A stretch of 64,000 nt of DNA from Demequina lutea (GTDB taxonomy: Bacteria > Actinomycetota > Actinomycetes > Actinomycetales > Demequinaceae): assembly GCF_013409005.1 (NCBI RefSeq), contig NZ_JACBZO010000001.1, positions 372,001 to 436,000 of the forward strand. The letters are read 5' to 3'. Position 1 is the stretch's first letter. The number at the start of each line of letters is the position of its first letter. Of this stretch, positions 1 to 64,000 are shown one piece after another. The notes beneath the pieces are model-generated. The model was not told where the DNA came from. It saw nothing but the letters and a program-made list of their open reading frames with translations, and ran no database searches. Made by a program: the position numbers and the translations under genes.

Positions 1-297
1 GCGCAAGTGCGTCACGCGATCGCGGGCGTCGAGGACCCTCCCGGTCCCGACGAGGTCAAGCGCCTCGCCGATCTGATCCTTACCGGAGTATTCCAGGGCG
101 ACCTTGCGTTGGCCCTCGATCGCGCGGGAGCCTTCTGCCGCGTCGTCGCCACGGGTGCGGCTTTCGAGGCCCAGTCGGATGAGGGTCACGCCGACGCTCG
201 CGCTCATCAGTCGACGCTGCGCGCGGCCCAGCTGCTGCGTACGGGAGAGGACCTCGAGCGCTGCGCCGCGCTCTGGCGCAAGGACCTGCTCGAGTAA
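1..297 (+). CDS. C-terminal end of an unrecognised protein (partial)
   Basis: The reading frame is open from the first base and ends at TAA 295-297, giving the last 98 residues of a protein that starts outside the window; the in-frame GTG at 7 is probably internal. Codon choice is strongly G/C at third positions, as in the real genes nearby. The segment looks soluble and mostly helical (for example EVKRLADLILTG and RAAQLLRTGEDLERC), with no membrane segment or signal peptide. I do not recognise the family. It converges with the Nudix gene on the other strand, leaving 179 bases in which I see no further gene. Confidence 0.55.
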   Translation, partial: AQVRHAIAGVEDPPGPDEVKRLADLILTGVFQGDLALALDRAGAFCRVVATGAAFEAQSDEGHADARAHQSTLRAAQLLRTGEDLERCAALWRKDLLE

Positions 298-476
298 TTC
301 TCCGCGGCGATAGCCACTAGGGCGTCACCCGACTCGACCTCGCGTATCCTAGGAGTGACGTCGGGCCGCGGCAGCCCCGGGCTCCAATACCAGCCGCCTC
401 GAGCGGCCTTTGCGCCGACTGGCGCTCCCGGCTCGGCGTCCCTTATCTCTACGCAATCGGGGCGGGCCCCGCGTTG

Positions 477-1451
477 CTACAAGGTGGGTTTGAGCAGGTG
501 CGTCTCTATGGCGACAATCCGTGGATGCCCGTCGTGGTCCATCACATGTGCCACCAGTACGCCACCCGCCGGCAGGAACGGCATCGTGCGTGGAAGAGCC
601 CCCCTCGTCTTGCCAGTGATGCGAGACCGAAGGAGCGCCACCATCGTGGGCAGCGTGGGACGGTGCACGCACACGACGCGGCTGCGCCGCTTGCCAAGCA
701 AGGCAGCGTACGTCGCGGCGGTGGAGTCAGGATGTGTGCGGTGAGCCTCTTCCGTGAGCGACTCGTAACCGCGCACGGGAAGCCCCGCGGCCTGTGCGTA
801 GGGGTTGACCGTTTGCACGCAGCGCACCGCCGCCGACGACACGATCCGAACGGTGCCGAACGCGGCGAAGAGGTCCTTGAGCTGCATGGCGCGTGCGGCA
901 CCGCCCGTGGTGAGGGGTCGACGTTCGTCGGCTCCTTGCCAGGCCTTGCGACGCTGGGCACGCGCGTGTCTCGCCACAATGAAGACCCTGGTCTTCAGCC
1001 GACCCGCAGCATGCTCCTCGATCAGGCGCTCGAGCGGCCTCAGGTCATCATGAAAGGTGATGCGCTCCCTGGCCTCTTCCACCGTGAGCCAAGCAATCTC
1101 GTCGATCTCGTGCTTGGTGGCGGCCTTGACGGGCTCCCGCGCCGATGCGGCGGGGGCGTCGGGCGACGTCTCTTGAGCGGCCCAGTACCGCACCACCTTG
1201 ATCTTCCCGCCGGCGATCGGGTACCGCAGCGTCGGCAGGGGCACGCCGAGGTCGATCGTCACGCGAGTCTCTTCGGCAACTTCCCTCACGGCACACGCGG
1301 GCATCGTTTCGCCGGGGTCGAGCTTGCCCTTGGGCCACGACCAGTCGTTGTAACGCGGGCGGTGAACCGCGAGCACCTCGAGTTGCCCCTCGCGTTCTCG
1401 CCACACGAGGGCGCCCGCCGCGAGCACGGCGTCGGTAGCGAATGTCTTCAC
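477..1451 (-). CDS. mutT1: MutT1-like Nudix hydrolase with C-terminal histidine phosphatase domain
   Basis: 324 residues with two domains. The N-terminal half carries a complete Nudix box at about residues 42-64 (GKLDPGET, then REVAEET), which binds the metal for cleaving nucleoside diphosphate-X bonds. The C-terminal half is a histidine phosphatase-like domain starting at ARHARA (R161-H162). This fusion is the architecture of mycobacterial MutT1, known to act on 8-oxo-dGTP/8-oxo-GTP and on diadenosine polyphosphates; in Mycobacterium it also lies next to ppk. The GTG start at 1451 is chosen because it overlaps the ppk1 stop as GTGA (1448-1451), implying translational coupling, and because the Nudix fold begins right after it. 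A longer frame to 1571 would run through the ppk1 coding region. Cytosolic nucleotide-pool sanitation is the inferred role. Confidence 0.88.
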
Positions 1452-4003
1452 TTGCGTGAGGTCCTGCGCTTGGGTTGACGTTCGATGTATATCTCCTGAA
1501 GGTCGCGGAGAGGCTCGCCCCCGCTTCCCATCGTGGTGACGGTCCAGTCGCCGTTCGCCGCGAGCTCCCACGCCGCCACGTCTTCCGACATCGCGAGATC
1601 GATGTTCTCGATCAGGAGCTCACGCTGGTCCGGGTCGGAGATTGAGATGAGCGCCTCGATGCGGCGGTCCAGGTTGCGGTGCATGAGATCGGCGGAGCCG
1701 ATGAACACGATGGGATCGTCGTCGCCCCTGAACGCGAAGACGCGCGAGTGCTCCAGGAACCGACCGAGTACCGATCGCACCCTGATGTTCTCGCTCAGCC
1801 CTGGAACGCCGGGCCTAATGGCGCAAATCCCACGGATGACGAGGTCCACTTGGACGCCGGCCCGAGAGGCGCGATAGAGGGCGTCGATGACCTTCTCGTC
1901 GACCACCGAGTTGATCTTGATCTTGACCCAGGCCTCGCCGCCCTCTCGGGCTCGAGTCGCCTCGGCATCGATCAGATCGATGAGGCCGGCGCGTACGGAG
2001 GTAGGGGCTACCAGGAGGCGACGGAACTTGGCCTTCGGGGCGTAACCCGACAGCTGGTTGAAGAGCTTGGTGAGGTCCGAGCCGACATCGGCGTCCTTGG
2101 TGAGCAGGCCGTAGTCCTCGTAGAGCCTCGCCGTGCGGGGGTGGTAATTGCCGGTGCCGATGTGGCAATACCGGTGCAAGCCATCGTCCTCTTGGCGCAC
2201 CACGAGCAGCAACTTGCAGTGTGTCTTGAGACCCACGAGGCCGTACACCACATGCACCCCAGCCTGCTCGAGCTTGCGGGCCCACGAGATGTTGCGCTGC
2301 TCGTCAAAGCGGGCCTTGATCTCCACGAGGGCGAGCACCTGCTTGCCGTTGCGCGCGGCCTCAATGAGGGCGTCGACGATCGGGCTGTCGCCCGAGGTGC
2401 GATACAGCGTCTGCTTGATCGCGAGCACCCTCGGATCGACTGCGGCCTGCGCCAAGAACGCCTGGACCGACGTCGAGAACGAGTCGTAGGGGTGGTGCAA
2501 CAGGACGTCGGACCGGCTGATGGCGTCGAAGATGTTCTGTTCATCGGCGGTTTCCACTGGCGCGAGCTTGTGGTGAGTCGTAGGGCGGAACGCGGGGAAC
2601 TGCAGCCGCGGCCTGTCGAGGTCCGCCATGACCTCGAGACCACGCAGGTCGAGGGGGGCGGGCAGGTCGTAGACATCCGAATCGGAAATGCCTAGCTCGC
2701 GTACCAAGAGCTCGCGAACCTTGGGGCTCAGACCCTCGGCAACCTCGAGCCGGACCGCGGGGCCAAAGCGGCGCCGCAGGAGCTCCCGCTCCATCGCCTT
2801 GAGGAGGTTCTCCGCATCGTCCTCTTCGACCTCGACGTCTTCGTTTCGCGTGACGCGGAAGGCGTAACTGTTGACGACCTCCATTCCGGGGAAGAGGTAA
2901 TCAAGGTGGGCGGAGATGACGTCCTCGAGCGGCACAAAGCTGCGGGGCTCGTCGGACAGGGTGGATGCGTCGGTGACCTGCGAGGCCTTGCCGTGAGAGT
3001 CGACGGACAGGAAGCGGGGAAGCGTCTCCGGGACCTTGACGCGGGCGAAGTAGTCCTTTCCCGTGTCGGGGTCGCGGATCTCGACGGCAAGGTTGAGGGA
3101 CAGGCCGGAGATATACGGGAATGGATGGGCGGGGTCCACCGCGAGCGGCGTCAGTACGGGGAAGATGTCGGACCGGAAGAGCTTGCGGAGGCGTCCTTGC
3201 TCCGCGTCCTCAAGGTCCTCGTGGCGCGCCAGGTGAATGCCCTCGGCCGCCATGGCGGGGCGCACGTCGTCGTGGAAGACCCTGGCGTGCCTATCCATGA
3301 GCTCGTGGGCGTTGTCCGTCAGCATCTCTACGAGGCGGGTGGGGCTCATTCCCGTCGCACTCGGCACGGCGAATCCTGCCGCAATGCGACGCTTGAGGCC
3401 CGCGACGCGCACCATAAAGAATTCGTCGAGATTCGACGCGAAGATCGCCAAGAATCGCGCGCGCTCCAGCAGAGGTGTTCGGGGATCCTCCGCGAGTTCA
3501 AGAACGCGTTCGTTGAAGGCGAGCCACGACAGTTCGCGATCGAGGAACCGTTTGGCGGGAAGTGTGTCGTGAGGCTCCTCGTGTGGCTGGACTGGGCTGG
3601 GCATCAAGGGCACCGCGAAGGTCTCTTCGGACGTGGCGATCGCGATGGACTCCGTCGTCGGATCGAGCGGCGACATGGGCCGCTCTGGTTGCCGCGGCTC
3701 CTCGTCATCGGGAACGGGCCAATCCATGGGCGCATACACGGAGGCGGGTGCGGGCGTCGCCGGGGGCGCTGGAGGGGGAGGGGGCTCGGTCTGCTCGCCG
3801 TCCGCGTCCGCTGCCGGAGCGACTGCATCGTGAAGGAGATGCGACACGTGATCGGGAATCGGCCTGGTAAGCGCGGGTCCCACACCCGACGAGATGACGT
3901 CGGCCACTCCAAAACCGATGTCGTCCACCAAGGGAACCGCGATCGAGTCGTAGCCAAATTCGCCTTCTGGGTCAGCAGACGTGTCCTCGAGGTGGTTGGT
4001 CAT
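1448..4003 (-). CDS. ppk1: Polyphosphate kinase 1
   Basis: Synthesises inorganic polyphosphate reversibly from ATP. The core starts about 165 residues in with [17 protein letters not shown] and [13 protein letters not shown], the PPK1 N-terminal domain, followed by the head domain and the two phospholipase-D-like C domains. The expected autophosphorylated histidine is H595 in KTHCKLLL, and the second conserved block [19 protein letters not shown] follows, with HRNLDRRIE near the end. The first 150 or so residues form an acidic, Pro-rich extension ([12 protein letters not shown]) lacking in E. coli Ppk, probably disordered. An in-frame ATG at 4045 would add 14 residues; I prefer 4003, though neither start has a textbook ribosome-binding site. 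The downstream Nudix gene overlaps its stop codon. Confidence 0.93.
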
Positions 4004-4161
4004 GGCTCCATGGTGGCATGGCTGCGCGCGCATGGCGAGCGGCAAAGGGACTGGGTGCTGAGGGGCGTGACGCGCGACCGATTACCACGACGGCGCGTCG
4101 TCACGCCGGCCTGGATGCTCGCACACACCGACGGCTAGTGCGACGTGCCGCGGCAAGGCTT

Positions 4162-4800
4162 CTAGGCGCGCACCGGTCGGGTCGCCTCGAGCCCCGCGCG
4201 CGCAAAGCCGATCGCGGTGTCAAGATCGTCGAGCAGGTTTCGCGACAGGTCGGGAGGGCCGTCGGTCGAGCGGCACGCCATGCCCATCGGCAGCGCCACC
4301 GTCAGCGCCGCAACGGCCGCCGCCGCCGCCATGTCGGGCATCGCGTCGTCTGGCCCGACGCCGAGGTCCAGCCTGAGTCGCGACGCGACCGCCACAGACA
4401 GGCGCTGGATGAAGAGGAGTCCCGTGATCGCCACGGTGTGGTTTTCCTGGGACGCCGTCTCGATGAGACGCCGCAGATCGCGAAAGTCGGTGTCAAACCA
4501 TGCGGAGTGCGCGTGCGCCCAGGTGCGCAGCGTGGTGAGAGCGTCGTCCGGCCCGTCCGAGAGTGCCTCCTCGAGATTGGCGGCGAGCACGTCGAACGGC
4601 CAAAAGAGCACGGCCTCCTTGGTGGGGAAGTAGCCAAAGAAGGTGCGCGGTGCGACTCCGGCGCCCGCCGCAATCGCGGCGATGGTGGTGGCCTGGTAGC
4701 CGCGCTCGGCGAAGAGGCTTGTTGCCGATGCGATGAGCGCATCGCGGGTCTCGCGCCTCTTGCTTTCGCGACGTCCCTCGGTGGCCGATGTCATCTGCAC
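4162..4800 (-). CDS. TetR/AcrR-family transcriptional repressor
   Basis: 212 residues, the usual TetR length. The N-terminal DNA-binding domain is plain: TRDALIASATSLFAERGYQATTIAAIAAGAGVAPRTFFGYFPTKEAVL spans about residues 18-65 and contains the helix-turn-helix followed by the FGYFPTKEA block. The C-terminal ligand domain is helical and not family-specific. The gene is divergent from the MMPL exporter, with 109 bases between the chosen starts and a short inverted repeat in that gap, the classic layout for a TetR protein that represses itself and an exporter until a substrate binds. The inducer cannot be predicted. ATG codons at residues 1 and 3 are both possible starts. Confidence 0.88.
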   Translation of the reverse strand: MQMTSATEGRRESKRRETRDALIASATSLFAERGYQATTIAAIAAGAGVAPRTFFGYFPTKEAVLFWPFDVLAANLEEALSDGPDDALTTLRTWAHAHSAWFDTDFRDLRRLIETASQENHTVAITGLLFIQRLSVAVASRLRLDLGVGPDDAMPDMAAAAAVAALTVALPMGMACRSTDGPPDLSRNLLDDLDTAIGFARAGLEATRPVRA

Positions 4801-4824
4801 ATTCTAGGCCGCAACCATGTATTG

Positions 4825-4839
4825 TTGCAGTCAGTGCAA
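4825..4839. promoter_or_regulatory. Candidate TetR operator between repressor and exporter
   Basis: A perfect inverted repeat TTGCA-GTCAG-TGCAA lies 25 bases upstream of the TetR start and 71 bases upstream of the exporter start. Position and symmetry fit an operator, but the arms are only 5 bases and no footprint or second copy supports it. Confidence 0.4.
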
Positions 4840-4909
4840 GTTTCTGAACTCGCTCTGCCTGTCTCATGCGCGACGATGCGCGACCTTTCCCCCTCACTCA
4901 GGAGTCGTC

Positions 4910-7072
4910 GTGGGTTCTCTCTTGCACGCCGTCGGAGCATTCAGCGCCCGTCGCCACTGGCTCGTCATCGGCGTGTGGCTCGCCGTTCTGGCCGGCATCG
5001 GTGCCGCCGCCATCACGTTGCACCAGCCGACCGACGACGCCTTCTCGATCCCAGGAACGCCCTCGGTGCAGACCCTGGAGCAGCTTGGCAAGGAGTTCCC
5101 CGCATCGTCGGGCGCGACGGGTACGGTCGTCATCGCCGCCCCGGCCGGGCAAACGCTGGCCGATCCCGCCAACGCAGCAGCCGTCTCTGAGGCGGTGAGT
5201 GCGCTCGGTGGGCTTCCTAACGTGGCGGCCGTGTCCGACCCGTTCAAGGCGAGGGGCGTCTCGCAGGATAAGTCGATCGCGTACATCACGGTGAACTACA
5301 AGCTGCCGGCCGCCAGCCTCCCCGCCACGACCCTCGACCGGGCCCAGCAGGCGACCGCGCCCATCGCGGCCGCTGGACTCGAGGTCGAATACGCGGGTAC
5401 GGCCTACGTGGCGCAGACCACCCCCGGTGGCGGCATCGGCGAGGCCCTCGGGGCCGTCGTGGCCATCTTCGTCCTCCTCATCACTTTCCGATCCCTGGTC
5501 GGAGCCGTCCTGCCGTTCATGACGGGAATCGCGGCCGTCGGCGCCGGAGTGGGCACGGTGTACGCGCTCACGGGCTTCACGTCCATCGGCTCGACTGCGC
5601 CCATCCTCGCGCTTATGCTCGGGCTCGCGGTGGGTATCGACTATTCGCTCTTCATCGTCGCCAGGCATAGGGCTCAGTTGATTTCGGGGATGAGCGTCAA
5701 CGCCTCGATCGCGAGGGCCATCGGCACGGCGGGCGCGGCCGTGGTATTTGCGGGCTCCACCGTCGTTCTCGCCCTTCTGGCCCTCTTCATCGCGAAAATC
5801 CCGTTCCTCACGGTGATGGGCAACGCGGCGGCTGGCACGGTCGCCCTCGCCGTCGTAGCGGCTCTCACGTTGCTGCCCGCAGTGCTTTCGCTCGCCGGTG
5901 TGCGTATCCTGCCGCGCAAGCTGCGTGCCACCGTGGCGGCTGGGACCCACGTCGAGGCCGAGCCGTCTACGGGCCGCGGCATCTCATTCGTGACCAAGCA
6001 CCCCCTCATCACCGTCGTCGGTGTGGTGGCGATGCTCGGGGCCATCGCGATTCCCGCAGTCGACTTGCGTCTGGGACTGCCTTCCGAGAGGTCTCAGCCG
6101 GAGCAGAGTTCGGCGCGCAAGGGATACGACCTGCTCGCCAAGGGATTCGGCCCCGGCTTCAACGGCCCGATCGTGATCTTGGCCGAGACCACCGATCCGG
6201 CGACGGGAGCAGCCGATGCGGCTGCCGCCGCGGCGCAGGTTGCCAAGCTCGACAACGTGGTCTTCGTCTCGCCGGCGATACCGAGCGCGGACGGAAGCGC
6301 CTACCTCATCCAGGTGATTCCATCGGGCGGGCCCGACTCGGTGGCGACCGAGCAATTGGTGCACCACATCCGCGCGATCACCCCCGCCGGAAGCATCAAG
6401 CTGGGCGTCACGGGCGAGACCGCCATCCGCATCGACGTGTCCGATGGCATTGCTCACGCGCTGCCCATCTACTTGACCGTCGTCGTGGGACTTGCGCTGC
6501 TGCTGCTCGTGATCGTGTTCCGCTCGATCCTGATTCCGTTGAAAGCGCTCGCGGGATTCCTGCTCTCTCTCGCCGCGACCTTCGGCGCGGTGGTCGCCGT
6601 GTTCCAGTGGGGCTGGCTCAAGAGCCTCTTTGGCGTGACCTACAGCGGGCCGATCGTGGCCTTCCTACCGATCCTCACCATCGGCATCCTGTTTGGCCTT
6701 GCCATGGACTACGAGGTGTTCCTGGTGAGCCGCATGCGCGAGGAGCACCTCGCTGGCGCCGAGCCGACACCGGCCATCGTGCAGGGTCACTCGCACTCGG
6801 CGCGCGTGGTGACGGCGGCGGCGCTCATCATGGGCTCGGTCTTCCTCGGCTTCCTGCTCGACAACGACGTCATCATCAAGTCGATGGGCTTCGCCATGGC
6901 GTTCGGGGTCCTGGTGGACGCGTTCGTTGTCCGCATGACGCTGGTGCCCGCCATCATGACGCTGCTGGGCAAGGCCGCCTGGTGGCTGCCGCGTTGGCTT
7001 GGGCGGATCGTTCCGGAGGTTCACCTCGAGGGAGACCCCGACGACGCCGGTGCGCGCGAGCGCGCCGTCTAG
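4910..7072 (+). CDS. MMPL/RND-superfamily exporter
   Basis: 720 residues with two MMPL halves. Each half has one N-terminal helix (RHWLVIGVWLAVLAG in the first), a large extracytoplasmic loop and a five-helix bundle. The conserved helix-4 motifs are present: GLAVGIDYSLFIVARHR in the first half and GLAMDYEVFLVSRMREEH in the second, with the Asp-Tyr pairs that carry proton flux in MmpL proteins. GTG 4910 is chosen because CAGGAG lies 5 bases upstream and the protein there begins directly with a basic, membrane-inserting sequence; the frame upstream to 4817 crosses the putative operator. Substrate is unknown: lipids, siderophores and drugs are all known for the family. Regulation by the divergent TetR gene is inferred. 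Confidence 0.88.
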   Translation: MGSLLHAVGAFSARRHWLVIGVWLAVLAGIGAAAITLHQPTDDAFSIPGTPSVQTLEQLGKEFPASSGATGTVVIAAPAGQTLADPANAAAVSEAVSALGGLPNVAAVSDPFKARGVSQDKSIAYITVNYKLPAASLPATTLDRAQQATAPIAAAGLEVEYAGTAYVAQTTPGGGIGEALGAVVAIFVLLITFRSLVGAVLPFMTGIAAVGAGVGTVYALTGFTSIGSTAPILALMLGLAVGIDYSLFIVARHRAQLISGMSVNASIARAIGTAGAAVVFAGSTVVLALLALFIAKIPFLTVMGNAAAGTVALAVVAALTLLPAVLSLAGVRILPRKLRATVAAGTHVEAEPSTGRGISFVTKHPLITVVGVVAMLGAIAIPAVDLRLGLPSERSQPEQSSARKGYDLLAKGFGPGFNGPIVILAETTDPATGAADAAAAAAQVAKLDNVVFVSPAIPSADGSAYLIQVIPSGGPDSVATEQLVHHIRAITPAGSIKLGVTGETAIRIDVSDGIAHALPIYLTVVVGLALLLLVIVFRSILIPLKALAGFLLSLAATFGAVVAVFQWGWLKSLFGVTYSGPIVAFLPILTIGILFGLAMDYEVFLVSRMREEHLAGAEPTPAIVQGHSHSARVVTAAALIMGSVFLGFLLDNDVIIKSMGFAMAFGVLVDAFVVRMTLVPAIMTLLGKAAWWLPRWLGRIVPEVHLEGDPDDAGARERAV

Positions 7073-7078
7073 AAGGGG

Positions 7079-7109
7079 CGCGTGCGCGCACGCGGAGAGG
7101 AAACTCTCC
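7079..7109. other. Palindrome and hairpin between exporter and PAP2 gene
   Basis: Immediately after the exporter stop is a perfect 16-base palindrome (CGCGTGCGCGCACGCG, 7079-7094), followed by a GGAGAG-GAAA-CTCTCC hairpin with a GNRA-type loop (7094-7109). There is no T-run, so a factor-independent terminator is not certain. The element ends 12 bases before the PAP2 start codon and could influence either gene. Confidence 0.45.
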
Positions 7110-7121
7110 TAGGCTGGTCCG

Positions 7122-7832
7122 ATGACTCGGACCTTCTTTGATCGCATCCGGTCTCCCATGGTCAGGGCCCTGTTTCCGGGGCTGCTGCTCACGGGTGTCG
7201 GGGTTGTTGCCTTCGTGGCCGTGCTCAATCAGTTCCTGGAGAGGGACGACCTCTACTTCGTGGACCAGCCGGTCCTCTCGGGTTTGGCGAGGGAGCGCAC
7301 TCCGTGGCTCACTACGGTGCTCACGTGGGTGACCAACGCATTTGGTCCTGGGATCTTGCCGATCCTGGTGGGGGTCGCGTGTCTCGCGTGGTGGCTGGCC
7401 ACGAAGCAGTGGCGCAACCCGGCGCTCCTGGTGGGGGCGATGGTGACATCGACGGTCATTGCGTTTGTTGTCAAGGCGATCGTGCATCGGCCCCGCCCGC
7501 CCGCCAGCCTGCAGGTGATTCCTGGCCTTGAGACGTCCTTCTCGTTCCCTTCGGGGCACACAGCGGGCGCCGCGACCCTGGTGCTGACGCTCGCCTACCT
7601 GGCATGGAGCGGACCGCGTGGGCGTCGGCGTTTCATGGCGTTGACCGTGGGATCGGTGCTGATCATCGCGCTCGTCGGCGGGTCACGGCTTTACTTGGGC
7701 TACCACTTTGTGACCGATGTCCTCGCGGGAGCGTGCCTCGGCCTGGTGACGCTCGGACTGGTGGTTGCCACCTCGGGCTGGCTTGATTTCAGGCAACGGC
7801 GCCTGACCGCGGCGCCCGGCATCGCCGGCTAG
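7122..7832 (+). CDS. PAP2-family membrane phosphatase
   Basis: 236 residues and about six membrane helices. All three parts of the PAP2 active site are visible: KAIVHRPRPP (KX6RP), PSGHTAG and SRLYLGYHFVTDVLAG (SRX5HX3D). These residues hydrolyse phosphate from lipid phosphates such as phosphatidate or prenyl (undecaprenyl) pyrophosphate on the outer membrane face. No strong ribosome-binding site precedes ATG 7122; TAGGCT 7 bases upstream could be a -10 element for a leaderless message. The stop overlaps the end of the convergent permease pseudogene by 3 bases. The substrate cannot be told from sequence. Confidence 0.88.
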   Translation: MTRTFFDRIRSPMVRALFPGLLLTGVGVVAFVAVLNQFLERDDLYFVDQPVLSGLARERTPWLTTVLTWVTNAFGPGILPILVGVACLAWWLATKQWRNPALLVGAMVTSTVIAFVVKAIVHRPRPPASLQVIPGLETSFSFPSGHTAGAATLVLTLAYLAWSGPRGRRRFMALTVGSVLIIALVGGSRLYLGYHFVTDVLAGACLGLVTLGLVVATSGWLDFRQRRLTAAPGIAG

Positions 7833-8715
7833 CGAGGCAGGCGGAGCGGCCGACGCTCGGTGAGTTGAAACGCGCCCTCGATGGTGGCCGCTAGCCCTAG
7901 CAGTCCCTCGACCGGGCGACCCCACACCTTTCGCTCGAGTTGCTTGGGGAGTTCCCCGTCCTTCGCGATCGCGTAGCTGAGACGCGCGGAGCCGTACAGG
8001 GTGGCGTTGATGGCCGATGCCGTGGAGAGCATCGCGGCGATGGCGATGAGGGTGAAGCCGGCCTGGCCGAGGAAAGGCTTGGCGGCTTCCGCGAGGGCGA
8101 AGTCCTTGGCGTTGACGATGCTCTGCACGTCGAGCGCCCCGACCGTCACGGCGGACACGAGCACGTAAAGGACCATGACGAATCCCACGGCGATGAAGTA
8201 GGCGCGGGGCAGATTGTGCTTGGGGTCGCGAATGTCGTCGGCCGTGTTGGCGATGAGCTCAAAACCCTCGTATGCCAGGAAGATGATCATGCCGCCCGCG
8301 GCAACCTGGATCACGGGCGACCATTGGCCGACCGCGAGCCGTGCAGGGTCGATAGCGAACACGCCGACCACCACGAACACCCCGAGGATCGCGATCTTGA
8401 GCGCGACGATCCAGTTCTCGGCCTTCCCGATGGCTTGGGCGCTCAACAGGTTGAGGCCCCCGGTGATGGGGCCTGGGCCGAAGGCGCGGTTGAGGAACGT
8501 CACCGTTCCGCCCTTGCCCGGGTACGCGAGCGAGAGCTTGACGAGGAGTACGCGGTCAGCAGCGCCACGACGCCCGCGATCGCGAACGCTAGGGGAGTGC
8601 CGCCGTGTGCCAGCTGCACCGCGAGCCCAAGCACCGCGAAGATGCCGCCGCCCACCATGCCGCCCACGCCGATGGCAACGACGGGCCACAGGCCGATCTT
8701 GCCGTCACCCGCCAT
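7829..8715 (-). pseudogene. Decayed APC-family amino-acid permease
   Basis: A permease-like start at ATG 8715 reads MAGDGKIGLWPVVAIGVGG into transmembrane segments 1 and 2 (GGIFAVLGLAVQL, AIAGVVALLTAYS). The frame is then lost near 8543, where the bases fit a one-base deletion changing an expected Tyr-Val-Lys (AYSYVKLSLAYPGKGG) into TCCTCGTCAAG. The homologous protein resumes one frame over as VKLSLAYPGKGGTVTFLNRAFG. It then jumps from TGGLNLL straight to SAQAIGKAENWIVALKI, omitting roughly 60 residues (helices 3-4) expected in this family. The C-terminus also stops soon after KVWGRPVEG, without the last four or so helices. Three independent lesions make a sequencing error an insufficient explanation. 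Confidence 0.8.
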
Positions 8716-8767
8716 GAGCCAATGTCGCCACGCGCGCCGCGCGGGCAGCGGGGTGAAGTGAGTACGG

Positions 8768-10150
8768 CTAGGCGGGCTCGAGGCCCCCGTAGATGGTCGG
8801 CAGGAACTCGGCGACCGTGGGGTGGATCGGCAACCAGGTGGCAAGCGCCGACGCTGGGGCGTCCACGTGCATCAGGAGCGACAGCGCCTGGATGACCTCG
8901 TCTCCGTGTAGCCCGAAGATCGCGGCGCCCACCAGGCGGTCCGCATCGGCGTCAACGACCAAGCGAATCATTCCCGGCGTGATGCCGTCGAGTGCCGCCC
9001 TGGTCACGGAGGCCATCTCGTAGTTGGACACCGTGATGTTGACGCCCGCCGCGCGGGCCTGCGCCTCGGTCATGCCGACGCGGCCGAGCGGCGGGTCGGT
9101 GAAGAGGGCGTAGGTCGGAATGCGCCCCGCGACGGTGCGGTCGCCGCCCGCGAGGTGATCCGCCAGGATCTCGTGGTCCTGATAGCTCGTGTGCGTGAAG
9201 GCGCCGCGGCCGTTCACGTCTCCCACAGCGAAGATGCCGGGGGCGGAAGTCAGGAAGTGCTCGTCGGTGGTGATGTAGCCGCGCTTGTCGGTCGCGACTC
9301 CTACCGTGGCGAGGCCGAGGTCGTCGCTGTTGGGGATGCGGCCTGCGGCCACCAGGATGCGGTCGCAAGAGAGGCGCTCGCCGTCGCCCAGGACCACCAC
9401 GGCGCCGCCGCCGTCGGCCTCGACGCGATCGATGGTGACTCCCGTGCGCACGTCGAGGCCCTCGTCGCGCAGCATCGCCGCAATGGCATCGGACACGTCG
9501 GTGTCCTCGCGAGAAATGATGTGTTCGCCGTGCTCGAGGATCGTCACCTTGGAGCCGAAGCGCGACCACACCTGGCCCAGCTCGAGTCCGATGTAGGAGC
9601 CGCCGATGACGACGAGGTGCCCCGGCGCCTCCTTGAGGTCCAGCAGCGTGTGGTGGTCCAGGAAATCGACGGCGTCGAGGCCCTCAATGGGGGGAGGAAC
9701 GGAGCGTGCACCGGGGTTGAGGATGATGCGGGGCGCCGTCACTGTCTTGTCGCCGAACGTCACCAGGTAGTTGTCGCCGTCCTTGCCGGTGAGGCGAGCG
9801 CGGGCGGTGACGTAACTGATGGTCTCGTGGTTCTCGTAATAGTCCGTCGCGCCGTCGCGCCAGGCGCCGATGATGGAGTCCTTTCGGTCGACGGCCTCGG
9901 CAACGTTGACGGTCACGCCGTCGACATGGACGCCGTACGGTGCGGCCGTGCGCGCCGCGTGGGCCGCGTGGGCTGAGGCACGCAGGGCCTTGGTTGGCCG
10001 GCAGCCATCGTTCAGGCAGGTGCCGCCGAAGGGCCCCTCCTGAAACACGGCCACCTTCTCTCCGCGAGCGTCGAGTTTGGAGGCCAGCGACGGGCCCGCC
10101 TGGCCGCCGCCGATGACGATGGTGTCGAACTGGGTGTGATGTAGGGCCAT
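8768..10150 (-). CDS. FAD-dependent pyridine nucleotide-disulfide oxidoreductase (mercuric reductase/RclA-like)
   Basis: 460 residues from ATG 10150. FAD-binding IVIGGGQAG is at the N-terminus and the redox-active pair lies in GGTCLNDGCRPTKA, followed by the NAD(P)H-binding VVIGGSYIGLELGQ, the second FAD motif GIFAVGDV and the C-terminal HPTVAEFLP, whose His-Glu pair is catalytic in this group. The active-site loop differs from lipoamide dehydrogenase and glutathione reductase and is closer to the mercuric reductase/RclA branch, but no N-terminal metal-binding domain and no mer genes are present. It may use a quinone or reactive-chlorine-linked substrate; that is a guess. An upstream ATG at 10234 would place a strong hairpin inside the gene, so 10150 is preferred. 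Confidence 0.82.
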   Translation of the reverse strand: MALHHTQFDTIVIGGGQAGPSLASKLDARGEKVAVFQEGPFGGTCLNDGCRPTKALRASAHAAHAARTAAPYGVHVDGVTVNVAEAVDRKDSIIGAWRDGATDYYENHETISYVTARARLTGKDGDNYLVTFGDKTVTAPRIILNPGARSVPPPIEGLDAVDFLDHHTLLDLKEAPGHLVVIGGSYIGLELGQVWSRFGSKVTILEHGEHIISREDTDVSDAIAAMLRDEGLDVRTGVTIDRVEADGGGAVVVLGDGERLSCDRILVAAGRIPNSDDLGLATVGVATDKRGYITTDEHFLTSAPGIFAVGDVNGRGAFTHTSYQDHEILADHLAGGDRTVAGRIPTYALFTDPPLGRVGMTEAQARAAGVNITVSNYEMASVTRAALDGITPGMIRLVVDADADRLVGAAIFGLHGDEVIQALSLLMHVDAPASALATWLPIHPTVAEFLPTIYGGLEPA

Positions 10151-10200
10151 GTGTAAGGAAGCGCCTGGGGACCCCGGGTATTCCCCGGGAGGTGTCAAAT

Positions 10201-10225
10201 GCGGCGGCCCCCGTGGGGCCGCCGC
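10201..10225 (-). terminator. Hairpin terminator after the ABC-2 exporter operon
   Basis: A perfect 11-bp GC stem (GCGGCGGCCCC paired with GGGGCCGCCGC) with a 3-base loop sits 15 bases beyond the stop of the ABC-2 permease and before the next gene on the same strand. The following ATTT is short for a canonical intrinsic terminator. Confidence 0.7.
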
Positions 10226-10239
10226 ACCATTCACTTAGA

Positions 10240-11088
10240 TCAGGCGTCCCTGCGCTTGAGCACCGCACCTGCGCCAGCGAGCAGCGCCACGACCCAGGCG
10301 ACGAACACCAGCAGGCCGGCCCACGCCCCCAGCGAGCCGGTGTAGTTCGACACTCCGCGCATCGCGTCGCCCGCCGCGCCGGGCAGATAGTCCAAGACTC
10401 CGGACCAACTGCTGGGCAGCAGCAGGCCCAAAATGCCGGGAACGATCATCAGCGCCGCGATAAGCGTGCCGATCGCTCCCGCGGTCGAGCGCAACAGAAA
10501 CCCGAGCGCCACGCCAATGAGAGATACGCCGGCGAGGTAGAACGCGGCCCCCAGCAGGGCCTGCAACGAGCCGCTATCCGTGATGGACGCCGAGGCGTGG
10601 CCCCCCGAGGACAGGATGGCCTGTCCTCCGAAGAATGCCGCCAACACGGCGACGAGCATCGCCCCGAACACCACGGACCCCGTGACAAGCGCCTTGGCGC
10701 CGAGCACGGTGAGGCGGTGCGGCACGGCCTGGAGCGTGGTGCGAATTTGTCCCGTCGAATACTCGCGCGACCCCACAAGGACGCCGAGCACGCCCACGAT
10801 GAGGACGCCGAAATCCACGGCGGCGAGAGACGCATCGAGAGGGGAACCGCCGCCGAGGCGGGAACCGGGGCCGGGGCCCGCACCCCCTTGACGAGTGACG
10901 TCCCCTGTGATCACCGCAGAGATCATCATGCCGACAACCGGGATGACGATCACGGCGCTCAGCAGCGTCCACACGGTGGAGCGCACGCTCCAGAACTTGA
11001 TCCATTCGGACCGCGCGGCGCGCGGCCAGGTCGCGCCACTGCGTGTCGTGGGGGAGGCAGACGGGGCGCGGGTGGCCAGGGTGGTCAT
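10240..11088 (-). CDS. ABC-2 type exporter membrane subunit
   Basis: 282 residues starting MTTLATRAPSASPTT. A cytosolic amphipathic stretch (RAARSEWIKFWSVRSTVWTLL) leads into six membrane helices, ending LVFVAWVVALLAGAGAVLKRRDA, the ABC-2 permease pattern. ATG 11088 overlaps the ATPase stop codon as ATGA (11085-11088), so the two subunits are coupled and probably made in equal amounts. With the upstream ATPase it forms a half-size exporter of the daunorubicin/antimicrobial peptide resistance kind. The adjacent two-component system on the same strand suggests induction by a membrane-active stress. Confidence 0.85.
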   Translation of the reverse strand: MTTLATRAPSASPTTRSGATWPRAARSEWIKFWSVRSTVWTLLSAVIVIPVVGMMISAVITGDVTRQGGAGPGPGSRLGGGSPLDASLAAVDFGVLIVGVLGVLVGSREYSTGQIRTTLQAVPHRLTVLGAKALVTGSVVFGAMLVAVLAAFFGGQAILSSGGHASASITDSGSLQALLGAAFYLAGVSLIGVALGFLLRSTAGAIGTLIAALMIVPGILGLLLPSSWSGVLDYLPGAAGDAMRGVSNYTGSLGAWAGLLVFVAWVVALLAGAGAVLKRRDA

Positions 11089-12047
11089 GAGGGGTCCTTT
11101 GAGGTCGAGGCTGCTGCGGTGGAGGCGGCGTGGTGGGCGGTCCCGGAATCGCCGTGGTAGGCCACCGTCGAGTTGGTGAGTTCCATGAAGGCCTGCTCGA
11201 GAGAGGGAGAGCGGGTGGCGAGCTCGTGGAGCACGAGGCCGGCCGACGCGGCGATCTCGCCGATGCTGGCGGCAGACCGTCCAGAGACCTCGAGCTCGGT
11301 GGCTGAGGTGGACGTCACGGTGACCCCGTCGGCGCCGATGATTCCGCGCAACTTTTGCGCCTGCGGGGAGCGGACCAGCACGCTTCCAGCCGATGCACCA
11401 GAGACAAACTCGGACATCGAGACGTCGGCCAGCACGCGGCCGGCTCCCACCACGATGAGGTGGTCTGCGGTGAGCGCCATCTCGCTCATGAGGTGCGACG
11501 ACACAAACACGGTGCGGCCCTCGTCGGCCAAGCCCCGCAGCAACTCGCGGATCCACTTGATGCCGTCGGGGTCGAGGCCGTTGGCGGGCTCGTCGAGCAT
11601 CACGACCGCAGGATCGCCCAGCAGCGCGATTGCGATGCCGAGGCGCTGGCTCATGCCCAGGGAGAAGGTGCGCAGTCGGTGATGCGCCACGTCGGTGAGT
11701 CCCACCATGTGCAGCACCTCATCGACGCGGGCGTCGCCGATGCCATGGGTCGCGGCGATTCCGCGCAGTTGATTGCGTGCCGTGCGGCTGCCCTCGACCG
11801 ACTTGGCCTCAAGCAGCGCGCCGATCTCGTGAAGGGGGGCGGCCAGGTCGCGGTAATCCTTGCCGTTGACGGTGGCGCGACCGGAGTCGGCCTTGTCGAG
11901 GCCCAGGATGACGCGCATCGACGTGGACTTCCCCGCGCCGTTGGGGCCAAGGAACCCGGTGACGATTCCGGGGCGAACGGTGAAGTTCATTCCGTCGAGC
12001 GCGGCGATGGAACCGTAATGTTTGGACAGGTATTCGACTTCGATCAT
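11085..12047 (-). CDS. ABC exporter ATP-binding subunit
   Basis: 320 residues from ATG 12047, preceded by GAGG. Walker A is GPNGAGKST, the signature is FSLGMSQRLGIA and Walker B is VVMLDEPANGLDPDG, followed by the H-loop VSSHLMSE. The signature is LGMSQR rather than LSGGQ, common in the CcmA/BcrA-like exporter ATPases that pair with ABC-2 permeases. The last 90 residues form an accessory domain and a low-complexity Ala/Ser/His tail. It overlaps the permease by 4 bases. The 113 bases upstream contain two inverted repeats, likely its control region. Confidence 0.9.
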   Translation of the reverse strand: MIEVEYLSKHYGSIAALDGMNFTVRPGIVTGFLGPNGAGKSTSMRVILGLDKADSGRATVNGKDYRDLAAPLHEIGALLEAKSVEGSRTARNQLRGIAATHGIGDARVDEVLHMVGLTDVAHHRLRTFSLGMSQRLGIAIALLGDPAVVMLDEPANGLDPDGIKWIRELLRGLADEGRTVFVSSHLMSEMALTADHLIVVGAGRVLADVSMSEFVSGASAGSVLVRSPQAQKLRGIIGADGVTVTSTSATELEVSGRSAASIGEIAASAGLVLHELATRSPSLEQAFMELTNSTVAYHGDSGTAHHAASTAAASTSKDPS

Positions 12048-12066
12048 GGCGACCTCGCGTTGGGGG

Positions 12067-12160
12067 ACCGGTCGTACCGGTATGTCACCCATCGTTCGCC
12101 GGTTTCGCCTCGTCGTCGTCGTCCCTGAGGAGACACTTGGGCGTACTCCCCTGGGAGTAC
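12067..12160 (-). promoter_or_regulatory. Candidate operator region of the ABC exporter
   Basis: Two symmetric elements precede the exporter ATPase. One is a perfect 8-2-8 inverted repeat GTACTCCC-CT-GGGAGTAC at 12143-12160; the other is ACCGGT-CGT-ACCGGT at 12067-12081. The first ends one base before the response-regulator stop codon. A site of this form is a natural target for a dimeric NarL/LuxR-type regulator, so autonomous control of the exporter by the adjacent two-component system is inferred. Confidence 0.6.
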
Positions 12161-12832
12161 CTACCCCGAGGCCGCCGGGCTCATGAGCCCCGACTGGTAC
12201 GCGAACACCACGAGTTGAGCGCGGTCGCGCGCCGCGATCTTGGTCATGGCCCTGCTCACATGGGTCTTCGCCGTCAAGGGCGAGATGACGAGCCGACGTG
12301 CGATCTCATCGTTGCTGAGGCCCGTGGCGACCAGCACCACTACTTCGCGCTCGCGCTCCGTCAGCACATCCACCTCGGCGGACGGAGCGTCCCCCGTGCT
12401 GGGCTGGGCGATGAAGTTCTCCACGAGGGCCCGCGTGGCACGCGGCGACAGCAACGCCTCGCCGGCCGCGACCACCCGCAAGGCATGCAGGAGGTCCTCG
12501 GGGTCGACGTCCTTGCCAAGAAAACCGCTCGCGCCCGCCCGCATGGCCTGCAGCACGAGCGCGTCAAGCTCGAAGGTGGTGAGGACGAGCACCTTGACGT
12601 GTCCCAGGGTCGGGTCGGTCATGATCCGGCTCGTCGCCTCGAGACCGTCCATCACGGGCATGCGGATGTCCATCAGGACCACGTCGACGTGTGTCTTCCG
12701 CACCATCGCGAGGGCCTCCTCGCCGTTCTCGGCAAGGCCGACGACCTCGAGGTCCGGCGTGGAGTCGATGATGGCCTGGAAGCCCGCGCGGATCAGGGCC
12801 TGGTCGTCGGCGATCAGGATGCGCAGCGTCAC
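12161..12832 (-). CDS. NarL/LuxR-family response regulator
   Basis: 223 residues. The receiver domain opens MTLRILIADDQALIRAGF with acidic pocket D9-D10, phospho-acceptor D55 in VVLMDIRMP, the conserved Thr in VLVLTTF and Lys in GFLGKD. The C-terminal LuxR-type helix-turn-helix is LTEREREVVVLVATGLSNDEIARRLVISPLTAKTHVSRAMTKI at about residues 150-195. The ATG overlaps the kinase stop codon as ATGA, so kinase and regulator are a cognate pair. The most likely target is the ABC exporter operon directly downstream. Confidence 0.93.
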   Translation of the reverse strand: MTLRILIADDQALIRAGFQAIIDSTPDLEVVGLAENGEEALAMVRKTHVDVVLMDIRMPVMDGLEATSRIMTDPTLGHVKVLVLTTFELDALVLQAMRAGASGFLGKDVDPEDLLHALRVVAAGEALLSPRATRALVENFIAQPSTGDAPSAEVDVLTEREREVVVLVATGLSNDEIARRLVISPLTAKTHVSRAMTKIAARDRAQLVVFAYQSGLMSPAASG

Positions 12833-13872
12833 GACTGCTCGCCCCCGTTCGCGGCAGGCAGCGTCGCGGTGACCACAAAGAATCCCCCGGAGCGGCCCGC
12901 GGACAGGGTTCCACCGACCGCGGCGGCCCGCTCGCGCATTCCCACGAGACCGAAGCCCTCGCCGTCTGCCGTCTCGGAGTCGAGCACCTGTCGGGGGATT
13001 GGATTTGAGACGACGATGGTGAGTCGCCGTGGGTCGAAACTCAGGGACACGTCGGCGGTGGCATCGCCGTGCTTACCCGCGTTCGTCAGCGCCTCCTGGA
13101 CGATGCGGTAGGCAACCAGGTCGAGCGTGGGCGACAGCGGCCGCGCCGCACCGGAGTCGCGTCGCCTCACGGCGAGCCCCGCGGCGGAGGACTGCGCGAT
13201 GAGGGCGTCGAGCTGGCCCAGTCCGGGTGCGGGCCGCGTGGACTCGTCGTCGTCGTCGGGCTCCGAGCGCAAGACCCCGACCATCACGTGCAGCTCCTCG
13301 AGCGCATCGCGGCTCGAGTCGACCACATTCGCGAGCGCCTTAGCGGCCGCGTCTGGGTCGTCGCGCAGCAGGTGCTGAGCGGCGCTCGACTGGACCTTGA
13401 TGACCGCCATGTGGTGGGCGATCACGTCGTGGAGATCGCGCGCGATGCGCAGTCGTTCGTCCGCCACGCGGCGCCTGGAATCGCTGTCGCGCGACTCCTC
13501 CGCGCGCAATGCCCGCTCCTCGGCGGCGAGGCGGTAGTCGCGCTGGGTGCCGATCGCGATGCCGATAGCGCCCACGATGAGCGGCACCTGGAACAACAGC
13601 AGGGCCCTGGGGGAGAGCGCACCCTCCGAAACGACGCCAACCGAGGCCGCGAAGAAGGAGGCGCTCGCGAAGAGCGATCCCCCTATCGCCATCGGGCGCG
13701 GCAGGTATTGCGTCGCGTAGAAGAGACCTATGAGGGTGGGGAGCGGCCAGGGGGAGGGCTCGCCCCGCTCGAGGATGGCGGCGACACCCATCGCGCTGGC
13801 CAGGACGATCAGTGCGATCAGCGCGAGGGGTCGACGGAACCACTTCTCCTGGGCCTGGTCGGCGCGCTTCAC
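12829..13872 (-). CDS. Sensor histidine kinase (HisKA_3 type)
   Basis: 347 residues. About four membrane helices occupy residues 15-110 with very short external loops, so the signal is probably sensed within or at the membrane. The dimerisation and phosphotransfer helix is LRIARDLHDVIAHHMAV with phospho-acceptor H148, typical of kinases that pair with NarL-type regulators. The ATPase domain follows with IVQEALTNAGKHG (N box) and GEGFGLVGMRERAAAVGG (G box). It is the first gene of a kinase-regulator pair (4-bp overlap), and the downstream ABC exporter suggests a detoxification circuit. Confidence 0.93.
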   Translation of the reverse strand: MKRADQAQEKWFRRPLALIALIVLASAMGVAAILERGEPSPWPLPTLIGLFYATQYLPRPMAIGGSLFASASFFAASVGVVSEGALSPRALLLFQVPLIVGAIGIAIGTQRDYRLAAEERALRAEESRDSDSRRRVADERLRIARDLHDVIAHHMAVIKVQSSAAQHLLRDDPDAAAKALANVVDSSRDALEELHVMVGVLRSEPDDDDESTRPAPGLGQLDALIAQSSAAGLAVRRRDSGAARPLSPTLDLVAYRIVQEALTNAGKHGDATADVSLSFDPRRLTIVVSNPIPRQVLDSETADGEGFGLVGMRERAAAVGGTLSAGRSGGFFVVTATLPAANGGEQS

Positions 13873-14203
13873 GGCCTCAGCCTACAAGTGGCCCGCAGCC
13901 CCGGCGTGGGTGCCAACGCCCGAGGTGACGGGCAGCGTCGGGCGGGCTTGCGGATGGTGATGGCGCGATCGAGGGGCAAATGTCGCGAGCGTAGGGCTGG
14001 CGCCAAGGCGCCAAATGGGTCGCGAGGCGACCGTCGCGAAGATCACGGTTTGGCCACGACGTGCGGGGTAGGCCGCGCCATTTGTTGCCGGAGTGTAAAT
14101 ACCTGGGTACTTACCTAAACACGACGCGCGCATTGTGCTAATTATTGATAATCGCGTGGTCGTAGTGCATCCGCGCGAACACTCCCACGAGAGAAGGTTT
14201 TTG
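13873..14203. other. Non-coding gap with small hairpins and the importer promoter
   Basis: I see no credible gene in these 331 bases. They hold GGCGCC-AA-GGCGCC (13999-14012) and GGTCGC-GAG-GCGACC (14018-14032), then an unusually AT-rich stretch with a symmetric ATTAT-TG-ATAAT at 14141-14152. The AT-rich part probably contains the promoter and perhaps an operator of the peptide importer operon; I could not assign convincing -35 and -10 hexamers. Confidence 0.5.
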
Positions 14204-15868
14204 ATGTTGCCCTCGTTTAGCAACCGTCGCGCGGCGCTTGTCGCTGGCATCGCCATGGCGACGCTAGCCCTCGCCGCTTGCTCAGGTGGTGACAAGACCG
14301 CCAGCGCATCCGATTCCGCCGGTGGAGGATCGACTCAGTCGTCGATCATCATCGGCACCACGGACAAGATCACCACGATCGACCCGGCCGGCTCGTACGA
14401 CAACGGCTCGTTTGCCGTCATGAACCAGGTGTACCCGTTCCTGATGAACTCGCCGTATGGCACGTCGGACGTCAAGCCCGACATCGCCGTGTCTGCTGAG
14501 TTCACCTCGGGGACCGACTACACGGTCAAGTTGAAGCCGGGCCTGAAGTTCGCCAACGGACACGACCTGACATCCTCCGATGTGAAGTTCTCGTTCGACC
14601 GTCAGATGGCGATCTTCGCCTCGGGCGCCGACAACGGCAACGGACCGGGCTCGCTGCTGTACAACCTCGACAGCGTGGACGCTCCCGACGCCACGACGGT
14701 GGTCTTCCACCTCAAGTCGGCGAACGACCAGGTCTTCCCGCAGATTCTGTCGAGCCCCGCAGGCCCGATCGTTGACGAACAGGTCTTTGCTGCCGACGCG
14801 CTGACGCCCGATGCCGACATCGTGGCGGGCAACGCATTCGCTGGCCCGTACGTCATCACCAGCTATGACATGAACAACCTCATCAGCTACAAGGCCAACC
14901 CTGACTACCAGGGCGTGCTTGGGGCTCCCAAGACGGCGAACGTTGACGTCAAGTACTACACCGACGCGTCGAACCTCAAGCTGGACATCCAGCAGGGCAA
15001 CATCGATGTGGCGTTCCGCTCGTTGTCCGCCACCGACATCGCGGACCTCCGCGGTGACAGCAAAGTGAAGGTCGTTGACGGTCCAGGCGGCGAGATCCGC
15101 TACATCGTCTTCAACTTCAACACGATGCCGTATGGCGCCACGACGGCCGACGCTGACGCGGCGAAGTCCCTGGCGGTTCGCCAGGCAGTCGCCGACCTCG
15201 TCAACCGTCAGGAGATCGCGACGCAGGTCTACAAGGACACGTACAAGCCGCTGTACTCCTACGTTCCAGCAGGGCTCACCGGCGCGACCGAGTCGCTCAA
15301 GGGCATGTACGGCGATGGCTCGGGTGGACCCGACGCCGCTAAGGCCAAGAAGACCTTGGCCGATGCCGGAGTCACCACGCCCGTCAAGTTGGACCTGCAG
15401 TACAACTCCGACCACTACGGACCCTCGTCGGCAGACGAGTACGCCCTGGTCAAGGACCAGCTCGAGTCGAGCGGTCTGTTCTCGGTCAACCTGCAGTCCA
15501 CCGAGTGGGTCCAGTACGCCAAGGACCGCACCGCGGACGTCTACCCGGCCTACCAGCTGGGTTGGTTCCCGGACTACTCGGACGCCGACAACTACCTGTC
15601 GCCGTTCTTCCTGAAGGACAACTTCCTGGGTAACCACTACTCCAACCAGGCAGTGAACGACATGATCCTGAAGCAGGCGGTCACAGTCGACCCGGCCGCC
15701 CGCACCGCTCTCATTGGGCAGATCCAGGATGCCGTCGCCGCGGACCTGTCCACCTTGCCCCTGTTGCAGGGTGCTCAGGTGGCAGTCACCGGCGCCAATG
15801 TCTCTGGTGTACAGGACACCTTGGATGCATCGTTCAAGTTCCGCTACGGTGCCATTTCCAAGAGCTGA
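14204..15868 (+). CDS. Peptide-type ABC importer substrate-binding lipoprotein
   Basis: 554 residues. A lipoprotein signal is clear: basic start, hydrophobic AALVAGIAMATLALAAC, with the lipobox Cys about 27 residues from ATG 14204. The mature part has the SBP family-5 pattern: ITTIDPAGSYDN, then DYTVKLKPGLKFANGHDLTSSDVKFS, and late in the protein YQLGWFPDYSDADNYLSPFF. ATG 14204 is chosen because GAGAAGG precedes it and the signal peptide starts there; the frame extending to 14135 lacks both. It captures peptides or similar solutes outside the membrane for the permeases downstream. The GWFPDYSDADNY block, seen in some peptide binders, is the only hint of ligand. Confidence 0.92.
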   Translation: MLPSFSNRRAALVAGIAMATLALAACSGGDKTASASDSAGGGSTQSSIIIGTTDKITTIDPAGSYDNGSFAVMNQVYPFLMNSPYGTSDVKPDIAVSAEFTSGTDYTVKLKPGLKFANGHDLTSSDVKFSFDRQMAIFASGADNGNGPGSLLYNLDSVDAPDATTVVFHLKSANDQVFPQILSSPAGPIVDEQVFAADALTPDADIVAGNAFAGPYVITSYDMNNLISYKANPDYQGVLGAPKTANVDVKYYTDASNLKLDIQQGNIDVAFRSLSATDIADLRGDSKVKVVDGPGGEIRYIVFNFNTMPYGATTADADAAKSLAVRQAVADLVNRQEIATQVYKDTYKPLYSYVPAGLTGATESLKGMYGDGSGGPDAAKAKKTLADAGVTTPVKLDLQYNSDHYGPSSADEYALVKDQLESSGLFSVNLQSTEWVQYAKDRTADVYPAYQLGWFPDYSDADNYLSPFFLKDNFLGNHYSNQAVNDMILKQAVTVDPAARTALIGQIQDAVAADLSTLPLLQGAQVAVTGANVSGVQDTLDASFKFRYGAISKS

Positions 15869-15874
15869 TCGCGA

Positions 15875-15908
15875 GGCGTGGGGGGCCGGGCAACCGGCTC
15901 CCCACGCC
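15875..15908 (+). terminator. Strong stem-loop between binding protein and permease genes
   Basis: A 15-bp stem with one G-T pair and a GCAA tetraloop (GGCGTGGGG ... CCCCACGCC) starts 7 bases after the lipoprotein stop. No long T-run follows. Such hairpins commonly protect the upstream message or partially terminate, giving excess binding protein over permease. Confidence 0.65.
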
Positions 15909-15961
15909 GTCGTCTTCACGCACCCCTGTAGAGTCCCCACGTGGACATTGAGGACCCGAGC

Positions 15962-17035
15962 ATGACCACGCCCGTTGATCAGAAGGTACCCAAGGTGCGC
16001 CGCGCGAAGTCGGGCGGCTCGCTTGGGCGGTACCTGGTGATCCGGGCGCTTCTTATCATCCCCACCGTGTTCATCCTGGTGACCACTGTCTTCGTGCTGA
16101 TGCGCGCTACCGGTGACCCGATCACCGCGGCGCAAGGCGGCAAGTTGCCCGCCGATCAGCTGGCGGAACGCATCCATCAGGCCGGATACGACCGCCCCAT
16201 CCTCGTTCAGTACGTCGAATACTTGCGGGACTTGCTCCACGGCAACTTCGGAACCACGCTGTCCGACCATCGGCCCGTGACCCAAGTGCTTACCCACTTC
16301 GGAGGCGCGACGCTCGAACTGGCCGTCTACGCGCTCGCGGTCGCGTTCATCGTGGGCATCCCGCTAGGTCGGATCGCGGCGCATCGCAGGGACAAGGCTC
16401 CCGATGCCGTGTTGCGCATCGGCGCGATCCTGGCATACGCCACTCCCGTGTTCTTCGCCGGGCTGCTCTTAAAGCTCATCTTCGCTGTGTGGCTCAACGT
16501 GCTTCCGGTGGCTGGCCGCGCCTCGACGCGCACCGAACTCACCTTGCAAAAGGTCCACCATCCCACCGGCATCTACATCATCGACGCCATCCGCACGGGC
16601 GACCCCGCCGTCGTGGGGGACGTGCTTCAGCACGCGATCCTGCCAGCCCTCGCGCTGGGGATGCTGACGGCCGGAGTCTTCCTGCGTCTGGTGCGCACCA
16701 ATGTGATTTCGACCTTCGGGGCGGGCTATGTGGAGGCGGCCAGGTCTCGCGGAGTGTCCGAGAGGCGCCTGTTGCGCAAGCACGCGTACAAGCCTGCGCT
16801 CATCCCCATCGTCACGGTGATGGGGCTGCAGGTTGCCTTGCTACTCAGCGGCGCGGTGCTGACCGAGACCACGTTCGAGTGGAAGGGCCTGGGCTTCCAA
16901 CTCGCCCAGTACCTGCAAGCCAGGGACTTCGTGGCCGTCCAGGGCATCGTCGCCTTGCTGGCCGTGATCGTGGCGGTCACCAACTTCATCGTCGACGTCA
17001 TTGCCGCGATCATCGATCCCCGGGTGAGGTATTGA
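15962..17035 (+). CDS. Peptide-type ABC importer permease, DppB/OppB-like
   Basis: 357 residues. The first helix RYLVIRALLIIPTVFILVTTVFVLMR is followed by the family hallmark DRPILVQYVEYLRDLLHGNFGTTL. The EAA cytoplasmic loop that contacts the ATPase is visible as YVEAARSRGVSERRLLRKHAYKPALIP, and the C-terminus is DPRVRY. ATG 15962 is preferred over the GTG at 15941 because GAGGA sits 7 bases upstream. It is the second gene of the importer operon, separated from the lipoprotein gene by a hairpin. Confidence 0.93.
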   Translation: MTTPVDQKVPKVRRAKSGGSLGRYLVIRALLIIPTVFILVTTVFVLMRATGDPITAAQGGKLPADQLAERIHQAGYDRPILVQYVEYLRDLLHGNFGTTLSDHRPVTQVLTHFGGATLELAVYALAVAFIVGIPLGRIAAHRRDKAPDAVLRIGAILAYATPVFFAGLLLKLIFAVWLNVLPVAGRASTRTELTLQKVHHPTGIYIIDAIRTGDPAVVGDVLQHAILPALALGMLTAGVFLRLVRTNVISTFGAGYVEAARSRGVSERRLLRKHAYKPALIPIVTVMGLQVALLLSGAVLTETTFEWKGLGFQLAQYLQARDFVAVQGIVALLAVIVAVTNFIVDVIAAIIDPRVRY

Positions 17036-17069
17036 CATGACTTTGCCCCTATCAATTCCAGGAGACGCC

Positions 17070-18140
17070 ATGGCGCCGACGGAGGCCCCCCGCGCCCCGC
17101 GCTGGACGCGTCTGCCGATCGTCTCCCACTATCGCCAGAGCGTCGGCCTGCAACGCGGCATGCTCGTGGGCGGGCTGGTACTCACCGGCATCTTCCTGCT
17201 CACCGCGCTCTTTGCGCCGCTGCTATCCCCTTACGGTTTCTCACAACTGCGCGGAGACAACGGGGCCTTCGGCGCCACACAGCGTCCGTCGAGCGAGCAC
17301 TGGCTCGGCACCACCCAGGGTGGCCTCGACGTGTTGTCCCGCCTGATTTGGGGTACGCGCACGGCTCTCTATGTCATCGTGATTGCCGTCCTCGCATCGA
17401 TCATCGTGGGTGTCTTCCTCGGCTTGGTCTCGGGCTACTTTGGCGGCTGGCTCGACAGGGTCCTCATCGTGATCGCCGACGCGGTCTACTCCTTCCCGTC
17501 GCTGCTTCTCGCGATCGTGCTTGCCATCGTCATTAGCGGCGGGCAGTCGGACATGTGGGGTGGAATCTTCGCGGCGGCGCTGTCGATCACCGTGGTGTTC
17601 ATCCCGCAGTACCTGCGTGTGACGCGCGCCGAGGTGGTGCGTATCAAGTCCGAGGCGTTCGTGGAGTCCGCTCGCGTGATCGGCGCATCGAACTTTCGGA
17701 TCATGACGCGTCACGTCCTGCGCAACGCCACCAGGACCCTTCCCCTCATCCTCACGCTCAACGCGTCGGAGGCCATTCTCACGCTTGCAGGCCTGGGCTT
17801 CCTTGGTTTCGGAATCGAGCCGACGGCAGCAGCCGAATGGGGCTACGACCTCAACAAGTCGATCGCCGATGTCTCGAGCGGTGTCTGGTGGACCGCGGTG
17901 TTTCCCGGCGCCGCGATCGTGCTGGTGGTCCTTGGCCTGACGCTTGTCGGTGAGAGCCTCAACGACCTCGCCGATCCGCGGCTTCGAAAGCGCGCGGCGG
18001 GCGCGGAGCCCGTCGAGGACCTTGGGGTCCAGCTGCCGCCCGCGGCCGACGTGGCCGGCAAGGCGGGCGCAAAAGACAGCACCGCCCCAACCGACAGCAC
18101 CGCACCGCCGGCGACGAAGTCGGGAGAGGGAGAGTCATGA
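17070..18140 (+). CDS. Peptide-type ABC importer permease, DppC/OppC-like
   Basis: 356 residues. It has the OppC N-terminal helix, a periplasmic-type segment containing HWLGTTQGGLDVLSRLIWGTR, and the EAA loop FVESARVIGASNFRIMTRHVLRNATRTLPLI. The C-terminal tail (GAEPVEDLGVQLPPAADVAGKAG...) is a long Pro/Ala-rich extension beyond the normal DPRLR end. ATG 17070 is chosen because AGGAG lies 5 bases upstream; the ATG at 17037 has none. Its stop overlaps the ATPase start as ATGA. Confidence 0.92.
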   Translation: MAPTEAPRAPRWTRLPIVSHYRQSVGLQRGMLVGGLVLTGIFLLTALFAPLLSPYGFSQLRGDNGAFGATQRPSSEHWLGTTQGGLDVLSRLIWGTRTALYVIVIAVLASIIVGVFLGLVSGYFGGWLDRVLIVIADAVYSFPSLLLAIVLAIVISGGQSDMWGGIFAAALSITVVFIPQYLRVTRAEVVRIKSEAFVESARVIGASNFRIMTRHVLRNATRTLPLILTLNASEAILTLAGLGFLGFGIEPTAAAEWGYDLNKSIADVSSGVWWTAVFPGAAIVLVVLGLTLVGESLNDLADPRLRKRAAGAEPVEDLGVQLPPAADVAGKAGAKDSTAPTDSTAPPATKSGEGES

Positions 18141-19834
18141 GCGACGTCGTCGATATCCGCGACCTCGCGGTGACCTTCCAGACCGATGCCGGGCCCGTGA
18201 AGGCCGTCGACGGCGTAACTCTCGCGGTCCACCCGGGCGAGGTACTCGCGATCGTAGGGGAGTCCGGCAGCGGCAAAACCGTCACGGCCAAGACCATCCT
18301 GGGCCTGTTACCCGAGACGGCGACCGTGCGTGGGGTAGTGCTGCTCACCCGTAGGGACGGCGCGAGCGACGGCGACATCGTCACGATGTCTGGGTCGCAA
18401 CTGCGCGAGGTGCGCGGGCGTGACGCCGCCATGGTGTTCCAGGAGCCCTCGACCGCGCTCAACCCGGTCTTCCCTGTCGGCTGGCAGATAGCCGAGGGCA
18501 TGCGTGCCCACTCAAAGATCTCCAAGAAGGACGCCCGCGCCGCGGCGATCGACGTGATGAGACGCGTCGGGATCCCCGACCCCGAGGTGCGGGTGGACCA
18601 CTACCCCCACCAGTTCTCCGGGGGCCAGAAGCAGCGCATCGTCATTGCGCAGGCGCTCGTTCTCAACCCAGGCGTGATCATCGCCGACGAGCCCACCACC
18701 GCGCTTGATGTCACCGTGCAGGCCGAGATCCTGGACCTGTTGCGGCGGGTTCGCGATGAGTTCGGTACCGCCATCGTGCTCATCACGCACAACATGGGCA
18801 TCGTCGCGGACCTCGCCGATCGCGTTGCCGTGATGTACCAGGGAAAGCTCGTCGAGCAGGACGACGTGCGGACGATCTTCAACGCGCCGAAGGATCCCTA
18901 TACCCAGCAGCTCCTCGCCGCGGTTCCCCGCATCGGCGAGGGCTTGGCGCGGGCGCATGAGAGGGCCGCCGCGAGGCCGGAAGGCTGGGACGACCACACT
19001 CCCGTGGTCCGGGCCAGCAACCTGCGGATCGTTTACCCGGGCCGCTTCCGTCAGCCCGACTTCGTCGCCGTCGACGGCGTCGACCTGCGCATTCGGCCGG
19101 GCGAGGTTGTGGGGCTGGTGGGCGAGTCCGGCTCGGGCAAGACCACTATTGGCCGGGCCATCGCTGGACTCACCAAGGTGTCAGGGGGTTCCCTCACGGT
19201 GCTCGGCGCCGAGATGCATGGAATCCACGAGCGCAACTTTCGCCCCCTGCGGCGCCGCATTGGCTTCGTGTTCCAAGACCCCGCCACGAGCTTCAACCCG
19301 CTGCTCACCATCGCAGAGTGCGTGGCCGAACCCCTCGTCGTGCATGGGCAGGCCGAGAACGCGGCCGACGCCCGGGCTAGGGTCGACGAGTTGCTCGAGG
19401 CCGTGCAGTTGCCGACATCGTTCCGCGAGCGCTATCCCCACGAGCTGTCTGGGGGCCAGCGTCAGCGCGCCTCGCTTGCCAGGGCGATCGCGCTCAACCC
19501 CGAACTGCTGATCGCCGATGAACCGACCTCCGCCCTCGATGTGTCGGTCCAGGCGCGCGTGCTCGACCTGTTTGACGAGCTTCACCGCGAGCTCGGCTTC
19601 GCCGCGCTCTTCATCAGCCACGACCTCGCGGTGGTGGACATGTTGGCGGACCGCATCGCGGTACTACACAAGGGCAAGTTGGTCGAGGAGGGCACGGGCG
19701 ACGAGGTGCTTGGTTCCCCGCGCGAGCCGTACACGCAGCGCCTGTTGGCGTCCCTGCCCGTGCCCGATCCCGATGCTCAGGCCGTGCGTCGTGCGCAGTG
19801 GGAAGCACTGCGGGAGGCTGACGCGGCGCTGTAG
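18137..19834 (+). CDS. Peptide-type ABC importer ATPase, fused DppD-DppF
   Basis: 565 residues containing two full ATPase domains that are separate proteins in E. coli. Domain 1: Walker A GESGSGKT at residues 41-48, signature FSGGQKQRI, Walker B VIIADEPTTALDVT. Domain 2: Walker A GESGSGKTT at about 329, signature LSGGQRQRASLARAI, Walker B LLIADEPTSALDVS. Each domain ends with the oligopeptide-family C-terminal motif (DPYTQQLLAAVP and EPYTQRLLASLP). The fusion completes the importer, which thus has one binding protein, two permeases and one dimer-like ATPase chain. Confidence 0.94.
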   Translation: MSDVVDIRDLAVTFQTDAGPVKAVDGVTLAVHPGEVLAIVGESGSGKTVTAKTILGLLPETATVRGVVLLTRRDGASDGDIVTMSGSQLREVRGRDAAMVFQEPSTALNPVFPVGWQIAEGMRAHSKISKKDARAAAIDVMRRVGIPDPEVRVDHYPHQFSGGQKQRIVIAQALVLNPGVIIADEPTTALDVTVQAEILDLLRRVRDEFGTAIVLITHNMGIVADLADRVAVMYQGKLVEQDDVRTIFNAPKDPYTQQLLAAVPRIGEGLARAHERAAARPEGWDDHTPVVRASNLRIVYPGRFRQPDFVAVDGVDLRIRPGEVVGLVGESGSGKTTIGRAIAGLTKVSGGSLTVLGAEMHGIHERNFRPLRRRIGFVFQDPATSFNPLLTIAECVAEPLVVHGQAENAADARARVDELLEAVQLPTSFRERYPHELSGGQRQRASLARAIALNPELLIADEPTSALDVSVQARVLDLFDELHRELGFAALFISHDLAVVDMLADRIAVLHKGKLVEEGTGDEVLGSPREPYTQRLLASLPVPDPDAQAVRRAQWEALREADAAL

Positions 19835-19877
19835 GTCGCTGCGCTGTTGCGGGCGGTGTTTTGGTCCGAACAGGCTT

Positions 19878-20025
19878 CCGCACGTGCACAAGTGCCGGAT
19901 CCCGCCTTGCCCGCCACCCCCCACCGCACGTGCACAAGTGCCGGATCCCGCCCTGCATTGGCCTGCGTGGCAGCGACGTTGGTGCGCGTAGCGGCCGGCT
20001 CATCCGGCACTTGTGCATGTGCCGC
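19878..20025. repeat. Three copies of a palindrome-forming intergenic repeat
   Basis: The core GCACAAGTGCCGGAT occurs twice in direct orientation as part of identical 29-base units (19878-19906 and 19924-19952), and once inverted (about 20002-20022, one mismatch over 21 bases). Copies two and three can pair into a large hairpin with a loop of about 50 bases. This lies in the 631-base gap after the ABC importer. It resembles REP-type intergenic repeats; no mobility gene is adjacent. Confidence 0.8.
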
Positions 20026-20194
20026 GGCTTGTGCGTCAGGGTGATGGCGGTGCGCGGCCGCTCCGCGACTCATGGTGGCGCGGGTGTTGGGGCGCCCCCA
20101 TTTCGGACCTGCAATCAGTGAACACGACCGCCGCTTGGCCTGAGGTCACCGGCAAAAAAGGGGCAGCGACTTCGACTCGTTAGCAGGTTCCTCG

Positions 20195-20410
20195 CTACCG
20201 TGCCGAGAGGTGAGACAGCAACGGATACCAGTGGCGATCCCGCAGCGGCGAGCTCGCCTCTTGTGCGTCAAGCCAGTACCCGTGCGCCAAGGGTTGGGCG
20301 CTGGTTTCCCACACCCCAAGGTGGGCAACGGGTGGCGGACGCGGCACGTCGCCGTGGCGGGCTCTTCCGATACGAATTGGCGATAGGTGGTTACCATCAA
20401 GTAGCGATCA
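20195..20410 (-). pseudogene. C-terminal fragment of a second copy of the Nudix-like gene
   Basis: Read on the minus strand and ending at TAG 20195-20197, this stretch gives PPPVAHLGVWETSAQP, then HGYWLDAQEASSPLRDRHWYPLLS. The intact neighbour (20826-21302) ends PTPIAHFGVWEAGVQP ... GHWLNPEEAESPLRDRHWYPLLS. The match continues weakly upstream to about residue 70 from the end, then breaks at an in-frame stop. There is no N-terminal half. It is best read as one end of a decayed tandem duplication. Confidence 0.8.
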
Positions 20411-20465
20411 CCCGCGTTGGCGCGGGCAGGCGCTGCGACGATTGCGCAGATAGGGGACGCCACTC

Positions 20466-20747
20466 ATGACGACAGAGGTCACCGCGGGCAACCGAGCGCG
20501 ATCGGCCGACGGCCGCTTCATCAGCAAGGCAGCCGCGGCAGCGGCCGTTGCCACGACGGCGGCAGCGACTCCCGCGAGCGAGCTCCACCGGAAGAAACAC
20601 GCGAAAAAGGCGGAACACAAGGCCGCGAAGAAGGCCGACTCTCAAAAGAGCGCGGCAAAGAAGGCCGCGAAGAAGGCGGAACGCAAGGCCGCAAAGAAGG
20701 CCGCAAAGAAGGCCAAGTCGAAGTCTGGCGGCAAGAAGAAGAAGTAA
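20466..20747 (+). CDS. Small Lys/Ala-rich basic protein, histone H1-like
   Basis: 93 residues. The first 20 (MTTEVTAGNRARSADGRFIS) look ordered. The rest is almost only Ala and Lys: an Ala-rich stretch, then repeats of the AKKAAKKAERK type ending in GGKKKK. The composition matches H1-like DNA-binding tails such as the end of actinobacterial HupB and the end of topA in this window. A role in nucleoid packaging or nucleic-acid binding is inferred from charge only. AGGGG precedes the ATG. It sits inside a relic tandem duplication, occupying the place where the N-terminal half of a Nudix-like gene would be. Confidence 0.72.
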   Translation: MTTEVTAGNRARSADGRFISKAAAAAAVATTAAATPASELHRKKHAKKAEHKAAKKADSQKSAAKKAAKKAERKAAKKAAKKAKSKSGGKKKK

Positions 20748-20759
20748 GCAGCGACCGCG

Positions 20760-20818
20760 CTAGTCGGCCTTGCCCGCGGCCAGGCCCGCGCTGATCGCAT
20801 CCATCAAGGAAGAGTTGG
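20760..20818 (-). pseudogene. Duplicated 3' end of acs
   Basis: On the minus strand this stretch reads [19 protein letters not shown] then TAG. The end of the intact acs gene 613 bases away reads [19 protein letters not shown] then TGA. Sequence identity is obvious at the DNA level too. It lies in the same relative order to the Nudix-like fragment as the intact pair, so both belong to one duplicated block. Confidence 0.82.
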
Positions 20819-20825
20819 CTCCGCG

Positions 20826-21302
20826 CTACGGTGTCGAGGGTCGAGAGAGCAGCGGATACCAATGGCGATCCCGAAGCGGTGATTCCGCCTCTTCTGGGTT
20901 AAGCCAGTGCCCAGGCACCATGGGCTGAACACCTGCTTCCCATACTCCGAAGTGGGCAATGGGGGTCGGCCATTCATAATCGTCAGTCGGGGTCTCGACG
21001 AGGTTGCGTACCGAGCCGACGAAACGAGCATTGCCGACGACTCCCGTCACTTCCTGTTGGAGCAAGGTGATTGCCTCGGTCCCATCGAGGTCGTGCACTT
21101 CCGTGCGGCGAGTGGGGAGATCGAGCTTGCCTGTGTCGTCGCGAGGCAGGGTGAATATGAGGTCGTCCTTGCGGAGAAGGAGGCGAACCAGGCACATCGG
21201 GCGTGGAGCGGCGCCCCCGCGCCGGATCTGAGCCGAACTCCCGGGTGGCAGCCAAGGCGGATGCTCGAGTTGAGCGATCACGATCCCGTTGTTCGCCGGC
21301 AT
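20826..21302 (-). CDS. Nudix-like protein with degenerate Nudix box
   Basis: 158 residues from ATG 21302 (another ATG at 21353 would add 17). The strand-rich start MPANNGIVIAQLEHP and CLVRLLLRKDDLIFTLPRDDTG, a helix region TEVHDLDGTEAITLLQQEVTGV and the tail PLRDRHWYPLL resemble a Nudix fold. The canonical GX5EX7REUXEEXGU signature is not intact: the helix has QQEVTGV instead of REXXEEXG. It may therefore be a binding protein or inactive hydrolase. It is followed on the same strand by the acs fragment and lies downstream of acs. A truncated duplicate is present at 20195-20410. Confidence 0.65.
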   Translation of the reverse strand: MPANNGIVIAQLEHPPWLPPGSSAQIRRGGAAPRPMCLVRLLLRKDDLIFTLPRDDTGKLDLPTRRTEVHDLDGTEAITLLQQEVTGVVGNARFVGSVRNLVETPTDDYEWPTPIAHFGVWEAGVQPMVPGHWLNPEEAESPLRDRHWYPLLSRPSTP

Positions 21303-21372
21303 CTGACCGATCCTAGGTGCACCGGGAGCGGACTCAAAGACAGACCTGGCCAAGCGGCACGGCCCGGCTCCG

Positions 21373-23394
<2,022 letters not shown>

Positions 23395-23479
23395 GTGTCC
23401 AGCCTAGGCCCAAGGTCACGGGTTGCGCGACTGCGGGGCGGGCGCGTCCGGACGCGGGCCAGGGCCCGCCTCACATAGT

Positions 23480-23517
23480 AAAGCCCCCTCCTCCGCCGAA
23501 GCAGAAGAGGGGGCTTT
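23480..23517 (-). terminator. Intrinsic terminator of the surface-protein gene
   Basis: Perfect 11-bp inverted repeat AAAGCCCCCTC ... GAGGGGGCTTT with a 16-base loop, 11 bases beyond the stop of the surface-protein gene. A and T runs flank the stem on both strands, so it could end transcription from either side; the acs start lies 85 bases away. Confidence 0.8.
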
Positions 23518-23528
23518 GGCACTATTTT

Positions 23529-25772
23529 CTAGGCACGTACCTTCCGGACCGCCAGGACGGCACCGCTGGCGATGAGGAATATCGCCAGGGCCACGAGTCC
23601 ACCGGTGTAGTCGGGTGTACCCGTGAAGGCGAGATCTGGGCCTGAGAACACGGTAATCGGGGGGCAGCCGACAGAGGGCACGTCGGTAAACGTCCAGGTA
23701 GACGTTCCGGTGAGCGTGTAGCCCGAGGCGGCGGCGGCCGTGATGGTGCGCGTGCCGCCACTCCAACCCGTGTCGGAGTAGGTCACTCCAGTAGTGGTCG
23801 GGATGGTGACCGTGTCGTTGTTGGGCAAGCATTGCGCAACAACCGTAGGTGGCTCAGGCGTCACGACGGGGCAGACGGTCGCTGCATCGTTGAACGTCCA
23901 GGAGGACGTTCCCGTGAGGGTGTAGCCCGAGGCGGCGTGGGCCGTGATGGTGCGCGAGCCGCTCACCCAACCCGTGTCGGAGTAGGTCACTCCAGTGGTG
24001 GTTGGGATGTTGATGACGTCGTTGTCGGGTCCGCAGAGAGGCGGGTCAACAACCAATGCTGCCACCGCGGTGACGGGGCAGGCCGTCGCGGCATCGGTGA
24101 ACGTCCAGGAAGTCGTTCCGGTGAGGGTGTAACCCGCATTGGCGTTGGCCGTGATCGTGATCGAGTTGCTGTGCCAACCCGTGCTGGTGTAACTCACTCC
24201 AGTGGTGGTCGGGATGGTGACCGTGTCGTTATCGGGTCCACATGCGGGAGCCACCGTCACTGGGTCAGGCGTCACGGTGACGACAGTGGTGGGGCACGCA
24301 ATCGCGTCATCGGTGAAGGTCCAGGAAGTCGTTCCGGTGAGGGTGTAACCCGCATCGGCGTGGGCCGTGAGCGTGATTGAGTTGCTGTGCCAACCCGTGG
24401 TGGAGTACCACACTCCGGTAGCGGAGGGGATGGTGACCGTGTCGTTATTGGGTCCACACGTGGGAACTACCGTCACTGGCGGAGGCGTCACGGTCGTGCT
24501 GCAGGAGGTTGCCGCATCGGTGAACGTCCAGGAGGTCGTTCCGGTGAGGGTGTAACCCGCATTGGCGTGGGCCGTGATGGTGATCGAGTTGTTCTTCCAA
24601 CCCGTGGTGGAGTACCACACTCCGGTCTTGGTGGGGATGGTGACCGTGTCGTTATTGGGTCCACACGTGGGAACTACCGTCACTGGCGGAGGCGTCACGG
24701 TCACGGCGCAGGCGGTTGCCGCATCGGTGAACGTCCAGGAGGTCGTTCCGGTGAGGGTGTAACCCGCATTGGCGTGGGCCGTGATCGTGATCGAGTTGCT
24801 GTGCCAACCCGTGCTCGTGTAGTTCACTCCGGTCTTGGTGGGGATATTGACCGTGTCGTTGTTGGCTCCACACTTGGGAGCCACCGTAACTGCCGCAGGC
24901 GTAACGGTCGTGCTGCAGGCGGTTGCGTCATCGGTGAACGTCCAGGAAGTCGTTCCCGTGAGGGTGTAACCCGCATTGGCGTGGGCCGTGATCGTGACCG
25001 AATTGCTGTGCCAACCCGTGGTGGAGTACCACACTCCGGTCTTGGTGGGGATGGTGACCGTGTCGTTATTGGGTCCACACGCGGGAGCCACCGTCACTCG
25101 GTCAGGCGTCACGGTCGTGCTGCAGGAGGTGGCCGCATCGGTAAACGTCCAGGAAGTCGTTCCCGTGAGCTTGTAGCCCGAATTGGCGGAGGCCGTGATC
25201 GTGATCGAGTTGTTCTTCCAACCCACGGTGGCGTACGTCACTCCAGTGGTGGTGGGGATATTGACCGTGTCGTTGTTGGCTCCACACTTGGGAGCCACCG
25301 TCACTGCCGCAGGCGTAACGGTGGTGACCGTCACGCAGTCCGGAGCCTTGATGTACTCCCACGGTTGGCCCGTACTAGAGAAGGGGTGGCTGTTATCCAG
25401 GAGGAAGGAGTCCTGGTAGCTGCCAAGCAGAACCCCTGTGGCGAGGAGTTTGTCGAGGGCCGGGCCGTTCGTGTACCGGTCTACCTGGAGCCAGACGCCA
25501 CAGGTGCTGCTGGTGGCGAGTTTCTGAGGCCAGATGCTCGAACTACCGATGGACTTTGAGGATGGAATATTTATTGCCCACTGGACTTCCGTGTACGAGG
25601 AAGAGGAAGAGGAAGAGGGCGAGGACGAGGACGAGGGCCACGTAGTGGCCGGTGCGTTGTTCCCGTCGTGCCGATCATGGGCAGAGGCTCCAGTAGCGCT
25701 CATGCCCACCATGAGGAAGCCGATTGCCACTATTGCTGCGGCCTTCACGCTTCGTGCTCTTGTCTTAATCAT
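23529..25772 (-). CDS. Repeat-rich cell-wall-anchored surface protein (LAFTG anchor)
   Basis: 747 residues. A Sec signal peptide (basic start, AAAIVAIGFLMVGMSATGASA) is followed by a Ser-rich linker with long runs of Ser, a unique domain of about 90 residues, and eight repeats of about 62-66 residues. Each repeat has the pattern CGPNNDTVTIPT, GVxY, TGW, SITITAHANAGYTLTGTTSWTFTD and a second Cys, so each could hold one disulfide. The C-terminus is a sorting signal: LAFTG, hydrophobic GGLVALAIFLIASGAVLAV and basic RKVRA. LAXTG is the type recognised by class E sortases in actinobacteria. GAGGAG precedes the ATG. Adhesion or surface coat are plausible roles; no ligand is evident. Base composition is visibly less GC-rich than neighbours. 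Confidence 0.85.
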   Translation of the reverse strand: MIKTRARSVKAAAIVAIGFLMVGMSATGASAHDRHDGNNAPATTWPSSSSSPSSSSSSSYTEVQWAINIPSSKSIGSSSIWPQKLATSSTCGVWLQVDRYTNGPALDKLLATGVLLGSYQDSFLLDNSHPFSSTGQPWEYIKAPDCVTVTTVTPAAVTVAPKCGANNDTVNIPTTTGVTYATVGWKNNSITITASANSGYKLTGTTSWTFTDAATSCSTTVTPDRVTVAPACGPNNDTVTIPTKTGVWYSTTGWHSNSVTITAHANAGYTLTGTTSWTFTDDATACSTTVTPAAVTVAPKCGANNDTVNIPTKTGVNYTSTGWHSNSITITAHANAGYTLTGTTSWTFTDAATACAVTVTPPPVTVVPTCGPNNDTVTIPTKTGVWYSTTGWKNNSITITAHANAGYTLTGTTSWTFTDAATSCSTTVTPPPVTVVPTCGPNNDTVTIPSATGVWYSTTGWHSNSITLTAHADAGYTLTGTTSWTFTDDAIACPTTVVTVTPDPVTVAPACGPDNDTVTIPTTTGVSYTSTGWHSNSITITANANAGYTLTGTTSWTFTDAATACPVTAVAALVVDPPLCGPDNDVINIPTTTGVTYSDTGWVSGSRTITAHAASGYTLTGTSSWTFNDAATVCPVVTPEPPTVVAQCLPNNDTVTIPTTTGVTYSDTGWSGGTRTITAAAASGYTLTGTSTWTFTDVPSVGCPPITVFSGPDLAFTGTPDYTGGLVALAIFLIASGAVLAVRKVRA
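23660..25310 (-). repeat. Eight tandem intragenic repeats of about 190 bases
   Basis: The surface-protein gene contains eight direct repeats, each coding one Cys-to-Cys module. The middle copies (roughly 24100-25100) are nearly identical over long stretches such as the segment coding GYTLTGTTSWTFTD. The first, second-to-last and last copies are more diverged. High identity between central copies points to recent duplication or gene conversion and predicts length variation between strains. Confidence 0.85.
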
Positions 25773-26168
25773 CGGTTGTCGCTCCTCAGCTACCGTGTGG
25801 GCTCTCGGTGAGCCATTTCCAGATAATACACGCGTCGTGTGATATGCGTCACATTACAGGACTTAGGTCCGACATGCCAGGGAATTCTTATGCAGGAGGG
25901 GCTCGCTCCGCGAAGCGGGGTTCCAAAACACCTCAAATGTGACATCGGAAGACCGCGTCCACTTGCCAACCTCGTGGCAGTGAGACGGAAGTCACAGCCG
26001 CGACACGCCGATCACCGCGCCCGTTGCGCCGTCGGCCGTTTCGCGGTGAGCCCAGAGTCCTGCCTGACGTCCCCGCTGCCTCTGCCATCGCGCCCTGTGA
26101 GGACATGAGCGCTCGGGTGGTGCGGAATCGAGCACTCAGGCACTCACCGGGAGCAGATGCCTCAACCG
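25773..26168. other. Non-coding gap with the surface-protein promoter region
   Basis: No credible gene is seen in these 396 bases. Near the surface-protein start, an inverted repeat ACACG-CGT-CGTGT (25828-25840) lies beside TATTAT on the minus strand (about 25822-25827), a plausible -10 box with an overlapping operator. The remaining 330 bases towards the membrane-protein gene of module A show no clear structure. Confidence 0.4.
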
Positions 26169-27701
26169 CTAGCCCTCCGTGCCGCCGCTCAGCGTGATCG
26201 ACGTTGAGGTCGTCGTGGTGCCGTCCTCCCAGTCGATGCGGAGATCTCCTTGCACAACAAGCCACAGGCTCGTGGCCGCAGAGTCGAGCTTTTGCACGCT
26301 CCCTGGTCCCTCGGTGGGTGCGGGGCACTCGGTCATGCCATCGAGCTTCAGAGAAACATCGGGGTAGCCCTTCGCGCGGTCGACGCTCACGACCGAGGGC
26401 GTCAGGGCGGCCGTGCCTTGAGCGGCGACCCAAGCGCCCGACGAAGAATCGCTCAAAACCACCGAAGCGATCGCGCCATCGGCGAGGCGAAGAGTGCCGC
26501 GTTGGCGTGCGTTCCCGGTCATGTCGTCGACGAGGATCGGCACCTCACCTCCCGACAACAGGTTTGCGACGGAGACCGGCTGTACGAATTTTGCCGTGAT
26601 GCTGCCTCCTAAGGTCCGCGGGCCGTCAAACTGACCACACGTCAGCGGCTTGTCGCTCGTGGGTTGGGCCGTGGGGGCGGAGACGTACCCCAAGTCGCCA
26701 TAGGTGATGTCGTGGTCAAGGGTCACCGCGATGGGTTGGGAGATCAAGGTGACGTTGAGCTCACCCGAATAGTCTGCCGAGTGGTACGGAAGCGTGGCGG
26801 TGTGTGACTTCGTGTCAATGGACACTCCCGACGGCAGAGGGTCTAGGCATTGCACGGGGGTAAATCCACCCCCCGCCGATGTGGCCGCTCGCTGGCAGTC
26901 GACGGAGCCGGGGTTCCACGCACCACTTCCACTTGCCGCCACGTAGTAACCCTGAGCCTGCAACGCGTGCTCGGCAAGCAACGTCGGGTTCGCGAACGCT
27001 TGCGATACGACGTAGACCTGATAGTCGCCCGCCGGATACGCCACATCGGTCGCGTTTGGCTCAACGTAGTCGACGCCGCTGAAGCAGGGGCGCTGCTCGA
27101 ACACGGGCCCGCTGACCACGCTGCGGTTGGTCCAGGTGTCGCCGCTGGCCACCGCGCCGAAGGGGGCCCCGTTGTTGTTGCCCGGGTAATAGTTGATCAC
27201 GACACCGTCTCGCGTGAGCAGCGCGCTGCCCGGGTTGATGAGCGCGGAAGCGCGGTCGGGCCCGTCGTAGTTTAGTGACGCATTCACTCGCAAGGTGCCA
27301 TCGGGGGCGGCCGGGTCCACGGCCACGGACTGTGTAAAGCCCTGATCCTCGGTCTTGGAGGCAGGCAGGGAGGCTCCACAGTTCGTGGATACCACCGGGT
27401 TGGTGAATCCTTGCCACGCATCGGACCCGCTCATGTCGACCTTGACGTACTGGATCCCGTTGGGATCGGTCGACGCTGGCACTTGCCCGCGCGAGCCCTG
27501 CACCAGCACTGCCGCCACCAGCCCGCCGATCGCAAGCGCCGACGTTCCTCCCGCGACGGCGGCATTGCGACGACGGCGCCGCGAGATCAGTCCACGGGTC
27601 GCGCCGGCGCGGGAGGCGTCGGTTGTGGTGAGTGAGGCGGCCCCGAGCGCGGCCGCGCGCGCATCGATCGACTGCGACATCAGGTCGTGAAGTGTGGGCA
27701 T
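26169..27701 (-). CDS. Membrane-anchored extracellular partner of sigma module A
   Basis: 510 residues. A cytoplasmic segment of about 46 residues ends in RRRRRN, followed by one helix (AVAGGTSALAIGGLVAAVLVQ) and a large extracellular part. The exterior begins with a Cys block (VSTNCGASLP) and contains ANPTLLAEHALQAQG, matching FSTPESVALYQTLG in module B. It ends with WLVVQGDLRIDWEDGTTT, matching the end of the module B proteins. Its ATG follows the sigma stop by one base (TGACATG), so it is co-translated with it. The layout is that of an anti-sigma factor with an external sensor, but the inner segment has no HXXXCXXC zinc motif. Function is inferred from context. Confidence 0.7.
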   Translation of the reverse strand: MPTLHDLMSQSIDARAAALGAASLTTTDASRAGATRGLISRRRRRNAAVAGGTSALAIGGLVAAVLVQGSRGQVPASTDPNGIQYVKVDMSGSDAWQGFTNPVVSTNCGASLPASKTEDQGFTQSVAVDPAAPDGTLRVNASLNYDGPDRASALINPGSALLTRDGVVINYYPGNNNGAPFGAVASGDTWTNRSVVSGPVFEQRPCFSGVDYVEPNATDVAYPAGDYQVYVVSQAFANPTLLAEHALQAQGYYVAASGSGAWNPGSVDCQRAATSAGGGFTPVQCLDPLPSGVSIDTKSHTATLPYHSADYSGELNVTLISQPIAVTLDHDITYGDLGYVSAPTAQPTSDKPLTCGQFDGPRTLGGSITAKFVQPVSVANLLSGGEVPILVDDMTGNARQRGTLRLADGAIASVVLSDSSSGAWVAAQGTAALTPSVVSVDRAKGYPDVSLKLDGMTECPAPTEGPGSVQKLDSAATSLWLVVQGDLRIDWEDGTTTTSTSITLSGGTEG

Positions 27702-27702
27702 G

Positions 27703-28239
27703 TCACCTCTCCCTTCGCTCGGTCACGAGGACCTCGACGCGTTCCGCATCGGGCTCTGCGCCCAGTTCGCCGCGCATACTCTCGGCGCCGTCGTGCAGGT
27801 ACCGCTTGACCGTGCCGAGCGCGAGGCCAAGCCGGTCGGCGATCTGCGCAACCGTGAGGTCGTCGTAGTAGCGCAGCACGACGCACGCGCGCACCTGCGG
27901 CGTGAGGGTCGCGAGCGCGTCGGCCACCGCGTCGCGGTTGTCGACCTGGGTGGCGCGGTCCGGGGCGACCTCCGCATCGGCCAAGCGCGAGGCCGAGCGC
28001 CGGAACAGCTGCTCGCGGCGCTTGTCGTCCACAAACACCGACGCGATGGCCCGCCGCACGTAGTGCTCGGCGTGCTGGGCGGAGCTCAGCCTGCGCGGCG
28101 AGGAGAACGTCCTCACCATGGCCTCCTGGACGAGGTCCTCCGCCGTCGCGCGCTGGCCGGTGAATGCCATGGCGTAGGCGAGCAGCGACGGATACCTCGC
28201 CTCAGCGAGCTCGTCGTAGAAGCCCTGCCATCTCGCCAC
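27703..28239 (-). CDS. SigE-family ECF sigma factor (module A)
   Basis: 178 residues. Region 2 is LLAYAMAFTGQRATAEDLVQEAMVRTF with HYVRRAIASVFVDDKRR; region 4 is ALATLTPQVRACVVLRYYDDLTVAQIADRLGLALGTVKRYLHDG. This is the compact SigE-family pattern common in actinobacteria. The GTG at 28239 follows AAGGGGGAA by 4 bases, a leader also seen before the sigma gene of module D. The gene ends one base before the membrane-protein start, so the two form a unit. It likely directs RNA polymerase to its own promoter and a small regulon. Confidence 0.9.
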   Translation of the reverse strand: MARWQGFYDELAEARYPSLLAYAMAFTGQRATAEDLVQEAMVRTFSSPRRLSSAQHAEHYVRRAIASVFVDDKRREQLFRRSASRLADAEVAPDRATQVDNRDAVADALATLTPQVRACVVLRYYDDLTVAQIADRLGLALGTVKRYLHDGAESMRGELGAEPDAERVEVLVTERRER

Positions 28240-28341
28240 GCGTTCCCCCTTGTACCGCCATCCTGCCGGATGCTCATGCCCCCTATACGAGCAAAGGGCC
28301 CAAAGGGTTGTGTGAGCGCCACCTGCGGGGCCAAGACGCCT

Positions 28342-29472
28342 CTAGCCCGCCGCGCCCCCGGCCTTGAGATGTCCCGAGATAAATACAAGCGCATAAGGAA
28401 GTAACTCGCGGGCCGTATGCCAGGTGTGAAATCCGTTTGGAAGGTTTCGATAGACGACGTCTTGGCCGCGGGCTGTGAGCTTCGCCGCGAGTGTCACGTT
28501 GTCGTTTCTGTCGCCGGCGTCGCCATTGCCCGACGTGCCAAAGAACGTCGCCACCGGGTGCTCGAACGTCATCGTGTCGACGTACACGCCGGGTGAATGC
28601 GCGAGGAATTCGGCGTTGGTCGCGAGCGCCCCGCGGGCGCCCTCGCCGGGGTTGTCGTACCCCTCGAGCGAGATGATGGCGCCGTAAAGCTCCGGGTGGC
28701 GCAGACCCTGGTCGACGGCGCAAAAGGCCCCCGCCGACATGCCGCCGATGGCGCGGGACTCCCAGGTGGCGGCCGTCGCGTAGTGGGCGTCGACCCACGG
28801 CACCACGACGTCGGTGAGGTAGGTCTCCACCTGCGGCCCCCCCGTGGTCGAGTCGAGGCATTCGGTGTCGAGCTGGTCTAGTCCGAAGCCGTTGACCTCG
28901 GGCATGACCACGATCATCGGCTGAATCAGACCCTCGTTGATCAGTACATCCATGGTGTGAGCAAGGGCCCCGCCGACGCTCCAGTCGGCCGACGTGCCGG
29001 GCGACCCGTGGATCAGGACGAGCGTCGGGTAGCGCACGGCCGATGCCTTGCGATATCCGGGGGGCGTATATACCCACGTGGTCGAGGCGGGCATGTTCAG
29101 CGCGCGTGGCATCGGGATGCTCTCCGGCGTCAGCCCGCCCGAAGTCGCCGTGGCCGCCACAGCCTGGTCGGTGACGAGCCGGACCGCTCCGTCAAGCGAC
29201 GGCGCGTAGCCGCTCCACGCGTTGACGCCGAGCGCCACGGATACGATCGCCGCGACCACCGAACCAAGCACCGTGAGCACCGCGCGCCCTTTGCGCCGTC
29301 GCCACCGCACCGCCAGCACCACAAGCGCCACGGCCGCCGCGACGGCCGCCGCGAAGGGCCACCAGGTCGCGAGCAAGTCGGTGCCGTCCGCGAGCCTGTC
29401 GACGATGGCGGGGGGCAGCGACAGTGACCTGGGCGCCGTCAGGTCGGGGGCCGCCGCCGGGATCATCGCCAT
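28342..29472 (-). CDS. Membrane-anchored alpha/beta-hydrolase, esterase family
   Basis: 376 residues. Two N-terminal helices (LATWWPFAAAVAAAVALVVLAV and AVLTVLGSVVAAIVSVALGV) anchor an extracellular esterase domain of the antigen-85/esterase-D type. The nucleophile elbow is GGMSAGAF, the oxyanion region is LIHGSPGTSADW and a late His lies in NGFHTWHTARE. It is divergent from a gene resembling aminoacyl-phosphatidylglycerol synthases. In Corynebacterium glutamicum and Enterococcus, such synthases are paired with an extracellular hydrolase that removes the amino acid from the lipid, so that is the best-supported role. ATG 29472 is chosen with GAGGG upstream; GTG 29487 is possible. Confidence 0.8.
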   Translation of the reverse strand: MAMIPAAAPDLTAPRSLSLPPAIVDRLADGTDLLATWWPFAAAVAAAVALVVLAVRWRRRKGRAVLTVLGSVVAAIVSVALGVNAWSGYAPSLDGAVRLVTDQAVAATATSGGLTPESIPMPRALNMPASTTWVYTPPGYRKASAVRYPTLVLIHGSPGTSADWSVGGALAHTMDVLINEGLIQPMIVVMPEVNGFGLDQLDTECLDSTTGGPQVETYLTDVVVPWVDAHYATAATWESRAIGGMSAGAFCAVDQGLRHPELYGAIISLEGYDNPGEGARGALATNAEFLAHSPGVYVDTMTFEHPVATFFGTSGNGDAGDRNDNVTLAAKLTARGQDVVYRNLPNGFHTWHTARELLPYALVFISGHLKAGGAAG

Positions 29473-29520
29473 GCCCGCTACCCTCACTCCTCAGCGCTCG
29501 TTGTCGACCACAATGGTCCC

Positions 29521-31209
29521 ATGCCCCCTACTGCTGCCAACGATTGGCGACGCCGAGATCGCACCAGGCGTGTCGCCGCAATTGTGGTGGGGGCGGTGGG
29601 CGTGGTCGGAATCCTGTCTGCGGTCTCCAGGCCGCTACGCGGCCGCCTCGAGATCGTGCTCGAGTGGATTCCGTTCCACGCGACGCGCGGCGCGGCGTCG
29701 ACGCTCGTGCTCGTGTCCCTCGCTCTCGTGCTGACGGCGCGCGGCCTGCGGCGCGGTGGGCGGCTCGCCTGGGCGGGGACGGTCGCGCTGCTCGCCTTCT
29801 CCGTTGCGCTGAACATCGTCAAGGGCCTGGACATTGAAGAGGCTGCCGTGGGTCTTGCAGCGGCAGTCTGGCTTGCCACGCAGCGGCACGCGTTTCCCGT
29901 ATTGCCGACGCGGGTCGCGGCGCGCAGGGCGCTTGTCCTTGGAGGAGGCGGCGCAGTCGCCGCCGTGCTCGGCGGCGTTGCACTGTCGATGGCCGTGGGA
30001 CGCAAGCACCATCCTCACTTTGGCGAATCCACCCGTGCCGTCGCCCAGCGACTCGGCGGTGACTGGGCCCTCCCCTTGCCGGGCGGGGGTGACTTCGTGA
30101 CGCCGATGCTCGTGGCGCTCGGCATCGGCCTGGCGGGAACGACGCTGTGGCTTTTGCTGTCGCCACGGCCAGGTCGCAGGCTCTCCGCCTCCGCCCACGC
30201 CGAGGAAAGGGAGAGGGCAAGGGAGATCGTCAAGGCGCACGGCGGCGGCACTCTCGATTACTTTGCGTTGCGCGACGACAAGGACTGGTTCTTCTACGAA
30301 TCCTCGGTCGTCGCGCATTCGGTGCGACGCGGCGTGTGCCTGGTGTCCCCCGATCCGATTGGCCCGGCGGCGGAGCGGGAAGGCGCGCTCGCGGCCTTTT
30401 TGGCGCACGCGCAGCGTCACGGGTGGTCCGTCGCCGTGATCGGCGCGTCGCCCGAGTGGCTACCTCTATATGAGGCCACGGGGATGCGGGCGCTGTACAT
30501 GGGCGATGAGGCCGTCGTCGATTGCGGGAAGTTCACCCTCGAGGGTCCCCCGATGAAGAGCCTGCGCGGTGCCTACGGTCGCGTGCAACGCGCCGGATAC
30601 ACGGCCGAGTTCACGGACCCTCTTGCGGTCACGCCCCAGGACAGGGCCGCGATTGAGGACCTCACGGTGGCAAGCAGGCGTGGTGAGGCGGAGCGCGGCT
30701 TCTCGATGACACTGTCGCGCATGTTTGACCCGCACGACGCGGGGTTGCTGCTCACGATCGTGCGCGACGGAGACGGGACGATCCAGGCGTTTCTGCAGTG
30801 GACCCCTGCGACGCGCATCGGCGGCTGGTCGCTCGACGTGATGCGTCGCAACCCGGCGGGAGACCTGCCCAACGGCATCATGGACTTCGCGATCGTCGCG
30901 ACCATCTTTCACGTGGCCCCAGGCGGCGGCGGGCTGGGACTCAACTTCGCGATGCTCCGCGAGGTTGTGGCGAGCGAGTCGACATCGGGACGGGCGCGGC
31001 TGTCCAAGGCCGCGGTTCGCGCGCTCACCGGCAAGACCCAGGTCGAGTCGCTGTGGCGCTTCAACTCCAAGTACGACCCGGCATGGGTTCCCCGCTACGT
31101 GGTCCTCGACTCGCTTGACCAACTGGTGCTTCAAGGCTTTGCGATGGCCGATGCCGAGGGGGTGGGCGAACTGCCCCTCCTTGGTCGGTTCTTGGGCCGG
31201 AGCACATGA
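29521..31209 (+). CDS. Aminoacyl-phosphatidylglycerol synthase-like protein (DUF2156/MprF C-terminal type)
   Basis: 562 residues. An N-terminal set of about five membrane helices (to residue 220) precedes a cytosolic double-GNAT domain. Hallmarks of the MprF synthase domain are visible: DYFALRDDKDWFFYESSVVAHSVRRGVCLVSPDPIG, EGPPMKSLRGAYGRVQRAGY, NGIMDFAIVATI and the final FNSKYDPAWVPRYVVL. These enzymes transfer Lys, Ala or Arg from aminoacyl-tRNA to membrane lipid, lowering negative surface charge. The flippase half of staphylococcal MprF is shorter here. The stop overlaps the following transporter gene (ATGA), and the esterase gene diverges upstream. Which amino acid is used cannot be read from sequence. 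Confidence 0.82.
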   Translation: MPPTAANDWRRRDRTRRVAAIVVGAVGVVGILSAVSRPLRGRLEIVLEWIPFHATRGAASTLVLVSLALVLTARGLRRGGRLAWAGTVALLAFSVALNIVKGLDIEEAAVGLAAAVWLATQRHAFPVLPTRVAARRALVLGGGGAVAAVLGGVALSMAVGRKHHPHFGESTRAVAQRLGGDWALPLPGGGDFVTPMLVALGIGLAGTTLWLLLSPRPGRRLSASAHAEERERAREIVKAHGGGTLDYFALRDDKDWFFYESSVVAHSVRRGVCLVSPDPIGPAAEREGALAAFLAHAQRHGWSVAVIGASPEWLPLYEATGMRALYMGDEAVVDCGKFTLEGPPMKSLRGAYGRVQRAGYTAEFTDPLAVTPQDRAAIEDLTVASRRGEAERGFSMTLSRMFDPHDAGLLLTIVRDGDGTIQAFLQWTPATRIGGWSLDVMRRNPAGDLPNGIMDFAIVATIFHVAPGGGGLGLNFAMLREVVASESTSGRARLSKAAVRALTGKTQVESLWRFNSKYDPAWVPRYVVLDSLDQLVLQGFAMADAEGVGELPLLGRFLGRST

Positions 31210-32048
31210 CCCTTTCGCTCATCGCGGCCGTCCTCGGTGCAGTGCTCTACGGTGTCGGGTCCATTCTCCAGGCGCTCGCCGTGAGGAGGGCGGCCGGGCT
31301 GAGCGCGCTGAGGCAGCCCCTCTACATTGCAGGACTCGCTTGCGATGGCGCGGCCTGGGTCGCATCCCTTCTCGCGTTGAACGCACTGCCCTTGTTCACG
31401 GTCCAGGCCGTCCTCGCGGGCTCGCTCGCGGTGGCCGTCCTCTTGGCACGCATCTTTCTTGCCGCGGTGCTGCGCACCATTGACATCGTCGCCGTGGTGG
31501 TGATCGTCGTCGCGCTCGCGGTGCTCGCGCTCGCGGCAGGGCCCGATCCTGCGGGTGCGGGCGACCTTGTCTCGGGGGGCTTCAAGGCGGCGATGCTCGC
31601 CGCGTTGGTTGCCCTGGTGGTCGCCGCCGTGCTCACCTATCGGCGCGGGTCCGGAATCTGGTTCGCGGTGCTCGCGGGACTCGCCTCGTCCGGCGCGGCG
31701 ATCAGTGCTCGCGCGGCCCACCTCGCGATGCCTTCGGGTCCTCTCGAGCTGGTGAGAACGGCGGCGCAGCCGCTCGTGTGGGCCATCGTCGGCTTTGGCG
31801 TGCTGACAGCGGTGGCGTATGCGCGGTCGCTCGAGCGCGCGGCCGTGGGGCCTGCGACCGCGGTCCTGTCGGTCGTGGACGTGCTCGTCCCTGCAGGGAT
31901 CGGGTTGGTGGTGCTAAACGACGTGGTGCGTGGCGGTTGGGCGCCCGCCGCCGTGGTCGCGACGGCCGCCGCACTCGTCGCTTGCGTCGTGCTGGCGATG
32001 AGCCCGGCGGAAGAAAAGGTCCAAGGCTTGGCGGCCGTCGCGGCATAG
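31206..32048 (+). CDS. EamA/DMT-type multi-helix transporter
   Basis: 280 residues with nine or ten membrane helices and very short loops (LIAAVLGAVLYGVGSILQALAVRR at the start). The ordering, with a repeat of the five-helix pattern and ALERAAVGPATAVLSVVDVLVPAGIG near the end, fits the drug/metabolite transporter superfamily. It overlaps the synthase-like gene by 4 bases, so it is probably co-expressed and might move a lipid or amino-acid product. I do not recognise a closer family. Confidence 0.72.
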   Translation: MTLSLIAAVLGAVLYGVGSILQALAVRRAAGLSALRQPLYIAGLACDGAAWVASLLALNALPLFTVQAVLAGSLAVAVLLARIFLAAVLRTIDIVAVVVIVVALAVLALAAGPDPAGAGDLVSGGFKAAMLAALVALVVAAVLTYRRGSGIWFAVLAGLASSGAAISARAAHLAMPSGPLELVRTAAQPLVWAIVGFGVLTAVAYARSLERAAVGPATAVLSVVDVLVPAGIGLVVLNDVVRGGWAPAAVVATAAALVACVVLAMSPAEEKVQGLAAVAA

Positions 32049-32084
32049 CCGCTGCGACAGTGGCGGGCCGCTATTCTCTCGGCC

Positions 32085-33377
32085 ATGGGCAACGAAGCCG
32101 ACCAGCGTCACTCAGACCGCATCCTTGGCGCCGACGGCATCCGCGCCATGGCCGCCCTGGGCGTGATTTTCTCGCACCTCTACCAGCGGCTCTTCATGCC
32201 GGATCAGGCTCAGTGGTACCAGACGGTCCAGGCGCTGTTCATGAAGGGCGCCTTCGGGGTGTCCACGTTCTTTGTGCTTTCGGGGATGCTGCTCAGCTAC
32301 CCGTATTGGAAGGCGTACCTCGCAGGCCAGCCGATGCCGAAGCTGGGCCACTTTGTCAGGCGCCGTGCCGCGCGCATCGTGCCCGCTTACTACGCGAGCC
32401 TGCTCGTCAGTTTTGCGCTGACGTTCGCGATCGCGCCCGACGCGGGCTACAAGGTGTGGCGACTCATTGCAGGCCTCACATTCACCTCCGACTTCGACTA
32501 CGTGACCTTCTTTCCGTCGGAGATCAACGGGCCGCTGTGGTCGATCAGCTTCGAGGTGTTCAGCTACGTGCTGCTGGCACTGATGATGGCAGCTCTGTTC
32601 TGGTGGATTGGTCGCCGGGTGGCGGGGAGCGGCGCCAAGGTCGCGGCGGCACGTCGCAAGGGGACCCCGCTGCGGGGCCTCGCGTACTGGGCCGTCATCT
32701 TTGTGGCGGTCAACGTGCTCAACGGCGTGCTGGTCGCCTCCGTGAAGCTGTCCGATGAGGGCAAGGGTTGGCAGTACGGAGATATCGGTGGCGCCAAGGA
32801 GTGGATGCCGGGCTACAACCCGCTCGGACTCTTTGGGCACTTCCTGCTTGGAATCCTCGCGGCGTGGGCCATCGCGTCGTGGAGCGCGCGGCAGGCAGGG
32901 GCCGGCGGGAAAGCGGGCGATACCGCTGTCGCGCTGACGCGTTGGTGGTGGGATGCGATCGCCGCAGCCGGGTTCGTCGCGTCGGGGGTGCTGCTGTGGA
33001 CCGTGCGCTCGCCCGCCGAGCCCACCAATCTCACCGGCTTTCAAGACCAGCCCTACCTGTTCCCGCTCTTCGCACTCGCGGTGGCAATCACGCTGGTCGG
33101 CCTGGCGCATTCGCGACTTCTTGGACGTATTGTCGACAACCGCTTTGCGCGCTACACGGCGACGGTCTCGTTTGGCCTCTATGTGTGGCACTACCTGGTG
33201 CTTTATCTGTTTTCGTACATCACGGACGGCCGGTTCGAGTACTACGGCATCCACTCATGGCCACAGCACCTGGCCATCAGCGGTGCCGTGCTGGTGGTCT
33301 CGTATGTCATTGCGACGTTCAGCTGGCGGTGGCTTGAGCAGCCGGTGTTGCGATCCCGATGGGCTACGCGGCGCTGA
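32085..33377 (+). CDS. Acyltransferase family 3 membrane protein
   Basis: 430 residues and about ten membrane helices. The N-terminal signature ILGADGIRAMAALGVIFSHLYQRLF contains the catalytic His, and FVRRRAARIVPAYYASL with INGPLWSISFEVFSYVLL matches the OafA/YrhL family, which O-acylates polysaccharide, peptidoglycan or lipid on the outer face. The C-terminus FGLYVWHYLVLYLF is typical. Following the synthase-like and transporter genes, a role in envelope modification is likely; the acceptor is unknown. Confidence 0.88.
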   Translation: MGNEADQRHSDRILGADGIRAMAALGVIFSHLYQRLFMPDQAQWYQTVQALFMKGAFGVSTFFVLSGMLLSYPYWKAYLAGQPMPKLGHFVRRRAARIVPAYYASLLVSFALTFAIAPDAGYKVWRLIAGLTFTSDFDYVTFFPSEINGPLWSISFEVFSYVLLALMMAALFWWIGRRVAGSGAKVAAARRKGTPLRGLAYWAVIFVAVNVLNGVLVASVKLSDEGKGWQYGDIGGAKEWMPGYNPLGLFGHFLLGILAAWAIASWSARQAGAGGKAGDTAVALTRWWWDAIAAAGFVASGVLLWTVRSPAEPTNLTGFQDQPYLFPLFALAVAITLVGLAHSRLLGRIVDNRFARYTATVSFGLYVWHYLVLYLFSYITDGRFEYYGIHSWPQHLAISGAVLVVSYVIATFSWRWLEQPVLRSRWATRR

Positions 33378-33439
33378 ATCGACAGGCTCAGGTCGGAGCC
33401 GCGTTTGCGCGGGGGCCGCGCGCGTGGTCCCATGGAGCC

Positions 33440-33715
33440 ATGAGTGGACCTAAGGGATTTGATTTTCGCACCCGCACCAACGGAGAGGTTCACATCTTTA
33501 GCCAAGGCAAACTGGCCAAGATGCTCAAGGGCGAGGACGCCGCGGCGTTCCTGGCCGCCGCCGAAAAGGGTGACGCGCAAGAGCTGATGGCCGAGGCCAT
33601 CGGCGGCGCGGGCGCAGGGTCGCGCGTGGCCGGCGGCCCCACGGGCCCGGGCTCCAACCTCCACGGCAACGGCGCGAGCCACGCACCGACGGTGTTCCGC
33701 CGCAAGACGGGCTGA
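33440..33715 (+). CDS. Small hypothetical protein
   Basis: 91 residues from ATG 33440 (MSGPKGFDFRTRTNGEVHIFSQGKLAKML), then an acidic helix (GEDAAAFLAAAEKGDAQELMAEAI) and a Gly-rich tail ending FRRKTG. No membrane segment or known motif. A frame open from 33359 would overlap the acyltransferase end and is not preferred. It converges with the module B membrane proteins, leaving 18 bases. Function unknown. Confidence 0.6.
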   Translation: MSGPKGFDFRTRTNGEVHIFSQGKLAKMLKGEDAAAFLAAAEKGDAQELMAEAIGGAGAGSRVAGGPTGPGSNLHGNGASHAPTVFRRKTG

Positions 33716-33733
33716 CGCCGGGCGAGGTGGGGG

Positions 33734-35275
33734 TCAGTAGACGTTGAGGTATTGGGCGGTGTCCACCGTCTTGACCGCGCCGTCGGGGGTAGTGATGCGC
33801 CACTGGCCGACGAGCAAAACGTAGTTAGACCACGTAATGTCCGCATCGCCAACACCGGGACACATGGTCCAGGGCTCTGCCTTGACCGTCAGTGATTGAG
33901 GTCCCGCAAAGCGGTTCGTCGTGACGGGTTGTGTTGCGCTGATGGCCGCAGATGCCACCACAGTAGAGGCGTCGGTGGTGACCTTGGACCCAGGGATGGT
34001 GATCGTGGAGGTCTGGAGGTAGACGATGCGCGCGCCTGGAAGGAGCTCGACGCGAGAACCGTCGGGAATGCCGAGTGCCCACGCGGTCGCATCGATGTCT
34101 CCGCCATTCCGCACCGCTGCGGCCGTCGCCATGCCCAACGAAAGGTATACCGAGTCGCGAGACTCACTAGCCAGCGAAAAGTAGCCCGCGCTCGCGCCGC
34201 ACGTGAAGGCGTCGATCGAGTCGAACACGCCAACAGACTCCTGGTCGTAGGTTTGCATCCACGAGAGGGAATCAGTGCCGGGGATCGTGACGGTGACGGG
34301 CTCGCTCACGAGGACGGCGCTGAAGTCCTCGCGCAGGTCCTTCTTGTCGTACAGCATGGTGATGGTCGAGGCCGTCTCATCCAACTTGGCATCGGGTGTG
34401 AAGTCGGGCAGACATGCGCGGGCGGGGGAGTCCTGATCGATTGTCTGGGCACAGTCGTAGGAGCCTGGGACGTAGATGCCTTGGGGGTCGAGGTTGGCAG
34501 GGTCCAGGCTATAAGCGCTGCGATAGGTCCCAAGCGTTTGATAGAGCGCGACCGATTCGGGCGTCGAGAAGACGCGAGTGATCCCCACGATGTCATACTG
34601 CCCAGGCTCTAATGTGGACTCTGTCGAGGTGTCGTCGCCTGGACAGTGGATCCACGATGCCACGAGCTGCGCGCCGTTTTGACCCTGGGAAGCGGCCATT
34701 CCTCCGGGCGCGTTCCAGCCCAATTCCGGTGCGCCGTACGGGACGACTCCTACCACCACGCCGTCGCGTTCGATGATCAAGGACATGCCGGAGTCGGCAA
34801 CGACGCCGAGGTCGGTGCCAGGAGTTTGCGCAAGGTGGGCGTTGACCGCGGGCATGTTGCCAGGGGTTTGGATCGTTTCGCCAGGGGATACGGCGTTCGT
34901 TTGCGTAAGCGCGAACAGGACATCGTGCTCCGCGGGATGCGGATTGGGTGCCGGGTCGCCGCACTTGAGGCCCGCCGTGGCGGACGCGAATTCGGGCCCA
35001 CCGGTGACGGGAAAGGTGGCCACGGCGACTCCGATGGTGGGAGTGGGAATGGGGCTCTTGATGGCGCTGTCTCCGCCGCTCCGACCGCCATACTCGCCCA
35101 CGACGGTTGCGGCCCCCAGGGCGCCCACGGCGACAATTGCGCCGATGCTCCCCGCCCACCGCGCGGCGATGCGTCGGCCAATTGCCCGCTCGGCATCGGC
35201 GCTCAGGGTGGCCGCTTGGACGTGCTTTTCACGAAGGAGAAGCGCGAACGTTTCGCTTAAGCGGCCCACAATCAC
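33734..35275 (-). CDS. Membrane-anchored extracellular partner B1 of sigma module B
   Basis: 513 residues from GTG 35275. Cytoplasmic residues 1-42 (VIVGRLSETFALLLREKHV...) are followed by one helix (SIGAIVAVGALGAATVV) and an extracellular part. That part begins with LKCGDPAPNPHP and contains YDIVGITRVFSTPESVALYQTLG, several Cys-bearing blocks (VPGSYDCAQT, ARACLPDF) and a terminal LLVGQWRITTPDGAVKTVDTAQYL. It is 12 bases downstream of B2, so the four genes of module B form one transcript. By hand count its cytoplasmic segment matches B2 at 36 of 42 positions, clearly more than the exterior does. Anti-sigma/sensor function is inferred. Confidence 0.7.
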   Translation of the reverse strand: MIVGRLSETFALLLREKHVQAATLSADAERAIGRRIAARWAGSIGAIVAVGALGAATVVGEYGGRSGGDSAIKSPIPTPTIGVAVATFPVTGGPEFASATAGLKCGDPAPNPHPAEHDVLFALTQTNAVSPGETIQTPGNMPAVNAHLAQTPGTDLGVVADSGMSLIIERDGVVVGVVPYGAPELGWNAPGGMAASQGQNGAQLVASWIHCPGDDTSTESTLEPGQYDIVGITRVFSTPESVALYQTLGTYRSAYSLDPANLDPQGIYVPGSYDCAQTIDQDSPARACLPDFTPDAKLDETASTITMLYDKKDLREDFSAVLVSEPVTVTIPGTDSLSWMQTYDQESVGVFDSIDAFTCGASAGYFSLASESRDSVYLSLGMATAAAVRNGGDIDATAWALGIPDGSRVELLPGARIVYLQTSTITIPGSKVTTDASTVVASAAISATQPVTTNRFAGPQSLTVKAEPWTMCPGVGDADITWSNYVLLVGQWRITTPDGAVKTVDTAQYLNVY

Positions 35276-35287
35276 CCCAGCATCCTC

Positions 35288-36808
35288 TCAATTCCTGCCG
35301 GATGCCGCCTCGACCGTCGTGACTGTGCCATCGGGGGCGGTGATGCGCCACTGACCCACGATCACCGTATGGACGGTGTTTAGTGTGAGGTCCGCCTGCC
35401 CGGCCTGGCACGCCGTCGCGGGACCAGCCGTGAACGTTGTTTGCTGTGGACCGACAAAACGGTCGGCCGTCACCGCCCCCGCGCCTGTTACCGGGGCCCA
35501 CGCCACGACCGTACTCAGGGTGGCGGTGGCGGCGCCTTCGAGGCTCACATAGGTGAAGTCGTTGAGGAAGACGAGGCGCGCACCCGGAAGGAGTTCCACG
35601 GTTGAACCGTCGGGTGCATCCGTGGCAAAGACGGTGCCAGGCAACCCTGCTCCGTCTTGCTCGGCGTTGAGTGGGACCGTCGCGTACGTCGTCTCGACGT
35701 GATACTTCGCGTCGACGCCCAACGCCATTCCCGATCCCTTCGCCCCGCACGTGACGCTTGCCAGACTGTTGAACGAGCCGAAGCCGTCCCGCCTCCCGGA
35801 GTTTCCCCAGCCCAGCGTCGCGCCGCTTACGAGGGTCGCAGTCAGGGGCTCGCTCACGAGAACGGTAGAGAACGCATCGACGAGTTGTGTGGTCTTGTAA
35901 AGGACGGTGACGGTTCCCGCCTTCGGGTCCACGACGGCATCCTTCGTGATGTCCGGGAGGCACGCGCGCACGGTTGACCGAGAAAGCTCGAGCCCGTGGC
36001 AGTCATACGAACCGGGGAGATAGACGCCGTGGGGATCGGTCTGAGTGCCGGCGTCGAGATACCACGAGGAACCCAACGTCTGGGAAAGCGCAACCGACTC
36101 CGGGGTCGAGAAGACGCGGCCGATCGCGACGAGTTGGTAGGTCCCTGGAGCCACTCCAGAGTTGTTCGACGGAGGCTCGTTGGGACAGTGGGTCCGCTCG
36201 GCGACGAGGAGGCTTGGCCAGTCGCTGCGACTCGAACTCGACAGCGCCGTGGCAAGTTGTGTTCCCTCTCCATCGAGCATGCCTTTGATGATCCCGTCCT
36301 GCACCACGAGAATGTCGATGCCGGACGTCGACACCGTCCCAATTCTCTTGTTGGTGAGATGCGAGATGACCGCGTTCACCGCTGGAACGGCGGCTTGGTC
36401 TGAGCCGGGTAGGGAAACGACCGTCGAGTCACTCGGCGTGACCTCGAGTTTCAGGTCGTTTCCGACGCTGTGCGGCGGGGGCGCGGGGTCGCCACACTTC
36501 AGCCCGGACGATGCGGGCACGAAGTCGGGACCGCCACCGAGGGGAAAGGTCGCCGCCGCGAAACCGATCGTGGGAGTGGGGATGGGGCTGTGCGAGGCGT
36601 TGTGGGCGCCGCCCCGACCGCCGTATGCTCCCGCGGCCGCCGTCGTGCCGAGGGTTCCCGCAAGGACGAGTACCGCGATGAAGCCAGCCCACCGCACCGC
36701 GATGCGTCGGCGTATCGCCCGCTCTGCATCGGTGCTCAGGGTCGCCGCTTGGACATGCTTTTCGCGAAGAAGAAGCGCGAACGTCTCGCGCAAGCGGCCC
36801 GTTGTCAC
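35288..36808 (-). CDS. Membrane-anchored extracellular partner B2 of sigma module B
   Basis: 506 residues from GTG 36808, which overlaps the stop of B3 as GTGA. A longer frame on this strand to 37519 is the shadow of B3. The inner segment (VTTGRLRETFALLLREKHV) nearly equals that of B1; the helix is FIAVLVLAGTLGTTAAAGAY. The exterior starts LKCGDPAPPPHSVGND, contains AIGRVFSTPESVALSQTLG and VPGSYDCHGLELS-like blocks (LPGSYDC, RACLPDITKD), and ends VIVGQWRITAPDGTVTTVEAA. It is a paralogue of B1 and B3, and is probably under the same sigma factor. Confidence 0.7.
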   Translation of the reverse strand: MTTGRLRETFALLLREKHVQAATLSTDAERAIRRRIAVRWAGFIAVLVLAGTLGTTAAAGAYGGRGGAHNASHSPIPTPTIGFAAATFPLGGGPDFVPASSGLKCGDPAPPPHSVGNDLKLEVTPSDSTVVSLPGSDQAAVPAVNAVISHLTNKRIGTVSTSGIDILVVQDGIIKGMLDGEGTQLATALSSSSRSDWPSLLVAERTHCPNEPPSNNSGVAPGTYQLVAIGRVFSTPESVALSQTLGSSWYLDAGTQTDPHGVYLPGSYDCHGLELSRSTVRACLPDITKDAVVDPKAGTVTVLYKTTQLVDAFSTVLVSEPLTATLVSGATLGWGNSGRRDGFGSFNSLASVTCGAKGSGMALGVDAKYHVETTYATVPLNAEQDGAGLPGTVFATDAPDGSTVELLPGARLVFLNDFTYVSLEGAATATLSTVVAWAPVTGAGAVTADRFVGPQQTTFTAGPATACQAGQADLTLNTVHTVIVGQWRITAPDGTVTTVEAASGRN

Positions 36809-37836
36809 GCGGCTGCCGCGGTCATCGCCGTGCCTTGGCCGCTGACGAGTTCCACGGTCAGCGGATCGCTCACGAGCACCGCGGAGAACTCGTCGACGAG
36901 GTCCTTGGCGTGATAGACGACAGTCACCGTTCCCCTCGCCTCGTCCACCGTGGCATTGTCGGTGACCTCGGGAAGGCACCCGCGCAGAGCGGCCCGCCAT
37001 GGGCGGGCCTGCTTGCAGTTGTAGATGCCCGGAAGGTAGACCGCCGTAGGGTCGGCCTGGTTGTTTGGGTTGAGATACATCGTGTTGATGGTGTCGCCGA
37101 GTGCTTGGGCCAGCGCGACGGACTCGGCGGTGGAGAAGACCCTTCCGATCGCGATCACGTCGTATGCGCCGGGGCCGATGTTCGCGGGGCTCGCGTGCTG
37201 CCCGTCCGAGCAGAAAGCCCCGTCGATGAGCAACTGGGAGCGGGGGACGGTGACCGTGCCGCCCTTCAGATTTTGGGACAGGATGACGCCGCCGCCCGAG
37301 ATCATGCCCCTGATGATTCCATCCTGGATGACCAGGAAGTCGATCCCCGATGTCGCGACCGTACCTTGGTCGGCAGTCGTGACCGACCGGACGACCGCCT
37401 GGAAGAGGGGAGGCCCGTCGCTGGACAACTGATCGCCGAGGGTGAGTGCCGTGCCCACCCTGAGCGTCAGGCTGAGGTCGTGGTCCACGGGATGAGGGGT
37501 GGGCGCAGGATCGCCGCAACGCAGGGTGGCCGATGCGGGTATGAACTCGGGCCCGCCCGTCAACGGAAAAGTGGCGGATACAAACCCGATAGTTGGAGTC
37601 GAAATGGGACTCTCGCCGACGGCGGCGTGGCGGTTGCCGTCAGTACCGCCGCTGGCACCGTCGAGAGCGACCGCCCCCAGGATGCCGACGACGACCAGGG
37701 CGCCGAGTCGGCCGGTCCATCGCGTTGCGACGCGTCGGCGAATCGTCCTCACGGCAGCGGTGCCGAGCGCGGTCCTTTTGCTCTGGTGGTGGCGGAGCAG
37801 TAGAGCAAACGCTTCGTGCGTGCTTTCGGAACTCAC
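36805..37836 (-). CDS. Shortened membrane-anchored partner B3 of sigma module B
   Basis: 343 residues from GTG 37836, overlapping the sigma stop as GTGA. Inner segment VSSESTHEAFALLLRHHQSK, helix LGALVVVGILGAVAL, and an exterior with LRCGDPAPTPHP, VFSTAESVALAQALG, LPGIYNCKQ and RGCLPEVTDNA. Homology with B2 runs to FSAVLVSDPLTVELVSG and then stops in TAMTAAAA, so about 150 C-terminal residues, including the GQWRIT end block, are missing. The truncation point touches the B2 start codon. It is either a deletion product that kept coupled translation, or a functional short form. Confidence 0.65.
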   Translation of the reverse strand: MSSESTHEAFALLLRHHQSKRTALGTAAVRTIRRRVATRWTGRLGALVVVGILGAVALDGASGGTDGNRHAAVGESPISTPTIGFVSATFPLTGGPEFIPASATLRCGDPAPTPHPVDHDLSLTLRVGTALTLGDQLSSDGPPLFQAVVRSVTTADQGTVATSGIDFLVIQDGIIRGMISGGGVILSQNLKGGTVTVPRSQLLIDGAFCSDGQHASPANIGPGAYDVIAIGRVFSTAESVALAQALGDTINTMYLNPNNQADPTAVYLPGIYNCKQARPWRAALRGCLPEVTDNATVDEARGTVTVVYHAKDLVDEFSAVLVSDPLTVELVSGQGTAMTAAAA

Positions 37837-38384
37837 AGCGTCAACACCTCGACCTCGTCGGTCGCGGCCGAGAAGTCGGGAATCTCGTCGTCGCCAACCG
37901 CCCGAGCGATCGTGGGTGCAGCGCCCTCGAGAATCTCGACTGCCCGCTCTCTCGACACCTCCAAGAGCGAGGCAACAGCATCGGTCGAGGCTCCGTCGAG
38001 AAAGTAGGAAACGCACGCGAGCCGTTCGTAGGGTGTGAGCTTCTCGAGTGCCATCTCCAGGCGTCCAACGGTCGTCTGCTCGCGCGGGTCCCGCTCCTCC
38101 TTGCGGCGAAGCGTGGCGTCTCTGGCGGGTCCAGGAACGTACGCCTCCGAAGCCACCTCGACGATTGCGGCTTTGGGGGGTGAATGTTGTGCATGTTTGT
38201 AAGGAACGGCGGCGACACCTTGCGCGAGAAGCTGAGCGGCCTCATGGTGCGCGGCCAACTTCAGATCGGTCCCTCGCAGGCGCTTGCGGCGGGACGCCAC
38301 GCGGGTCACGGCGTGGTTCGCCACCTCCACAGCGGCATCATTGTCCGCGATCAAGCGCACCCAGGCTGTGAGCCAGGTCAGCAC
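37833..38384 (-). CDS. Divergent SigE-like ECF sigma factor (module B)
   Basis: 183 residues from a GTG. Region 4 is readable: ALEKLTPYERLACVSYFLDGASTDAVASLLEVSRERAVEILEGA, in the same position as the VLRYYDDLTVAQIA block of the other modules. Region 2 is weak: DNDAAVEVANHAVTRVASRRKRLRG aligns only loosely with the usual AEDLVQEAxVKxF helix and lacks the DLVQ core. It may be a degenerate sigma factor or a sigma-like regulator. It lies 35 bases after the HAD hydrolase gene on the same strand and overlaps B3. The frame upstream is open without a better start; AGGA lies 10 bases before the GTG. Confidence 0.6.
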   Translation of the reverse strand: MLTWLTAWVRLIADNDAAVEVANHAVTRVASRRKRLRGTDLKLAAHHEAAQLLAQGVAAVPYKHAQHSPPKAAIVEVASEAYVPGPARDATLRRKEERDPREQTTVGRLEMALEKLTPYERLACVSYFLDGASTDAVASLLEVSRERAVEILEGAAPTIARAVGDDEIPDFSAATDEVEVLTL

Positions 38385-38419
38385 TTCCCGTGCGTCCTGG
38401 ACCCTCGTTGTCCGTGGAG

Positions 38420-39211
38420 CTATTTCGCGCGTCGTCTCCTCCTCGCCGAGCGAACCATGAGGGCGGCCACGAGGACGCCCAGGCCAACGAGCACGACGGT
38501 CGCCAACGCGGGTCCCGCGGCCTCCGCTTTGCGCAAGGCAACTGGGGTGCGGAAGCGAAGTACGCCCCAGCCGTTGGTCGCGGCCGCACGGCGCAAGGAG
38601 CGGTCCGGATTGACCACGAAGCCGTGGCCGACGACGCCAAGCATCGGCGCGTCGGTGATCGAGTCCGAATACGCGTAGGACCCGTCCAGGTCGTAGCCCT
38701 GCGCCGCCGCGAGTTCCTTGATCGCGTCGGCCTTGGCCTGGCCGTATGCGTAGAACGTGATCTCGCCCGTATAGAGGCCGTCGGCGATTTCCATGCGCGA
38801 GGCGATCCAGTGTTCCGCTCCCAGAAGATCGGCGATGGGAGCGACGAGCTCCGCGCCGGAGGCGCTCACGATGATGACCTCGCGACCGTTTGCCTGGTGG
38901 CGCTTGATGAGAGCGAGCGCCTCGTCATAGACGACGGGGTCGATGAGTTCGTGGATTGTCTCGTGCACCACTGCGGTGACCTTGGCCACGTCCCAGCCTT
39001 TGATGAGCTCCGAAATCGCATCCCGCAGCCTCGAGGTTTGCCGCTCGTCGGCGCCGCCGATGGTGAAGAGGAAGTGCGCGTAGGCGGCCCGGACCGCATC
39101 GGCCCTGGTGAAAAGGCCTTCCTTCATCATCGGGCGCGAGAACGCCGCAGACGATGACGTGGCAATGATCGTCTTGTCGAGGTCGAAGAATGCGGCAGTT
39201 TGTCCGGCCAT
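38420..39211 (-). CDS. HAD-superfamily IB hydrolase with C-terminal membrane helix
   Basis: 263 residues. Nucleophile motif AAFFDLDKTIIATSS, motif II IIVSASGAELVAPIA and motif III YSDSITDAPML are all present, as in the SerB-like IB subfamily. A C-terminal helix (PALATVVLVGLGVLVAALMV) with RSARRRRRAK anchors it to the membrane. HAD-IB genes of this kind are regularly found next to actinobacterial Tad pilus loci, and the Tad genes start 235 bases away on the opposite strand. The septum-site protein gene (ssd) that usually lies between them is missing here. A phosphate ester of a small metabolite or lipid is the likely substrate. Confidence 0.85.
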   Translation of the reverse strand: MAGQTAAFFDLDKTIIATSSSAAFSRPMMKEGLFTRADAVRAAYAHFLFTIGGADERQTSRLRDAISELIKGWDVAKVTAVVHETIHELIDPVVYDEALALIKRHQANGREVIIVSASGAELVAPIADLLGAEHWIASRMEIADGLYTGEITFYAYGQAKADAIKELAAAQGYDLDGSYAYSDSITDAPMLGVVGHGFVVNPDRSLRRAAATNGWGVLRFRTPVALRKAEAAGPALATVVLVGLGVLVAALMVRSARRRRRAK

Positions 39212-39277
39212 GTGGTCAGCGTATCTGGCGAATCCATTGTGCGATAGCGGCCACTCGGGGGGCGCGAGCGTGCACCG

Positions 39278-39361
39278 CGCGGTGGTCGCGTAGTTGTCTC
39301 GCGGTGGTCGCGGGGTGGTCGCGCAGGCAGCGCGCGGTGGTCGCGCGGTGGTCGCGCGTCG
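39278..39361. repeat. Imperfect tandem repeats of GGTGGTCGCG
   Basis: Five copies of a roughly 10-base unit (GGTGGTCGCG with flanking CGCG) occur in the 234-base gap between the HAD gene and tadA. They are imperfectly spaced and show no spacers of constant size. The rest of the gap shows no gene. Confidence 0.65.
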
Positions 39362-39445
39362 TGCCCAGGCCGCCAGCGTGCCGGTCTTCCCATGTGTCGG
39401 GGCGAGCGAAATCACCCCCGAAGCGCCGCCGCGCATCGTTGACCC

Positions 39446-40489
39446 ATGACAACGCACGCATGGCTCCCTGACTGGCTCCGCCTGCTGTGGGAGGTGCCAG
39501 GAGTGACGGACGTTTTGATCAACGGCCCTGGCGACGTATGGCTCGATCGCGGGCTGGGTCTGGAAAGCGCGAGCGTGCTCGCGCCGGAAACGCGGGGAGC
39601 CGAATCCGTCGGAGAGGTGAGGGCCCTTGCCGTGCGGCTTGCGTCTCTCGCCGGAAGGAGGCTGGACGACGCGTCTCCTGCCGTCGACGCGCGGCTTCCG
39701 GACGGCACCCGCTTCCATGCGGTGCTGCCCCCGATCGCCGACGGTTGTGCGCTGTTGTCGCTGAGGCGAGTGAGATCGGCCTCGATGACGTGGGAGGACC
39801 TCCTGTTTCAGGGAGCCGTTCACCCGGTGCTCGAGCCGGTACTGCGCGGGCTCGTGAGGTCGAAGTCGTCCGTCATCGTGTCCGGCGCCACGGGTTCTGG
39901 CAAGACGACCTTGTTGGCGACGCTGCTGGCCGACGTCGATCAGCGGGAACGGATTGTGCTGATCGAGGAGGCCGGTGAGGTTCGTCCCTCGCATCCACAC
40001 GTGGTGCGGTTGGTTGAGCGGCCTGCCAACGTCGACGGGGCGGGAGCCGTGGGCATGTCGCGACTGGTGCGGGAGGCGCTCCGTATGCGGCCCGATCGCA
40101 TCGTGCTGGGAGAGTGCCGCGGTGCAGAGATCCGCGAGGTCCTCCTCGCGCTCAACACCGGGCATCGGGGGAGCCTCACCACGCTGCATGCGAATGCGGC
40201 GGCGGACGTGCCTGCACGGCTGATTGCACTTGGCGCGCTGGCCGGGCTGAGTGAGCGTGCGGTGGCACTCCACGCGAGCGCCGCATTCGCCGCGATCGTG
40301 CATCTGGAAAGGGATTCGCGGAGGCGCAGGGTCGCCGAGGTGGCGCTGTTGCAGTCGAGAGACGACGAGCTGAAGGCAGTGCCCGCTGCGATGGTCGACG
40401 CCGAGGGGCGCCTTCATCACGGTGCGGCGTGGGCCAAGTTGCGGCAGATTGCCCTCCCTGACGACGACCGGGTTGCGGTGGCGTCTTGA
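39446..40489 (+). CDS. tadA: Tad/Flp pilus secretion ATPase TadA
   Basis: 347 residues. Walker A is SGATGSGKTTL, followed by the Asp box VLIEEAGEVRPSHPH, the Walker B region MRPDRIVLGECRGAE and the His box GHRGSLTTLHAN, all hallmarks of the type II/IV secretion ATPase family. It powers assembly of a Flp-type pilus. Length matches the short actinobacterial form. The stop overlaps the next gene's TTG start as TTGA, beginning a run of coupled pilus genes. Upstream lies a repeat-rich gap and no ssd gene. Confidence 0.93.
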   Translation: MTTHAWLPDWLRLLWEVPGVTDVLINGPGDVWLDRGLGLESASVLAPETRGAESVGEVRALAVRLASLAGRRLDDASPAVDARLPDGTRFHAVLPPIADGCALLSLRRVRSASMTWEDLLFQGAVHPVLEPVLRGLVRSKSSVIVSGATGSGKTTLLATLLADVDQRERIVLIEEAGEVRPSHPHVVRLVERPANVDGAGAVGMSRLVREALRMRPDRIVLGECRGAEIREVLLALNTGHRGSLTTLHANAAADVPARLIALGALAGLSERAVALHASAAFAAIVHLERDSRRRRVAEVALLQSRDDELKAVPAAMVDAEGRLHHGAAWAKLRQIALPDDDRVAVAS

Positions 40490-41037
40490 GGTCGCTTCGT
40501 GAGGCGGGTGTCGTGAGGCGGCGAAGCGGCTCCGTTGGGCGCGAACCTGAGCTAGCGACCGACGCGGAACGCCTCGCGGCCGTCGCTGCCGCCTCGCGCG
40601 CGGGCGCCTCCGCATGGGAATCGTGGAGGCAGTGGGGTGACGACACGGCGACCACCGACGAGGGCGTGCCGATCCTCAATCGCGATGACGCTCTTGCGCG
40701 CGACGCGATTGCGGCGGCCCGCCTGGCGCACGAGTCAGGGGTGCCGCTCGCGGACCTCGTGTCTTCGCTCGCGAGGGTGGAGGCGGTCCGGGAAAACGCG
40801 AGGCTTGCGGTCGGCGTGGCCATGGCGGGTCCGCGTGCCTCGGCGAGCCTGCTTGGGTGGTTGCCCGTCGCCGGTCTCCTGGTGAGTGCCGTGGTGGACC
40901 CCCGCACCGTCGCGGTGCTTGCGACCACGAGGCTCGGCTGGGGATTGATCGTCGTTGCGGTGGGTCTGACGGCGATGGGGCGCCGGTGGATGACCACGTT
41001 GCTCCGCACGGCGTCGGCCGCTGGAGCGGTTCCGTGA
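40486..41037 (+). CDS. tadB: Tad pilus membrane protein TadB
   Basis: 183 residues, a short TadB/GspF-type protein. A cytoplasmic helical region (LAAVAAASRAGASAWESWRQW and AARLAHESGVPLADLVSSLARVE) is followed by two helices (ASLLGWLPVAGLLVSAVV and WGLIVVAVGLTAMG). The TTG start overlaps the tadA stop, and its stop overlaps the tadC start (GTGA). Known TadB proteins are longer (about 260-300 residues), so the N-terminal membrane part is absent or replaced. The assignment rests mainly on position. Confidence 0.72.
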   Translation: MRSLREAGVVRRRSGSVGREPELATDAERLAAVAAASRAGASAWESWRQWGDDTATTDEGVPILNRDDALARDAIAAARLAHESGVPLADLVSSLARVEAVRENARLAVGVAMAGPRASASLLGWLPVAGLLVSAVVDPRTVAVLATTRLGWGLIVVAVGLTAMGRRWMTTLLRTASAAGAVP

Positions 41038-41486
41038 GTACCGATACGAGCCTCGTCACGCTGTGTGCGCTGTTGGCCGCCGCGGTGCGTTCCGGGCTCG
41101 ATGTTCGTTCGGCGCTCGAGCACGTTGGTCGCGTTGCCGAGGGCGATGCCAGGGCCCTCTGTGAGGTCGCGAACGGCCTCGCCGCGGGTGTGCCATGGGG
41201 TGATGCTTGGACCATTGCGCCTCCTCGGTTTTGGCCGCTCGGCCGCGCGCTGGGACCCGCATGGGAGCGCGGGTCGAGTCCCGTCGATGCCCTCGACACG
41301 TTGGCCGACGCGACGCTCGCCAAGGCGAGAGCATCCGGAGACATGGCCGCTGCGGAACTCGGAGTCCGCCTGTCGCTGCCGCTCGCGTTGTGTCTGCTCC
41401 CGGCCTTCGTGCTCATCGGCGTCGTGCCGCTCCTCATCGCCGTGGGCGGCGCCGTGGTGGGGGATGTCACGGGCGGCGGGCCGTGA
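41034..41486 (+). CDS. tadC: Tad pilus membrane protein TadC
   Basis: 150 residues from a GTG overlapping the tadB stop. An N-terminal helix (LVTLCALLAAAVRSGLDVRSALEHVG) precedes ANGLAAGVPWGDAW and a conserved T2SSF-like stretch ASGDMAAAELGVRLSLPLALCLLPAFVLIGVVPLLIAVGGAVVG with two C-terminal helices. TadB and TadC together form the inner-membrane platform for pilus assembly. It is shorter than most TadC proteins but complete at both ends. Confidence 0.75.
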   Translation: MSTDTSLVTLCALLAAAVRSGLDVRSALEHVGRVAEGDARALCEVANGLAAGVPWGDAWTIAPPRFWPLGRALGPAWERGSSPVDALDTLADATLAKARASGDMAAAELGVRLSLPLALCLLPAFVLIGVVPLLIAVGGAVVGDVTGGGP

Positions 41487-41609
41487 ACGCGCCGTGATCG
41501 GTGAGCACCGCGGGTGGCGTCAGGAGGCGGGAGGCGGGAGGCTCACGCGGCGCCTGGCCCGGCTGCACCCCAGTACAGAAGTAATCATCCACGAGTGAAG
41601 GGATCCGCA

Positions 41610-41789
41610 ATGAAGAAGGCAATCTGCCGGTGGTGTGCAAGAGACGATGAGGGGATGGCGACCGTCGAATACGCGCTCGTGACGGTCGCCGCGGCGGCTT
41701 TCGCCGCCGTGCTGATCGCGATCGTTAAGTCACCCGAGGTGCGATCGGCGCTCGCATCGCTCGTTGGTCAAGCGCTCGGCGGAAGTTAA
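41610..41789 (+). CDS. Flp-type pilin (DUF4244-like)
   Basis: 59 residues: basic leader MKKAICRWCARDDEGMATVEYALVTV, then a hydrophobic stretch to FAAVLIAIV and a short SPEVRSALASLVGQALGG tail. The prepilin cleavage site is expected just before MATVEYAL, with Glu+5 as in type IV pilins. GAAGGGAT precedes the ATG. The mature subunit is about 44 residues, consistent with Flp pilins. The preceding 123 bases after tadC hold no gene. No prepilin peptidase gene is in the window. Confidence 0.88.
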   Translation: MKKAICRWCARDDEGMATVEYALVTVAAAAFAAVLIAIVKSPEVRSALASLVGQALGGS

Positions 41790-41793
41790 CGGC

Positions 41794-42255
41794 ATGCCGC
41801 TGCATGCGGCGAACGGCGCAAGGTCGCCGCGCGCCACTAGTCCGCCCGGGGGCCGCGCCACTAGTCCGCCCGGGGGCCGCGCCACTAGTCCGCCCGGGGG
41901 CCGCGGCACCAGGACGCGCGGGGGCCGCGGCCGCAGTTCCATCCGCGGCCAAGCGGGCTCCGCGACCGTCGAATTCGCCCTGGGGCTTCCCAGCCTGGTG
42001 GTGGTCTTGGCGTTCGCCTTGTCCGCCGTCGCGTGGGCGCTGGACATCGAGTCCGCCCAACGCGGGGCGGCGGAGGCTGCTCGCGCCGCGATAGTCGAGT
42101 CCGATGCGGCGGCCGTCGCGGTGGCCACTAGGGCGAGCGGCGCGAACGACGTCAGCATCGCTCGCTCGGAAGGCTTCGTGACCGCTTGCGTGACCGTCAC
42201 GCGAGCCCCTTGGCCGGCGGTCGCCAGATGCGCCACCGCCAGAGACAGGCCATGA
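41794..42255 (+). CDS. TadE-like pseudopilin with repeat-coded N-terminus
   Basis: 153 residues. The C-terminal part has the TadE hallmark GSATVEFALGLPSLVVVLAFALSAVAWALDIESAQRGAAEAARAA, the pseudopilin helix. The N-terminal 50 residues are unusual: a Pro/Gly/Arg-rich tail coded by 24-base tandem repeats (ATSPPGGR three times, then GTRTRGGR). ATG 41794, 5 bases after the pilin stop, is chosen over TTG 41764. The repeats lie before the processing site, so they may be removed with the leader. Confidence 0.78.
   Translation: MPLHAANGARSPRATSPPGGRATSPPGGRATSPPGGRGTRTRGGRGRSSIRGQAGSATVEFALGLPSLVVVLAFALSAVAWALDIESAQRGAAEAARAAIVESDAAAVAVATRASGANDVSIARSEGFVTACVTVTRAPWPAVARCATARDRP
41831..41926 (+). 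repeat. Four 24-base tandem repeats inside the TadE-like gene
   Basis: Three exact copies of a 24-base unit beginning GCGCCACTAGTCCGCCC (41831-41902) and a degenerate fourth (41903-41926). The period is a multiple of three, so copy-number change would keep the reading frame. Confidence 0.9.
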
Positions 42256-42337
42256 GGGTGTGGTCCCCGGGGCATGGGCATGAGGCGGCGCGGACATGAG
42301 GGCGTGGTCATGGGGGCATGGTCATGAAGGCGCGCCG

Positions 42338-42730
42338 ATGCGTGCACGGAGTGCGGTCCTCGAGTGCGAACGCGGTTCCGCGACGCCCCTCGTGGTCGCG
42401 GTGTTGGCGATGATCGCGATCGTCGGCCTCTCCGCGGTCGACGGTGGCGCTGTGATGGTCGCCTCCGCCAAGACCGAGTCCGTGGCCGACTTGGCCGTTC
42501 TGGCTGCGGCTCGCGTCGATCGAGACTCGCGCGCTGAAGGTGCGTCCGCGGGCTCGGCCTTGCAGGCCGGTTGTGAGGCGGCCCGTGAGGTCGCATCACG
42601 CAATGGCATGGCAGTGAGCTCGTGCGTCCGAGGCCCCCGCGCGTCGGTCCTCGTCACCGTCGAACTGCGCGTCCGTGCGTGGCCCGGGCCGTTGCGCGCT
42701 TCGGCGAGAGCGGGCCCGTCATGGGGCTGA
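42338..42730 (+). CDS. TadE/TadG-like secreted protein of the pilus locus
   Basis: 130 residues. ECERGSATPLVVAVLAMIAIVGLSAVDGGAVMVASAKTESVADLAVLAAAR is the pseudopilin-like start seen in the Rv3654c type of TadE-like proteins adjacent to actinobacterial pilus genes. GAAGG precedes ATG 42338, better than the GTG at 42296. The gene ends the plus-strand pilus cluster. The remaining 311 bases to the next gene hold a hairpin and a short pentamer repeat, but no gene. Confidence 0.75.
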   Translation: MRARSAVLECERGSATPLVVAVLAMIAIVGLSAVDGGAVMVASAKTESVADLAVLAAARVDRDSRAEGASAGSALQAGCEAAREVASRNGMAVSSCVRGPRASVLVTVELRVRAWPGPLRASARAGPSWG

Positions 42731-42760
42731 GTGGATCCCGGAAGACAGAAAACCCAGCGA

Positions 42761-42786
42761 CGGCTCAGGCTGAGGGATCTGAGCCG
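42761..42786 (+). terminator. Hairpin after the pilus operon
   Basis: CGGCTCAG (42761-42768) pairs perfectly with CTGAGCCG (42779-42786) across a 10-base loop, 30 bases after the last pilus gene. No T-run follows, so it is a weak terminator or a message-stabilising hairpin. Confidence 0.5.
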
Positions 42787-42993
42787 CCGCAGGGCACTCA
42801 CTAGGATACGCGATCCGGCCGTCTTCGCGAGAGACATAATGCGAATGCGATGCCGCGATCCGGTCGGCCCAAGTTCATGAGGAGTGGCCTGCGACAAGGT
42901 CATGCTCTTGGGTTTGGTGCCTTCACACAAGAACTTCCATTCCATACCCAGCCGACCGACGCGGGGGTTGCGCCGACCGGGCCGCGGCCGTCC

Positions 42994-43025
42994 AGCGCAG
43001 CGCAGCGCAGCGCAGCGCAGCGCAG
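42994..43025. repeat. AGCGC pentamer tract
   Basis: About six head-to-tail copies of AGCGC are followed by a degraded AGTGC run, just past the end of the module C membrane-protein gene. It appears to be slippage-derived satellite DNA. Confidence 0.8.
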
Positions 43026-43041
43026 TGCAGTGTGCAGTGAA

Positions 43042-44979
43042 CTACTTGACAGTCACCGCGCCAAGGGATGTCCAGACCTGGAGCGACAGCCAGTCATAGC
43101 TTCCGTCGGCGGGCGGGGTGGGGGCGATGAGGTTGGGGGCGTCGGCCGTCGGGCCTTGGGGCGTCGCCACCGGGCCCTCCGCAATCGGGGGGGTCGCCAC
43201 GGGGCCCTCCGCAATCGGGGGGGTCGCGACGGCACCTTGTGCGATCGAGGGGGCCCCGGTACTGCCGACGCCCGAGTTGCCGATGCCCGAGGTGCCGACA
43301 CCCGAGTCGCCACCGCCGGTGGCACTCTTGCCGCCAAGGTACGCGATGCCCCCGCCCGATCCGGAGTTGCCGTTGTCGAGATAGACGTCCTGCTCCATGA
43401 GCACCGTGTAGGTGCCTGGCGTGACGGTCACCTGCGCGCTGCCCATCCAGCAGCCGTTCACATCGCGCCACAAATATGTGCCGCTCAGGCTTGTGCCCGG
43501 GGCCAGCAGGCCGTCGCTCGACATGGGAGTCGAGGTCGCGTTCGGATCGGTTGGTGCGAGGAATGACGTGGCGACAACCTTGCCGTCCTTGACGAGATAC
43601 ATCGTGGTGTTCGGCTGTCCCCAGAAGCCGGGGAGGGTGTGTCCGGAGATGTTCTTGACGGACACCTTCACCTCGGGGTTACCGTCGACCACCCAGCCGT
43701 AGCTGACGCCAACAGATCCGGGCAACGTGGCGTCGACCGCCAAGAGAGGCCAGTCCGCCGACGTGGCAGGGAAGGAAGGCACGGTGGTGCCGTCGGCCGA
43801 GCAACCGTAGTAGCTGTCCGTCCAGGCGTTCTGGTCGTTTGCGGCCAGCGAGTCGCCCGTCCTGACGACGCGCTGCGACCCGGCGGCCATGTCCCATGTT
43901 CCCGTCGTGGCTCGTGCCGTGTATTCATCACGGGCGGACGCGGGAGTTAGGTAGTCGGCGGGGTGGACGACGGCTGGAGCGGCCGGCGTGAGATAAGCGC
44001 CGAACGGGTCCTTCGGAACATCGCCGGCGATCACGAGTTTGACGGTGTTCGACACTGCTCGGTCGGCGGAAGCAACCGGGGCGGGGCCAACGACGCCCGT
44101 GTTGCCGGTGACTGGACCCCCGTTGCTCGATGTGGTGCCTTGGTCGGGAACGCCTTGGACAGCAGCGCCAGAGCTCGTCGTGCCGCCGCCGATGGTGGCG
44201 GTGGTGTTTACGCCGCCATCGACCGGAATCGGAACGCCGGGGGTTGCCGTCGGCTCAACCGGAGCGAGCGTCGGGTCCACCGGAAGTGGCGTCGGCTCGA
44301 TCGTGGGACCGGGCTGGTCGGACAGATAGAAGTCTTCGTACGCGACCAGCGTGTAGTTGCCGGCAGGAAGGGGGGTGCCGTCCCAGCAGTTCACCAGGTC
44401 AATCTGCGAGCTCTCTTTCGCCGTGCCGTCGGCAAGGGATTGAACCTCGGGGTCCAACGTTGAGCCGTCGGCGGTGCCAACCACGACGCCGTCCCACAAC
44501 ACCATGAAGTTGGCTCCCTGACTCTGGTAGGCGTTCGCGACATCCGCCGAGCGGGTGACGGTGAGCGCGGCCTTCACGGTGGTGCCTTGATCGACCTCGG
44601 CGCCGATCTCGCCCAATGCGACCGAAAACCTGTTGGAGACCGCAGGAACCTCGGCATCGAACGGACTCGTTCCGCACTGTCCCCATGCGAGTTGGCTTGC
44701 GCCGGACGCATCAAAGCCGGGGGCCGCCACCTTGCCACCCGCCACCTGGGCGGACGGCAACGCGGCATTGGCGGTGCTCGAATCCGCAGCGCCCATCCCG
44801 GGGTTGATCGCGGCGAGCGCGATGACGGTCACCACGCCAACTCCCGCGGTCGCGTTGGCGACGGCGCGCAGGCGCCTGCCCCTGTAGATGCGGCGTGCCG
44901 CGGCTGAGGCCGAGACGCCCGCCCCGTCAACGGGCGCGCGGTCTGCGAGACCGCGCAGGGAGTCCGAAAGCCTGGTCAT
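43042..44979 (-). CDS. Membrane-anchored extracellular partner of sigma module C
   Basis: 645 residues. Inner segment MTRLSDSLRGLADRAPVDGAG, with RRIYRGRRLR before one helix (AVANATAGVGVVTVIALAAI). The exterior starts AWGQCGTSPFDAEVP and contains TLVAYEDFYL, then a long Pro/Thr/Val/Gly-rich linker (PTPLPVDPTLAPVEPTATPG). A second folded part has VHPADYLTPASARDEYTARATTGTWDMAAG. Near the C-terminus, IAEGPVATPP repeats are coded by 30-base repeats with runs of seven G. It overlaps the sigma gene as ATGA (44976-44979). The protein is longer and more repeat-rich than the other partners, suggesting a distinct ligand. Confidence 0.7.
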   Translation of the reverse strand: MTRLSDSLRGLADRAPVDGAGVSASAAARRIYRGRRLRAVANATAGVGVVTVIALAAINPGMGAADSSTANAALPSAQVAGGKVAAPGFDASGASQLAWGQCGTSPFDAEVPAVSNRFSVALGEIGAEVDQGTTVKAALTVTRSADVANAYQSQGANFMVLWDGVVVGTADGSTLDPEVQSLADGTAKESSQIDLVNCWDGTPLPAGNYTLVAYEDFYLSDQPGPTIEPTPLPVDPTLAPVEPTATPGVPIPVDGGVNTTATIGGGTTSSGAAVQGVPDQGTTSSNGGPVTGNTGVVGPAPVASADRAVSNTVKLVIAGDVPKDPFGAYLTPAAPAVVHPADYLTPASARDEYTARATTGTWDMAAGSQRVVRTGDSLAANDQNAWTDSYYGCSADGTTVPSFPATSADWPLLAVDATLPGSVGVSYGWVVDGNPEVKVSVKNISGHTLPGFWGQPNTTMYLVKDGKVVATSFLAPTDPNATSTPMSSDGLLAPGTSLSGTYLWRDVNGCWMGSAQVTVTPGTYTVLMEQDVYLDNGNSGSGGGIAYLGGKSATGGGDSGVGTSGIGNSGVGSTGAPSIAQGAVATPPIAEGPVATPPIAEGPVATPQGPTADAPNLIAPTPPADGSYDWLSLQVWTSLGAVTVK

Positions 44980-45527
44980 GAGTGTGTCCTTTCCTGATCG
45001 GTCACGGCGACCTCTTCGCGGAGCGCGAGGCCCGCGTCGTCGAGGGTGCCGAGCCGAAGCTCAAGCGCGCGCAAACCATCGGAGAGGTAGCGCTTGACGG
45101 AGCCTGGGGCGAGTCCGAGTTGGGCGGCGATGTCTGGAACGGTGAGGTCGTCAAAGAACCTAAGGACGATGCATGCGCGCACCCGCGGAGCGAGGTCGGC
45201 GAGGGCGGTCGCGACGTCTGCGGTGAGGTCAGAGAAGGGGGTCGTCGATTCTTGGACGATGGTGGGCCGGAAGAGGTGTTGGACCCGTGACCACCGCTGC
45301 TGGCGCCGGTATTGATCCACGTAGATCGTGGTGATGGCGCGGCGAACGTAGGCCTCGACCTTGGCCTGGGCCAGCCCCTCGCGTGGCCGCGAGAACGTCT
45401 TGACGAGGGCGTCTTGAACGAGGTCCTGAGCGAGGTGGGGGTCGCCGCACACGACGTACGCGTAGCCGAGCAGCGCTCGTTGGCGTTCGCGGACGAGTCG
45501 CTCCATCCCTTCGAGCCTGGCGGCCAT
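44976..45527 (-). CDS. SigE-family ECF sigma factor (module C)
   Basis: 183 residues from ATG 45527, which follows GGGAGGAC by 2 bases; an upstream frame to 45575 lacks such a site. Region 2 is LLGYAYVVCGDPHLAQDLVQDALVKTF with EAYVRRAITTIYVDQYRRQQR; region 4 is ALADLAPRVRACIVLRFFDDLTVPDIAAQLGLAPGSVKRYLSDGLRAL. The stop overlaps the start of the membrane-protein partner, the same coupled layout as modules B, D and E. The proton-pyrophosphatase gene diverges 139 bases upstream. Confidence 0.9.
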   Translation of the reverse strand: MAARLEGMERLVRERQRALLGYAYVVCGDPHLAQDLVQDALVKTFSRPREGLAQAKVEAYVRRAITTIYVDQYRRQQRWSRVQHLFRPTIVQESTTPFSDLTADVATALADLAPRVRACIVLRFFDDLTVPDIAAQLGLAPGSVKRYLSDGLRALELRLGTLDDAGLALREEVAVTDQERTHS

Positions 45528-45666
45528 GAGTCCTCCCGTGTTGCTATTCACCTTGTCGACGCCCGGCGGCCTCAAAACGTTGGGGCCCTAGGTCCCGCGC
45601 GTCCCTTAGACTCTCGGGGTAGTGCATTGGCGCGCATTGGTGCGTGCTCACCGTCAAGGAGGACGA

Positions 45667-47970
45667 ATGCGTCAGGCCGCCGTCTCTGCCCTCGAGCTTG
45701 GACAGTCGAGCGTTGTCATTGTTGTGGTGATCGGAGTGGTCGCAACGGCCGCCTTGTTGCTGTCTTGGACGCTACGCCAACAGGTGTTGCGTTCGCCGGA
45801 TGGCACGTCCAAGATGCGCGAGATTGCGCAAGCCGTTCAAGAGGGTGCGGCCGCGTACCTGAACCGACAGTTCCGCACGCTCATTGTGTTCGCGGCCGTC
45901 GTGTTTGCGCTCCTGTTCTTGCTTCCTGGCGACACGGGGGTGCGCATCGGCCGCTCCGTCTTCTTCTTGGTGGGGGCGTTCTGCTCCGCGTCAATCGGCT
46001 ACATGGGGATGTGGCTCGCCGTTCGCGCCAACGTGCGCGTGGCGGCCGCTTCGACCGAGGCCGACGGCAGGGCCAAGGGCGCTCGCATCGCGTTCCGCAC
46101 CGGCGGCGCCGTGGGCATGGGCGTGGTGGGTCAGGGCCTTGCGGGTGCGGCGGCAGTCGTGTTCCTGTACCGCGACAACGCCCCTGCGGTCCTCGAGGGC
46201 TTTGGTTTTGGCGCGGCGCTCCTCGCGATGTTCATGCGCGTCGGCGGCGGTATTTTCACCAAGGCGGCCGACGTCGGCGCCGACCTGGTGGGCAAGGTCG
46301 AGCAGCACATTCCCGAGGACGACCCCCGTAACCCCGCGACGATCGCGGACAACGTCGGTGACAACGTGGGCGACTGTGCGGGCATGGCCGCCGACCTGTT
46401 CGAGTCCTACGCCGTGACACTCGTGGCGGCCCTCATTCTTGGCAAGGTTGCCTTCGGTGAAGAGGGACTCGTCTTCCCGCTCATCATCACCTCGGTGGGC
46501 GCGCTCACCGCCGCAATGGGCGTCTTCATTACCAAGGTGCGCAACAACGAGCCAGGGCTGAAGGCGATCAACAGGGGCTTCTACACGTCCGCGGCGGCCG
46601 GAGCGCTTCTGTCCGCGGTGGCATCGTTCGTGTACTTGCCGAGCACGTTTGCCGGGTTCCACGGTTCAAAGCTTGCCGACCTCGGGGGCAACCCCCGCAT
46701 CGTCGCCACCATTGCAGTGGTCGTGGGCATCGCGCTCGCGGGACTCATCCTGTGGCTCACCGGCTACTTCACCGACACCGCGGGAAAGCCGACCCAGCGG
46801 GTCGCCCGCACGTCGCTCACCGGAGCGGCCACCGTGGTGCTCTCCGGCATCGGCCTTGGCCTCGAATCGGCCGTCTACACGGCTGGCGTGATCGCCGGCG
46901 CGATCGTCGTGCTGTTCTGGCTCGCGGGCGGTTCCATCCCTCTCGCACTGTTCCTCGTCGCGCTCGCCGGGTGCGGGCTCCTCACCACGGTGGGCGTCAT
47001 CGTCGCGATGGACACGTTCGGGCCGGTGAGCGACAACGCTCAGGGAATTGCCGAGATGTCCGGCGAGGTCGACGAGGACGCGTCCAAGATCCTCACGGAT
47101 CTCGACGCGGTCGGCAACACCACCAAGGCCATCACCAAGGGCATCGCGATCGCCACGGCCGTCCTCGCGGCCACCGCGCTCTATGGCTCGTACTCGGACG
47201 CGGTCAACCAGGCGATCGCCAAGGCCGGCGCCTCGGTGTCCGACTTCAGCTACGAGGTCATCAACCCGCTCACCCTGGTGGGGATCATCCTTGGTGGCGC
47301 GACGGTGTTCCTCTTCTCGGGCCTCGCGATCGATGCGGTGACCCGAGCGGCCGGCGCGATCGTGTTCGAGGTGCGCCGCCAATTCAGGGAGATGCCAGGC
47401 ATCATGCTCGGTACCCAGCGCCCCGAGTATGCGCGCGTGGTCGACATCTGCACGCGGGACTCGCTGCGCGAACTTGTCACCCCCGGCCTCCTTGCCGCGA
47501 TGGCGCCCGTGTTCGTCGGCTTCGGCCTTGGCGTCGGGGCGCTCGCAGGGTTCCTTGCAGGTGCCATCGGAACCGGAGTGCTCATGGCCGTCTTCCTTGC
47601 CAACTCGGGCGGCGCGTGGGACAACGCCAAGAAGATCGTCGAGGACGGCAACTACGGGGGGAAGAACTCTCCCGCCCACGAGGCCGTCATCATCGGTGAC
47701 ACGATCGGCGACCCGTTCAAGGACACCGCGGGCCCCGCTATCAACCCGCTCCTCAAGGTCATGAATTTGGTGGCGCTCCTCATCGCTCCGGCCGTGGTGG
47801 CGCTCAGCTATGGCGACGGCGCGAACCCCGTGCTGCGGTGGGCCATCGCGCTCGCGGCGGCTGCGGTCGCCGCATTCGCCGTGATTCGCGCCTCGCGCCG
47901 TTCACATGAGGGCGGGGTCGAATTCGAGGCCGAGAAGGCCGCACTCGCGGAGGGTCACGCGGTTCGCTAG
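45667..47970 (+). CDS. hppA: Membrane-bound proton-pumping pyrophosphatase, K+-independent type
   Basis: 767 residues and about 16 membrane helices. It hydrolyses pyrophosphate to pump protons outward. Substrate-site motifs are intact: DVGADLVGKVEQHIPEDDPRNPATIADNVGDNVGD, and later GDTIGDPFKDTAGPAINPL. The diagnostic GNTTKAITKG has Lys rather than Ala at the position that separates K+-independent enzymes from K+-dependent ones. AAGGAGG lies just before ATG 45667. It stands alone between module C and the methyltransferase and may recover energy from biosynthetic pyrophosphate, useful when respiration is limited. Confidence 0.95.
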   Translation: MRQAAVSALELGQSSVVIVVVIGVVATAALLLSWTLRQQVLRSPDGTSKMREIAQAVQEGAAAYLNRQFRTLIVFAAVVFALLFLLPGDTGVRIGRSVFFLVGAFCSASIGYMGMWLAVRANVRVAAASTEADGRAKGARIAFRTGGAVGMGVVGQGLAGAAAVVFLYRDNAPAVLEGFGFGAALLAMFMRVGGGIFTKAADVGADLVGKVEQHIPEDDPRNPATIADNVGDNVGDCAGMAADLFESYAVTLVAALILGKVAFGEEGLVFPLIITSVGALTAAMGVFITKVRNNEPGLKAINRGFYTSAAAGALLSAVASFVYLPSTFAGFHGSKLADLGGNPRIVATIAVVVGIALAGLILWLTGYFTDTAGKPTQRVARTSLTGAATVVLSGIGLGLESAVYTAGVIAGAIVVLFWLAGGSIPLALFLVALAGCGLLTTVGVIVAMDTFGPVSDNAQGIAEMSGEVDEDASKILTDLDAVGNTTKAITKGIAIATAVLAATALYGSYSDAVNQAIAKAGASVSDFSYEVINPLTLVGIILGGATVFLFSGLAIDAVTRAAGAIVFEVRRQFREMPGIMLGTQRPEYARVVDICTRDSLRELVTPGLLAAMAPVFVGFGLGVGALAGFLAGAIGTGVLMAVFLANSGGAWDNAKKIVEDGNYGGKNSPAHEAVIIGDTIGDPFKDTAGPAINPLLKVMNLVALLIAPAVVALSYGDGANPVLRWAIALAAAAVAAFAVIRASRRSHEGGVEFEAEKAALAEGHAVR

Positions 47971-48054
47971 CGCCGGTGGGTCGACGGCAACTCGCCGCTT
48001 CGACGCAGGCCTGCCCGAGGTAGGGTTCCCGGGCAGGCCAACGAAGGAAAAGTC

Positions 48055-49620
48055 ATGACTCCCTATGCCGCACCGATCACGCTTGACGGCGACGACGCGG
48101 TCGCCCTGCGCGCCGACCTCGCCCCGTGGACGGTTGACGCCGTCTCCGAGCTCGTCGGCAATCGTGCGGTCAGGGCGCTTGGCCGCGAGCACGTGGTGCC
48201 CGCCCGCTTGGCCGCCCGCGAGGCGGGTCGCGACCCCGTCGCGCTCCTCACCCGTTTGTTGACGCTCGGGGAAACCCTGACGCGCGCCGATGTCGAGCGC
48301 GCCCTTCCGCGGCTCGGTGCCGATGGCGCTGCTCGCTGCGGGCTCGTGGCCGTGGGCGGCGCTGGGGACGACGACGCGGCTCGGGCGCTCATCGATTTGC
48401 GTCCCTACGCGACCGCCGACGGCGATGACGAGATCACGTGGTGGGTCGCGTCGGACACGGGCGAGGCGGTCACCAGCCGCCAGCTCGAGGGCGACCACGT
48501 GTTGGGCATCGGCGGGGCCACGACCACCTTGGCGTCGGTGACGATGCGCACGCCCGTCGGCCGCGTCCTTGACCTGGGCACGGGCTCCGGGATTCAGGCG
48601 CTGCATGCCTCCGTCCACGCGCGAGAGGTGGTCGCTACCGACGTCTCGGAACGCGCCCTCGCCTTCGCCGAGTTCAATCGCCGACTCAACGCGCCCCCGG
48701 CGGCGTGGGACCTGCGGCTCGGTTCTCTGCTCGAGCCGGTCGAGGGTGAGCTCTTCGACCTCGTGGTATCGAATCCGCCCTTCGTGATCACGCCGCCTGG
48801 AACGCCGAGCTTTGAGTATCGCGACGGTGGCATTGAAGACCGCGGACTGGGCGGGGACGGCATCGTGAGGCGGCTAGTGACGGAGGTGGGGTCGGTGCTC
48901 TCCCCAGGGGGCGTCGCGCAGATGCTCGGCAACTGGGAGATTCGCAAGGGCCAGTCGTGGACGGAACGCCTCGAGGGATGGCTCGACGATGCCGCCGCTT
49001 CCGGCTGGCCGCTCGACGCCTGGATCATCCAGAGGGACGTGCTCGATGCGGCCGAATACGCCGAGACGTGGCTGCGGGACGCGGGCGTGATTCCCGAGCG
49101 CGGACGCGACGCGTTCGATGCCGCCTACGAGGCGTACCTGAGCGACTTTGACGCGCGCGGAGTGGAGGGTGTTGGCTTCGGCATCATCACCCTGAGGCGC
49201 GCGACGGGGGCGCCCACGCTGCGCAGGCTCGAGGAGCACGAGGGCGAGCTTCCGGTGCCGCTCGGTCCGCATATCGCGGCCTCCCTCGCCGCGCACGACT
49301 GGCTGGCCTATCGCACCGATACCGAGCTGCTTGAGGAGCGCTACGTCGTGGCGGGCGACGTTACTCGCGAAACCTACGGGCGGCCGACGCTTCACGACCC
49401 CGAGCACATTTTGCTGCGCCAGGGTGGGGGCTTCGGGCGAGCCATCAAGGCGGATACCGCGCTCGCCGGCTTTGTGGGGACGTGCGATGGCGAACTGACC
49501 GCCGGGCAGATTGCGCATGCGCTCGCCGCGTTGCTCGATGTGCCTCCCGGTCGCATGGTTGAGGGCTTGGCGCCTGCGATCAGGGAGCTAGTGCGGGACG
49601 GGTTTTTGCGTCGCGGTTAG
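48055..49620 (+). CDS. Class I SAM-dependent methyltransferase (N-methyltransferase, NPPF type)
   Basis: 521 residues. The catalytic domain in the middle has SAM-binding LDLGTGSGIQAL, acidic VVATDVSERAL and the catalytic NPPF motif in LVVSNPPFVITPPG, the pattern of PrmC-, TrmN6- and RlmG-like amide or amine N-methylases. A helical N-terminal part of about 140 residues and a large C-terminal domain flank it. This three-part form occurs in actinobacteria as an uncharacterised conserved methyltransferase. Target (rRNA, tRNA or protein glutamine) is not evident. The ATG is preceded by GAAGGAAAAG. Confidence 0.82.
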   Translation: MTPYAAPITLDGDDAVALRADLAPWTVDAVSELVGNRAVRALGREHVVPARLAAREAGRDPVALLTRLLTLGETLTRADVERALPRLGADGAARCGLVAVGGAGDDDAARALIDLRPYATADGDDEITWWVASDTGEAVTSRQLEGDHVLGIGGATTTLASVTMRTPVGRVLDLGTGSGIQALHASVHAREVVATDVSERALAFAEFNRRLNAPPAAWDLRLGSLLEPVEGELFDLVVSNPPFVITPPGTPSFEYRDGGIEDRGLGGDGIVRRLVTEVGSVLSPGGVAQMLGNWEIRKGQSWTERLEGWLDDAAASGWPLDAWIIQRDVLDAAEYAETWLRDAGVIPERGRDAFDAAYEAYLSDFDARGVEGVGFGIITLRRATGAPTLRRLEEHEGELPVPLGPHIAASLAAHDWLAYRTDTELLEERYVVAGDVTRETYGRPTLHDPEHILLRQGGGFGRAIKADTALAGFVGTCDGELTAGQIAHALAALLDVPPGRMVEGLAPAIRELVRDGFLRRG

Positions 49621-49714
49621 TCGCCTCGGTGAAGAACTCGCTACTGCGCTGACCAAGTGAGTACGCGGCCCGCTTGGCCCCGGGGCGCCGTGTGAAGTGG
49701 GTAGTGAGTTTTGC

Positions 49715-49806
49715 GCGGGCGGGCCCCGCGGCGACACGCGGGCGGGCCCCGCGGCGACACGCGGGCGGGCCCCGCGGCGACACGCGGGCGGGCCCCGCAG
49801 CGACAC
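49715..49806. repeat. Four 23-base tandem repeats
   Basis: Four head-to-tail copies of a 23-base unit beginning GCGGGCGGGCCCCGCGGCG, the last with one change, in the 331-base gap before nrdD. There are no spacers, so it is not a CRISPR. The unit contains the palindrome GGGCCC. Apart from this and the two boxes below, the gap holds no gene. Confidence 0.92.
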
Positions 49807-49869
49807 GCGGGATCTCTGAACGGGAGCGGGCCCTAGGTCCCGGTGTCCGCCGCATCGACGGGCATAGAA

Positions 49870-49913
49870 CACTACATGTAGGCACCAACGGGCAATGAAG
49901 CCACTACATGTTG
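49870..49913 (+). promoter_or_regulatory. Paired NrdR-box-like sites upstream of nrdD
   Basis: CACTACATGTAG (49870-49881) and CACTACATGTTG (49902-49913) share CACTACATGT and are 32 bases apart, about three helical turns. Paired boxes with this spacing upstream of ribonucleotide reductase genes are characteristic of NrdR repression. The second box ends 38 bases before the nrdD start. The consensus in Streptomyces is ACACTATATCTAGTGT-like, so the match is good but not exact. Confidence 0.8.
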
Positions 49914-49951
49914 TGGTTCTAACCTCCGCCCTTGCCGCTAGGGGAGAAGCC

Positions 49952-51943
49952 ATGACTGCAATAGATGACGCCACTACCGCGTTCGACGACGCCGCCCTCG
50001 ACGACGCCGACTTTATGAGTGCCGACCGCAGCGGTGCCGACCGCACCGACACCGCAGCCTTGCTCCGTGTTGACCCGAATCGTGTCGTTGACCCGAACCC
50101 ACCCACGGCGGGGCTCGACGTGGTCACGCCGAGCAACGGCACGCCGCTCATCAGCGTCGAGGACTCGATCGAGGAGTACCTGTTCCGCCGCGACTGGCGT
50201 GTCAACGCCAACGCCAACCAGGGCTACTCGCTCGGCGGACTCATCCTCAACACGGCGGGCAAGGTCATCGCGAACTACTGGCTGAGCCACGTGTACAAGC
50301 CCGAGGCGGGGGAGGCTCACCGCTCGGGTGACCTTCACATTCACGACCTCGACATGTTCTCGGGCTACTGCGCGGGTTGGTCGCTGCGCACGCTCTTGGC
50401 AGAGGGCTTCAACGGGGTCAGCGGCAAGGTTGAGGCGAGCCCTGCCAAGCACTTCTCGTCGGCCATTGGACAGATCGTGAACTTCCTCGGCACGCTGCAA
50501 AACGAGTGGGCTGGCGCGCAGGCATTCTCGAGCTTCGACACGTACATGGCGCCGTTCATTCGGCTCGAGGGGCTCGACTACACCCGGGTGCGCCAGGGTG
50601 TTCAGGAGCTGATCTATAACCTCAATGTGCCGTCGCGTTGGGGCACTCAGACGCCGTTCACCAACCTCACGTTCGACTGGATTTGCCCCGAGGATTTGCA
50701 GCCCCAGGTGCCCGTGATCGCGGGCCGCGAGATGGACTTCACGTACGGAGATCTCCAGCCGGAGATGGACATGATCAACCGGGCCTACATCGACGTGATG
50801 ACCACAGGCGATGCGCAGGGTCGCGTGTTCACGTTCCCGATCCCGACGTACAACATCACCAAGGACTTCGACTGGGACGGGCCCAACGTGGACGCCCTGT
50901 TCGAGATGACCGCAAAGTACGGGTTGCCGTACTTCCAGAACTTCATCTCCTCGGACCTCGAGCCGCACATGGTGCGGTCGATGTGCTGCCGCCTGCAGCT
51001 GGACCTTCGCGAGCTGCTGAAGCGAGGCAACGGCCTCTTCGGATCGGCCGAGCAGACCGGCTCGCTGGGCGTGGTTACCATCAACATGGCGCGCCTGGGT
51101 CACCTCTACAAGGGCGACACGGTGGCGCTCTACCGGGCACTCGATCGCCTGCTCGAGATCTCGCGCGACAGTCTCGAGACGAAGCGGGAGGTCATCGGCA
51201 AGGCCATCGAGGACGGCCTCTTTCCCTACACCAAGCGCTACCTGGGGACGCTGCGCAACCACTTCAGCACGATCGGCGTCAACGGCATCAACGAGATGAT
51301 CCGCAACTTCACCGACGACGTGCACGACATCACGACGCCAGAGGGCGAGCAGATCGCGCTCGACGTCCTCGACCACGTGCGCGACCGGATGGTCGAGTTC
51401 CAGGAGGAGACGGGCCACCTGTACAACCTCGAGGCCACGCCCGCCGAAGGCACGACGTACCGCTTCGCCAAGGAGGACCGCCGACGCTACCCAGGCATCC
51501 TGCAGGCGGGCACCGACGAGAACCCGTACTACACCAACTCGTCCCAGCTGCCCGTGGGCTTCACGGCGGACCCGTTCGAGGCCGCGTCCCGTCAAAGCAA
51601 GCTGCAATCGAAGTACACGGGCGGCACCGTCCTGCACCTGTACATGGGTGAGCGCGTCAGCTCTTCCTACGCGTGCAAGATGCTGGTGAAGCGCACCCTC
51701 GAGACCGAGCGGCTTCCGTACATCACGATCACGCCGACGTTCTCGATCTGCCCCCAGCACGGCTACCTTGATGGCGAGCAGCCCACATGCCCCCTGTGCG
51801 CCGCGGAGGACAAGATCACCGAGTGCGAGGTCTGGACCCGCGTCATGGGGTACCACCGGCCCGTCAAGTCGTTCAACATCGGCAAGAAGGGTGAGCACGC
51901 CGAGCGGTTGCCGTTTAGTGAGTCGAGCTATGTTCTCGATTAG
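49952..51943 (+). CDS. nrdD: Anaerobic (class III) ribonucleoside-triphosphate reductase
   Basis: 663 residues. It reduces ribonucleotides with a glycyl radical and functions only without oxygen. GYSLGGLILNTAGKVIANYWLSHVY, HRSGDLHIHDLDMFSGYCAGWSL and MVRSMCCRLQLD are family blocks. Near the C-terminus, CPQHGYLDGEQPTCPLC supplies the four zinc cysteines, and TRVMGY is the glycyl-radical loop. No N-terminal ATP-cone is seen; the first 50 residues are an acidic linker. AGGGGAGAAG precedes ATG 49952. Two NrdR-like boxes lie upstream, and nrdG follows. Confidence 0.94.
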   Translation: MTAIDDATTAFDDAALDDADFMSADRSGADRTDTAALLRVDPNRVVDPNPPTAGLDVVTPSNGTPLISVEDSIEEYLFRRDWRVNANANQGYSLGGLILNTAGKVIANYWLSHVYKPEAGEAHRSGDLHIHDLDMFSGYCAGWSLRTLLAEGFNGVSGKVEASPAKHFSSAIGQIVNFLGTLQNEWAGAQAFSSFDTYMAPFIRLEGLDYTRVRQGVQELIYNLNVPSRWGTQTPFTNLTFDWICPEDLQPQVPVIAGREMDFTYGDLQPEMDMINRAYIDVMTTGDAQGRVFTFPIPTYNITKDFDWDGPNVDALFEMTAKYGLPYFQNFISSDLEPHMVRSMCCRLQLDLRELLKRGNGLFGSAEQTGSLGVVTINMARLGHLYKGDTVALYRALDRLLEISRDSLETKREVIGKAIEDGLFPYTKRYLGTLRNHFSTIGVNGINEMIRNFTDDVHDITTPEGEQIALDVLDHVRDRMVEFQEETGHLYNLEATPAEGTTYRFAKEDRRRYPGILQAGTDENPYYTNSSQLPVGFTADPFEAASRQSKLQSKYTGGTVLHLYMGERVSSSYACKMLVKRTLETERLPYITITPTFSICPQHGYLDGEQPTCPLCAAEDKITECEVWTRVMGYHRPVKSFNIGKKGEHAERLPFSESSYVLD

Positions 51944-52124
51944 CGGGCGCGCACCGCGGGCGCGACATGCCAGCGGCGACGGCTTGAGGCGTTGGACCGG
52001 TCCACTTCTTCGGGACGGGAAGGAAGCTGGTGGTGTTGTCACGCTCGACCGGGACACTAGTCCCGTCGGGGGCTTCGCTCAAGAGGTGACGATGCCCTTG
52101 ACGGCACTAGCGGAAAGGCGCCCT

Positions 52125-52853
52125 ATGAGCCAAGTGGCGATGCTTTTTGGAAGCGAGACCGAGGTGCTCGCGGACGAGTTTCAGATCGCGGGATTCGAGC
52201 GGTTCTCGACGGTCGATTGGCCAGGAAAGCTCGTGGCGACGCTCTTCGCTCAAGGGTGTCCTTGGCGCTGCACGTATTGCCACAACCCGGACATGCAGGA
52301 TTCGCAAGTGGCGGGAACGGTGGAGTGGTCCGCCGTCCTCGCTCACCTCGCTCACCGCATGGGCCAGTTGGATGGCGTCGTCTTCAGCGGCGGCGAGCCG
52401 ACGCGTCAGGCGTCCCTCATTCCCGCGATGCAGCAGGTCAGGTCGCTCGGCTTCGGGGTGGGCCTGCACTCGGCGGGCGCCTACCCGGCGCGGCTGCGCG
52501 AAGCGCTCGGCTTCGTCGACTGGCTCGGCCTCGACATCAAGGCGATGCCGGAGGGCTACCAGGACGTCACGGGCAAGAGTGCTGCGGGCCCCAAGGCCTG
52601 GCAGTCGCTCGAGATCGCTCTCGAGTGGGGCGGCGACCTTGAGGTGCGCCTCACGGTCGACCCCACGACTCACACTCGCGAATCGGTGCTGTCGGTGATC
52701 AAGCGGGTGCGGGCGATGGGTGGTCCGACGCCGGTGCTTCAGGAGGCGCGGGCCGAAGGCACGAGCGAGGAGTTTCAGCGCGCGCTCGGGAGCCAGCTTC
52801 TCACCAGCGTGCTGAGTGGGTCCGACCTCGAGGGCCTCGTCGTCCGCGCTTAA
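52125..52853 (+). CDS. nrdG: Anaerobic ribonucleotide reductase activating enzyme (radical SAM)
   Basis: 242 residues. The radical-SAM cluster motif is CPWRCTYCHNPDM (CX3CX2C), followed by VVFSGGEPTRQ for SAM binding. It generates the glycyl radical on NrdD. ATG 52125 is chosen because GGAAAGG lies 6 bases upstream and the family start (FQIAGFERFSTVDWPGKL) follows about 30 residues in; the frame opens much earlier, inside nrdD. The 181-base gap from nrdD shows no separate promoter, so co-transcription is likely. Confidence 0.9.
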   Translation: MSQVAMLFGSETEVLADEFQIAGFERFSTVDWPGKLVATLFAQGCPWRCTYCHNPDMQDSQVAGTVEWSAVLAHLAHRMGQLDGVVFSGGEPTRQASLIPAMQQVRSLGFGVGLHSAGAYPARLREALGFVDWLGLDIKAMPEGYQDVTGKSAAGPKAWQSLEIALEWGGDLEVRLTVDPTTHTRESVLSVIKRVRAMGGPTPVLQEARAEGTSEEFQRALGSQLLTSVLSGSDLEGLVVRA

Positions 52854-52854
52854 T

Positions 52855-52899
52855 TGACGCGCTCCTAGGTGACGCGCTCTGGGGTGACGCGCTTCTAGG
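52855..52899. repeat. Three 15-base tandem repeats after nrdG
   Basis: TGACGCGCTCCTAGG, TGACGCGCTCTGGGG and TGACGCGCTTCTAGG lie head to tail immediately after the nrdG stop. A fourth, poorer copy may follow. Each begins with TGA, so they would act as frame-independent stop signals in one phase; a chance slippage product is the simpler view. Confidence 0.85.
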
Positions 52900-52939
52900 T
52901 GAGCGGTGACATCTCGCCGAGCGCATCGGCGACGCGCCC

Positions 52940-53773
52940 CTAGACGGCTTCGGGCATCTGCCCGAGCGCATCGGCGACGCGCTGCCACACGCTGGGGTGC
53001 GCGGTGAGAATGCCGCTGCGACCGTCGCCCGGAAGATATTCGGAGCCGTCGTGCCGCCTCGAGTCGAGCCCGGCCTCGCGCGCGATGAGCGACCCAGGGG
53101 CGTGGTCCCACGGCAGGGTGCGGCTGAAGGACACGTAGTCCGTGAGGCCGGTGATCACATCGAGGTAGTCCCAGCCCGCGCAAAACCTGATGGGGGACGC
53201 GGGGCCAAGGGTCGCCGCGCGTTCGAGCACTGAGTCGGGGCCGCCGTGATCGAACCTGGCTCCGATGGCGCCGCGGAGCGCGAACGGCTCGGCGGGTGGG
53301 GGCGTCACGATCCGTTCGCCATCGAGAAATGCGCCGATGCCGGCGGCGGCATGGATCTCGCGTCCGGTCGTCGGGTACGTGATCCACGCGGCTTGAGTCC
53401 GGCCCTCGTCAACGAGGGCGATCATGCACGCGAACGACTCCTTGCCGTCGACAAAGTTGCGGGTGCCGTCGACGGGGTCGACCACCCAGCACGCGCCCGG
53501 CGCCCCCACGATGTCGAGGAGAGAGGCATCGGCGGCCGTCGCCTCCTCGCCCACGACGGGAATGTCGATCAGCGTCTTGAGCGCCGCGGTGAGCATGATC
53601 TCGGCGTTGACGTCGGCGTCCGTCACGAGGTCCCAATCGGCGGACTTGGTGCGGATTTCGCTCGCCGTCAGGGACCGCCAGCGGGGCATGATCTCGGCGA
53701 CCGCGGCATCGGCCATGGCGGCGAGAACGGCGTTGGACAGGTCTTCGGCGATGATGTGGGAAGGAAGAGTCAC
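52940..53773 (-). CDS. Inositol-monophosphatase-family phosphatase
   Basis: 277 residues. Metal- and substrate-binding residues are in VVGEEAT, WVVDPVDGTRNFVDG and WDHAPGSLIAREAG, the three signatures of the IMPase/histidinol-phosphatase/CysQ superfamily. The N-terminal DWDLVTDADVNAE is also typical. Which phosphate ester is cut (inositol phosphate, histidinol phosphate, PAP or a sugar) cannot be decided without its relatives. It converges with nrdG and is divergent from topA, with 205 bases between starts. Confidence 0.88.
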   Translation of the reverse strand: MTLPSHIIAEDLSNAVLAAMADAAVAEIMPRWRSLTASEIRTKSADWDLVTDADVNAEIMLTAALKTLIDIPVVGEEATAADASLLDIVGAPGACWVVDPVDGTRNFVDGKESFACMIALVDEGRTQAAWITYPTTGREIHAAAGIGAFLDGERIVTPPPAEPFALRGAIGARFDHGGPDSVLERAATLGPASPIRFCAGWDYLDVITGLTDYVSFSRTLPWDHAPGSLIAREAGLDSRRHDGSEYLPGDGRSGILTAHPSVWQRVADALGQMPEAV

Positions 53774-53978
53774 CCCCCATGGTCTCAGGTGTGGAGAGCG
53801 GCGGGGAATGCGCTCCGTCTATGGTGGTCGCGAGAGACAGTTACGCAGCTTCATATGAACCCGGTGTGGCGCCCAAGCGGGAGCCATCGAGGGGGCGTCG
53901 TTTAGCGCCGCTTGGGGCCGTATGTATTCTGTGACGGTCTCGAACCCAAGAACTCATCCCGCCGGAAGTCAGGTTTTC

Positions 53979-56669
53979 ATGGCTCACAAGCTCGTCATCG
54001 TCGAGTCCCCCACCAAGTCGCGCACCATCGGCGGCTACCTGGGCGACGAGTACGAGGTGGTCTCGAGCGTTGGCCACATCCGCGACCTTCCCCAGCCGAG
54101 CGAGCTCCCCGCGGACAAGCGCGAGGGTGGCATCGGCAAGTTCGCCGTCGACGTCGACAACGGCTTTGAGCCGTACTACGTGGTGAGCCCGGAGAAGAAG
54201 AAGGTCGTCGCCGAGATCAGGGCGAAGCTCAAGAACGCCACCGAGGTCTACCTCGCAACCGATGAAGACCGCGAGGGAGAGGCCATCGCGTGGCACCTTC
54301 TCGAGGTGCTGAGTCCCAAGGTGCCCATCAAGCGTCTCGCGTTCCACGAGATCACCAAAGAGGGCATCATGCGCGCCATGGAACACCCTCGCGAGGTGGA
54401 CATGGAGCTCGTGCAGGCTCAGGAGGCGCGCAGGGTTCTCGACCGCCTGTACGGCTACGAGGTCTCGCCCGTGCTGTGGCGCAAGGTCGCCTCGGGGCTC
54501 TCGGCTGGCCGCGTGCAGTCGATCGCGCTGCGCCTGGTCGTCGACCGTGAGCGCGAGCGCATGGCCTTCCAGGCCGCCGAATACTGGGACCTGACCGCGA
54601 CCTTTGCCGCCACATCGGGCGCCGACGAGGGCCGCAAGTTCACGGCCCGCCTCGCCACCGTTGATGGCAAGCGCGTCGCATCGGGCAAGGACTTCGACGA
54701 CCGCGGCGCCCTGACCTCCGACGCGGCCAAGGTCACGCACCTCACAGCTGGGGCCGCCGCAGCGCTCGCCGCGGGCCTCGCCGACGCGGCCTTCGCCGTG
54801 TCGGGCGTCGACTCGAAGCCGTACAAGCGTCGTCCCGCCGCCCCGTTCATCACCTCGACGCTGATCCAGGAGGCGAGCCGCAAGCTCCGCCTCGGCGCGC
54901 GCGAGTCGATGCGCGTCGCCCAGGGCCTCTACGAGCGCGGTTACATCACCTATATGAGGACCGACTCGCCCACGCTGTCTGGTGAGGCGGTGCGTGCCGC
55001 GCGCAAGCAGGCCATCGAGCTGTACGGCTCCGATTCCGTGCCGTCTGCGGCCCGCGTCTACTCGAGCAAGGACGACAGCGCCCAAGAGGCGCACGAGGCC
55101 ATCCGCCCCGCGGGAGACACCTTCCGGACGCCCGAGTCGGTGCGCGCCGAACTGCGCGGCCAAGAGTTCCGCATGTACGAGCTCATCTGGAAGCGCACCG
55201 TCGCCTCACAGATGGCCGATGCCGCTGGAACCACCTCGACCGTGCGCATCGGCGCCAAGAGCGCGAACGGCCATGCCGTCGAGTTCTCCGCATCGGGCAC
55301 GATCATCACGTTCCCCGGCTTCCTCGCCGCCTACGAGGAGAGCCGCGAGAAGGACCGCTACGAGGACGACGAGGCCAAGGTCGCCGACGAGAAGGAGGCG
55401 CGACTGCCGCAGCTCGCCGAGGGTCAGGCCGTGGCCGCCGATGGCCTCGAGCCGCTGACTCACGCGACCACGCCGCCGCCGCGCTTCACTCAGGGCTCGA
55501 TGATCAAGGAACTCGAGGACCGCAAGTTCGGTCGCCCGTCGACGTATGCATCGACCGTGGACCTGATCGTGGCCCGCGGGTATGTGCGAGTCGCCAACCA
55601 GACGCTCATCCCCACGTGGATCGCGTTCTCGATCGTCGGACTCATGGAGCAGCACTTCGGCTGGCTCATCGACTACGACTTCACGGCCGACATGGAGGAG
55701 GGGCTCGACCTCATCGCGACCGGCAAGGCCGATCGCACCGAGTGGCTGAGCACCTTCTACTTTGGCAAGGACGGCGCCACCGAGGGTCGCGATGAGGGCC
55801 TCAAGAAGCTCGTCGAGAACCTCGGCGACATCGACGCCCGCGCCATCAACACGTTCCCCGTCGGCGAGGGAATCTCGCTGCGCGTCGGCCGTTACGGGCC
55901 CTACGTCGAGCGCGAGGTCGACGGCGAGATGCAGCGCGCATCGGTGCCCGAAGACATGGCTCCCGACGAACTCACGGTCGCGGTGTCCGAGGAACTCTTC
56001 GCCAACCAGGGAGGCGACGAGCGCGAGCTTGGTGTCCACCCCGAATCCAAACTGCAGGTTGTTGCCAAGGCGGGCCGCTTCGGCCCGTACGTCACCGAGG
56101 TGCTGCCCGAAGGCTCGAAGGACAAGCCGCGCACCGCGTCGCTGTTCACGTCGATGCAGCTCGAGACCGTGACGCTCGCCGACGCCGTCGTGCTCATGTC
56201 GCTCCCGCGCGTGGTGGGCGCCGACCCGGCCGATGGCGCCGAGATCACCGCCCAGAACGGCCGCTACGGCCCGTACCTCAAGAAGGGCACGGACTCGCGC
56301 ACACTCGACAGCGAGGATCTGCTGCTCGACATCACGCTCGAGCAGGCGCTTGCGATCTACGCCGAGCCCAAGCGTGGCCGCGGCCGTCCGGTGGCGCCCC
56401 CGCTGGCCGAGTACGGCGTCGACCCCGTGAGCGAGAAGCCGATCGTTGCAAAGTCCGGTCGGTTCGGCGATTACATCACCGACGGCACCACCAATGTGAC
56501 GATCCCGCGCGGCGACACCGTCGAGACGCTCACCGCTGAGAGGGCCGTCGAGTTGCTCGCCGACAAGCGCGCCAAGGGCCCCGCCAAGAAGCCCGCGCGT
56601 CGGGTCGCTGCGAAGAAGCCTGCCGCCAAGAAGGCGCCTGCGAAGAAGGCGGCGCCCAAGAAGAAGTAG
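53979..56669 (+). CDS. topA: DNA topoisomerase I
   Basis: 896 residues. The TOPRIM domain begins at once (KLVIVESPTKSRTIGGYL, then LATDEDREGEAIAWHL), with the active-site Tyr325 in GYITYMRTDSPTLSG. Repeated C-terminal modules of the FGPYVTEVLPEG and YGPYLKKG type replace the zinc fingers of E. coli TopA, as in actinobacteria. The final 30 residues are a Lys/Ala-rich tail (KKPAAKKAPAKKAAPKKK), which in mycobacterial and Streptomyces enzymes aids processivity. ATG 53979 gives the standard N-terminus. In related genomes tmk follows closely; here 6.2 kb intervene. Confidence 0.95.
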   Translation: MAHKLVIVESPTKSRTIGGYLGDEYEVVSSVGHIRDLPQPSELPADKREGGIGKFAVDVDNGFEPYYVVSPEKKKVVAEIRAKLKNATEVYLATDEDREGEAIAWHLLEVLSPKVPIKRLAFHEITKEGIMRAMEHPREVDMELVQAQEARRVLDRLYGYEVSPVLWRKVASGLSAGRVQSIALRLVVDRERERMAFQAAEYWDLTATFAATSGADEGRKFTARLATVDGKRVASGKDFDDRGALTSDAAKVTHLTAGAAAALAAGLADAAFAVSGVDSKPYKRRPAAPFITSTLIQEASRKLRLGARESMRVAQGLYERGYITYMRTDSPTLSGEAVRAARKQAIELYGSDSVPSAARVYSSKDDSAQEAHEAIRPAGDTFRTPESVRAELRGQEFRMYELIWKRTVASQMADAAGTTSTVRIGAKSANGHAVEFSASGTIITFPGFLAAYEESREKDRYEDDEAKVADEKEARLPQLAEGQAVAADGLEPLTHATTPPPRFTQGSMIKELEDRKFGRPSTYASTVDLIVARGYVRVANQTLIPTWIAFSIVGLMEQHFGWLIDYDFTADMEEGLDLIATGKADRTEWLSTFYFGKDGATEGRDEGLKKLVENLGDIDARAINTFPVGEGISLRVGRYGPYVEREVDGEMQRASVPEDMAPDELTVAVSEELFANQGGDERELGVHPESKLQVVAKAGRFGPYVTEVLPEGSKDKPRTASLFTSMQLETVTLADAVVLMSLPRVVGADPADGAEITAQNGRYGPYLKKGTDSRTLDSEDLLLDITLEQALAIYAEPKRGRGRPVAPPLAEYGVDPVSEKPIVAKSGRFGDYITDGTTNVTIPRGDTVETLTAERAVELLADKRAKGPAKKPARRVAAKKPAAKKAPAKKAAPKKK

Positions 56670-56759
56670 GGCGTCGCACGGCGCCTTCCCCGCGCGAATC
56701 GTGTGGCATCACAACCTCCGCGGGGAGTTGGTCGTTCTTATGCCAACAAAGGGGGAACG

Positions 56760-57290
56760 GTGGCCGAGTACGAGGCGGTGTTGCGTGAGACGCTCGCGGA
56801 GGGTTCGGCGCGGCTCGCCGCGTACGGGTACCTGCTGACCGGCTCTCAAGACGCGGGTGAGGAGCTCGTTCAAGAGGCCGTCGTCAAGGTGTTCGCGCGC
56901 CGCCGAGCCATCCCCAATGCCCGTGCGGGCGAGGCCTATGTGCGCGCCACGATGCGCACGCTGCACGTCGACGGAATTCGCAGGGCCATCCGCTGGCGCA
57001 GGATCATGCCTAGTCAGGTGGCGCCGCTGGCCGCCGACGACTCGGCGGCGACGATCGACGCGGCCGACGCCATGGGCCAAGCGCTCACGACCCTTACTCC
57101 ACAACAGCGCACCGCAATCGTGTTGCGCTACTACGAAGACCTTTCTTTGGCCGCTGTCGCCGCCGCGATGGGTCTGGCGGTGGGGACGGTGAAGCGCTAC
57201 CTGTCCGACGCGCTCGGCCGCTTGGCGACCGCCGTGGGGGATCAGGACCTTGAGTTTGAACGCATTGCCGTAACCGAGAGGGGCGAGTGA
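56760..57290 (+). CDS. SigE-family ECF sigma factor (module D)
   Basis: 176 residues from GTG 56760, after AAAGGGGGAA. Region 2: RLAAYGYLLTGSQDAGEELVQEAVVKVFARRR with EAYVRATMRTLHVDGIRR. Region 4: ALTTLTPQQRTAIVLRYYEDLSLAAVAAAMGLAVGTVKRYLSDALGRL. The stop TGA shares one base with the partner ATG (TGATG). It starts an insertion of extra genes between topA and tmk and is clearly related to the sigma gene of module E (both have RLAAYGYLLTGSQ), suggesting local duplication. Confidence 0.9.
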   Translation: MAEYEAVLRETLAEGSARLAAYGYLLTGSQDAGEELVQEAVVKVFARRRAIPNARAGEAYVRATMRTLHVDGIRRAIRWRRIMPSQVAPLAADDSAATIDAADAMGQALTTLTPQQRTAIVLRYYEDLSLAAVAAAMGLAVGTVKRYLSDALGRLATAVGDQDLEFERIAVTERGE

Positions 57291-58588
57291 TGGACCTCCA
57301 CGAAGAACTCGAAAGGCGCGCACGGGCGGCCAGCGCTTCCGCCGCCGAGCGGCTCGGTGCCGCGAGCGCTGGTGACACTCTGGTTGCCCTGGTGGGGCGC
57401 CGTCGGCGCCGTCGCGCGACCGTCGTGACAGGGGTGAGCGCCGCTTGCGTGGCGGCCCTCGTTGTCGCCGCGTTGTACGTCGGGCCCTGGTCGCCCTCCG
57501 CCGTGGCTCCCGCCGGGCCGCCCGCCACCGCCACTACGGTGATCGATGCGTCGACTCCGCTCAACACCACGCCGTCTTGGTTGCCTCCGGATGCCGGGCA
57601 GGCGCCCCTCGCTTGCGGCGAGCCCTATGCCGTGCCGTCGGGCGCCACTCGACAAGTCGACGGCGCGAGCCAATTGCCCGTGACCATCACGGCATCGGCC
57701 GCGCTTGCGGGTGGAACCGATGGCGTTTTCACGGCGGCTGCGCACCCGCTCACGTGGAATGTGCAGGTCGCGTCCGCGGAGTCGCTCGCGGACCTCTATC
57801 TGGTTACCTATGGCGTCGTCGAGTCGAACGGTATCGTGGTTGGCTCGGCCACGCTGGGGGTCCAACCGCTCGTCGCTTCGGGCGTGGTCCCTACCCGAGA
57901 AGCGCCGACTCCAGGGTTGTGCGCAGGACAGGCCGGCTGGCACGACTCGCCAGATGGCGACTACACGTTCCACCTGTGGGTCCAACTGGTCGATGCCAAC
58001 TTCACAGCCGTTGCCACGGTCGTCGACCCGGTCGCGCCTACCACGCTGAAGATGAAGGAGATAGGGAAGTACTGGGGTGACGTGTTGGCAATCGACGGAT
58101 TGCCAAACGTGGAGGCTGTCCCCATCAAGTGCGGCGACCCGAGCCCCGTCGAGGGCCGGACGTGGGAGGCCGACGGCATGGTCTCTGCGTCGCTGCCTGC
58201 CGGCGCTGCGGTGCCTTTGGAGACTTCCAGCCTCTCCACGCGCCCATTGGACGCCAGTCCGGATTCAGCGAGTGCCCCGCGTCCGTCGGGCACCGACGCG
58301 AGCGACGGCATCTGGCAGTACGTTGAGGTCAAACTGAGTTCGAACCTCCTGCCGGGCACCTTTCCCGTCGCTCAGGGCTTCGCCGTGGCGAACGGGGTCG
58401 TCGTGGCGGTCGGCACGGTGGAATCGGGTCCACAGGCATTGGATTACAACCAGCCGCTGCGCGAGATGGACCCGATGGAGCCGTGCGGCGTGACCGACCC
58501 GGCGACCACGCAGGTCTACGTGCTGGAACTCGCGCTGGACTACAAGTACTCCACGCCGCAGGGCGCGGCGGTGATCAAGGTCGGCTAA
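57290..58588 (+). CDS. Membrane-anchored extracellular partner of sigma module D
   Basis: 432 residues from ATG 57290. Inner segment MDLHEELERRARAASASAAERL ends in RRRRRR, then one helix (VVTGVSAACVAALVVAALYV). The exterior has two related halves: APLACGEPYAVPSGATRQVDGASQLPVTI, and later PIKCGDPSPVEGRTWEADGMVSASL, so a Cys-Gly-Asp/Glu-Pro block begins each. Late motifs LPGTFPVAQGFAVANGVVVAVG and EPCGVTDPATTQVYVLELAL follow. The MDLHE start recurs in module E. It has no zinc motif. Anti-sigma/sensor function is inferred from the touching sigma gene and the topology. Confidence 0.7.
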   Translation: MDLHEELERRARAASASAAERLGAASAGDTLVALVGRRRRRRATVVTGVSAACVAALVVAALYVGPWSPSAVAPAGPPATATTVIDASTPLNTTPSWLPPDAGQAPLACGEPYAVPSGATRQVDGASQLPVTITASAALAGGTDGVFTAAAHPLTWNVQVASAESLADLYLVTYGVVESNGIVVGSATLGVQPLVASGVVPTREAPTPGLCAGQAGWHDSPDGDYTFHLWVQLVDANFTAVATVVDPVAPTTLKMKEIGKYWGDVLAIDGLPNVEAVPIKCGDPSPVEGRTWEADGMVSASLPAGAAVPLETSSLSTRPLDASPDSASAPRPSGTDASDGIWQYVEVKLSSNLLPGTFPVAQGFAVANGVVVAVGTVESGPQALDYNQPLREMDPMEPCGVTDPATTQVYVLELALDYKYSTPQGAAVIKVG

Positions 58589-58719
58589 GTGGATGCGGCA
58601 CCGGCCGCGCCCACCCATTCGTAGGACGCCGCGCCACTCCCACATCGGCCAGATTCAGGCTTGCCCAGGACAACGGTTTGGTGCCCCGATCCGTTCATGT
58701 GTCGACGGAGGGGGAATGC

Positions 58720-59247
58720 ATGAAGCATCAGGACATGTTGGGCGAGATGCTCGATTCTGCGGCCGACAGGCTCGCGGCGTACGGGTACCTGCTCACCGGA
58801 TCCCAGCACGCGGGCGAGGACCTGGTCCAGGACGCGATCGTCAAGGTCTTCGTGAGGCAGCGTCGGTTGGACAACGCGCGGGCCGCGGAGGCCTACGTGC
58901 GCGCCGCCATGCGGACGCTCCACATCGATCACATGCGGCGCGAGACGCACTGGCGGGGGCTGATGCCTCGACTCGTTGACCGCCGTGATCCTGAGCGAAC
59001 CGACGACGCGGTGGGCGAGCAGGACCGCATCGGCAAAGCGCTCGGCACCTTGGGAAAGCAGGAGCGGACCGTCGTCATCCTGAGGTTCTACGACGACCTC
59101 AAGGTCACCGACATCGCCGCCCAGATGCACCTCGCCGAGGGCACCGTGAAGAGGTATCTGTCGCAAGCACTCGACAAGCTCGCGGGCGAACTGGGAAGCA
59201 TCGATGACTCGACCGAGCGCATCGGCCTCGTGGAAAGGAAGAAGTGA
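58720..59247 (+). CDS. SigE-family ECF sigma factor (module E)
   Basis: 175 residues from ATG 58720, after GAGGGGG. Region 2: RLAAYGYLLTGSQHAGEDLVQDAIVKVFVRQRRL with EAYVRAAMRTLHIDHMRRE. Region 4: ALGTLGKQERTVVILRFYDDLKVTDIAAQMHLAEGTVKRYLSQALDKL. The frame continues upstream into the end of the module D membrane protein, but the family start and ribosome-binding site fix 58720. The 131 bases before it could contain its own promoter, which would separate modules D and E. Confidence 0.9.
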   Translation: MKHQDMLGEMLDSAADRLAAYGYLLTGSQHAGEDLVQDAIVKVFVRQRRLDNARAAEAYVRAAMRTLHIDHMRRETHWRGLMPRLVDRRDPERTDDAVGEQDRIGKALGTLGKQERTVVILRFYDDLKVTDIAAQMHLAEGTVKRYLSQALDKLAGELGSIDDSTERIGLVERKK

Positions 59248-59249
59248 TC

Positions 59250-60149
59250 ATGGATCTTCACGATGAGTTTGACAACTTTGCGCGGGCACGGGCCTCGGAG
59301 TCCGGTGCGCGCCTGCGTGGCGCCGATGCACGGGCGCGGCTTGACGCACGGGTGACCCGCGGGCGCCGAGTGCAGAACGCCAAGGTGGGCGTGGGGACGG
59401 TCGCCGCGGTGGGTGTGTTGGCAGCGGGAGTCGTCATGGTGCCGCGGCTTGGAGGCGGACTGTCGATGCCTGGTTCAACCTCGGTGCTCACGAGTGCTAC
59501 GGGGACGTCCGCGATTCCGACGGACTCGGGCACGTCCACGGCCACTCCTTTGCCGAGAGATGATCCGTCCAGACCCGGGATGGACGTGAAGCCGCCTGCG
59601 CTCGGAACGGACGGCTACCTCGCCGCAGCCAACACGCAGTGGGACGCGCCGGGCCCGCTTAGCTGCAAGTCGCTGGCCGCATCGGAACCCGAGACGGGCG
59701 TCGGCTACGACATGCAGCGACAGCGGGTGCCACTGCCCTCGTGGCTCGAGACCGGTCGCCTCTATGGCTGGGGTGCAGGCATTCCCGCAGGCGGGTCTCC
59801 GATTCCCCTTGCCGCGAGCGATCAAGCCAACTTCAGCTCCGTGCAGGCACTCGTTGCGGACTTCTCGGCCGGTCCCGCGGAACTCGCGTTGACCGGAGCA
59901 GACGGGTCGGTCTGGGGCTTCACCTTGGAGTGGTTCGAGAGGAGTGACCTCGCGCACGATGCGCAAGGTGTGTTCGTCACCGTGACACCGGACAAGGGCT
60001 GCAGCGCAGGCAAGCTGCCGTACGGTGGCTACGACGCACGGTTGTCCTACACGGCGGCTGACGGGTCCACTCAAGTCGTGACGCTCGACCCCATCACCGT
60101 GGTGCTCGGAGTCCCTTCGCTTCCCGAGGTGGATGCAGCCGGGCGCTAG
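59250..60149 (+). CDS. Membrane-anchored extracellular partner of sigma module E
   Basis: 299 residues, the shortest full partner. ATG 59250 is chosen with AAGGAAG upstream; GTG 59244 overlapping the sigma stop as GTGA is also possible. Inner segment MDLHDEFDNFARARASESGARL, then TRGRRVQNAK, helix VGVGTVAAVGVLAAGVVMV, then a Ser/Thr/Pro linker. The exterior has GPLSCKSLAASEP, LTGADGSVWGFTLEWFERSDL and DKGCSAGKLPYGGYDARLSYTAADGS, ending DPITVVLGVPSLP. It is a single-domain version of the module D partner. Confidence 0.68.
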   Translation: MDLHDEFDNFARARASESGARLRGADARARLDARVTRGRRVQNAKVGVGTVAAVGVLAAGVVMVPRLGGGLSMPGSTSVLTSATGTSAIPTDSGTSTATPLPRDDPSRPGMDVKPPALGTDGYLAAANTQWDAPGPLSCKSLAASEPETGVGYDMQRQRVPLPSWLETGRLYGWGAGIPAGGSPIPLAASDQANFSSVQALVADFSAGPAELALTGADGSVWGFTLEWFERSDLAHDAQGVFVTVTPDKGCSAGKLPYGGYDARLSYTAADGSTQVVTLDPITVVLGVPSLPEVDAAGR

Positions 60150-60201
60150 CCCGTTCTCCGGCTCCTGAACCGGCGCCCCACGCGCATGCCGAGGTCCCTG
60201 T

Positions 60202-60428
60202 CACGCTGCCCGCTGCCCGCGGCTGCCCGCTGCCCGCTGCCCGCGGCTGCCCGCTGCACGCTGCCCGCTGCCCGCGGCTGCCCGCTGCACGCTGCCCGCT
60301 GCCCGCGGCTGCCCGCTGCCCGCGGCTGCCCGCTGCCCGCTGCCCGCTGCCCGCTGCCCGCTGCCCGCTGCCCGCTGCCCGCTGCCCGCTGCCCGCTGCC
60401 CGCTGCCCGCTGCCCGCTGCCCGCTGCC
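60202..60428. repeat. Heptamer satellite (CCCGCTG)n
   Basis: About 225 bases of head-to-tail CCCGCTG, with scattered variants CCCGCGGCTG and CACGCTG. The last 90 bases are almost perfect. It lies between the end of module E and the first 80-bp palindrome. Open frames across it on both strands are only a consequence of the period and carry no protein-like features. Confidence 0.95.
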
Positions 60429-60432
60429 TGCC

Positions 60433-60512
60433 GCGTGAGCACCAAAAATCGACGTTCGCCTCGCAACCGCCGTTCGCCGCGGCGATCGAGTGTCGATAAG
60501 TGGTGCTCACGC
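60433..60512. repeat. 80-bp palindromic element, copy 1
   Basis: Outer 12-base arms GCGTGAGCACCA (60433-60444) and TGGTGCTCACGC (60501-60512) pair perfectly. After a 3-base mismatch, inner arms ATCGAC (60448-60453) and GTCGAT (60492-60497) also pair. The central 38 bases are GC-rich and may fold further. An element of exactly the same length and arms occurs at 61509-61588. Confidence 0.93.
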
Positions 60513-60580
60513 GACGCGCTCTGTCCACAGATCGCGGTGGCGGGCTCCGGTGCACCGTGGTCCGCGGGCACGGTGGGTTC

Positions 60581-61474
60581 ATGGACATCGTTCGAGTTCT
60601 CGACGAGTTAGGCGGAGCTGCCCGCCGCACCGAGTTGCTGTTGGCCGGCGTACCTGAGCGTTCGCTGCGCCGGTCGGTGCTGGACGGCCGAGTCAAGAAG
60701 CTGGGTCACGGCACCTATTCGCTCCCGTGGGCGGCGCCCGAGGTAGCTATTGCCAAGCTCTTTCGCGCGAGTCTTGGTTGCGTGACGGCATGTGAGCACT
60801 GGGGGTTGCCGGTGTGGGAGGACCACGGACTGCCGCACCTGGTCGTCCCTTGGGGGAGGTCCTCATCCAGGCGTGATCCGCGGGAACGCACTCGCGCGGT
60901 ATTGCACCGCACCTCGGCACCATTCCCGAGCGCTCTCTGGGTGCCCGTCGCGCAGGCGATCGACCAGGCGGGATGGTGCACGACGCCCGTGGGGCAGTTG
61001 GTGTTGGTTGACGCAGCGCTCCACTCAGGGGTGCTGATGCCCGGTGACCTCGCGCAGTTCGAGGTGCGGGGTGCCCGGCGTCGAGCTTGGCTCAGGCGCA
61101 TGGCCTCGGGTGCCGCAGAGTCGCCGCTCGAGACTGTCGCACGCGCCGCGTTCGTAACAGCGGGACTTTCTGTCAAGGAGCAGGTCATCGTTCCTGGTGT
61201 GGGGAGGGTGGACTTGGTGGTCGAGGATACGGTGGCAGTGGAACTCGATGGGTGGGAGTTCCATCGGAGTCGTGACGCCTTTGAGCGCGACCGGACTCGA
61301 GACCGTCTCATGCTCACACGCAACCTGCCCGTCATGAGGTTCACGGCTCGGGACCTTCGCTCGGATCCGCAGGCCATCCTGGCGCAGGTGGCCGAGGTGG
61401 CCGAGGTGGTGAGTGGGCCTGTGCGCCGAGACACCGCGCGCAGGCTCGCCTGGGTGTTTGGGCTCGGTCGGTGA
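60581..61474 (+). CDS. DUF559/Vsr-like endonuclease-domain protein with winged-helix N-terminus
   Basis: 297 residues from ATG 60581. The N-terminal 70 residues (VRVLDELGGAARRTELLLAGVPERSLRRSVLDGRVKKLGHGTYSLP) resemble the AbiEi-antitoxin-type winged helix. The C-terminal 100 residues are a PD-(D/E)XK-like fold of the DUF559/Vsr group: VIVPGVGRVDLVVEDTVAVELDGWEFH supplies the Asp and the ELDG, followed by DRTRDRLMLTRNLPVMRFTARDL. Such proteins are common, uncharacterised and often single in actinobacteria. It lies alone, framed by two identical-length palindromes, inside the extra block between topA and tmk. A nicking or cleaving activity on the palindromes is a hypothesis only. Confidence 0.78.
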   Translation: MDIVRVLDELGGAARRTELLLAGVPERSLRRSVLDGRVKKLGHGTYSLPWAAPEVAIAKLFRASLGCVTACEHWGLPVWEDHGLPHLVVPWGRSSSRRDPRERTRAVLHRTSAPFPSALWVPVAQAIDQAGWCTTPVGQLVLVDAALHSGVLMPGDLAQFEVRGARRRAWLRRMASGAAESPLETVARAAFVTAGLSVKEQVIVPGVGRVDLVVEDTVAVELDGWEFHRSRDAFERDRTRDRLMLTRNLPVMRFTARDLRSDPQAILAQVAEVAEVVSGPVRRDTARRLAWVFGLGR

Positions 61475-61508
61475 GTACCGCACGATTCGCGCTGACTGAT
61501 CGACCGTC

Positions 61509-61588
61509 GCGCTAGCACCACATATCGACGTTTGCCTTGCGCTCGCCGCACAGGCCTCTGCGTGAGTGTCGATTCATGGTGCTCACGC
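61509..61588. repeat. 80-bp palindromic element, copy 2
   Basis: Right arm TGGTGCTCACGC (61577-61588) is identical to copy 1. The left arm GCGCTAGCACCA (61509-61520) differs at two bases. Inner arms ATCGAC (61524-61529) and GTCGAT (61568-61573) are again intact, and the total length is again 80. The central part differs between copies, so arms and spacing are what is conserved. Confidence 0.93.
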
Positions 61589-61731
61589 GACGCTGAAGGG
61601 GACTCGTGGCTGGGGTGGGGGCGGGGGGAGCCCGGGGACTGGCGGCTGGGGCGATGAGAAGGCGGTGCGCACGCGCCCGGTGCCTCCTCCCGCCCGAAAC
61701 GTTACGAACCGTACGTGACTATGCTGGCCAC

Positions 61732-62730
61732 ATGAACGCACCCGATCCCATGTCCGCACCCGCCATCCGCTGGGGAATCCTTGGCGCAGGCGGGATCGCC
61801 GCTAAGTTTGCCGAGGCCGTGAAGGACTACACCGCGTCCTCCGTGGTGGCCGTCGCCTCCGCGTCATCCCTCGAGAAGGCGCAGGATTTCGCGAAGGCGC
61901 ACGATGCGGGCGACGCCTATCAGTCCTACGCGGAGTTGGTGGCGCGCGACGACATCGACGCGATCTATGTGGCCACCACGCACAATAATCACCACGAGCC
62001 CGCCATTCTGGCGATCCAGGCGGGAAAGAATGTCCTGGTAGAGAAGTCTTTTGCGCAAAACTCAGCGCAGGCCGAACTCATCCTCGCGGCCGCCGAAAAG
62101 GCTGGCGTGTTCGTCATGGAGGCGATGTGGACTAGGCACTTGCCACACGTCTACAAGCTCCGCGCGGCCGTCGAGGCCGGCGAGATCGGCGACGTCACCG
62201 CGGTCATTGCTGACCACGGCCAGAAGCTCACGCACGTGCCCCGCATGTACAGGGCCGACCTTGCGGGGGGTTCGCTGCTCGATCTCGGCGTGTACCCGAT
62301 CGCCTTCGCGCACGACTTCCTGGGCATGCCCACGTCCGTGACGGCTGTGGGTGACCTCACCGACGAGGGCGTGGACAACCAGGTTGCGATGATCTTCGAC
62401 TACCCCACCGCGCAGGCCTCTCTCCACACCTCGATGGTGGGCAAGTCGGCCAACACCGCTCAGATCATCGGCACTACCGGACGGTTCGAGGTGGACAGCT
62501 GGTTCTATACGCCCACGACGATCCGCCTTGTCCGCGACGACGTCACGGAGTGGGAGTTCGACGGTCACGTCGACAACGGCTTCCAGTTCCAGGCGGCCGA
62601 GGTGGCGCGTTGCATCGCCGCGGGGCTCACCGAGAGCCCCATCAAGACGTGGCAAGACACGCGCGAGGTCATGGCGCTTCTGGACAAGGTTCGCGCCCAG
62701 ATCGGCGTGGTCTACCCCAACGAGAAGTGA
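61732..62730 (+). CDS. Gfo/Idh/MocA-family NAD(P)-dependent oxidoreductase
   Basis: 332 residues from ATG 61732. The Rossmann fold starts RWGILGAGGIAAKFAEAV, followed by YVATTHNNHHEPAILAIQAGKNVLVEKSFAQN, where the usual EKP is EKS, and the substrate domain with GGSLLDLGVYPI, containing the catalytic-region Asp and Tyr. These enzymes oxidise sugars, inositols or trans-dihydrodiols. TATGCT at 61720-61725 would put a transcript start at or near the ATG, so a leaderless message is possible. GTG or ATG starts further upstream (61606) read through the intergenic repeat flank and are unlikely. Confidence 0.88.
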   Translation: MNAPDPMSAPAIRWGILGAGGIAAKFAEAVKDYTASSVVAVASASSLEKAQDFAKAHDAGDAYQSYAELVARDDIDAIYVATTHNNHHEPAILAIQAGKNVLVEKSFAQNSAQAELILAAAEKAGVFVMEAMWTRHLPHVYKLRAAVEAGEIGDVTAVIADHGQKLTHVPRMYRADLAGGSLLDLGVYPIAFAHDFLGMPTSVTAVGDLTDEGVDNQVAMIFDYPTAQASLHTSMVGKSANTAQIIGTTGRFEVDSWFYTPTTIRLVRDDVTEWEFDGHVDNGFQFQAAEVARCIAAGLTESPIKTWQDTREVMALLDKVRAQIGVVYPNEK

Positions 62731-62848
62731 CGCGCCGCGCCGATGCTCGGGCCTTGCTCTAGGCCTCCACGTTTGCCCGTCGCCTCCCTCTCCGGTGCGG
62801 GGCGGGCGGGCAGCCCCGGGTGTCGCCGCGTGACGGTACCGTAGGCCC

Positions 62849-63478
62849 ATGGCTGGCCGCGGATTCTGGATCGTGTTCGAAGGCGGCGACGGCGTGGGCA
62901 AATCCACGCAGATCGACGCCCTGCTCGCGTGGTTGCGCGCCGGGGGTGCGGGGTCTGCCGAGGTTGTGACGACTCGTGAGCCAGGTGGGACGCCCCTTGG
63001 CGTCGAGCTACGCCAAGCCGTGATGCACGGCGACCACGTGGCGCCGCGCGCGGAGGCGCTGCTGTACGCGGCGGACCGCGCGCACCACATTGCGACGCTC
63101 GTGCGCCCGGCGCTCGATCGCGGCGCGATCGTGGTCCAGGACCGCTACCTCGACTCATCAATCGTGTATCAAGGCGGAGCTCGCGGCCTTGGCGACATGG
63201 TCGAACAGATCTCGCTGTGGGCCACGGAGGGCGCCGTTCCCGACCTCACCGTGGTGCTCGACATGGAGCCCCGCGCGGATCGTTTGGAACGCGAGCTGGA
63301 CAGGGTCGAGCGCGAGACCTCCGAGCATGCGGCACGCATGCGGGAGGGCTTCCTCGTGCTCGCCGCACGGGCACCGGAGCGCTATGCCGTGGTCGATGCG
63401 GCCCGCCCCGTCGCCGATGTCGCCGCCGACGTGCGCGTGGCCGTCGCGGCGGCCATGGCCAAGGCGGTCGCCTCGTGA
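62849..63478 (+). CDS. tmk: Thymidylate kinase
   Basis: 209 residues. Phosphorylates dTMP to dTDP. P-loop FEGGDGVGKST at residues 10-20, the DR(Y/F) block VVQDRYLDSSIVYQGGARGLG and TREPGGTPLG are diagnostic. Walker-loop and LID lengths are normal. It precedes holB by 40 bases, a standard actinobacterial pairing usually following topA directly. A GC-rich hairpin-like stretch in the 118 bases upstream may terminate the oxidoreductase gene. Confidence 0.94.
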   Translation: MAGRGFWIVFEGGDGVGKSTQIDALLAWLRAGGAGSAEVVTTREPGGTPLGVELRQAVMHGDHVAPRAEALLYAADRAHHIATLVRPALDRGAIVVQDRYLDSSIVYQGGARGLGDMVEQISLWATEGAVPDLTVVLDMEPRADRLERELDRVERETSEHAARMREGFLVLAARAPERYAVVDAARPVADVAADVRVAVAAAMAKAVAS

Positions 63479-63518
63479 AGACGCAGGTCGCCTCGGCCAT
63501 GACCAAGGAGGGCATCGC

Positions 63519-64000
63519 GTGACGCTGCCCGGAGTGTGGGCCGAAGTCGTTGGCCAGGACGCGCAGATCGAGCCGCTGCGCGCGGCGGTGGATGATCCCG
63601 TCGCCATGACCCACGCGTGGCTCATTACCGGACCGCCCGGCTCGGGTCGCTCCCACGCCGCGAGGGCGTTTGCCGCGGCGCTGCAGTGCGAAAAGGGCGG
63701 TTGCGGGGAGTGCCACGCGTGCATCACCGCGCTGAGCGGAGCCCATGCGGACGTCACGAGGGTCGCGACCGAGAAGGTCACCATCTCGATCGACGAGGTG
63801 CGTGACCTGGTGGGCCTCGCGCAACGATCCCCAAGCGGTGGGCGCTGGCGGGTCATCATCATCGAGGACGCCGACCGCATGACGGAGCGCACGTCCAACG
63901 TGCTCCTCAAGGCCATCGAGGAGCCGCCGCCGCGGACCGTGTGGCTCCTGTGTGCGCCCCACTCCCACGACGTGGGAGTGACGATCCGTTCCAGGTGCAG
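63519..64000 (+). CDS. holB: DNA polymerase III delta-prime subunit, N-terminal part
   Basis: The first 160 codons, running off the window. GTG 63519 follows AAGGAGGG. VWAEVVGQDAQIEPLRAAV, the altered P-loop GPPGSGRS (Arg for Lys), a CX4CX2CX2C zinc module (CEKGGCGECHAC), VIIIEDADRMTERTSNVLLKAIEEPPP and TIRSRCR are clamp-loader hallmarks. The Arg in the P-loop fits the non-ATP-hydrolysing delta-prime role. It loads the sliding clamp with the tau/delta subunits. Confidence 0.92.
   Translation, partial: MTLPGVWAEVVGQDAQIEPLRAAVDDPVAMTHAWLITGPPGSGRSHAARAFAAALQCEKGGCGECHACITALSGAHADVTRVATEKVTISIDEVRDLVGLAQRSPSGGRWRVIIIEDADRMTERTSNVLLKAIEEPPPRTVWLLCAPHSHDVGVTIRSRC

Follow-up and report, generated by a model that had tools for sequence, protein, structure and literature searches.

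The gene at the center of this analysis, in a 64,000-nucleotide stretch of DNA (the window), lies between two copies of its own long palindromic repeat; in the families examined, extra copies lie mostly in intergenic positions, the repeats are specific to gene clades, and the gene itself holds a stable position. Such bracketing of a chromosomal nuclease gene recurs in many actinobacteria and, together with scattered sites in three families and lineage-specific repeat sequences, gives the system the look of an undescribed enzyme–repeat partnership. We regard as evenly balanced the proposal that a chromosomal nuclease here keeps a private family of long dyad sites, in a REPtron-like organization built on an unrelated enzyme. 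We lean slightly toward the broader reading that such genes form a widespread, undescribed class in Actinomycetota. In this reading, AbiEi-EDxHD nucleases would have evolved a REPtron-like life independently of HUH enzymes, each paired with a long double-stranded dyad family whose length is nearly fixed, and would switch specificity at fixed loci.

The gene and its predicted product

The gene (Table 1) is preceded by sigma/anti-sigma-like genes and followed by Gfo/Idh and tmk genes. On its domain matches and predicted structure, the window protein is an AbiEi-type DNA-binding region joined to an EDxHD nuclease whose nuclease residues are intact. It matches Pfam families PF18741, PF13338, and PF04480, with AbiEi_4 covering residues 3–49, and its AlphaFold model (pLDDT 93, pTM 0.90) has AbiEi (6y8q) and Rv2827c (1zel) as its first- and second-ranked Foldseek matches; the AbiEi fold, with an N-terminal winged helix, extends over the N-terminal ~170 residues. 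The nuclease domain matches I-Bth0305I (3r3p; Foldseek, TMt 0.78), while 3hrl was matched by profile and TnsA was a weak Foldseek match. In an alignment of 63 proteins from the genus, the EDxHD residues E184, D211, H228, and D237 are invariant within a PD-(D/E)XK-like core, as is D223, and E221 is conserved in at least 90%. C67, H109, and C133 are likewise invariant in this alignment and H86 nearly so, and these residues are possibly a metal site. PADLOC and NCBIfam returned weak partial matches only, and no AbiEii/DUF1814 nucleotidyltransferase toxin gene adjoins the window gene. Upstream of the unit, positions 56703–60149 hold two successive pairs of sigma-factor-like and putative anti-sigma-like genes.

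Table 1. Features of the bracketed gene and its surroundings, in window positions
Feature	Position	Strand	Remarks
Palindrome A, 86-bp dyad	60430..60515		upstream of gene; outer arms of ~22–27 bp conserved, center variable
TCCACAG motif	60524..60530	+	at -57 relative to the start codon; recurs at conserved positions before related genes
AbiEi-like DNA-binding protein fused to EDxHD/Vsr-type nuclease, 297 aa (predicted)	60581..61474	+	Pfam AbiEi_4 + REase_MTES_1575 + DUF559
Palindrome B, 86-bp dyad	61506..61591		downstream of gene, before Gfo/Idh oxidoreductase gene

The flanking palindromes

A sequence-only reading had described two 80-bp palindromes flanking the gene, A at 60433–60512 and B at 61509–61588. 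Rereading the sequence bore this out, and the symmetry continues a few bases past 80 bp on to 86 bp. The outer arms read GTGAGCACCA/TGGTGCTCAC, with GCTAGCACCA as the left arm of B, and both palindromes share the inner arms ATCGAC/GTCGAT around centers that differ. Palindrome A lies ~66 bp ahead of the start codon. Single-strand folding of A and B beats 200/200 shuffles (z -4.4 and -4.2), a foldability of single copies that can be expected of any dyad. No Rho-independent terminator was found at either palindrome, and Rfam gave sub-threshold matches only, to MIR4387 at palindrome A (24.6 of 84 bits) and to SAM-IV inside the gene (24.9 of 38 bits). A long CTGCCCG-type tandem array with a 7-bp unit (60205–60434) abuts palindrome A at its end. 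The TCCACAG motif occurs upstream of 30 of the 75 genes in our genus sample, most often close to -57 or -85 relative to the start codon; in some genes it is followed by GGACGATGCG, and it resembles part of a DnaA box.

When the arm pattern was searched with up to two mismatches, the 3.1-Mb genome gave nine matches, compared with two for a reversed control pattern. Eight of the nine pair into four dyads whose arms are the same distance apart, namely A, B, and two solo dyads (G000:C1:278.8 kb and 1029.6 kb), neither of which adjoins a DUF559 gene; the ninth, at 514.8 kb, is degenerate and was left out of the copy count. The family comprises about 16 elements in four related species (G000, G039, G033, and G034), all of 86–88 bp. 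In G039, a sister gene at the corresponding topA-gfo site encodes a protein 57% identical to the window protein, and its dyads share the outer half with the window family (CGTCGCGYSAGCACC) while the inner half is changed.

Association of genes and repeats within and beyond the genus

Homologues were found in all 44 genomes of the genus sample, one to seven per genome. For 75 of these genes, we compared each upstream flank with the gene's own downstream flank, using the downstream flanks of other genes as the control. At a score of at least 14, a cutoff picked after scores had been viewed at several cutoffs, a matching flank repeat was present for 69% of the 75 genes, as opposed to 3.4% of mismatched flanks; the sample includes close orthologues, and so does not represent 75 independent events, and still counts a paralogue at 2.087 Mb that we later rejected. 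Palindromes within a flank reached the same score in 25% and 25%, compared with 0 of 143 segments taken ~1 kb away. The pattern extends outside the genus, where a flank repeat was shared at 67% of 24 loci versus 2% in the mismatched control; one of these loci comes from another genus of the family, further ones represent several families within the order, and an Amnibacterium MAG, Schaalia, Actinomyces, and Gordonia are also included. About a third of genes have no detectable matched flank repeat.

Repeat sequence varies from gene to gene and is common mainly to proteins more than ~45% identical. Genomes that carry a given gene clade also hold that clade's repeat family (8/8, versus 6/36 other genomes, p = 2e-5), and a second clade–family pair behaves in the same way (3/3 versus 4/41, p = 0.003). 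With the flank controls, this co-occurrence supports the earlier suggestion of a link between the palindromes and the DUF559-type gene. Tracking of arm sequence by the winged helix and by the nuclease gave correlations of 0.20, 0.21, and 0.19, too alike to separate the two domains.

Length, center, and symmetry of the repeat families

Dispersal was followed in three of the repeat families associated with these genes, and we found 1–15 repeat copies per genome. All 49 distinct elements of the GTACCGCTCAACACAC family in the fetched loci are exactly 104 bp long, and the 33 elements of the GACAGTTTGAACCAA family ("95-bp") measure 95–97 bp. The 104-bp family shares its 88-bp arm spacing with a third arm family, ATCGGTTTGGCCCACA, whose center is also similar. 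The 104-bp center is hypervariable, yet G is invariant at positions 21, 30, 39, and 48 (TGNGRCNNR, mirrored), and conservation is phased every 9 bp (lag-9 autocorrelation 0.87); an exact length combined with a hypervariable center phased in this way makes the family a striking DNA object in itself. Two C-type halves at positions 18/87 occur in none of its 49 elements, which indicates that the halves of an element are non-equivalent. An inner motif of the 95-bp family, CGACACGCCG/CGGCGTGTCG, is also present in palindromes that otherwise belong to different families.

The length and arms of the repeat sites are strongly constrained, without covariation of the kind expected of a hairpin. Across the dyad, pairing between variable columns was no better than with random partners: the 104-bp center scored 0.539 against 0.556 (n = 49, z -1.9), covariation in the 95-bp family was near zero (n = 21 and 11), and there was none in the window family either (n = 5 and 9). 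The idea, raised from the window sequence, that selection acts on hairpin structure therefore finds no support in any of the three families, and we reject it for the columns tested; a double-stranded, protein-binding dyad fits better.

A protein-binding site could also be an operator. The AbiEi-like domain would then repress its own gene from palindrome A, with the other copies serving as a small regulon or as decoys and the nuclease acting elsewhere. The absence of hairpin covariation suits a protein site of this kind, AbiEi and Rv2827c do bind inverted repeats of ~23 bp at their promoters (PMC7319586), and A lies close upstream of the start codon beside the position-conserved TCCACAG. We nevertheless think it unlikely that the palindromes are operators, since the copy downstream of the gene is equally regular and a pure operator does not need one exact or near-exact length, here 86–104 bp, in every copy. 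In addition, solo copies are frequent between convergent genes, a setting in which one would not expect a promoter (17 of 45 classified elements of the 104-bp family versus 5 of 49 other neighboring gene pairs at the same loci, as judged with a crude gene caller).

Stability of the gene and turnover of the repeats

The genes occupy mostly three loci, between hpt and ftsH, upstream of tRNA-Trp, and between topA and gfo, and these are their neighbors in many relatives, often with 35–40% protein identity between species. At hpt-ftsH, different species carry different gene clades, and repeats of the former allele's family appear to persist where the gene now belongs to another clade; relic arms that have no cognate gene show no significant excess of decay (1.46 versus 1.04 mismatches, p = 0.28).

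Many solo repeats sit at orthologous places across species, and some have turned over. One solo repeat is absent from its orthologous site in G029, which may represent a loss, since the site is occupied in other species, and two further orthologous sites in this genome carry another arm family. In G030, 95-bp repeats adjoin 104-bp repeats, and the orthologous sites in G027 and G041 are without them. By eye, no target-site duplication was recognized at the compared G029 and G030 repeat sites. At three G030 loci (L175, L178, and L181), a 104-bp element lies between two near-identical 95-bp elements, a layout like that of a gene between repeats; a gene found between two repeats of the 95-bp family in G021 looked ordinary. 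The sequence-only reading had held that arm pairs scattered independently of the gene, or a unit with no sign of movement, would count against a repeat-associated element. The arm pairs do prove to be scattered, yet they keep their link to the gene, which itself hardly moves, whereas solo repeats are gained and lost.

These patterns also bear on whether the unit is a selfish nuclease cassette whose ends, the dyads, are cut so that the gene is excised or copied; the solo copies would then be non-autonomous MITE-like derivatives or scars of gene loss. Such a cassette would account for a gene lying between two copies of one dyad that also occurs alone, its nuclease is of the homing-endonuclease type, and the topA-gfo site of the close species G033 is without the gene. 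Set against this, the genes keep to a few conserved loci, phage matches are absent and plasmid matches number two, both weak, we saw no sign that the gene had recently expanded to multiple copies, and in the 104-bp family the centers of solo copies are not recent copies of gene-flanking centers. We accordingly rate a cassette as improbable.

Relation to known systems and a possible mechanism

In a REPtron, a stable gene, single-copy per family, is flanked by cognate repeats that are also dispersed between genes (PMC8266576), and this is the layout seen here. As in REPtrons (TnpA_REP/RAYT with REP/BIME), a chromosomal, stable nuclease gene is flanked by cognate palindromes with intergenic copies, enzyme and repeat appear to change together, and clusters of mixed repeats occur. 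The components differ. The REPtron enzyme is an HUH Y1 tyrosine recombinase, whereas the protein here is predicted to combine an AbiEi fold with an EDxHD nuclease; REPs are 20–50-nt hairpins after GTAG or a similar sequence, recognized as folded single strands and present in hundreds of copies per genome, whereas the repeats here are less numerous dyads of 86–104 bp with no conserved GTAG foot in the inspected elements. Because the layout is like that of a REPtron but enzyme and site are unlike, we do not class the system as one.

The protein has other relatives. AbiEi antitoxins of type IV toxin–antitoxin systems (AbiE; Rv2827c) share the N-terminal fold and the inverted repeats in the promoter region; here, in contrast, a nuclease is fused, the AbiEii toxin gene does not adjoin, and sites also lie downstream and scattered. 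The homing endonuclease I-Bth0305I shares the nuclease fold, the EDxHD residues, and an unusually long target for its dimer, but the window gene is outside an intron and is not seen to disrupt its own target, and intact sites flank it. Single-domain Vsr/DUF559 endonucleases belong to the same nuclease superfamily (Pfam PF04480/PF18741) and differ in having neither the fused AbiEi-type DNA-binding region nor the link to dyad repeats. In the open-access papers that we searched, we found nothing relevant on DUF559 or AbiEi proteins with palindromes.

Returning to the partnership, we infer that the nuclease binds, cleaves, and mobilizes its repeats. Two protomers would use their AbiEi-type winged helices to bind the outer arms, recognized as double-stranded DNA, in the manner of AbiEi antitoxins, and their two EDxHD nuclease domains would meet over the center, as might be expected from I-Bth0305I, an EDxHD enzyme that dimerizes on a ~60-bp target (PMC3943268). 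Such an arrangement would explain both the dyad symmetry and the fixed length. If nicking or cutting were regulated, break repair could then copy sites into further intergenic positions without displacing the gene. The outcome of a cut that we favor is of this REPtron-like kind, in which repair maintains and spreads the sites and the gene is stable. A change of specificity would come about through allele exchange at the locus of the gene, and relic sites of the former family would remain. Several points speak against the partnership: intact targets of an active nuclease on the chromosome call for a safeguard, some genes have no detectable matched flank repeat, relic arms show no significant extra decay, no target-site duplication was recognized, and the one clear empty site, in G029, may be a loss. 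If the partnership is real, unrelated nucleases gave rise on more than one occasion to systems pairing an enzyme with dispersed palindromes, the large family currently annotated as "DUF559" or "AbiEi antitoxin" would gain a role, and many natural protein–site pairs, with arms of 16–27 bp, would become available for learning DNA specificity.

Distant paralogues

One genome-wide scan by protein gave only eight distant loci. The DUF559 paralogue at G000:C1:2,086,830–2,088,115 (L016) lies between 42-bp-spaced direct repeats, AGTGGCNCANTCTGTACCG, of which the genome holds 27; as these pairs recur genome-wide, we rejected it as a further example, and the repeats look like IS21-family ends with the gene as if cargo. 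Although this locus offers a precedent for unrelated MITEs or IS ends flanking such a gene by chance with the nuclease uninvolved, we consider that explanation very unlikely for the window gene, given gene-specific repeat families both in the genus and outside it, their sharing mainly among proteins more than 45% identical, and the matching families carried by gene-clade genomes. The 2.374-Mb paralogue has weak repeats only. At 590 kb in G000 (L015), the hpt-ftsH paralogue comes after a tandem duplication of 300 bp that is rich in CCGAACCAATCC, and GGATTGGTTCGGAC repeats follow the paralogue.
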